Shown one piece after another: positions 1-33,309 of a stretch of 33,309 nt of DNA (position 1 is its first letter; every line of letters starts with the position of its first letter). The DNA is from Solirubrobacteraceae bacterium (lineage in GTDB: Bacteria > Actinomycetota > Thermoleophilia > Solirubrobacterales > Solirubrobacteraceae). Position numbers and translations under genes: made by a program. Under the pieces are notes generated by a model. It had not been told where the DNA came from, ran no database searches, and worked only from the letters and a program-made list of their open reading frames with translations. The stretch spans positions 1 through 33,309 of the forward strand of contig JASHQV010000193.1 in NCBI GenBank assembly GCA_030038955.1. The letters are read 5' to 3'.

Positions 1-227
1 AAGTGGATGCGGCGCAACTCGCCGTCAACGACGACGGGCAGCCCCCGGCGCTCCTGCTCGGCGACCACCGCACGCACGGCATCGTCCTGGACGCCGAGAA
101 GGGTCGCTTCGTCCAGCTCGCCGGCGCGGAAGCGTGCGAACGCGTCGAGCAGGGGCGGCGGCCGTAGGAGACTGCCCACCTGGTCGACATGGAGCGATCG
201 CAGGTCCGTGTCGACCTCAGGCGTCAT
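1..227 (-). CDS. Core-MetE-like (cobalamin-independent methionine synthase family) methyltransferase, N-terminal part only; cut by left window edge
   Basis: Minus strand reads MTPEVDTDLRSLHVDQVGSLLRPPPLLDAFARFRAGELDEATLLGVQDDAVRAVVAEQERRGLPVVVDGELRRIHF. It has the same VGSLLR...(V/D)xDGExRR signature as the two complete paralogs in the window. Absent from the ORF track because no stop lies inside the window. ATG (227-225) overlaps the TGA of the upstream gene (ATGA). Confidence 0.8.
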   Translation of the reverse strand, partial: MTPEVDTDLRSLHVDQVGSLLRPPPLLDAFARFRAGELDEATLLGVQDDAVRAVVAEQERRGLPVVVDGELRRIH

Positions 228-1516
228 CCGCTGTGACCGTGCACCGGCGCGGATGGAGAGACATCCGCTTCCGAGGGCTTGAAGTACTTGGGTGGGTCGA
301 ATCGAAGCTCTGGCGGTCGGGTGAAGCCGGGCGGGATCGGTGGCTTCTCTCGGGAGCCGTAGCGCCGGCCGTCGATCGGCCACACGTATCCCTCCAGCTC
401 GTCGGTTCCCTTCCCCAGGATCCTGCCGGTGCGCTCAAACTCCTCCGTCACGGCCGCCAAGCCGTAGCGCTGGACGGGGCAAACCTTCATGCAGATCGCG
501 CAGCCGTAGGCTTGACCCATCACGGGCAGGCAGCGTGAGACGTTGATCTTCGCCTTCTCGACCCCGCGCGTCATCCATCGCCGAGCCGGGATGGCGCCTG
601 TGGGGCAGCGCTGCACGCACACCTGGCAGGCTTCGCAGATGCGCGTCACGCCGAAGTCACGCGGGGAATCGAACTCGAGCGGCGCATTAGTAGTGAGCAA
701 AGTAGGACGGCAACGGGAACCAGCTTGCGGAGTCAGCAGCTGGCCGTTCTGCCCGAGCTGTCCTAGGCCAGCCTCAACGGCGTAGTGGATCACGATCCCG
801 TGCGCGTCGCCGGCCTCGGCGGCGGCGGCGTAGCCGCAGGCGTGCAGCCAGCGCGCCAGGTTGGTCATCAGCTCGTGCACCTTGGTGAATGCCTCGAAGG
901 TCGCCCGCTCGCTGAGCGCAGATGGCGCCTCCTGGACGGCCTCCCAGCTCTGCTCTACGAAGCCCACGACCACCCGGTCCCCCTTCTCCTGCCCGTGGTA
1001 GTCGACGAAGTGGTAGCGAGGGTCATACCGTGCCACCCCCACAGCGGAGAGGCCGATCGCGGCCGCGTGGCGACGAAACGCTGCGGTCAGCTCGGCGGCG
1101 TCAATTGGGTCTGCGGTCGCCGTCGGCGTCACGCAGGCCGTGGCCCGCTCGGCCAGCGCCACCCGGGTCATGCGCGGCAACCGCGGAGCGAGCACGTGCC
1201 AGTGCTGCCTCAGAATCCAGGTTATCGCCGGTCCGTGATCGGTGTGAAAGTCACGCAGAGGAGCGCGCTCGTAGGCCTCATCCTCCGCAGCCCGGTCACG
1301 CCGGATTCCTGGGACGCCGCGCAACTCTGCCGGCACGCTGCGGTCGTAGCTCGCCCACGCTCCCAGGATTGGTTTCGTGCCGGATCTGGCAGGAGCGGCG
1401 GGCAGGCACCTGAGCAGCTGCTCGGCGCGCGCCGACAACAGCCACTCACCGAGCCGACCCGGCCATCCTTGCATCAGTCGCCGACGGATGCGGTAGCGCA
1501 AGCAGGTGGAACTCAC
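224..1516 (-). CDS. Reductive dehalogenase / epoxyqueuosine reductase (QueG) superfamily 4Fe-4S protein, cytoplasmic (no Tat signal seen)
   Basis: CEACQVCVQRCPTGAIP and GCAICMKVCPVQ ferredoxin motifs; upstream YAVEAGLGQLGQNGQLLTPQAGSRCRPTLLTTNAPLEFDSP resembles the RdhA/QueG core. The ORF is open to 1705, but GTG at 1516 overlaps the upstream TGA (GTGA) and is the likely start. Confidence 0.75.
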   Translation of the reverse strand: MSSTCLRYRIRRRLMQGWPGRLGEWLLSARAEQLLRCLPAAPARSGTKPILGAWASYDRSVPAELRGVPGIRRDRAAEDEAYERAPLRDFHTDHGPAITWILRQHWHVLAPRLPRMTRVALAERATACVTPTATADPIDAAELTAAFRRHAAAIGLSAVGVARYDPRYHFVDYHGQEKGDRVVVGFVEQSWEAVQEAPSALSERATFEAFTKVHELMTNLARWLHACGYAAAAEAGDAHGIVIHYAVEAGLGQLGQNGQLLTPQAGSRCRPTLLTTNAPLEFDSPRDFGVTRICEACQVCVQRCPTGAIPARRWMTRGVEKAKINVSRCLPVMGQAYGCAICMKVCPVQRYGLAAVTEEFERTGRILGKGTDELEGYVWPIDGRRYGSREKPPIPPGFTRPPELRFDPPKYFKPSEADVSPSAPVHGHSG

Positions 1517-2145
1517 CAGGCCACGGTAAAGCGGCGGCCCCGGAAGCGCGGAGACTCCAGCTCGTCTAGCACTGCCACGGAGTAGTCCGCGGTCGAGATC
1601 CGGCTCTCCCCTGAGATGTCTGTCAGGAGCGTGTCTTCGCCGGTGCGGTAACGGCCAGTTCGCTCCCCGGGTTCGAGCAGGTGAGCCGGGCTCAGGTAGG
1701 TCCAATCGCGTCCTTCTCCCTCTGTACGGTAAATCTCCAGCGCACGAGCCTGGGCGTCGGAGCTGGGCTTCCAGTCGTCGGGGAAGTCGGGCTGGGAGGA
1801 GACCGTGCCACCGGCGGGGTGGTTGAGGCTGCCGGCGCCGCCGACCGCAAAGATCCTCGTCTCGCCGGCCGCCGCAAGTAGCGTGCGTGCCGCCTCGACG
1901 ACCACGTCTGGGTTCCCCTCCGCGGCGCCCCCGACCGCGGTTATCGCGGCATCTGCGTCGCGCGCCAAGAGCGCGACGCAGGCCGGATCCGTGACATCGC
2001 CGGAGATCACAGTCAGGCTCGGATCCTGCTGGTCAAGCTGCGAGGGGTTACGGCTGACCGCGGTCACCTGGTGACCCCGCTCAAGTGCTTCGACGAGGAT
2101 GGCGCCGCCGACCATTCCGGTGGCTCCGAACAGCACGAGCTTCAA
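1513..2145 (-). CDS. NAD(P)-binding Rossmann-fold oxidoreductase (SDR-like, NmrA/atypical)
   Basis: LKLVLFGATGMVGGAILVEALERGHQVTAVSRNPSQL N-terminal Rossmann motif. TTG start at 2145 overlaps the upstream TGA (TTGA). Confidence 0.8.
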   Translation of the reverse strand: MKLVLFGATGMVGGAILVEALERGHQVTAVSRNPSQLDQQDPSLTVISGDVTDPACVALLARDADAAITAVGGAAEGNPDVVVEAARTLLAAAGETRIFAVGGAGSLNHPAGGTVSSQPDFPDDWKPSSDAQARALEIYRTEGEGRDWTYLSPAHLLEPGERTGRYRTGEDTLLTDISGESRISTADYSVAVLDELESPRFRGRRFTVAW

Positions 2146-2717
2146 GAGGAGATCCGGGTCGGCTCGGAGTTGCTCAGGCGGGCGTCGCTCTCGCGCCGGC
2201 GCTCGAACTCGTCGAAGTCGAATCGCTCCAGGTCGATCTCCTCGATGGGGCCGTACTCCCTGGGCCGGCCGTCCCAGCCGATACTGTCGATTCCCCAATA
2301 GAACTCAAGCAGGTTGCCGTCGGGATCCCGCACGTAGAACCGTGGCTGGTTGCCGGGGCCGCCCTGGCGCGCATTGACGATCGCGATGTCTTCCCGTTGG
2401 AACTCCCTGTACTTCTCGAGCAGCTGCTCCGGCGTGGCCATTTCGAAGGCGAGATGGTGCAGCCCGAGTGGCAGACGGCCATTGGACGTGACCAGCAACT
2501 CGTCTCTCGGGACAAAGAAGGAGATGCAGTGATGGGCGCCGTCACAGCGAACGAATGCGCCAGCCTTGACCGTTACACCATGACCGACCTCCTGGTCGGG
2601 GTACTCAAAGCGCTCCGTGAGACGTAGGCCCACCCAGCGCTCATAGAACTCGAGCGTCTTGTCGAGGTCGCGCACGGCAATCCCGATGTGTCCGATGCGT
2701 GTGGCTTTTACTTGCAC
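2142..2717 (-). CDS. VOC-superfamily protein (glyoxalase / single-domain extradiol-dioxygenase-like)
   Basis: RIGHIGIAVRDLDKTLEFYERWVGL...HHLAFEM...RFYVRDPDGNLLEFYWG: H, H and E metal-ligand positions of the VOC fold. Likely GTG start at 2717 with AGGAAGGA upstream. Confidence 0.8.
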   Translation of the reverse strand: MQVKATRIGHIGIAVRDLDKTLEFYERWVGLRLTERFEYPDQEVGHGVTVKAGAFVRCDGAHHCISFFVPRDELLVTSNGRLPLGLHHLAFEMATPEQLLEKYREFQREDIAIVNARQGGPGNQPRFYVRDPDGNLLEFYWGIDSIGWDGRPREYGPIEEIDLERFDFDEFERRRESDARLSNSEPTRISS

Positions 2718-2748
2718 CGAGTGATCCTTCCTTCTAGCGGGCATGGTG

Positions 2749-2780
2749 CTCGATAATCGTGAAGCATATTCCGATAATCT
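2749..2780. promoter_or_regulatory. Putative IclR operator pair upstream of the minus-strand VOC/Rdh-like operon
   Basis: Exact CGATAATCG at 2751-2759 and CCGATAATCT at 2771-2780, upstream of the GTG at 2717. Confidence 0.55.
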
Positions 2781-2887
2781 TAGGACCGCCCCGGCCTTCG
2801 AGTCAAGCCGATCGCGAGTTGGCAAGCGGGACTTGCGAGCGCGTGAATTCGCTTGACAAGCCCTAAAGACGCACCCTACTCTAATAT

Positions 2888-2916
2888 GATCGGTAATCAG
2901 GGTTCGATAATCGGAG
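2888..2916. promoter_or_regulatory. Putative IclR operator pair upstream of the plus-strand methyltransferase/LLM operon
   Basis: ATCGGTAATCAG followed by GGTTCGATAATCGGAG (exact core 2905-2913). Confidence 0.6.
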
Positions 2917-2921
2917 TATAG

Positions 2922-3785
2922 ATGGTGGCCGACGCCATGGCGCTGAAGGCTGACCAAGCGGCGCAGTGGGGCTCCGGCGCGGGCGTTCGGCTGCAGCGAG
3001 CTGAGCTGATTGAGAAGCACTGGGGGCCGATCTCCAGGGAGCTGCTGGCACAGGCACAGGTCTCACTCGGGCAGCGGCTGCTCGACATCGGCACTGGCCA
3101 TGGAGAGCCGGCGCTGACCGGCGCACGCCTTGTGGGTCCCGAAGGTCACGTCACCGGAGTGGACCTTTCCCTGGAGATGCTACAGGCCGCCCAGGCGCGT
3201 GCGGACGCGGCCGCATTGGACAACGTCACCTGGATCGCTCGCGACGCCGAGGAGCTGGACCTTCCGCCGAGCAGCTTTGACGCCGGTCTGTCGCGCAACA
3301 GCCTGATGTTCCTTCCACGGCCGCAGCGAGCGGCCAGCGGTGTGCTGAGGGCGTTGCGCCCAGGAGGCTGCTTCTGCGTTGCTGTGGTCGGACCAGAGGA
3401 GACACAGGAGCAGTGGACGATGACCGTTGATGCGATCAGCTCCTCGCTGGGGCTACCCACACTGCCACGGGGCAAGATTGGTGAGCCCGGGGTCTACTCG
3501 ATCTCGAACGCGACCGTGCTCAGAACGTTGCTGGACGACGCCGGCTTCGTCGACGTACGGGTTGAGTCCAAGCAGCTTGTATACGACTTCGCCGACGCGG
3601 ACGAGGTTGTCGCTTGGCACGAGATCAACCCAACGATCTGCGGCCTGTTCGAAGGACGATCCCCCGAGCAGGTGCAGGCCGCGTGGGATGCGGTGATCGA
3701 TGCCGCCCGCCGTCGTGCCGGCGCCGACGGTCACGTGCGAATCTCCAGCGAGATTCTCTACGCGATCGGCTACCGCCCCAATTGA
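2922..3785 (+). CDS. Class I SAM-dependent methyltransferase (UbiE-like)
   Basis: LLDIGTGHGEPALTGARLVGPEGHVTGVDLSLEMLQAAQ motif I/II; ATG at 2922 with GGAG upstream. Confidence 0.85.
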   Translation: MVADAMALKADQAAQWGSGAGVRLQRAELIEKHWGPISRELLAQAQVSLGQRLLDIGTGHGEPALTGARLVGPEGHVTGVDLSLEMLQAAQARADAAALDNVTWIARDAEELDLPPSSFDAGLSRNSLMFLPRPQRAASGVLRALRPGGCFCVAVVGPEETQEQWTMTVDAISSSLGLPTLPRGKIGEPGVYSISNATVLRTLLDDAGFVDVRVESKQLVYDFADADEVVAWHEINPTICGLFEGRSPEQVQAAWDAVIDAARRRAGADGHVRISSEILYAIGYRPN

Positions 3786-4879
3786 TCGTGCGCTACGGCC
3801 TCGCTATCCCACCGTGCGGCGATGTACGCGCCATTGGTGCCCTGGCCGCACATGCGGAGGAGTTGGGCTACGACGCTGTGTGGATCCCTGACGCGCAGCT
3901 GCTGTGGCGGGACGTGTTCATCACGATGGCGCTGGCGGCCAGCCGCACCTCGCGAATCCGGATCGCCTCGGGCGTCAGCAGCACCGAGACCCGTCATCCG
4001 ACTGTGGTCGCCTCGGCCGCCAACACGCTCAACGAGATCGCCCCGGGTCGGATCATCCTAGGCTTGGGGACAGGGGCTGGGCTCGGCCACCTCATCGGCA
4101 TGTCTCCCACTACCCGCGCCGTGTTCCGGCGCGACATCACACAGGTTCGAGCGCTGCTGAACGGCGACTGGTGGGACTACGACGAGCGCAAGGCACGACT
4201 GATCGGCGCGCACGGAACCGTGCCCGTGTACATGACCGCCGGTGGGCCGAAGATGGCGGCGCTCGCGGGCGAGGTAGCCGACGGCGTGATCTTCTCCGTC
4301 GGGGTCACGCCCGAGGTGATGCAGGCTGCGATTGCCCTGCTCAAGCCGGGACTGCAGGCTGCGGGACGCACGCGGCAAGACATCGAGGTCGTCTGCACAT
4401 CGTTCTTCCACCTGACCGACGATCTCGAACGCGACGCCGCCCTGTTCAAGCCTGTGTGCTGCCTGCTGGCCAAGGCCGGCGCCGGTCAGCGGGTCATGGC
4501 CGAGGCGGACATCAAGATCGGCGACCTCTCCTCGCTGCCCCCGGTGTACCCCTCGATCGGGCAAGCCGAAGACTGGGACGAGGCAGTCCGAATCGCCTCA
4601 CGGGTAATCTCCGACGAGGCGGCGATGCTGTTTGCACAGAAGTTCGGCCTGTTCGGCACGATTGACGAGATCGCGGCCAAGCTGGCGACGATCAGAACCG
4701 CCGGAATCGACCATCTGTTTGTCCGCCCGATGGCGCCTTACGAACTGCCCTACGAGGCGATGGAGGCGTTCGCCGAAGCGGCGTTCCGCCAGCCGGCGGA
4801 GGCAGTACAGGGGAACGCGACGCACGCCGTTCGCGCGCAGCCGGATCCCACCACAGCCAGGGGTGATTCCCAGGGGTGA
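3782..4879 (+). CDS. LLM-class (luciferase-like) flavin/F420-dependent oxidoreductase
   Basis: VRYGLAIPPCGDVRAIGALAAHAEELGYDAVWIPD...NEIAPGRIILGLGTGAG. Likely TTG start at 3782 overlapping the TGA of the preceding gene; the ORF is open from 3614. Confidence 0.85.
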   Translation: MIVRYGLAIPPCGDVRAIGALAAHAEELGYDAVWIPDAQLLWRDVFITMALAASRTSRIRIASGVSSTETRHPTVVASAANTLNEIAPGRIILGLGTGAGLGHLIGMSPTTRAVFRRDITQVRALLNGDWWDYDERKARLIGAHGTVPVYMTAGGPKMAALAGEVADGVIFSVGVTPEVMQAAIALLKPGLQAAGRTRQDIEVVCTSFFHLTDDLERDAALFKPVCCLLAKAGAGQRVMAEADIKIGDLSSLPPVYPSIGQAEDWDEAVRIASRVISDEAAMLFAQKFGLFGTIDEIAAKLATIRTAGIDHLFVRPMAPYELPYEAMEAFAEAAFRQPAEAVQGNATHAVRAQPDPTTARGDSQG

Positions 4880-4956
4880 TTCCGGACCGGATGTCGTTGG
4901 ACCCAGCGGACGTGCCAGCGGCGATCCGGCGAGCCGCTAGTAAGGGGCAGCAGGGA

Positions 4957-6195
4957 TCAGAACCGTGCAGGCGAGAATGGGGCGAGCTTGTCCGGCGCGC
5001 CTCCGTCGAGGATCGTGCGGGCGAGCAGCGCTCCGCTGGCAGGCGCCAGGGTGAGCCCAACCATGCCGTGGCCGGTAGCCAGATACGCGCCCGGACGTCC
5101 CGGAATCTCGCCGATGATCGGTAGACCATCGGGCGGCAGCGGTCGCAGGCCCGCCCACGGCTCGCCTTGCTCTCCGGGGTCCCACCCCCGCAGGTAGGCT
5201 CGGGCGGCGCTGCGCAGTAGCCCGATGCGCCGCTCGTGCGGGCGCGGATCCATCCCGGCCAGCTCGAGCATGCCCGCCAGTCGCACAGTGCCCTCATAAG
5301 GTGCAGCGCCCACCATTGCCTCGACGAAGAACAGCGCGTGCCGTGGCCGGGCGCCCTCACCGTCCGTGGTCAGGCTATAGCCCTTTCCCGGCTGCATGTC
5401 GATCCGGATCCCGAGCTGCCGGCATAGCTGAAGCGACCAGATTCCGGCGGCGACAATCACCTTGTGACAGCGGATCTCCCGAGTGCCGGCCGTCAGGATC
5501 CATCCCGCCCCGTCACGCCGGAGCTGGCGCACCGGGGTGTGCTCGAGCACTTCCACTCCCCGCGTGAGCAGCGCCTGATGCAGCCCGCGGGTCAGGGTTT
5601 CCGGCCGGACCACTCGCTCAGGCTTGATATGCAACGCTCCGCGTACCGCAGGCCCCACGCTCGGCTCCAGTTGCCTAGCTTGCGTGCCGTCCAGTCGTTC
5701 GATCTCGCCGGAATAGCCGAGTGCAGCGAAGCGCTGCTCGGCTGCGTCTGCTGCGCCCGGCGAGAGGCATAGGAAGACGATTCCACCCTGATGCATCTCG
5801 AAGGAGACGCCGTCTTCGCGCAGCTGGTCGAACAGCTCGAGCGTGTGCTCGTTCAGCGCCAAGATTGCCTCGGCGCCGGCCTTGAAGCGGTCCGGTCGTG
5901 CACTGCGGATGAATGCCGCTAACCACCGCGCCAAGCTCGGGCTCGGCCTCGGCTTGATTCGAAATGGGTTGTCGCGGTGAAACAACATCTGCGTTCCCTG
6001 CCGCACACTTCCAGGCGCCGCCACCGGCGCCGACAGCGCAGGCACCACCCACCCGGTGTTGCCGCTGGAGGTCTCGCCTCCCACGACGCCGCGGTCGACA
6101 ACCGTCACCGATGCACCCGAGCGGGCCAAGTACCAGGCCGAACACAGCCCGATCAAGCCTGCACCAACCACTGCGATACGTTCGTCCTGAACCAC
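4957..6195 (-). CDS. FAD-dependent oxidoreductase, DAO family (D-amino-acid dehydrogenase-like)
   Basis: RIAVVGAGLIGLCSAWYLARSGASVTVVDRGVVGGETSSGNTG; C-terminal GLRPLPPDGLPIIGEIPG...YLATGHGMVGLTLAPASG. GTG start at 6195 preceded by GAGGA. Confidence 0.88.
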   Translation of the reverse strand: MVQDERIAVVGAGLIGLCSAWYLARSGASVTVVDRGVVGGETSSGNTGWVVPALSAPVAAPGSVRQGTQMLFHRDNPFRIKPRPSPSLARWLAAFIRSARPDRFKAGAEAILALNEHTLELFDQLREDGVSFEMHQGGIVFLCLSPGAADAAEQRFAALGYSGEIERLDGTQARQLEPSVGPAVRGALHIKPERVVRPETLTRGLHQALLTRGVEVLEHTPVRQLRRDGAGWILTAGTREIRCHKVIVAAGIWSLQLCRQLGIRIDMQPGKGYSLTTDGEGARPRHALFFVEAMVGAAPYEGTVRLAGMLELAGMDPRPHERRIGLLRSAARAYLRGWDPGEQGEPWAGLRPLPPDGLPIIGEIPGRPGAYLATGHGMVGLTLAPASGALLARTILDGGAPDKLAPFSPARF

Positions 6196-6211
6196 GAAGT
6201 CGTCCTCGCAC

Positions 6212-6246
6212 AATCGTTTATCGGGCTATGATATCCGATTATAGTT
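6212..6246. promoter_or_regulatory. Putative IclR operators plus minus-strand -10 box of the FAD oxidoreductase gene
   Basis: AATCGTTTATCGGG and TCCGATTATAGTT (each 8/9 to CGATTATCG); perfect TATAAT on the minus strand (6243-6238) overlaps the second site. No good -35 found. Confidence 0.5.
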
Positions 6247-6301
6247 CATTAGGGGCTTGTTATTCCTGGGTCGAGCGAGCCCGGACAGAGGATCCAAACA
6301 C

Positions 6302-6369
6302 TTGACAGCCAGCCGGGGCAAAAATTAGACTGCTGTTGTTTCTCGAACGATAAGGTTCGATAATCGGCA
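6302..6369 (+). promoter_or_regulatory. Promoter TTGACA-N18-TAGACT and downstream IclR operator for the ABC importer operon
   Basis: TTGACA 6302-6307, TAGACT 6326-6331, then CGAACGATAAGGTTCGATAATCGGCA; GGTTCGATAATCGG (6354-6367) is identical to 2901-2914. Confidence 0.6.
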
Positions 6370-6661
6370 GTCCCGCCTAGCCGAGGGTGGGATGGCTTTG
6401 GCGGATCACGCTCTCGTACAGGAAAGCCTCTGGATGACGACATCCTTGATCTCGATTCGGGGCGGAGTGCCCTTCCTGCTCAGCTGCACCGAAAGCGGCA
6501 CTCATCTGAAGACGTGGAGCCTTCCGCAGGCAAACGATCGGGGACCCCAACGGCGGGCCAGCCTTCGCACAGACGTTTCTGCAAGGGCCGGCCGCCGTGC
6601 TCAGGATGAAGCCGCTTTGGCACCTCACCCTTTGGCGCGTGGGCGCTTCGCATAGCACTGA

Positions 6662-8227
6662 TTGCTCGTGCCGATTGCAGCTTCCAACAACGGCGACCTC
6701 ACAAGGACGCCAGCTGCCACTCGAAGCGTCGAGGTACAACACGCGAGCAAGGGGTTTGCTGGCGCCCAGGCTCTAATCGACGTCAGCCTGAAGATTGCCT
6801 CCGGGCACATTCATGCGCTGGTGGGCGAGAACGGCGCCGGCAAGTCGACACTGGGACGGATCATCGGCGGCGCACTCGCTCCCGACGAAGGGACGATACT
6901 CGTGGATGGCAAGGAGGTGTCCTTCCGTCACCCGCGGGACGCCCTGACCCGCGGGATCGCGCTCGTCCACCAGGAGATCATGGTGGTGCCTTCGCTGTCG
7001 GTGCTCGACAACGTTTTCCTCGGCACCGAGACGACAACGGCAGGGTGGGTGCAGCTGCGATCGTTGCGCCAGCGCTTCCGTACTCTGGTCGGGGAAACGG
7101 GGTTTGATCTCGATCCTGACGTCAAGGTCTCGACGCTGGGTGTCGGTGAGCAACAGAAGGTCGAGATCCTGCGAGCGATTGTGCGTAACGCTTGGCTGAT
7201 CGTGATGGACGAGCCGACGGCCGCGCTCACCGACGAGGAGTCTGTGCGACTGATCGCATTCGTTCGCCATCTGCGAGATCGCGGCCTCGGCTTCCTCTAC
7301 ATCACGCATAAGCTCGAGGAGGCCTTGGCGGTGGCGGAGACCGTGACCGTTCTCAAGAACGCCTGCCATGTCTCAACTGCGCCTGCAGCGGAGGAGGATG
7401 TCGACTCGCTCGTGACGAAGATGGTCGGACGTCCACTGAGCGCGATGTTCCCAGCCAAGCGCCAGCGTAGCTTTAGCGGAGCCCCGGCGGTCCTGAGCGT
7501 GAGCGGCCTGACGCAGGGACGTGTGTTCCAAGACGTGTCCTTCGAAATACACGCGGGCGAGATCGTGGGGATGGCCGGTCTGGTCGGCAGCGGACGCAGC
7601 GAGGTGGCACAGGCGATCTTCGGCGCCGGTAGCCTGGACGAGGGTACCGTCCAGCTGCTTGGCGAGCCTGTCCGGATCAGGTCCCCACGTCATGCTGCAA
7701 AGCACGGGATTGTGCTCGTGCCCGAAAGCCGGAAGGACCAGGGGCTGATCATGAGCGCCTCGGTCAGAGCGAATCTCATGCTGCCATCGATGGCGATCCG
7801 CGGCTTCTGCCGCCCGATCCGCCCGAGCCGCGAGACCGTCACGGCGAACAGCGTCGCGAAGAGCGTCGACGTGCGGATGGAGAGCGTGGAGATCGGAGTC
7901 TCGATGCTGTCGGGTGGCAACCAACAGAAAGTCGCGATTGGGAAGTGGCTAGTCCATCGCCCATTACTGCTTATTGCCGATCAACCCACCCGCGGAGTTG
8001 ACGTGGGAGCAAGGCTGACCATCTATGAGCTCCTACATCGGCTGGCCGACGAAGGGCTGGGTGTTCTGCTGATCTCTAACGAACTCGAGGAGGTGATGGG
8101 TATGGCGGACCGTATCCTAGTTATGCACCGTGGGCGGATGGTAGCTGAGCTGCCAGGGCATGCCGAGGAGAACGACATTCTGAATGCAGCTTTTGGTCGC
8201 TATCAGGGTGGCAACGCGCTCTCATGA
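6662..8227 (+). CDS. Sugar-type ABC transporter ATP-binding protein (RbsA/MglA-like, two ATPase domains)
   Basis: Walker A GENGAGKST, second-domain signature LSGGNQQKVAIGKWL, DQPTRGVDVGA. Confidence 0.93.
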   Translation: MLVPIAASNNGDLTRTPAATRSVEVQHASKGFAGAQALIDVSLKIASGHIHALVGENGAGKSTLGRIIGGALAPDEGTILVDGKEVSFRHPRDALTRGIALVHQEIMVVPSLSVLDNVFLGTETTTAGWVQLRSLRQRFRTLVGETGFDLDPDVKVSTLGVGEQQKVEILRAIVRNAWLIVMDEPTAALTDEESVRLIAFVRHLRDRGLGFLYITHKLEEALAVAETVTVLKNACHVSTAPAAEEDVDSLVTKMVGRPLSAMFPAKRQRSFSGAPAVLSVSGLTQGRVFQDVSFEIHAGEIVGMAGLVGSGRSEVAQAIFGAGSLDEGTVQLLGEPVRIRSPRHAAKHGIVLVPESRKDQGLIMSASVRANLMLPSMAIRGFCRPIRPSRETVTANSVAKSVDVRMESVEIGVSMLSGGNQQKVAIGKWLVHRPLLLIADQPTRGVDVGARLTIYELLHRLADEGLGVLLISNELEEVMGMADRILVMHRGRMVAELPGHAEENDILNAAFGRYQGGNALS

Positions 8228-9240
8228 CTACTCCCGAGCACGTCACCCCGACAGTAGCCAGGCGAGAAGAGCTTGATGCCGAGCAGGCGCCCCAAGCCGT
8301 CACGCGACGGCGTTACGTGGGCCGAACTGCGGATTTCGCGATCCTGCTGGGACTCGTCGCACTGTTCATTGTGCTGTCCGTCACCTCGAGTGCGTTCCTG
8401 ACCAGCGGCAACCTGTTGAACATCCTCAGCCAGTGGACGCCCGTCTGCTTCATGGCGTTGGGCGGAACTCTCGTGCTGATAGCTGGTGGTTTCGATCTCT
8501 CGATCGGCGCGATCTTTGCAATGGCCGGAATCGTCTCGGTCATGGTGGCGAATGCGACCACCCCAGCGATCGGCATGCTCGCTGGGGTGGCAGTCGGTGG
8601 GAGCCTTGGTCTCGCCAACGGCTTTCTCGTCTCGGTGCTTCGGATGAACGTGTTCGTCGCGACGATCGGCAGCTCGATTGTCCTCACTGGGCTCGCAACG
8701 GTGATATCGAAGGGCAACATCATCACCGCCAACAGTCCCGGGTTCGGGTTCTTCGGTACGGCGCAGTTCATCGGAGTGAATGTTGACATCTGGCTGATGC
8801 TCGCTGGGATCATCGTCTGCTCGCTCGTGATGAGTCGACTGTCGTTGGGTCGATACATACGTGCGATTGGCGGCAACATCGAGGCTGCACGACTGTCTGG
8901 GGTGCGAACCGAGATGGTCCGGTCACTCACCTTTCTTGCATCTGGCCTCGGTGGCGGAGTCGCTGGCGTGATCGTGGCGAGCCAAGGCGTGAGCGCTAAC
9001 GCCAACGCATTCTCCACCTCTCAGTACTCGGTATGGACAGCACTGCTGATCGGCGGAAACTCGATGTACGGAGGCGAGGGGGCGATATGGAGAACGGTCG
9101 TCGGAGTCGCGCTGCTGGCACTGATCGGCGATGGCTTTGATCTGGTCAACGTCAACCCGCTCTATCAGCAAATGGTCACCGGCGCGATCCTGCTGATCGC
9201 GGTCGCGGTGGACATGCTGATCCGACATCGGAGGAGATGA
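8224..9240 (+). CDS. Sugar-type ABC transporter permease (RbsC-like)
   Basis: Polytopic protein with SGNLLNILSQWTPVCFMALGGTLVLIAGGFDLSIGAIFA; ATG overlaps the ATPase stop (ATGA). Confidence 0.92.
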   Translation: MTTPEHVTPTVARREELDAEQAPQAVTRRRYVGRTADFAILLGLVALFIVLSVTSSAFLTSGNLLNILSQWTPVCFMALGGTLVLIAGGFDLSIGAIFAMAGIVSVMVANATTPAIGMLAGVAVGGSLGLANGFLVSVLRMNVFVATIGSSIVLTGLATVISKGNIITANSPGFGFFGTAQFIGVNVDIWLMLAGIIVCSLVMSRLSLGRYIRAIGGNIEAARLSGVRTEMVRSLTFLASGLGGGVAGVIVASQGVSANANAFSTSQYSVWTALLIGGNSMYGGEGAIWRTVVGVALLALIGDGFDLVNVNPLYQQMVTGAILLIAVAVDMLIRHRRR

Positions 9241-9324
9241 GTGTCGCGTCGAACAGGGTCCTCGGCATCACAACCACCCGCTCGTGGCAGTGCAGTGAGT
9301 AAGCACGTATAAGGAGAAGAAGCA

Positions 9325-10380
9325 ATGAAACATCAGACGTGGTCCGCTCGATGGATGCTCGTCGCGGTCTTCTTGGTGACCGCGGCCGTGGCGATCACCG
9401 GATGCGGCAGCAGTGCGACCCACAAGACAACCTCGACGACGAGCTCTTCGTCGACGAGCTCGAGCACAGGCAAGCACGTCAGCGTGGCGTTCCTCAACGA
9501 GATCATTACGAGCTACACGATCCCGATGACCGACAGCATGGAGGCGGCTGCCAAGGCAGACAACGCCTCGGTCAAGATGTTCAATGGCAACGATGACCCC
9601 TCGACGCAGGAGGCGCAATGCGCGACCGCGATTACGAGCGGCACATATCAGGCCATTCTCGAGTACCCGGTGAACGGGGCGGCTGCGGCCGCCTGCGCGA
9701 GGCTGGCGGTCGCACACCACATCGCGTTTGTTCCGCTGGATTCTCCGGTCGGACCCGATCCGACCTCAACGGCGATCCAGGTGCCCGGAATCAAGGCACA
9801 GGTGCTCGGCTCGGCACTGTCGATCGACGCCAACGCGTCCGTCCAGCTTGTGAAGATGGCTTGCTCGCACTTCGCGCCGCCGTGTACGATCGTGCAGACC
9901 GAGGCGTTGCCGGCGTTCTTCTACTCGACCTACAAGGTGAGCCACGAACAGCCGCAGTTCAAGAAGCTTGGTTACAAGGTGCTCGCCACGCCGGTGATCG
10001 GCAACTTCGATGACCCGGCCGGGACGAAGTCGGCAGTTCAGGCAATCCTCGCCAAGGGTCAGAAGATTGACGTGATCATCAGCGACGACGACTCGTCCGT
10101 TCAGGGCGCAGTGCAGCTAAAGAAAGAGGGAAAGCTCCCGAAGACCCTGATCATCGGTGACGGCGGCAGCTCCTTGGGGCTAAAGTCGATCGCCGAGGGA
10201 TACGAGTTCGGAACCGTGTATGACGTCCCGCGGACCGAAGCCGCCGTGGCCCTCCAAGAGGCAGCCGATCTTGTTCGGGGTCAGCCGGTCCCGCCGCCAG
10301 CGACGAAGACCCAGCTGAACCTGACGAAGTACTACATCATCACCAAGGCGAACGTCAATAAGGTCACGCCACAGTGGTAA
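9325..10380 (+). CDS. Sugar-type ABC transporter substrate-binding lipoprotein (periplasmic binding protein type 1)
   Basis: Signal peptide with lipobox ITGC, Ser/Thr-rich linker, PBP-1 fold; AAGGAGAAG ribosome-binding site. Confidence 0.9.
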   Translation: MKHQTWSARWMLVAVFLVTAAVAITGCGSSATHKTTSTTSSSSTSSSTGKHVSVAFLNEIITSYTIPMTDSMEAAAKADNASVKMFNGNDDPSTQEAQCATAITSGTYQAILEYPVNGAAAAACARLAVAHHIAFVPLDSPVGPDPTSTAIQVPGIKAQVLGSALSIDANASVQLVKMACSHFAPPCTIVQTEALPAFFYSTYKVSHEQPQFKKLGYKVLATPVIGNFDDPAGTKSAVQAILAKGQKIDVIISDDDSSVQGAVQLKKEGKLPKTLIIGDGGSSLGLKSIAEGYEFGTVYDVPRTEAAVALQEAADLVRGQPVPPPATKTQLNLTKYYIITKANVNKVTPQW

Positions 10381-10394
10381 TTGAACGCTGAGGA

Positions 10395-10428
10395 GCGGGC
10401 GCCGCGCTGCGGTGGGCGCGGCGCCCGC
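10395..10428 (+). other. Intercistronic hairpin: 13-bp perfect inverted repeat with 8-nt loop
   Basis: GCGGGCGCCGCGC (10395-10407) / TGCGGTGG loop / GCGCGGCGCCCGC (10416-10428), between the binding-protein gene and the amidohydrolase. Confidence 0.85.
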
Positions 10429-10445
10429 CCAGCGAGCGAGCGCGT

Positions 10446-11420
10446 ATGCCTTCGATAGTCGACTACCAGGCCCACTGGTATCCACGTTCGTACGTGGACT
10501 CGCTCGTGGGTCGCCAGGAGTTCCCGCGGGCCCGGCGGGAGGGGAATGAGATCCTCTATGAGCCGCGGCCAGGCGAGCTCTGGCGAATGGGGACCGAGTA
10601 CGTCGACCTCGACGCCCATCTCGCCGACATGGATGCCAACGGAATTGACACCGCGGTGATCAGCGCCAACCTGCTTGGCGAGGTCAGTCGCTTGGAGCTA
10701 CCGGAGGCGGTGCGCATCACGCAGCTGTTGAACGAGCTGGTGGCAGAGGCGCAGCATGCGCATCCACAGCAGATCGTCGGGCTGTGCATGCTGCCGATGC
10801 AGGACTCCGGTGCGGCGCTGCAGGTGCTCAACCGCGCAATCTGCGAGCTGGGACTGCACGGTGTGTGCGTACTGTCAAATATAGGCGGACAGCCACTCGT
10901 CGCGCCCGACTTGCTTCCGGTGTACCGCCGGATCGAGGAGCTCGGGGTGCCGCTGTTCCTGCATCCGTCCCACACCTCCATTGCGGTCGAAGCGGTATTG
11001 GGGCCGACGATCGAGGTGGGGCTGGCTTGGATGTTCGACACGGCAGCAGCTGCACTAGCGCTGATCTATGGCGGTGTGCTTGACGCGTGCCCTTCGCTGA
11101 CCGTCGTGCACCCACATCTCGGGGGGACGCTTCCCTACGTTACCGGGCGCGTGATGGAGTGTGAGATCGGCGCATCGCCGCAGCACGACCTGCTCAGTTA
11201 CCTTCGCACGCGATTCTACGTTGATTGTGTGCAGAAGACGCCCGGCGCGCTGCGCCTCGCCATCGAGACCTACGGTGCCGAGCGGATCCTATATGGGACC
11301 GACTTCCCCTGGGTGACGCGCCCGAGCACGCGCGCCTACGTCGAGGACAATCTCGCGCCGGACGTGCTCCACCAGGTGCTCTACCACAACGCGCTGCCGG
11401 CGTTGCGGCTTCCTCGCTGA
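10446..11420 (+). CDS. Amidohydrolase (ACMSD-like, amidohydrolase_2 family)
   Basis: VDYQAHWYP N-terminus, LFLHPSHTS, VVHPHLGGTLPYVTGR, ILYGTDFPWV. Confidence 0.88.
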   Translation: MPSIVDYQAHWYPRSYVDSLVGRQEFPRARREGNEILYEPRPGELWRMGTEYVDLDAHLADMDANGIDTAVISANLLGEVSRLELPEAVRITQLLNELVAEAQHAHPQQIVGLCMLPMQDSGAALQVLNRAICELGLHGVCVLSNIGGQPLVAPDLLPVYRRIEELGVPLFLHPSHTSIAVEAVLGPTIEVGLAWMFDTAAAALALIYGGVLDACPSLTVVHPHLGGTLPYVTGRVMECEIGASPQHDLLSYLRTRFYVDCVQKTPGALRLAIETYGAERILYGTDFPWVTRPSTRAYVEDNLAPDVLHQVLYHNALPALRLPR

Positions 11421-11448
11421 GGTCTATGCACCTTTCCGCTCGGCCTGG

Positions 11449-12540
11449 CTAACCCCACACTCGCCGCGCGACGGCCGCCACCAGCCGGAGCTTCTCCTCC
11501 TGCGTGCGCTCGGTTATCTCGTTGCCCATTGCCACCGAGGCAAAGCCGCACTGGGTCGCGACCGCCATCGTCTCCTTGGGATGGAACTTAGACGCATCCT
11601 CCACGCGGGCGATCAGATGATCGAACGACTCCAGCTCGTTGGTCTTGGTCGATACCAGCCCGAGCACGGCGGTCTTCTCCTCGGGCATGTCCGCGAGCGC
11701 CTCAAACGTTCCCGCTCGCTCATCGTCGTACTCGAGCACGAAACGGTCGAAGTTTGACGCTTTGGCGAACAGCTGCTTGGAGATGCTCTCGTATCCCCCG
11801 CCGGCGATCCATCGGCTCTGGTAGTTGCCGCGGCACAGGTGCAGCGCGAAGTCGACACCGTCAGCGTCGGCCACGCTGTTGATGATCTCGATGCCCTCGC
11901 CGAGGACGCGGTCGGGCTCGATGCCAAGCGAGGCCCAATGCTCGCGCATTACGGGATCGACCATCTCGCAGAGGTCGGGCGCGTCGATCTGGATGTAGCG
12001 GCAGCCGTGAGAGGCGAGAACGTGCGCCTCCTCGCGGACCAGATCGGCCGCGTCGCGGAACATGTCGAACGGGTCGGGATAGACCTCGCCGCTGCGCTCT
12101 GGCGTGTACATGGCATATGTCATCAGCGGACTGGGCAGGGTGACCTTCAGCGGCTTGAAGGCACGCGCGCGCGAGTACGCGAACTCAGGCGGGGTGAGCA
12201 TCTGCTTGCGCGTTAGCTTCCCGGTCACCGACTCGGGGCTCTGGAAATCGATGTCGTTGCCATCGGCGGCGTGAAATGGGACCGGTTTGGCCGGGACCTC
12301 GGAGAGACCCTCGACCGCGGTGATGAGCTGATCGAAGAATGTGAAGCGACGCATCTCGCCGTCGGTCACGACGTCCATGCCCACACCCTCCTGGAGCGCG
12401 ATCGCCTGGTCGACCGCCCGATCCTCAACGCGCCTGAACTCGGCCGGCTCAAGCCGACCGACCTCGAACGCCTCCCGCGCCTCACTAAGGTAACGCGGGC
12501 GTAGGAGTGACCCAACGACGTCTGCTCGATAAGTGCCCAT
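11449..12540 (-). CDS. Core-MetE-like (COG0620-type) zinc methyltransferase
   Basis: VVGSLLRPRYL...VVTDGEMRRFTFFDQ; HLCRGN (HxC) and ATQCGFAS (Cys) match the positions of MetE-type zinc ligands; about 363 aa, i.e. catalytic domain only. Confidence 0.87.
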   Translation of the reverse strand: MGTYRADVVGSLLRPRYLSEAREAFEVGRLEPAEFRRVEDRAVDQAIALQEGVGMDVVTDGEMRRFTFFDQLITAVEGLSEVPAKPVPFHAADGNDIDFQSPESVTGKLTRKQMLTPPEFAYSRARAFKPLKVTLPSPLMTYAMYTPERSGEVYPDPFDMFRDAADLVREEAHVLASHGCRYIQIDAPDLCEMVDPVMREHWASLGIEPDRVLGEGIEIINSVADADGVDFALHLCRGNYQSRWIAGGGYESISKQLFAKASNFDRFVLEYDDERAGTFEALADMPEEKTAVLGLVSTKTNELESFDHLIARVEDASKFHPKETMAVATQCGFASVAMGNEITERTQEEKLRLVAAVARRVWG

Positions 12541-12614
12541 GATCTCCTCGGGTCTCGTGTGTTTCGGCGACCCTACAGCGGTATTTCGGGCTCGTCAATA
12601 AAATCGAACCTCAC

Positions 12615-12630
12615 TGTTCGATTAGCGGAC
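12615..12630. promoter_or_regulatory. Putative IclR operator upstream of the minus-strand core-MetE-like gene
   Basis: TGTTCGATTAGCGGAC; CGATTAGCG is 8/9 to CGATTATCG. Confidence 0.45.
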
Positions 12631-12659
12631 GATAGCGTCGCGATCGGGAGCGATCGAAG

Positions 12660-14015
12660 TCAGGAGAAGCCCGGCAGGACTCGCCTCCGGACCGCGCAGA
12701 GCACGAACACCGCACCTGCCAAGCCGAGGCCGCAAGCCACGAGCGCGGCATCCCGATAGCCGCTGATCACAACCGCCTGCCCATGGCCGGCTGTCGCATC
12801 GGCCATCACGGTGGCCAGCACGGCTAAGCCGACGGCGCCGCCGACCTGCAAAGCCGTGCTCCACAGGCCGGACGCGAGGCCGGCAAGCTCGCCGTGTCCG
12901 AGGTCGTCGGTGCTGGTGATCATGCTCGCAACCTCAGTGCCGGCAATCCCAGCGCCGAAGAGGACGCCAGCGGGGACGAACGTGGCAACAATCGAGCCGC
13001 TGCCGCCAACCGCCGCCAGCGCGCCACAGCCGGCGCCGAGAACGCCCAATCCCGAGGCCAGCACGGCCCTCACGCCGAACCGGCCGACCAAGTGCGAGGC
13101 GTGAACCGAGAGCAGCAATGACATCGCTCCCGTCGGGAGCATCGCCAGTCCGCACGCGACGGGTGACAAGGCGCGACCATTCTGGAGGTAGACGGAGGTC
13201 AGCGCGAGCACGGCGAGCAGGATCGCGCCGAATACGAACGTGGCGACGCTCCCGGCGCCGACGTTGCCGGTGCGCAGCGCCGCGGGTGGGAGCATTGGCG
13301 CCGCCGCGCGCCGCTCCTGTGCTACGAACGCGAGACCCAGGACGAGCGAGGCCACGACTCCTGCGGTCACCGGGATCGAGCGCCAGCCGTATGTCGTCGA
13401 CTCGGCGACCCCGAACACGAGCGCGACGACCGTCCCGGTGCCGAGGAGGGCGCCGAGGACGTCGAGCGGGACGCTCCCGTGATCGCCGTGATAGGCCGGG
13501 ACGAGCCGGAGGCTCGCAACCAGCGCTAGCACGCTGAACGGCAGTAGTGACAGGAACACCGCGTTCCACCCGAGCCATTCGGTTAGCGTGCCGCCGAGCA
13601 ACAGCCCGACCGAGGCAGACAGGCCCGATACCAGTCCCCACGAGCCGAGCGCGACGTTGCGTTCGGGTCCCCGCGTGAACGTGACCGTGATGATCGACAG
13701 CGCGGCCGCTGACGCGAACGCGGAGGCCACGCCCTGCAGCGCCCGGCCGGCGACTAGGACAGCGGGCGAGGCCGCCAATCCGCATAATGCCGAAGCCGCC
13801 GTGAACAGGGCGAGTCCGCTGACGAGCATCAGACGGCGTCCGAAGATGTCTGCACAACGTCCAGCCAACAGCAGCGGACCCCCGAACGCGATCATGTAGG
13901 AGGTCTGAACCCACTGAAGGCTGCGGGCTGAAAATCCCACCTGTCGCTGGATCTCCGGGAGCGCAAGTACCGTGGAGGTATCAAGCAGAACGACGAGGAA
14001 CTGCGTTAGCAGCAT
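12660..14015 (-). CDS. MFS transporter (DHA2/EmrB-QacA-like, 14-TM type)
   Basis: Hydrophobic multi-TM protein; LAGRCADIFGRRLMLVSGLALFTAASALCG motif. ORF open to 14132; ATG at 14015 avoids a long overlap with the upstream SDR gene, but the start is uncertain. Confidence 0.85.
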   Translation of the reverse strand: MLLTQFLVVLLDTSTVLALPEIQRQVGFSARSLQWVQTSYMIAFGGPLLLAGRCADIFGRRLMLVSGLALFTAASALCGLAASPAVLVAGRALQGVASAFASAAALSIITVTFTRGPERNVALGSWGLVSGLSASVGLLLGGTLTEWLGWNAVFLSLLPFSVLALVASLRLVPAYHGDHGSVPLDVLGALLGTGTVVALVFGVAESTTYGWRSIPVTAGVVASLVLGLAFVAQERRAAAPMLPPAALRTGNVGAGSVATFVFGAILLAVLALTSVYLQNGRALSPVACGLAMLPTGAMSLLLSVHASHLVGRFGVRAVLASGLGVLGAGCGALAAVGGSGSIVATFVPAGVLFGAGIAGTEVASMITSTDDLGHGELAGLASGLWSTALQVGGAVGLAVLATVMADATAGHGQAVVISGYRDAALVACGLGLAGAVFVLCAVRRRVLPGFS

Positions 14016-14049
14016 CAGCCCAAGCAGCCAGCGCCGCCCCGCCAGACCG

Positions 14050-14793
14050 TTACCACATCTTGGACTGGCGCTGGAAGAACCAGCCAGCAGTGGGCCCGTC
14101 TTGGTCGAGCGTGGCAAGGTAGATCGAGACATCGGCGCCTTCGGCCGCGGACAAAGGCGCGAACGGCGCCCCCATGTCGGTGCGGCAGTAGCCGGGGTCG
14201 GAAGCGTTCACCAGCACGCCGGCCTCCCGCAGCTCGCCGCCCATCAGCGCCGTGAGCGCGTTGAGGGACGCCTTGGTGACGCGGTAGCCGCCGTGTCCGG
14301 GGTAGTGGTCCTCGCGGCGTGAGTCAGCCATGCGCTCGAACTGGCACAGCCCGGTCGTCACGTTGACGATCCGGCCGTAGCCGTTGGCGACCATCGCCGG
14401 CACGACGAGCTGGATCAGCCGCCAGGCCGCAATCACATTGATCTCGAACATCGTTCGGAGATCGTCGAGATCGGCCTCCAGCGCCCCGTGCTCTTCGTCG
14501 AGCTCCGCCGCAGCGTTGTTGACGAGGACGTCCAGCCGCCCGTGCCGGTCCTGGATTTCCCGCACGAGCGCTTGTGCCCCCTTCGCATCAGTCAGTTCGA
14601 GGGCATCGCCGAGCACGGTGGCGCCGGTCTCCTGGATCAGTGTCGCCGCGACGCTCGAGGCAAGCTCGCCGTCGCGGCCGGTCATGTGAACGACGAGCCC
14701 AGCCTTGGCTAAGCCCCGAACGATCTCCGTGCCGATCCCGCGGGTTGCCCCCGTGACCAGCGCAATTCGCTGAGCGTCGGACCCGACGTTCAT
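14050..14793 (-). CDS. Short-chain dehydrogenase/reductase (classical SDR)
   Basis: ALVTGATRGIGTEIVRGLAKAG, NNAA, YRVTKASLNAL catalytic motif; ATGA overlap with the upstream aldehyde dehydrogenase. Confidence 0.92.
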   Translation of the reverse strand: MNVGSDAQRIALVTGATRGIGTEIVRGLAKAGLVVHMTGRDGELASSVAATLIQETGATVLGDALELTDAKGAQALVREIQDRHGRLDVLVNNAAAELDEEHGALEADLDDLRTMFEINVIAAWRLIQLVVPAMVANGYGRIVNVTTGLCQFERMADSRREDHYPGHGGYRVTKASLNALTALMGGELREAGVLVNASDPGYCRTDMGAPFAPLSAAEGADVSIYLATLDQDGPTAGWFFQRQSKMW

Positions 14794-16274
14794 AGGACTA
14801 CGTTCACCACCTTCTCCTCGGTGTGGGCCCGAATCGCCGCCTCGCCCAGCTCACGGCCGACGCCGCTGGTCTTCATGCCCCCCCAGGGCAGCCGGGGATC
14901 GGGCGCGCCCCAAGCGTTAACCCACACGGCGCCGGCACGGATGCGGGCCGCGATCGTGTGCGCCTTGGTCACATCCTGCGTCCACACGACCGCGGTCAGG
15001 CCGTAGCGGGTGTCGTTGGCCAGAGCCACGGCCTCATCGGGATCGTCGAACGGGATCACGGTACCCACAGGACCGAAGATCTCCTCGCGGGCGATCGTCA
15101 TGTCGTTGGTGCCCGCGAAGATCGTCGGCTCGACGAAATAGCCCCGTCGCTCCAGCCGCTTACCGCCGGTCACCAGCTGCGCGCCCTCCTCCTCGCCGGA
15201 ACGGACGTAGCCCAGCACCCGGTCCAGCTGTGCCTGGTTGATCAGCGCTCCCATCGTCGTCCCTTCGGCAAACGGATCACCGACCACGATGTCTCGTGCA
15301 AATGCCTCCAGCCCCTCGACGACCTGGTCCTGCACCTGGCGCTGGACGAAGATCCGACTGCCAGCCGCGCACACCTCGCCGGCGTTGGCGAACACCGAGA
15401 TCGCCGCCGTGGGGATCGCAACGTCCAGGTCCGCGTCGGCGAAGACGAGCTGAGGAGACTTCCCCCCGAGCTCCAGCGTCACGGGCTTGAATGCCGCCGA
15501 CGCGATCTCGGCGATCCCGCGCCCCACCTCGGGACTGCCGGTGAACGACACCTTGTCGATACCGGGGTGGCGCACGAGCGCCGCGCCCGTGCTGGAACCC
15601 GGTCCGGGCACGACGTTTACCACGCCATCGGGCAGACCGGCCTCGTCGAGCAGCGAGACGAGGTGAAGCGTCGAGAGCGGGGCATCCGCCGGCGGCTTGA
15701 CCACCAACGTGCAGCCGCAAGCTAGCGCCGGGGCGAGCTTCCAGGAGGAGATCATCACCGGCGCGTTCCAAGGCGTGATCGCGGCGACGACACCGATCGG
15801 CTCCCGGCGCGTGTAGCAATGCCGAGAGCGCCCCATGAAGTCCGGCACCGGAATCACCTGACCGCCGATCCGGTCCGCCCAGCCGGCAAAGTGACGAAAC
15901 GTCTCGGCCGCCATTGGCACGTCGATATTCCGCGGATCGCCGACCGGCTTGGCGATCTCCAGCGCCTCGAGCTGCGCCAGCCGATCGGCGTCACGCTCGA
16001 TCAAATCGGCGATGCGCCACAACAGCCGGGCGCGTTCGGTACCGGCCATTCGTCCCCACTCGTCGCTCTCGAGGGCAGCACGGGCGGCGGCCACGGCGCG
16101 GTCCACATCAGCCTCCGAGGCGCGCGCCACCTCCGCGATTTGCTCTTCCGTCGCGGGGTCAAAGACCGGAAAAGTTGCTCCTGCCTCGCCGTTTTGCCAG
16201 CTACCGCCGATGAACAGGCCCAGCTCGGGTAGTGCGATCTGGAACCTCCCGCGGGTGATGCTCAGGGCGCTCAT
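14790..16274 (-). CDS. Aldehyde dehydrogenase (NAD(P)+-dependent)
   Basis: ITPWNAPVMISSWKLAPALACGCTLVVKPP, VTLELGGKSPQLVF, NAGEVCAAGSRIFV. Confidence 0.95.
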   Translation of the reverse strand: MSALSITRGRFQIALPELGLFIGGSWQNGEAGATFPVFDPATEEQIAEVARASEADVDRAVAAARAALESDEWGRMAGTERARLLWRIADLIERDADRLAQLEALEIAKPVGDPRNIDVPMAAETFRHFAGWADRIGGQVIPVPDFMGRSRHCYTRREPIGVVAAITPWNAPVMISSWKLAPALACGCTLVVKPPADAPLSTLHLVSLLDEAGLPDGVVNVVPGPGSSTGAALVRHPGIDKVSFTGSPEVGRGIAEIASAAFKPVTLELGGKSPQLVFADADLDVAIPTAAISVFANAGEVCAAGSRIFVQRQVQDQVVEGLEAFARDIVVGDPFAEGTTMGALINQAQLDRVLGYVRSGEEEGAQLVTGGKRLERRGYFVEPTIFAGTNDMTIAREEIFGPVGTVIPFDDPDEAVALANDTRYGLTAVVWTQDVTKAHTIAARIRAGAVWVNAWGAPDPRLPWGGMKTSGVGRELGEAAIRAHTEEKVVNVVL

Positions 16275-16316
16275 GCCGACGCACTCCTTATTAGCCTGAT
16301 ATCGAACAGCTCTGCA

Positions 16317-16331
16317 CGGTTATCGCACAAC
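16317..16331. promoter_or_regulatory. Putative IclR operator between the ALDH operon (-) and the ABM-like gene (+)
   Basis: ACGGTTATCGCACAA; CGGTTATCG is 8/9 to CGATTATCG. A degenerate TGATATCGAAC lies nearby at 16298. Confidence 0.4.
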
Positions 16332-16431
16332 ACCTGCTACAATACCGCGCCCTGGCGCCCGATGCCACGTCTGCGTCAAGCGCTCAGGTTCAAGCCGCGC
16401 GACAAGCTCAGCCGAGAGGAGAGCCACGATC

Positions 16432-16740
16432 ATGCCCGACCACAAGCTGGCCGCTGAGATCGTCCGGATCCGTCCCAAGAACGCCGCTTGCGAGCAGCGG
16501 GCCCTGGAGATCCGCGATGAGATGGTGCAGTCCTATCGCGACCAGTTCGCAGGCTTCGTCAGCTGCCGCCTGCTACACACCGAGGACAGCGGCGAGTGGG
16601 TTGACCTTTGGTACTGGAAGACCAAGGGCGACGCCGAGGAGGCGCTCGCCAACGCCGACCGCACACCCCTGTTCCAGGAATGGACGACGCTCGTCGACAT
16701 GGTCAGCTTCGAGTGGGCAGAGGTCTTAGCCGACCACTGA
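16432..16740 (+). CDS. Small dimeric alpha/beta-barrel-like protein (ABM/antibiotic-biosynthesis-monooxygenase-like)
   Basis: 102 aa, IVRIRPKNAACEQRALEIRDEMVQ...VSCRLLHTEDSGEWVDLWYWKTKGDAEEAL; fold assigned by resemblance only. Confidence 0.55.
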   Translation: MPDHKLAAEIVRIRPKNAACEQRALEIRDEMVQSYRDQFAGFVSCRLLHTEDSGEWVDLWYWKTKGDAEEALANADRTPLFQEWTTLVDMVSFEWAEVLADH

Positions 16741-16757
16741 GCCTTCGCCGTGATCGG

Positions 16758-17483
16758 CTAGGGAAGCACCGCCAGCTCGTCCCCGAACAATGAGCGAGCG
16801 ACGCTCTCGGCGAGGTCCAACAGCCTCGGCAGGTGCTCGGCGATCCCGGATGCTCTGGTGGTCGGGATCAGAATGGCGAGACTTGCCACCGCCTGCGATC
16901 CGTCGCGCACAGGAACCGCCAGCCCATACACCTCGTTCTGTAACTCGTCGTGCGAGATCGCGTACCCGAACTGGCGTACCGTGTCCAGCTGGCTGCCCAG
17001 CCGGTCATCTCCTCCAGCGGCCGAAAGGATCCGATCGATCGTACCCTGCTCCATGAACGCTAGCAGGGCCCGTCCGCTCGCCCCCAGCGTCAGCGAATGG
17101 CGCGATCCGATTCGGTGCTGCACCCGGACAACATGGGCAGTACCCACCACCTGCTCGAGCACCACCGCGTCGTCTCCGTCTGGCACGTGGAGCACGATCG
17201 TCTCGCCAATCTCGGAGGCCAGCGCCGCCATGTCACCGGCGGCCGCGGCACGCAGTTCGGGTTCAACGCGCGCGGCGAGCCTGACCAAGAGCGGCCCGGG
17301 CACATAGCCGCCCTGCTGGCGGATAATGAACCCGCGGCGATGCAGCGTGCTGAGCAGGCGGTGGATCACGGTCCGATTGAGACCAAGCGCGCGGGATAGC
17401 TCAGCGGCGGTCATCGGACCTGACTCGCTCAGCTCCACCAGAGCTGCCAGAGCCTCGTCGGCGGTCTTGGAGATCTCGGCCAT
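16758..17483 (-). CDS. IclR-family transcriptional regulator
   Basis: N-terminal HTH SGPMTAAELSRALGLNRTVIHRLLSTLHRRGFI; C-terminal effector domain LGASGRALLAFMEQG...GYAISHDELQNEVYGLAVPVRDGSQAVASLAIL. ORF open to 17510. Confidence 0.93.
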   Translation of the reverse strand: MAEISKTADEALAALVELSESGPMTAAELSRALGLNRTVIHRLLSTLHRRGFIIRQQGGYVPGPLLVRLAARVEPELRAAAAGDMAALASEIGETIVLHVPDGDDAVVLEQVVGTAHVVRVQHRIGSRHSLTLGASGRALLAFMEQGTIDRILSAAGGDDRLGSQLDTVRQFGYAISHDELQNEVYGLAVPVRDGSQAVASLAILIPTTRASGIAEHLPRLLDLAESVARSLFGDELAVLP

Positions 17484-17631
17484 GCTGAGACAGGATATTA
17501 CGGGCGGCACCCGAAAGCCGGGCCCACCAGCACGATTCTGGGCATCTTACGACTCAGGTGGTTCCTTTGATTTTCGATGAGAAGAACTACAGTACATGCC
17601 GAGTCCGTTTGTGCTAGTTTCGATCAGTAGT

Positions 17632-17646
17632 GAACGATTACCGGAC
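17632..17646. promoter_or_regulatory. Putative IclR operator just upstream of the FAH-led operon and divergent from the IclR gene
   Basis: GAACGATTACCGGAC; CGATTACCG is 8/9 to CGATTATCG, 6 bp before the FAH ATG. Confidence 0.4.
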
Positions 17647-17652
17647 GCTGCT

Positions 17653-18609
17653 ATGAAACTGGTTTCATACGAGCAGGGCGGCCGGCCTCGCCTTGGCGCA
17701 CTGGACGACCGCCTGGGAGTGATTGATCTCCGCCGCGCCTACGCGCTGCTTCTGCTTGCACAGGGCGAGTCGGCGCCGGTCGCCAGAGCCCTGGCACAGG
17801 CCCGGATTCCACTGGAGGCAGACGCGTTCCTCGTCACCGGGCAGAGCGGACGCGACGCCGCTCAAGCCGCAGTCCGGCACGCTGCCGGGCTCGACGACCG
17901 GACGGTCCGGCGTGAGGCGCTGGCGGTGCCGCCAGCCGACGCTCGACTGCTGCCGCCAGTCCCTCGGCCGCGGAAGGTCGTCTGCGTGGCGCGCAACTAC
18001 GCCGAGCATGCAAGAGAGGCAGGGCTGAAGCTCTCGGAGATCCCGATTCTGTTCGCGCGCTTTCCAGCCACGCTCGTCGCCCCCGGTGCCCCGGTGGTAG
18101 TGCCGACTGTGTCGCAGCAGGTCGACTGGGAGGGCGAGCTCGCGGTGGTCATCGGCAAGCACGGCCGCCACGTCCGTAAGGAGCAGGCAATGGACTACGT
18201 GGCGGGCTACTCGATCTTTAACGACGTTACCGTCCGCGACTACCAGTTTCGAACGACGCAGTACACGGAGGGCAAGAACTTTCACGCTTCGGGGCCGTTC
18301 GGGCCGTTCCTCGCTCTGACGGACGAGATCTCGGATCCCCACGAGCTCGAGATCGTTACGGAGGTCGACGGCGTCGAGAAGCAGCGGGCCAATACGGCGG
18401 ATCTGATCTTCGATATTCCGACTCTGGTGGAGCACATCTCGACCTTCATTGAGCTTGAGCCAGGGGACGTGATTCCCACGGGAACGCCGGCCGGCGTCGG
18501 GTTCAAACGTGAGCCGCCGGAGTTTCTGCGTCCCGGCCAGACGGTCACGGTACGCATCACCGGCTTGGGCGAGCTAGAGAACCCCGTAGTGGCGGAGAAG
18601 CAAAGTTGA
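17653..18609 (+). CDS. Fumarylacetoacetate hydrolase (FAH) family protein
   Basis: PRKVVCVARNYAEHAREAG, VDWEGELAVVIGKHGRHV, YSIFNDVTVRDYQ, GDVIPTGTPAGVGF. Confidence 0.93.
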   Translation: MKLVSYEQGGRPRLGALDDRLGVIDLRRAYALLLLAQGESAPVARALAQARIPLEADAFLVTGQSGRDAAQAAVRHAAGLDDRTVRREALAVPPADARLLPPVPRPRKVVCVARNYAEHAREAGLKLSEIPILFARFPATLVAPGAPVVVPTVSQQVDWEGELAVVIGKHGRHVRKEQAMDYVAGYSIFNDVTVRDYQFRTTQYTEGKNFHASGPFGPFLALTDEISDPHELEIVTEVDGVEKQRANTADLIFDIPTLVEHISTFIELEPGDVIPTGTPAGVGFKREPPEFLRPGQTVTVRITGLGELENPVVAEKQS

Positions 18610-19010
18610 GCTCGGAACGCTACAAGAAGGGGCTGGCGATCCGGCGCGAGGTCCTCGGTGCCGAGTATGTGGACGCCGCGCTGGCACGGGCGGACGACTT
18701 CAACCGCGAGTTTCAGGAGCTGGTGACCGAATACTGCTGGGGTGCCGCTTGGGGCGGCGAGACACTCAGCCGGCGAGACCGTAGCCTGCTCAATCTGGTG
18801 ATGATCGGCGCGCTCAATCGCGGCGAAGAGTTCAAGCTGCATCTCCGTGGCGCTCTCAACAACGGTTGCAGTCGAGCCGAGATAAAGGAGGCACTGATCC
18901 AGCTAGCGATCTACGCGGGCATTCCCGCCGGGATTGAGGCCTTTCGTCACGCGGGCGAGGTGTTCGCGTCGATAGATCGTGCTTCCTCGGACGAGGAGGG
19001 AATGCAATGA
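18606..19010 (+). CDS. Carboxymuconolactone decarboxylase (CMD) family protein
   Basis: RYKKGLAIRREVLGAEYVDAAL...LSRRDRSLLNLVMIGALNRGEEFKLHLRGALNNGCSRAEIKEALIQLAIYAGIPAGIEAF. TTG start overlaps the FAH stop (TTGA). Confidence 0.9.
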   Translation: MSSERYKKGLAIRREVLGAEYVDAALARADDFNREFQELVTEYCWGAAWGGETLSRRDRSLLNLVMIGALNRGEEFKLHLRGALNNGCSRAEIKEALIQLAIYAGIPAGIEAFRHAGEVFASIDRASSDEEGMQ

Positions 19011-20353
19011 GCACTGGGCGGAACCTCGAGTTCTACCTCTTCAATTTCGGTTCGTATCCGGATGTCCCACATGCCGACGACACGCCGCGTCGTTCGCTTT
19101 ACATCGATCTGCCGAACAGGTTCTACGACCCGCATAGAGGTCAATGGGTGCTCGACACCTACCTCGACACTCTGGCTTTTGGCGAGAAACTGGGCTTCGA
19201 TGGTATCTGTACTACAACGCAGATGGGTGGCCCGATTGGGATCACGCCGAGCTCTCTGCTACCCGCCGCATACTTGGCCGCCCGCACGGAGCGGATCAAG
19301 ATCGCTTGTCTTGGACCGATCCTCAACACGTACCTCTCGCCGATGCGGGCTGCCGAGGACATTGCGCTGCTCGATAACATGTCCGGTGGGCGTATCATCC
19401 TCGGGCTGCCAATGGGTCACGGGCAGAACTGGCACGCTGCCGGCGGCATGAACCCTGCGTACGCCCGGGAGCGCCATTGGGAGGCGCACGACCTGATGGT
19501 CAAGGCGTTCACCGAGCCGGGACCGTTTGAGTGGGTCGGAAAGCACTACCACGTCCCCTACGCCAATCTGTGGCCGAAGCCGATCCAGAAGCCCTACCCG
19601 GAGGTGTGGGTCCCGGCCGCCGGTTCTCGCATAACGTTTGAGCGGTGCGCTCAGCACCGATACACGTACCAGACGTTGTTCTCGCCACGCAAGGCACTCA
19701 AGCGCAACATCGAGGCGTTTCGTCGAGTGACCGAGGAGCATGGCTACACAGCGGAGGCGCGGCAGGTAGCTGTGGTGCTGTTCGTTCACGTCGCCGAGAC
19801 TGACAAGCAGGCGCGTCTTGAGGCAGAGCCACATATGCTGTGGGTGTTCCAGAACATGATTCGGGCCAACCGCTACGACGCGTTCCCGCCCGGCCACTTC
19901 AGCGTGGAATCGCTCCGCGGCTTCATGACCGCCGGCGGTTATCGCTCCCGCGACATCGGCGACATGACCTGGGAGGAGCTGGTCAACGAGGGCTGGGCCG
20001 TGATGGGCTCGCCCGACACCGTGATCGAGCAGCTGGAGGACGTCGTCGACGATCTCGGCGCCGGTCGCGTTGTGGTGATTGCCGATAACGGCGCCATGCC
20101 GAACTGGATGATCCGTAAGAGCATGACGCTGATGGCTGAACAGGTGATCCCGCGCTTCCGCCCGCCGGGCGGGGCGCCGATCTGGGCGCGCGAGGATCCG
20201 CGGCCCGTCCCCACGCATGCGCAGCTTGGTGCCGACCTGATTGACCGCGAGCTCCCCGCTCATCCGGTGGCGCAGATGCCCGATGGCCGCAAGATCGATG
20301 TTCGCACAAGCCACGTTCCCGACTTGCGCGACCAGTCGGGTGAGAGGAGCTGA
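19007..20353 (+). CDS. LLM-class (luciferase-like) flavin-dependent monooxygenase
   Basis: AYLAARTERIKIACLGPILNTYLSPMRAAEDIALLDNMSGGRIILGLPMGHG; ATGA overlap with the CMD gene. Confidence 0.9.
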   Translation: MSTGRNLEFYLFNFGSYPDVPHADDTPRRSLYIDLPNRFYDPHRGQWVLDTYLDTLAFGEKLGFDGICTTTQMGGPIGITPSSLLPAAYLAARTERIKIACLGPILNTYLSPMRAAEDIALLDNMSGGRIILGLPMGHGQNWHAAGGMNPAYARERHWEAHDLMVKAFTEPGPFEWVGKHYHVPYANLWPKPIQKPYPEVWVPAAGSRITFERCAQHRYTYQTLFSPRKALKRNIEAFRRVTEEHGYTAEARQVAVVLFVHVAETDKQARLEAEPHMLWVFQNMIRANRYDAFPPGHFSVESLRGFMTAGGYRSRDIGDMTWEELVNEGWAVMGSPDTVIEQLEDVVDDLGAGRVVVIADNGAMPNWMIRKSMTLMAEQVIPRFRPPGGAPIWAREDPRPVPTHAQLGADLIDRELPAHPVAQMPDGRKIDVRTSHVPDLRDQSGERS

Positions 20354-20355
20354 CG

Positions 20356-21531
20356 ATGACGATCAGATCTACCCGCGTCCCGCGCGAGGTGGCGCGTGCC
20401 GAGGCGGTGGGGAGCCTACTGCGCAATCCTCGGATCAGTGAGCAGCTGAAGTACCTGTTCGAAGGCCAGACGACAGCTCTGCGCCCACTCGTACTGCGCG
20501 AGCGACCACAAGAGATCGCCACACTTAATCGGCTGGCCGACAAGACGATCGCCGGCCTTGTTCAGCATCAGATCGATGCTGGCCTAGATGTGGTCAGCGA
20601 TGGGGAAGTACGCCGGACGAGTTTCCTCAGTTCGTTCTACGATGCCGTGGAGGGGTTCCGGGCCCCACCGGAGCGGATGTCGGTCCACGACGATGAGGGC
20701 AACCTCATCTATGAGACGTTTAACGACCCGGTTGTCGCCAAACGCCTGCACAAGACGTACAGCCCGGCTGCCGAGGAGGCAACCTTCATGCGCTCGCTGA
20801 CCGATTACCCATTCAAGATCACGCTTCCGGCTCCCTCCTACTATTTCACGGACTTCGTCCCGATCGGCGAGTCGAGCTATAAGCACAAGCTCGAGTTCGT
20901 CGAGGATGTGTTGCACATCACCAAGCAGCTCGTAGCTGAGGCGATTGCCGCGGGCGCAACCTGGATTCAGTTCGACTTTCCGCTCTACCCGGCTTTGGTT
21001 GCCACCTCGATGAGCGAGTATGGATCGATGATCGAGCAGGTCGGTGAGAGCACGGACTGGCTGCTCGACAAGGCGCTTCAGGTCGACCGGGCCGTCACGG
21101 AGGACATCCCCGACGGCGTGATGGTCGCCCTTCATCTCTGTCGAGGCAACCTTCCAGGCGGCTTCTGGAGCGGATCGCTGGCACCAATCGCCGAGCGCAT
21201 GTTCAGCGAGCTCCCGCACAAGCGCTTCCTATTCGAGTGGGAGGACCTCTCCCGTGATGGCGACTACGAGCCGATCAAGTACGTGCCGCGCGACAGGATC
21301 ATGGCGATGGGCGTAGTCAGCACCAAGACCCCGAACGTCGAATCAGAGGACGAGATCGTGGGACGGATCGAAACGGCCAGCCAGTACCTCGACGCGGACC
21401 AGCTGGCGCTGTGCACGCAGTGCGGTTTCGCATCACTGTTCGCCGATCATCTAGTCGAAGCCGAAGACGCACAGTGGCGCAAGCTCGAGCTGATCGGGCG
21501 GGTAGCTGACCGGGTGTGGGGAAGCAGCTGA
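20356..21531 (+). CDS. Core-MetE-like (COG0620-type) zinc methyltransferase, second complete paralog
   Basis: AEAVGSLLRNPRISEQLK...DVVSDGEVRRTSFLSSFYDAVEGF; LHLCRGN and LCTQCGFAS zinc-ligand motifs. Confidence 0.88.
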   Translation: MTIRSTRVPREVARAEAVGSLLRNPRISEQLKYLFEGQTTALRPLVLRERPQEIATLNRLADKTIAGLVQHQIDAGLDVVSDGEVRRTSFLSSFYDAVEGFRAPPERMSVHDDEGNLIYETFNDPVVAKRLHKTYSPAAEEATFMRSLTDYPFKITLPAPSYYFTDFVPIGESSYKHKLEFVEDVLHITKQLVAEAIAAGATWIQFDFPLYPALVATSMSEYGSMIEQVGESTDWLLDKALQVDRAVTEDIPDGVMVALHLCRGNLPGGFWSGSLAPIAERMFSELPHKRFLFEWEDLSRDGDYEPIKYVPRDRIMAMGVVSTKTPNVESEDEIVGRIETASQYLDADQLALCTQCGFASLFADHLVEAEDAQWRKLELIGRVADRVWGSS

Positions 21532-21556
21532 GGGTCGCGACGGAAGGGATGAGCGC

Positions 21557-22381
21557 ATGAGCGAGAGCGAGGTCGAAGAGCGGCGCTGGGTGCATTGGAC
21601 CGAGCCAGAATGGGTTGAGATTGATGGGGTCCAGACGGCTTACCGCCGGAAGGGTGCGGGACCGCCGTTGCTGTACCTTCATGGCGCCGGACTCACGCGC
21701 CAGTGGCTGCCACTCTACGAGTATCTGAGCGCCCATTTTGACGTGATCGTGCCTGAGCACCCCGGCTTCGGCGACACCAAGATGCCCGATTGGCTGCGCT
21801 CAGTTGACGACCTCGTTCTGCACTACGATGGTCTTATCGATACCCTCGGCGTCGACGGCGTGCATCTCGTTGGACATTCCGTCGGTGGGTGGATAGGCGC
21901 GTCGCTGGCGATCACCTACCCACATCGCTTCGCCAGCCTGGCGCTGATCACGCCCGTCGGGCTGCGCATGCCCGAGGCACCGATCGCCGATGTGTTCCGG
22001 ATCGGCCCGGAGCAAGCCTTTGACCTGCTTCTGAACGGGGCGCAGGCGGAGAAGTACCTCGAGTACTTCGAGCAGGCCGGAGAGCTCGAGGACACGATCC
22101 AGGCCTACAGCGAATCGATCACATTCGCGCGGCTTCTATGGAACCCACGCTACGACATCCGTCTCGACCACCGGCTGGAGCGCATCAGGATCCCCACGCT
22201 CGTGATCGGCGCCGATTCAGACCGTGTCGTCCCGAACGCCCACATCGCGCGCTGGGCTGAGCTGATTCCGGGAGCCGAGACAACCACGATCCGGGGTGAC
22301 TCGGAGCCCACCGGCCACCTACTGATCATCCAGCAGCCGAAGCCGTTGGCGGAGGCTGTAACCGCGCACGCGCTGGCATGA
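21557..22381 (+). CDS. Alpha/beta-hydrolase (resembles meta-cleavage product hydrolases)
   Basis: PPLLYLHGAG, LVGHSVGGWIGASLA nucleophile elbow, PTLVIGADSDRVVP. Confidence 0.88.
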   Translation: MSESEVEERRWVHWTEPEWVEIDGVQTAYRRKGAGPPLLYLHGAGLTRQWLPLYEYLSAHFDVIVPEHPGFGDTKMPDWLRSVDDLVLHYDGLIDTLGVDGVHLVGHSVGGWIGASLAITYPHRFASLALITPVGLRMPEAPIADVFRIGPEQAFDLLLNGAQAEKYLEYFEQAGELEDTIQAYSESITFARLLWNPRYDIRLDHRLERIRIPTLVIGADSDRVVPNAHIARWAELIPGAETTTIRGDSEPTGHLLIIQQPKPLAEAVTAHALA

Positions 22382-23805
22382 ACAGTAGGAACAGCGCTGC
22401 CATCAGCCGCCCGCAGGCCAGTGGAATCTCGCACTGGTTTGCGCAGCTCTACCCGGACGGATGCCCGCGTCGAACGACCCTATCGGGCCTGGTCGAGACC
22501 GACGTTTGCATCGTCGGGGCGGGCTACAGCGGCCTATGGACCGCCTACGAGCTGCGCCGGGCCGACCCAACACTTGACGTGGTCGTGGTGGAAGCGGAGG
22601 TCGCTGGCTTCGGCGCGTCTGGGCGCAATGGCGGTGCGGTCATCGCGCTCCTGCAGGGAACTCGTGAGCAGTGGGCACTACGAGGCGACGGACGCCGCGG
22701 TGCGATTGCGCTCGAACGTGAGATCATCCGTACAGTCGACGAGATTGGCGAGACAGTTCACCGCGAGGGTATCGACTGCGCTTTCTCCAAGAACGGGGTG
22801 CTTGAGGTAGCGCGCACCCAGACCGAGCTCCTTCACTTTCGCCACATGGTGCAGCGCGACCGCGAGTGGGGTTTTGGCCCCGACGACTACACGATGCTCG
22901 GCGCTGACGAAACTCGGCGACGCGTGGCGGTGGATGGCGCACTCGGTGCACGATTCAGCCCTCACTGCGCGAGCATCCATCCGGGCGCGCTGGTACGTGG
23001 ACTCGCTGACGCAACCGAGCGCGCGGGCGCCGTTATCTACGAAGGCTCGCCGGTACGATCGATTGAGCCAGGACGCGCTACCACTGTAGAGGGACAGGTG
23101 CGCGCTCGGTATGTGATTCGCGCGACTGAGGCGTACACCGAGAGTCTCGAATCCGATCACCGCCAAATCGTGCCGGTGCACACTTCGATGCTGGCGACGG
23201 CGCCGATCCCAGACGAGACCTGGGCACAGATCGGCTGGGCCGGGCGGGAGGCGCTACTTGCTGAGCACCCCTTCCTTCACCTTCAGCACACAGCCGATCA
23301 GCGGATCACGATCGGCGGCGACGACAACCGAATCCCTTACCGCTACGGCTCGCGACCCAGCCCTTTAGGCGGCGCGCCCAAGCGGGTCGTACACATGTAC
23401 CACTCAGAGCTACTGCGGCTGTTCCCTGCCCTGCGCGAGATACCCATCGAGCACACCTGGCAAGGTGTGTTTGGCGCACCGCGCAGTTGGATGCCGGGCG
23501 TCCATCTGGATCGCGACACAGGGCTTGGATGGGTCGGCGGCTACGTCGGCGAAGGGGTGGCACCGTCGAACCTTGCTGGGCGCACGATGCGCGACTTGGT
23601 GCTTGGACGCGACACCGAGCTCACCCGGCTGCCACTGGTGGAGCCGCCGATACGGCGCTGGGAGCCCGAGCCTCTTCGGTTCATCGGCGCTGCAGTGGTT
23701 GCGACGATGCGCAATGTCGGCACCCGCCGCGAGCTGCGAACAGACCGACCATCACGGTTGATCACGATGGGCAATCGTCTGGCGGGATACCAGGGTCATG
23801 GTTGA
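22378..23805 (+). CDS. FAD-dependent oxidoreductase, DAO family (gamma-glutamylputrescine oxidase-like)
   Basis: VETDVCIVGAGYSGLWTAYELRRADPTLDVVVVEAEVAGFGASGRNGGAV; ATGA overlap with the hydrolase gene. Confidence 0.88.
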   Translation: MNSRNSAAISRPQASGISHWFAQLYPDGCPRRTTLSGLVETDVCIVGAGYSGLWTAYELRRADPTLDVVVVEAEVAGFGASGRNGGAVIALLQGTREQWALRGDGRRGAIALEREIIRTVDEIGETVHREGIDCAFSKNGVLEVARTQTELLHFRHMVQRDREWGFGPDDYTMLGADETRRRVAVDGALGARFSPHCASIHPGALVRGLADATERAGAVIYEGSPVRSIEPGRATTVEGQVRARYVIRATEAYTESLESDHRQIVPVHTSMLATAPIPDETWAQIGWAGREALLAEHPFLHLQHTADQRITIGGDDNRIPYRYGSRPSPLGGAPKRVVHMYHSELLRLFPALREIPIEHTWQGVFGAPRSWMPGVHLDRDTGLGWVGGYVGEGVAPSNLAGRTMRDLVLGRDTELTRLPLVEPPIRRWEPEPLRFIGAAVVATMRNVGTRRELRTDRPSRLITMGNRLAGYQGHG

Positions 23806-24144
23806 CCCGTTCAACTGCAGGTTGCGGCTGAGTGCAGTTGTGCTGGCATTCTGCTCTGGCGGGACGGCTCGGACCGCGCGTGTCGAGTGGGTCAGCCATA
23901 CGCACAGGACGGGTCTGCGACAGCGAACTCCGAGTTCGTGACCGAGCCTACGCAGATAAACACCCGATCGAGCATCTCCCGTCACGCCAGGTCCTTTGCA
24001 CGCAGATCCACGCGAGCGCAGGGAAAGCATGATTGATCGACGCAACTATGGGTTCAGCTATGTGTCACGTACACAATTTGCTGAGCGGCTGCCGGCAGTC
24101 CGTCACGCTGGCGAGCGGGGTGGCGCGCGCACGTCACCCTGGGC

Positions 24145-25074
24145 TCACATCAGCTCGACGGACTCGTGCTCGAAACGGCTGAACTCGCGCATCTCGGCGA
24201 CTCGGGCGTGAATCTCATCCATTGTCAGGTGTGCGACGCGGTCGGTGCCGAACTCCTCGACGTTGAACGACGCCACGGCCGTGCCGTAGGCCATCGCGCG
24301 ACGGAGAGCCTCGGCATCGTCGCGGGTGTCGGCGTGACGGGCGAGGTATCCCACGAACCCACCGGCGAACGTGTCGCCGGCGCCGGTGGGGTCGATCACG
24401 GTCTCCAGCGGGTAGGCGGGCAGCGCGAAGAAGGTTTCCTCCGTGATCAGCATCGCGCCATACTCGCCCTGCTTGGCCACGACCACCGACGGGCCCCATC
24501 CCAGCACCGTTCGCGCGGCCGCGACGGTGTTCGGCCGCTCGGTGAGTTGACGTAGCTCGGCGTCGTTGAGGATCAGGCAGTCGACCCGTTCGATCACCTC
24601 CAGCAGCGCCGGCCTCGCGCTCTCGATCCACAGGTTCATCGAGTCGAGCGCCACGAAGCCGGCGCGGCACTGATCGAGTACCTCGCGCTGCAGCTCCGGC
24701 TGGATGTTGGCCAGGAACAGCACATCGCTCTCGCGCGAGGCGGTCGACAGCTTGGGCTGGAAGTCCGCGAACACGCCGAGCTGGGTATCGAGCGTCTCCC
24801 GCGAGTTCAGGTCCCAGCCGTACTCGCCCGCCCAGGAGAACGTCTGCCCGTCCGGGCGGCGCTCGACGTCGCCGATGTCGGTGCCGCGGGTCGCGAGCAC
24901 CGCGAGCTCGCGCTCGCCGAAGTCGGTGCCGACCGGTCCAACGACCCGCACCCGGTCGAAGAACGACGCGGCGAGCGCGAAGTGCGTTGCCGCCCCGCCG
25001 AGCATCCGCTCCCGCTCACCGAACGGCGTCGTGACCGAGTCAAAAGCGATCGAGCCGACCACGGTGACGCTCAC
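24145..25074 (-). CDS. PfkB-family kinase (ribokinase/adenosine-kinase-like)
   Basis: VTVVGSIAFDSVTTPFGER...LGGAATHFALAASFF; C-terminal IDPTGAGDTFAGGFVGYLA. GTG start at 25074 preceded by GGGAGGGG. Confidence 0.88.
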   Translation of the reverse strand: MSVTVVGSIAFDSVTTPFGERERMLGGAATHFALAASFFDRVRVVGPVGTDFGERELAVLATRGTDIGDVERRPDGQTFSWAGEYGWDLNSRETLDTQLGVFADFQPKLSTASRESDVLFLANIQPELQREVLDQCRAGFVALDSMNLWIESARPALLEVIERVDCLILNDAELRQLTERPNTVAAARTVLGWGPSVVVAKQGEYGAMLITEETFFALPAYPLETVIDPTGAGDTFAGGFVGYLARHADTRDDAEALRRAMAYGTAVASFNVEEFGTDRVAHLTMDEIHARVAEMREFSRFEHESVELM

Positions 25075-25105
25075 CGCGAGCCCCCTCCCGCCGGTCGCGC
25101 AGGGC

Positions 25106-26341
25106 TCACACCGGCACCTCCCCAGCCGACCGCGGGTCGTCCAGCCCGGCGGCGTTGCGGAGCTCCGTGGCCTTATCGGTCCGCTCCCACGTGAAGTCCG
25201 GCTCCTCACGCCCGAAATGGCCATACGCAGCGGTCTTCTGATAGATCGGCCGATGCAACTTCAGATACTCACGAATCGCCGCCGGACGCAAATCAAAATG
25301 CTGCTCAACCAACTCCAACAACCGCGCCCGCCCAACCCTCTCGGTCCCAAACGTCTCAACCATCACCGACAACGGACGCGCCACCCCAATCGCATACGCC
25401 ACCTGCAGCTCAACCCGCTCAGCCAACCCCGCCGCAACCAAGTTCTTCGCCACATACCGAGCCGCATACGAAGCCGAGCGATCAACCTTCGACGGATCCT
25501 TACCCGAGAACGCCCCACCACCATGTCGCGCCATCCCACCATACGTATCAACAATGATCTTCCGGCCCGTCATCCCACAATCCCCCATCGGCCCGCCAAT
25601 CACAAACCGACCCGTCGGATTCACCAGAAAACCGCGATACAGCCTCTGAGCATCAAACAGCCCCGCCGGCAGCACCGGCTCGACCACATGCTCCCACAAA
25701 TCCTCCTTGATCAACGCCTCCGACCCATCCCGATGCTGCGTCGAGACCAACAGCTTCACAACCTCCACCGGCCGACCATCGACATAACGAACCGTCACCT
25801 GCGTCTTACCATCCGGACGCAAATACGGAACGATCCCCTCCTTACGCACATCCGCGAGCCGCTTCGCCAACCGATGCGCCAACGAGATCGGCAACGGCAT
25901 CAACTCCTCCGTCTCACTCGTCGCATAGCCAAACATCATCCCCTGATCACCCGCGCCAACCAAATCCAGCGCGTCCTCGTCACCCGGATCAGTCCGCGAC
26001 TCAAACGCCCGCTCCACCCCCTGCGCGATATCCGGAGACTGCTTATCAATCGTGCTGACCACCGCACACGTATCGCAATCAAACCCGTACGTCGCATCGG
26101 TATAGCCAACCCGCCTGACCGTCTCCCGCGTCACCTCCTGGACATCCACATACGTATCAGTCGTGATCTCCCCCGAAACCACCACCAAACCCGTATTCAC
26201 CAACGTCTCACACGCCACATGCCCCAACGGATCATCCCGCAACACAGCATCCAACACACCATCAGAGATCTGATCAGCAATCTTATCCGGATGCCCCTCC
26301 GTAACCGACTCCGAGGTGAACAGGAACTCGTTATCAGCCAT
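25106..26341 (-). CDS. metK: S-adenosylmethionine synthetase (methionine adenosyltransferase)
   Basis: [27 protein letters not shown]...[12 protein letters not shown]...[23 protein letters not shown]. Confidence 0.98.
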
Positions 26342-28100
26342 CTCGTCTCATCTCCTGATCCTTATGAGTCACCTCCAACAGATACGCGACCACCACGTTC
26401 CGGTCACCGAGCGTCACGTGATATGCGTCCGAGAGCTCCTCGACCCGCGAGATCTGGGTCGCCTGCTCGTCGAACAGCTCGTGGAACGCGAAAAACCCAA
26501 AGTCCACAACCCGCGAGCCGAACCCCCGCACATCGAGCTGCTCGACCGTCCGTCGCTCCCCGATAATCGATAGTTGCAGTATATAGGCAATCCCATCATC
26601 AGCCAAAGCATCGGGTAGCAGCCCAATCAGATGGTCAATCAGGTTGCGTCCCCAGAAATCGAGCGGGCGGTGAGTCGGCGCGTGCTCGAACGGATCGACC
26701 GGGGTCTGGAACAGGCTGGCGACGATCACGTCGTAGCGCTCGTCGGGCCGCCACGGGAACAGATCGACGGCGTCCGCGCTCACGCGATCGGCGACACCGT
26801 TGCGGAAGGCGTTGGTAAGAGTGTTAGCCACCGCGGCGTGATCGATGTCGATCGCGTGCACGTGCGTGGCGCCGTTGAGTGCCATCTGCACAGTCAGCAG
26901 CCCGCTTCCGCAGCCGATGTCGAGGCAACGCTGGTGCGCACCGACGCCCTCGCGGAACAGGTACTTCCACACCAGGAAGCTGCCCTGCGTGGGAACGAAC
27001 ACCCCGGGTTCGATCGACACATCGGGGAAGTCGAGCGGGAACAGCTGCCTCCCGCGCCCGTCACGCCAGGGCTCGAACGCCGGCGGGGCGGCGTCCGCCG
27101 CGTCGCGTCCGGGGGTGACCAGCACCGCTTCCCGCCTGCTTCCCGGCTTGGTGCCGGCCAGCGCCGCTCGCGCCGCGGCAATGTGCTCGGGACCCACGCC
27201 GCAGCAGCCGCCTATGATCTGCGCCCCTTCCTCGCGCCAGCGAAGCGCGAGCTCGGCGTACTCGGCGCCGCCCGTGGCCAGCTCAGAGCGCCAACCGCCC
27301 ACCGACAGGTAGCCGAGGTTGGGATACGCGCCGAGTGGCAGATCGGTGAAGTCGCGCAGCCACGAGACCATGCCGGGCACATGATCGGGGGGCACACAGT
27401 TCACCAGCAACGCACCCACGCCCATCTCCTCGAAGCGCCTGGCCGCGCGTCCGAAGGCATCGCCCTCCGGGCCGCCCCAGTGCTCGCCGTACACGCCGCA
27501 CACACCGTGGCGGCAGCGACGGAAGCTCAGCCAGACTGGGAGCCCCGTAGCGAGCAGACGCTCAACGGTGACATAGGTCGAGCTGCGCACCAACGATAGG
27601 GTCTCGAGCAGGATCAAGTCCGGCGGCTCGTCTTCGAACGCGCGCGCCAACAGGCGAATCGTCTCGTGGCCATCCGGGGTGTCCACGTCTCCGTTGAGGC
27701 TGAAAGCCACCGCCGCCCCGTCGCCGCGTCCGACCTGATCGGCGGCGTCCCGCGCGAGCCGGACCCCCTGACGAGCCACGTCCATCCAATGCACCGGCTC
27801 GGTCGTGCGCCCGGCGAGCTGCAGATCGCCCTGGCGCACCGCCGTGGCCAGGCCCCAGGTGTCGGTCGTCAGCACGTCGCAGCCGGCGTCCGCGTACCGC
27901 CGGTGCACCGCCCTGACGCGCTCCGGGTCGGCCACGACCGCGGAGACGCCCCACAGGTGCTCCTCCACCTCAGGTCGCGATCCCGACACGCCGATCAGCT
28001 CGGTGCCGATCGCGCCGTCGAGCACCACGCAACGCTCGCTCGCGATCAGCTGCGCAATGCGCGCATATCCTCCCGCCGTTCTCGGTGCCGGTATCGCCAT
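26334..28100 (-). CDS. Fusion protein: homocysteine S-methyltransferase domain + class I SAM methyltransferase domain
   Basis: N-terminal half: [13 protein letters not shown]...[11 protein letters not shown] (zinc GGCCG motif). C-terminal half: [37 protein letters not shown]. 8-nt overlap with metK. Confidence 0.9.
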
Positions 28101-28199
28101 CTCCGCATCCCTCCGCTCAGCCGCTTGGCGAGTCCGCCCCTCAGCGACGGCGCCCGCATGGCACGAGTCGGACGGTAAGCCAATACCGAAGAGAGCGCC

Positions 28200-28229
28200 A
28201 CTATAGATTGGCTAGGGTAGGCCACTCAA
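28200..28229 (-). promoter_or_regulatory. Putative sigma70-type promoter of the methyl-cycle operon
   Basis: Minus strand TTGAGT (28229-28224)-N18-TATAGT (28205-28200), about 100 nt upstream of the fusion-gene ATG. Confidence 0.45.
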
Positions 28230-28529
28230 TCGGGCTGGTTCTAGCTGCATGCTGGCCCCCAGCGGTGTCCGTCACACTCGTTGATCTGCCACCAGAGTGG
28301 GAGGTTCAGTCAACTAGACAGGGGTGCTATCGGCTGCGCGAGCTTAGTGTTTCGTTGCCGTGGACGCGACTGCCGGCCCGCTGGACGCCGTCTCGCGGCG
28401 CGTGGGCGTCGCGATTCTGGACGCCGCGATCGTCTTGCGCCCAGCCTCGTTGGCTGCACACCCGGCACCCGCGGAAGCCGCCGGCTGAGCGCTCGCCCCA
28501 CGTCGCGGTCGGGCGTATGCTCGCCGCGT

Positions 28530-29462
28530 GTGAGCCCCGTACAGGTGGACGACCTGCGGCAGATCCTGGCTGAGCTCCAGCAGCTTGAGCGCGAGCTCGT
28601 CGAGCAGCGCTACCTGCGCCGCTCGGACGGCATCGAACAGGTGCGAGAGGGACTTCGCCGGCTCGGCGAGATCGGATCGCCAGCCGGAATCATCTCCCGC
28701 TCGGCCGCGGAGCTCGCGACCAGCGGCAACTTCGCACTGGTGCTGGTCAGCCGCATTGCGCACGGCCGGATCTACCCCCAGGCCCTCTGGTCGCCCGACG
28801 ACGACGTGCGGCGCGAGGAGCTGCTCGCGATGCTCGCAGCGCGGACGATCCGACTCTCCTATCCGCTGATCGAGGCCGAGGTAGCTGAGCACCATCGACC
28901 GGCCGTGGTGTCAGTGACCGAGAGCGGTCCGCGCGCCTGCCGCGAACTCGTCGAGGCGTTCGCATGGAGGACGTACGCCGTCGGCCACCTCATGCTCGAG
29001 GGCCGCACGATCGGGCTGATTCACGCCTCATGTCCCCAACATGGAGAGGATGTCGACGAGCTCGACCTCGAGCTCGTCACGCTCTACGCCGACGGCCTGG
29101 GGCACGTGTTCGAGCGCGCGGTGCTGCGCGAGTATCTGCGGCACCAGCGACGGGTACTAGAGTCCGCCGGCCACTGGATCAGCGCGAACATGACCGAGCT
29201 GTCGGCGCTGATGGCCCCCGCAAAGATCGGCACGGCCAGCGATGGCGACCGCGAGCGCGACGTACTCACCCCGCGCGAGCTCCAGGTCATGCGGCTGATC
29301 GCTCAGGGTCGCTCCAATCGCGACATTGCCGGCTTGCTCGTCGTCGCCGAGGGCACGGTCAAGTACCACGTCAAGAACATCCTGCGCAAGCTCGATGCGC
29401 GCAGCCGGACCGAGGCGATCTCGCGCTATGTCCACCTCTACGGGGCTCCCGGCAGACCATGA
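28530..29462 (+). CDS. LuxR-family regulator with N-terminal GAF-like region
   Basis: C-terminal LTPRELQVMRLIAQGRSNRDIAGLLVVAEGTVKYHVKNILRKLDARSRTEAI. Likely GTG start at 28530; ORF open from 28281. Confidence 0.87.
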   Translation: MSPVQVDDLRQILAELQQLERELVEQRYLRRSDGIEQVREGLRRLGEIGSPAGIISRSAAELATSGNFALVLVSRIAHGRIYPQALWSPDDDVRREELLAMLAARTIRLSYPLIEAEVAEHHRPAVVSVTESGPRACRELVEAFAWRTYAVGHLMLEGRTIGLIHASCPQHGEDVDELDLELVTLYADGLGHVFERAVLREYLRHQRRVLESAGHWISANMTELSALMAPAKIGTASDGDRERDVLTPRELQVMRLIAQGRSNRDIAGLLVVAEGTVKYHVKNILRKLDARSRTEAISRYVHLYGAPGRP

Positions 29463-30616
29463 CCGCGGACGGTCAGGTGGTCGACGATGCGATCGGGCGT
29501 CAGCTCAATCGCCGGATCGAGGAGGCGACGGGCAGGGCCCGCCGTGCACTCGGATGGGTCGACGACGACGGACGAGACAACGGTCGTGACGCGATCGCAA
29601 CGCTCATCGAAGCGCTCCACGCCGAGCTCTCGAAGGCCGGGGATGACGGTGCGGAGCGAGCCCAGGTCGAGGCGCACGACGGCGAGCTCAAGCGCCTGGA
29701 GCGGCGCTACCGGACGCGGTTCGACGCGCTCAGGGATGTGGACGTGGCCGTCGCCTCGCTGCGCCAGATCACCGTGCCCGACGCGATCCTTGCCCGCGCC
29801 CCGCTTGAGCTGTGCCAGCATTCGGGACTCGACCGGGTCGTCCTGAGCCTCGTCCGCGATCGGCACCTCGTGGCCGAGGCCGTCTACTTCCGCGGGGACC
29901 CAGTGGGAGCGGCCAAGGCGCTCGAGGCACTTCGTGATGCTCCGCCGCGCCTCGAGCATCCGCTGCTTGAGACCGATCTGCTGCGCCGCCGTCGCACCAC
30001 GATCGTGACCGACGTCCAGATCGATCGCCGTCGGCATGGGGCGATGGCGAAGATCATGGGTTGGCACGGTTATCTCGTCGCGCCGCTGCTGGTTGGGGGT
30101 GACTTGCTCGGGGCGATCCATGCCGACACCGGCCTCGACGGTCGCGCCATAGACGTGCTCGACGGCGACATCGTGTGGACCTTCGCACGCGGCCTCGCCG
30201 ATGCCTACGAGACCACCTCCCTGCGCCGCTCGCTGCGACGCCAGCGCGAGGAGATGGGCAGGTTCGTGGAGTGGCTCAGTGCGCGGGCAATCGAGCTCAG
30301 CAACACCTCGATCGAGCTGATCCCCGAGCAGACCTCGCCGCCCGATCCGCCCGGCAAGCTCGAGCTGGCCGCGGGCCAGGAGGGCACCGACGACCGCCTC
30401 GTGTTTTGGGACCTGCTGACTCGCCGGGAGCTCGACGTCCTGCGCCTAGTCGCACGCGGGAAGACGAACGGCGCGATCGCGGCGCAGCTGGTGATCTCGG
30501 AGGCGACAGTCAAGTTCCACGTGGTCAACACCCTCCGCAAGCTGCGCGTCTCCAGCCGGGCCGAGGCCGTTGCTCGCTACCACCGCCTGATGCGCGCCGG
30601 CCGCCGCCAGCCCTGA
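29459..30616 (+). CDS. LuxR-family regulator with N-terminal GAF-like region (second of tandem pair)
   Basis: C-terminal LTRRELDVLRLVARGKTNGAIAAQLVISEATVKFHVVNTLRKLRVSSRAEAV; ATG overlaps the TGA of the first regulator (ATGA). ORF open from 28964. Confidence 0.87.
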   Translation: MTADGQVVDDAIGRQLNRRIEEATGRARRALGWVDDDGRDNGRDAIATLIEALHAELSKAGDDGAERAQVEAHDGELKRLERRYRTRFDALRDVDVAVASLRQITVPDAILARAPLELCQHSGLDRVVLSLVRDRHLVAEAVYFRGDPVGAAKALEALRDAPPRLEHPLLETDLLRRRRTTIVTDVQIDRRRHGAMAKIMGWHGYLVAPLLVGGDLLGAIHADTGLDGRAIDVLDGDIVWTFARGLADAYETTSLRRSLRRQREEMGRFVEWLSARAIELSNTSIELIPEQTSPPDPPGKLELAAGQEGTDDRLVFWDLLTRRELDVLRLVARGKTNGAIAAQLVISEATVKFHVVNTLRKLRVSSRAEAVARYHRLMRAGRRQP

Positions 30617-30734
30617 GACCGCGGCCTGCACCCGGCTCCGTCCCGCCTCCGCGCCAACATCTGCTCGTCATGCCCAAGCTGTCTCCGGAGAGGAGATTCG
30701 CCGTAGACGAGAGACTGCCCTCGATTCAGCTGAG

Positions 30735-30805
30735 AGCCGACGCGGGGACTCGAGCCCCGGACCCCTTCATTACGAGCAGCGCCGGCCGCTTCATTCGGAG
30801 TGAAG
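30735..30805 (-). other. tRNA-3'-half-like fragment (tRNA-Thr(CGU)-like), possible attachment-site remnant
   Basis: Minus strand CTCGTAA-TGAAG-GGGTC-CGGGG-CTCGAGT-CCCCG-CGTCGGC-T (30776-30735) fits anticodon loop, 3' anticodon strand, variable loop, T-arm and 3' acceptor strand. No matching D-arm or 5' half. A separate CTTCA-CTCCGAA-TGAAG stem-loop lies at 30805-30789. Confidence 0.45.
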
Positions 30806-30990
30806 GATTAGCAGGCAATTTGAGCCCTCCCGGACCCCCGTGGGATCCGCTCTCAAACTGTCGGTATTTGCGGACTGATTACGGGGGTTTCGGCCCCAAA
30901 TCGGGATCTCGGGCCTTTTGGTCGGAGGCCGACGGGCCGACGTTGATGATCGGGAAGCTCGGGACCACCACGACGAGCGCATCCCTGTGT

Positions 30991-33309
30991 TCATTGGCAA
31001 GCCTCGCACTCACCGCCGGTGCGCATCGCCTCGATCGAGCAGGCGACGGCGTCGGAGAGAGGCACTGGAACCGGTGCTGTGCCGGGCGGCTGTGCGACGG
31101 TCTCGGTGGTAACAGTTGACTTCTCGATTGACGAGGCGCCCAGCGTCCGTAGGTAGTAGGTGGTCTTCAGCCCTTCGCGCCATGCACGCCGGTACATGTG
31201 GCTGATCGTCTTGAGGTCCGGGACGGCGAGGAACAGGTTCAGCGACTGAGACTGATCGATCCACTTCTGTCGCCGTGCCGCGGCGTCGATCAAGGCCGCA
31301 GGATCGAGCTGGAAGGCGGTCCGGTACCTGGTCTTCAGCTCGGAGGGGATTGCGTCGATCTCGGTAAGGTCGCCGTCACGGGCCTTGAGCTCGTGTGCCA
31401 GGGCCCCGCTCCACAGCCCGAGATCCTTCAGCTCGCGTACGAGGAACGGGTTCAGCACCGTGAAGTCGCCCGACAGATTGGACTTCGCGAACAGGTTCTT
31501 GTACATCGGCTCGATGCAGGGCGAGGTGCCGGTGATGTTGGCGATCGTCGCTGTCGGTGCGATCGCCAACACGTTCGAGTTGCGCATCCCCTGGTGGGCG
31601 ATCTTGTCGCGCAACGGCTGCCAGTCGAGCTCGCCGCCGCGCGACACCTCGATCGCCTCGCCGCGCTCAGCCTCGAGCAGCTCGAGCGTGTCGTGTGGAA
31701 GCAGGCCCCGGTCCCACTTGGAGCCGCCGTAGGACTGGTAGGTACCGCGTTCAGCCGCCAGGTCGCTCGAGGCCTCGTAGGCGTAGTAGGCGACCGCCTC
31801 CACGATCTCATCCCCGAACGCGATCGCCTCGGGCGCGTCGAACGCCAGCCGCTTGCGATACAGCGCGTACTGCAACCCCATCACTCCGAGCCCGACGGGC
31901 CGGTGACGGAAATTCGCCGTGCGCGCCGGCTCGGTCGGGTAGAAGTTGACGTCGATCACGTTGTCGAGCGCGCGCACGGCGATCCGCACGGTCTCGCGCA
32001 GCTTCGCGTGATCGAGCTCTCCCCCGGAGGTGAGGTGCTGGTCGATGACGATCGAGCCGAGGTTGCAGACGGCCGTCTCATCGGCGCCCGTATTCAGCGT
32101 GATCTCGGTGCAGAGGTTGGAGGAGTGGATCACGCCAGCGTGATCCTGAGGGCTGCGGACGTTGCAGGCGTCCTTGAAGGTCAGCCACGGGTGACCGGTC
32201 TCGAACAGCATCCGCAGCATCTGCTTCCACAGCTCGAGCGCCGGGATCGTCTCGCCGTGGATCTCGCCGGCCGCCGCGCGGCGCTCGTACTCCACGTAGC
32301 GGCACTCGAACTCGGCGCCATATGTCTCGTGCAGGTCCGGGACCTGGTTTGAGCGAAACAGCGTCCAGTCCTCGCGTGCCTCCACCCTTTTCATGAACAG
32401 GTCCGGTATCCAGCAGGCGGTGTTCATGTCGTGGGTGCGGCGGCGCTCGTCACCGGTGTTGCGGCGCAGCTCCAGGAACTCGCGGATGTCGTTGTGCCAG
32501 ACCTCGAGGTAGGCGCAGCCCGATCCCGCTCGCTTGCCACCCTGGTTGACCGCCACCAGCTGGTCGTTGTGGAGCTTTAGGAACGGGACGACGCCCTGAC
32601 TCTCGCCGTTGGTCGACTCGATGAACGAGCCGGTGCCGCGAACCGCGGTCCATGAGCCGCCGAGGCCGCCCGCCCACTTCGAGCACATCGCGTTCTCCGC
32701 GATGCCGCGACCGACGATCGAGGTGAGCGTGTCCTCGACCTTGTACAGGTAACAGGACGACAGCTGCGAGTGGAGCGTGCCAGCGTTGAACAGCGTCGGC
32801 GTCGACGAGCAGAAGCGCCGGCTCTTGTACATCCGGTAGAGATCGAGCACGCGCCGCTCGCGACCGCCGGCGTCGTCAGTCGCCGGCTCGGCGAGGCACA
32901 CGCCCATCGCCACGCGCATCCAGAACAGCTGGGGAGCCTCGATGCGGATCGGCTCGGCGCCGGTCTTGTCGACGATCAGGTAGCGGTCGTAGAGCGTCTG
33001 CAGACCGAGGAAATCGAAGTCGAGGTCGGCCGTCGGATCGAGCGCATCGGCGAGCAGCGTCAAGTCGTAGTCGAGCAGCGCCGGTGCGATCCGCTTGATC
33101 GCGACGCCGTGCTCGAGCTGCGTGAAGAACGCCCGTCGGTGCGCGTCGCGAAGGCCGGCGATGCCATCTCGGACGACATCCCAGCCGAGCGTCTCCTCGT
33201 AGATGTAGGTCAGCAACAGGCGACCCGCGAGCCGCGACAGCTCGGAGTCGCGCTCGACCAGCGCCTTCGCGTTCAGCAACACCAGCCGGCGCAGGTCGGC
33301 CCGACGCAC
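30991..33309 (-). CDS. nrdA: Ribonucleoside-diphosphate reductase, large (alpha) subunit, class I; N-terminus beyond right window edge
   Basis: FCSSTPTLFNAGTLHSQLSSCYLYKVEDTL, SNLCTEITLNTGADETAVCNLGSIVI, IAPTATIANITGTSPCIEP, C-terminal GGECEACQ redox tail. Confidence 0.95.
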   Translation of the reverse strand: MRRADLRRLVLLNAKALVERDSELSRLAGRLLLTYIYEETLGWDVVRDGIAGLRDAHRRAFFTQLEHGVAIKRIAPALLDYDLTLLADALDPTADLDFDFLGLQTLYDRYLIVDKTGAEPIRIEAPQLFWMRVAMGVCLAEPATDDAGGRERRVLDLYRMYKSRRFCSSTPTLFNAGTLHSQLSSCYLYKVEDTLTSIVGRGIAENAMCSKWAGGLGGSWTAVRGTGSFIESTNGESQGVVPFLKLHNDQLVAVNQGGKRAGSGCAYLEVWHNDIREFLELRRNTGDERRRTHDMNTACWIPDLFMKRVEAREDWTLFRSNQVPDLHETYGAEFECRYVEYERRAAAGEIHGETIPALELWKQMLRMLFETGHPWLTFKDACNVRSPQDHAGVIHSSNLCTEITLNTGADETAVCNLGSIVIDQHLTSGGELDHAKLRETVRIAVRALDNVIDVNFYPTEPARTANFRHRPVGLGVMGLQYALYRKRLAFDAPEAIAFGDEIVEAVAYYAYEASSDLAAERGTYQSYGGSKWDRGLLPHDTLELLEAERGEAIEVSRGGELDWQPLRDKIAHQGMRNSNVLAIAPTATIANITGTSPCIEPMYKNLFAKSNLSGDFTVLNPFLVRELKDLGLWSGALAHELKARDGDLTEIDAIPSELKTRYRTAFQLDPAALIDAAARRQKWIDQSQSLNLFLAVPDLKTISHMYRRAWREGLKTTYYLRTLGASSIEKSTVTTETVAQPPGTAPVPVPLSDAVACSIEAMRTGGECEACQ

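What the first reader, a model, noticed from the sequence alone, without database searches (positions are those of the whole stretch)
2749..2916. Four tandem operator-like palindromes in the divergent VOC-operon / methyltransferase-operon promoter
TCGATAATCGT (2750-2760), CCGATAATCT (2771-2780), TCGGTAATCAG (2890-2900) and GGTTCGATAATCGG (2901-2914). The core CGAT-A-ATCG is a perfect odd palindrome. On the plus side a TTGACA (2853-2858)-N18-TACTCT (2877-2882) promoter candidate sits just upstream of the site pair, and the GGAG of the ribosome-binding site (2913-2916) is embedded in the operator edge. From memory, the IclR-family PcaR box in Pseudomonas is very similar (GTTCGATAATCGCAC); this should be verified.
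Basis: partly seen in the sequence, partly recalled or inferred. Interest (0 to 1): 0.65.

Follow-up and report, generated by a model that had tools for sequence, protein, structure and literature searches.

The report
Paired IclR operators controlling catabolic genes
The short repeats in front of two back-to-back operons are two docking sites for the gene cluster's own IclR-type regulator, and the same paired site occurs before most operons of this degradation cluster and of its relatives, so it is a well-supported new example of an ordinary kind of switch.

Summary
All four quoted strings are at the stated positions. They form two tandem double operators, not four independent palindromes: centres 2755/2776 (VOC side) and 2888/2909 (methyltransferase side), each 21 bp apart. 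The third string (centre 2895) is probably read out of register; its TGATCGG is the inner half-site of a box centred at 2888. A motif learned only from relatives of the cluster in other genomes (consensus GTYCGATAATCGRAC), applied blind to the window, finds seven such pairs. All lie before genes of the catabolic cluster (VOC, methyltransferase, DAO, ABC transporter, MetE-like, ALDH, FAH), all at exactly 21 bp; shuffled intergenic sequence gives 0.0005 on average. TTCGATAATCG occurs twice in the 3.6 Mb genome, both times in this window. The same paired motif accompanies orthologues of the window's IclR protein in related genomes and in two alphaproteobacteria. It matches the published PcaR/PcaU/PobR operators and the IclR-family rule of tandem sites 18-22 bp apart. 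Best explanation: cooperative binding of the cluster's IclR regulator, probably repressing until a pathway metabolite binds. The link to this protein is well supported but comparative; repression and ligand are inferred. New member of a known kind; interest modest.

The parts
2748..2762 (.). Operator box VOC-proximal, centre 2755 (GCTCGATAATCGTGA)
   Evidence: Score 15.1, p 6e-6 with a matrix from other genomes; 21 bp from the next box
2769..2783 (.). Operator box VOC-distal, centre 2776; overlaps predicted -10 TAAGAT of the VOC promoter
   Evidence: Score 13.5, p 1.9e-5; promoter match
2777..2806 (-). Predicted VOC promoter TTGACT-N18-TAAGAT
   Evidence: 9 of 12 consensus matches; shuffles give 0.2 on average
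2881..2895 (.). Operator box methyltransferase-distal, centre 2888: strong inner half (GATCGG), weak outer half.
   Evidence: Pair score 22.8, p 3e-7 at 21 bp; inner half 9.3, outer half -1.5
2902..2916 (.). Operator box methyltransferase-proximal, centre 2909 (GTTCGATAATCGGAG); right edge overlaps the GGAG ribosome-binding site
   Evidence: Score 18.0, p 6.7e-7; one of two places in the genome within 1 mismatch of GTYCGAWWWTCGRAC, the other at 12616-12630
2853..2882 (+). Candidate methyltransferase promoter TTGACA-N18-TACTCT (weak -10)
   Evidence: Read directly; not listed by the promoter scan
6212..6247 (.). Tandem operator before DAO1, centres 6219/6240
   Evidence: Pair score 31.9 at 21 bp, best in the window; one of three double operators in the genome
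6334..6369 (.). Tandem operator before the ABC transporter operon, centres 6341/6362, downstream of TTGACA-N18-TAGACT (6302-6331)
12595..12630 (.). Tandem operator before MetE-like gene (11449-12540), centres 12602/12623
   Evidence: Pair score 22.0, p 3e-7
16293..16328 (.). Tandem operator between ALDH (14790-16274, -) and small ORF 16432-16740 (+), centres 16300/16321
   Evidence: Pair score 20.1, p 3e-7; orthologous ALDH promoters in other genomes carry it too
17611..17646 (.). Tandem operator in the IclR/FAH divergent region, centres 17618/17639
   Evidence: Pair score 21.3, p 3e-7; also in the FAH/IclR region of G377 and G429; G026 has a 20-bp pair there
16758..17483 (-). IclR-family regulator, proposed to bind these operators
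   Evidence: Pfam HTH_IclR and IclR_C above cut-off; best NCBIfam match PcaR/PcaU/PobR subfamily but below cut-off

Best explanation
The region 2748-2916 holds two tandem IclR-type operators, one for each divergent operon. Each is a pair of 15-17 bp palindromes (GTYCGATAATCGRAC) with centres 21 bp, two helical turns, apart. The inner half-sites are mostly strong and one outer half is often degenerate, so each operator has three or four good half-sites. The IclR-family protein encoded at 16758-17483 probably binds each pair as two dimers or a tetramer on one face of the DNA. Where promoters can be guessed, the pairs cover the -10 and start region, so the most likely mode is repression relieved by a catabolic intermediate. 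It does this at seven promoters of the catabolic cluster. Shown by sequence: motif, pairing, spacing, concentration in the cluster, conservation with the IclR orthologues. Inferred: the binding itself, tetramer, repression, ligand. The confidence given is for 'tandem operators of this IclR protein'; for repression specifically it is about 0.6.
For: De novo word counting in 37 upstream regions of the orthologous clusters of four other genomes, window excluded, gives CGATAATCGGA as top word (25 matches vs 2.2 expected). The derived palindromic matrix is GTYCGATAATCGRAC, with most promoters holding two sites 21 bp apart. Applied blind to the window it finds seven promoter-region pairs at exactly 21 bp and no comparable 21-bp pair elsewhere (next best score 11.0). 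Shuffled intergenic regions give 0.0005 pairs on average, maximum 1 in 2000; permuted matrices give 0.008, maximum 3. The 21-bp peak recurs in G026, G022, G377 and G429, one 21-bp pair precedes the IclR gene of G693, and pairs at 20-22 bp flank IclR, FAH or VOC genes in Devosia crocina and Pseudorhodobacter, whose IclR is 44-45% identical. Genome-wide the double operator is confined to this window. The IclR recognition region LGxNRTVxHRLLxTL is conserved in the four aligned orthologues. In the 11.8-36 kb stretch of G026 the IclR gene is the only regulator among the ORFs found.
Against: No binding or expression data. The loose 32-bp pattern at 3 mismatches also occurs 0-3 times per strand in many relatives without an orthologue, apparently by chance, so presence in a genome is not by itself diagnostic. 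Some strong single matches lie inside genes (18415, 20300, 21030, 26565). At the MetE-like gene a TTGACG sits at the outer edge of the pair (12598-12593, minus strand, by eye), which would suit activation rather than repression. The methyltransferase was not found in the other clusters, so its pair has no orthologous promoter to compare with.
Confidence: 0.88

Rival explanations
1. Same operators and same protein, but the IclR protein acts mainly as an activator, or as activator at some promoters and repressor at others, as described for PcaR.
For: PcaR switches between repression and activation by operator position (PMC12455658); the MetE-like promoter may have the pair upstream of its -35 (sequence).
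Against: At the VOC and ABC promoters, where a sigma-70-like promoter is detected, the pair covers or follows the -10; in most orthologous promoters the proximal box is within about 50 bp of the start codon.
Confidence: 0.3
2. The sites belong to a different regulator encoded elsewhere in the genome.
For: Several IclR proteins share this operator class; LuxR-like ORFs lie at 28281-30616 of the window (read) and a LuxR-type gene at 13612-14700 of L033.
Against: The motif tracks the IclR gene across shuffled gene orders and two phyla; the operator is of IclR group-1 type; the C. arvalis cluster has no other regulator among the ORFs found.
Confidence: 0.07
3. The four strings are four independent palindromes as read, with the right-hand pair 14 bp apart.
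For: As a single palindrome, centre 2895 scores somewhat better than centre 2888 (7.9 vs 4.8).
Against: 21 bp recurs in most orthologous promoters, 14 bp only sporadically; the inner half of the 2888 box scores 9.3.
Confidence: 0.1
4. Chance similarity in an AT-richer intergenic region.
For: The intergenic region is less GC-rich than the window (0.52 vs 0.65).
Against: Composition-preserving shuffles and permuted matrices do not reproduce it; independent conservation.
Confidence: 0.01

Closest known systems
PcaR of Pseudomonas putida (IclR family, pca regulon)
   Same: Operator GTTCGATAATCGCAC shares GTTCGATAATCG with 2902-2913; the regulator is an IclR protein of catabolic genes
   Different: The window's protein matches the PcaR/PcaU/PobR model at 74 bits against a cut-off of 285; the cluster encodes VOC, ALDH and FAH enzymes rather than recognisable pca genes, so the inducer is unlikely to be beta-ketoadipate (inference)
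PcaU and PobR of Acinetobacter baylyi
   Same: Motifs TTTGTTCGATWATCGMACAMA and TTGTCCGATSATCGGACAR, with an additional external half-site; here too a palindrome plus at least one strong extra half-site
   Different: Here the extra half sits in a second box centred 21 bp away that is a full palindrome in some promoters; the spacing of the PcaU third box could not be compared in detail
IclR-family tandem-site regulons of Suvorova and Gelfand 2021 (PMC8222616)
   Same: Group-1 consensus and tandem sites 18-22 nt apart in 94 orthologous groups
   Different: Half-sites end in CGA/TCG as in the NGTYCRAW4TYGRACN subgroup but with an odd W3 centre; whether this orthologous group is in their tables was not checked (supplements not available)

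Membership tests
IclR-family regulators | N-terminal IclR HTH plus C-terminal effector domain | tested here: met
   PF09339 35.2 bits (cut-off 22), PF01614 72.6 bits (cut-off 24)
IclR group-1 operator (GKTYCRYW3-4RYGRAMC type) | Palindrome with GTYC/GRAC-type half-sites around an A/T centre | tested here: met
   De novo matrix GTYCGATAATCGRAC against the published consensus; inner positions vary from the general consensus as in the PcaR box
IclR tandem-site regulon | Two sites with centres 18-22 bp apart | tested here: met
   21 bp in seven window pairs and 20-22 bp in the relatives
PcaR/PcaU/PobR subfamily (TIGR02431) | Score above the curated cut-off 284.75 | tested here: not met
   74.4 bits, best family match but far below cut-off
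PcaR/PcaU/PobR subfamily (TIGR02431) | Control of beta-ketoadipate pathway genes | tested here: inconclusive
   Cluster encodes VOC, ALDH, FAH, CMD, LLM, DAO and MetE-like enzymes; no pca-specific model passed its cut-off among the ten proteins tested against NCBIfam; not all genes tested
PcaR/PcaU/PobR subfamily (TIGR02431) | Operator of the PcaR/PcaU type | tested here: met
IclR tandem-site regulon | Direct binding and ligand response | not testable with these tools
   Needs EMSA, footprint and transcript data

The most novel reading that the evidence does not exclude
The operators define a regulon of a previously uncharacterised IclR orthologous group that controls an undescribed ring-cleavage-type catabolic pathway found in several related actinobacterial genomes and, in part, in Alphaproteobacteria, with a PcaU-like operator retained although the regulator lies outside the PcaR/PcaU model and the pathway is not recognisably the beta-ketoadipate one.
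Probability: 0.5. Interest if true: 0.45.

Novelty: new member of a known kind. Interest (0 to 1): 0.32.

Why it matters
It gives a testable seven-promoter regulon for an otherwise unannotated catabolic cluster and links its scattered operons (VOC, methyltransferase, DAO, ABC transporter, MetE-like, ALDH, FAH) into one pathway. Finding the inducer of this one protein would point to the substrate. The mechanism itself is an established IclR-family arrangement.

Tried and rejected
A first EM motif search with a free site number drifted to a compositional motif and was discarded; the fixed-number iteration gave the motif reported. A loose 3-mismatch double-operator search in 146 relatives was too permissive to use as a presence/absence test. 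Rfam found no RNA element in the window. A literature search for the gene combination found nothing, and one for IclR with Conexibacter found nothing relevant. The single site at C86:5-19 lies at a contig end and was not assigned to a gene.

Full report
What is there. The window is one complete contig (C45) of a 3.6 Mb, 494-contig draft genome of 83% completeness. The four strings, the TTGACA/TACTCT hexamers and the GGAG are all at the stated coordinates. The region lies between a VOC-family gene on the minus strand and a methyltransferase gene beginning with ATG at 2922.

Is it more than chance? TTCGATAATCG occurs exactly twice in the genome, both times in this window, at 2903 and at 6356. 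With one mismatch allowed there are 13 places against 1 for the reversed control, and 4 of the 13 are in this window, which is under 1% of the genome. GTYCGAWWWTCGRAC within one mismatch occurs at two places, both in this window (2902-2916 and 12616-12630). The double operator, two boxes 21 bp apart with up to three mismatches in all, occurs at three places in 3.6 Mb: 2750, 6214 and 6336 of this window, with no control match.

Orthologues of the regulator. The IclR protein (16758-17483) has few close relatives. In its family 3 of 146 genomes hold one at more than 55% identity, counting its own; a search of the class added G377 and G429 (59-60%) and one of the phylum G693 (47%). In the four closest genomes (G026, G022, G377, G429) the gene lies among homologues of the window's FAH, CMD, VOC, ALDH, LLM, ABH, DAO2, NmrA-like and ABC genes, in differing order and not all present in each stretch read; the alphaproteobacteria share FAH, CMD and VOC, with ALDH homologues. 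In G693 only the IclR and weak ABC homologues were found.

Footprinting. I took 37 upstream regions (7.8 kb) from G026, G022, G377 and G429, leaving the window out, and counted all 11-letter words with two mismatches. Iterating a palindromic matrix gave nnGTYCGATAATCGRACnn, and most promoters held two sites 21 bp apart.

Blind scan of the window. With that matrix the window shows seven pairs at exactly 21 bp: 2755/2776, 2888/2909, 6219/6240, 6341/6362, 12602/12623, 16300/16321 and 17618/17639. All are in promoter regions of the catabolic cluster; the next best 21-bp pair scores 11.0 against 19.2 or more for these. Shuffling the intergenic sequences gives 0.0005 such pairs on average, maximum 1 in 2000 trials, and permuted palindromic matrices give 0.008, maximum 3. 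The observed count under the same intergenic limits was 6, because the DAO1 pair crosses the limit I had set.

Re-reading the third site. By itself centre 2895 scores 7.9 and centre 2888 scores 4.8. But in the relatives the pair spacing is 21 bp in most cases (20 or 22 in a few), and 14 bp occurs only sporadically. Decomposing 28 pairs into half-sites shows the two inner halves mostly strong (means 7.2 and 7.9) and an outer half often weak (means 3.2 and 6.0). The 2888 box fits that pattern, with an inner half of 9.3 and an outer half of -1.5. I therefore read the right-hand operator as 2888/2909. This is an inference that a footprint would settle.

Mechanism. IclR proteins bind as dimers or tetramers, and many are predicted to bind tandem sites 18-22 bp apart, about two helical turns (PMC8222616). 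PcaU, PobR and HmgR operators carry an extra half-site, required for binding in the PcaU case. The present operators combine a palindrome with at least one strong extra half-site in the 21-bp register. On the VOC side TTGACT-N18-TAAGAT (2806-2777, minus strand) runs into box 2776; on the ABC side TTGACA-N18-TAGACT (6302-6331) is followed by the pair. Both place the operator over or after the -10, as expected of a repressor. At the methyltransferase gene the TTGACA is perfect but the -10 is poor, and box 2909 runs into the GGAG. At the MetE-like gene a TTGACG touches the outer edge of the pair (by eye), so activation there cannot be excluded. PcaR is reported to switch mode with operator position (PMC12455658). 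I put repression with release by a pathway metabolite at about 0.6; the ligand is unknown.

Known or new? The PcaR box GTTCGATAATCGCAC is confirmed in the literature, and the PcaU and PobR motifs are near-identical. The window's protein is an IclR member by Pfam, but scores 74 bits against a cut-off of 285 for the PcaR/PcaU/PobR model, so I do not file it there. It works like them. The finding is a new member of a known kind, with a predicted regulon of seven promoters in an uncharacterised catabolic cluster. The substrate is unknown.

Noticed in passing
6363-6661: About 300 nt separate the operator pair of the ABC transporter operon from the listed start (TTG 6662); no Rfam family matches there. 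Either a long leader or a misplaced start.
   Followed up: partly
16432-16740: Small plus-strand ORF (102 aa) divergent from ALDH, without a Pfam match, conserved at 68% in G022 beside the MFS and LLM genes.
   Followed up: partly
L021 1051-2106, 3073-3480, 6157-6723: The Conexibacter arvalis cluster also holds a RibB/RibA-like protein, a RidA-family protein and a flavin reductase; with the LLM and alpha/beta hydrolase genes this resembles a Rut-type two-component module. Substrate not determined.
   Followed up: partly
L033 15290-16570 and 2652-3746: The G429 contig has a styrene-monooxygenase-A-like gene and a histone-deacetylase-family gene near the cluster.
   Followed up: no
window 11449-12540 and 20356-21531; 25106-28100: Two MetE-like genes inside the cluster, with a fused homocysteine S-methyltransferase/methyltransferase and an ORF that reads like SAM synthetase nearby, suggesting methyl-group handling in the pathway.
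   Followed up: no
G000 C86:5-19 (L008, L051): Single GACCGATTATCGACC at a contig end, outside the cluster; the neighbouring large ORF ends at 48 and the gene it might control is off the contig.
   Followed up: partly
window whole: Close IclR orthologues are absent from the other genomes of the same genus that were searched (best 34%), so the cluster is patchy and may have been acquired.
   Followed up: no
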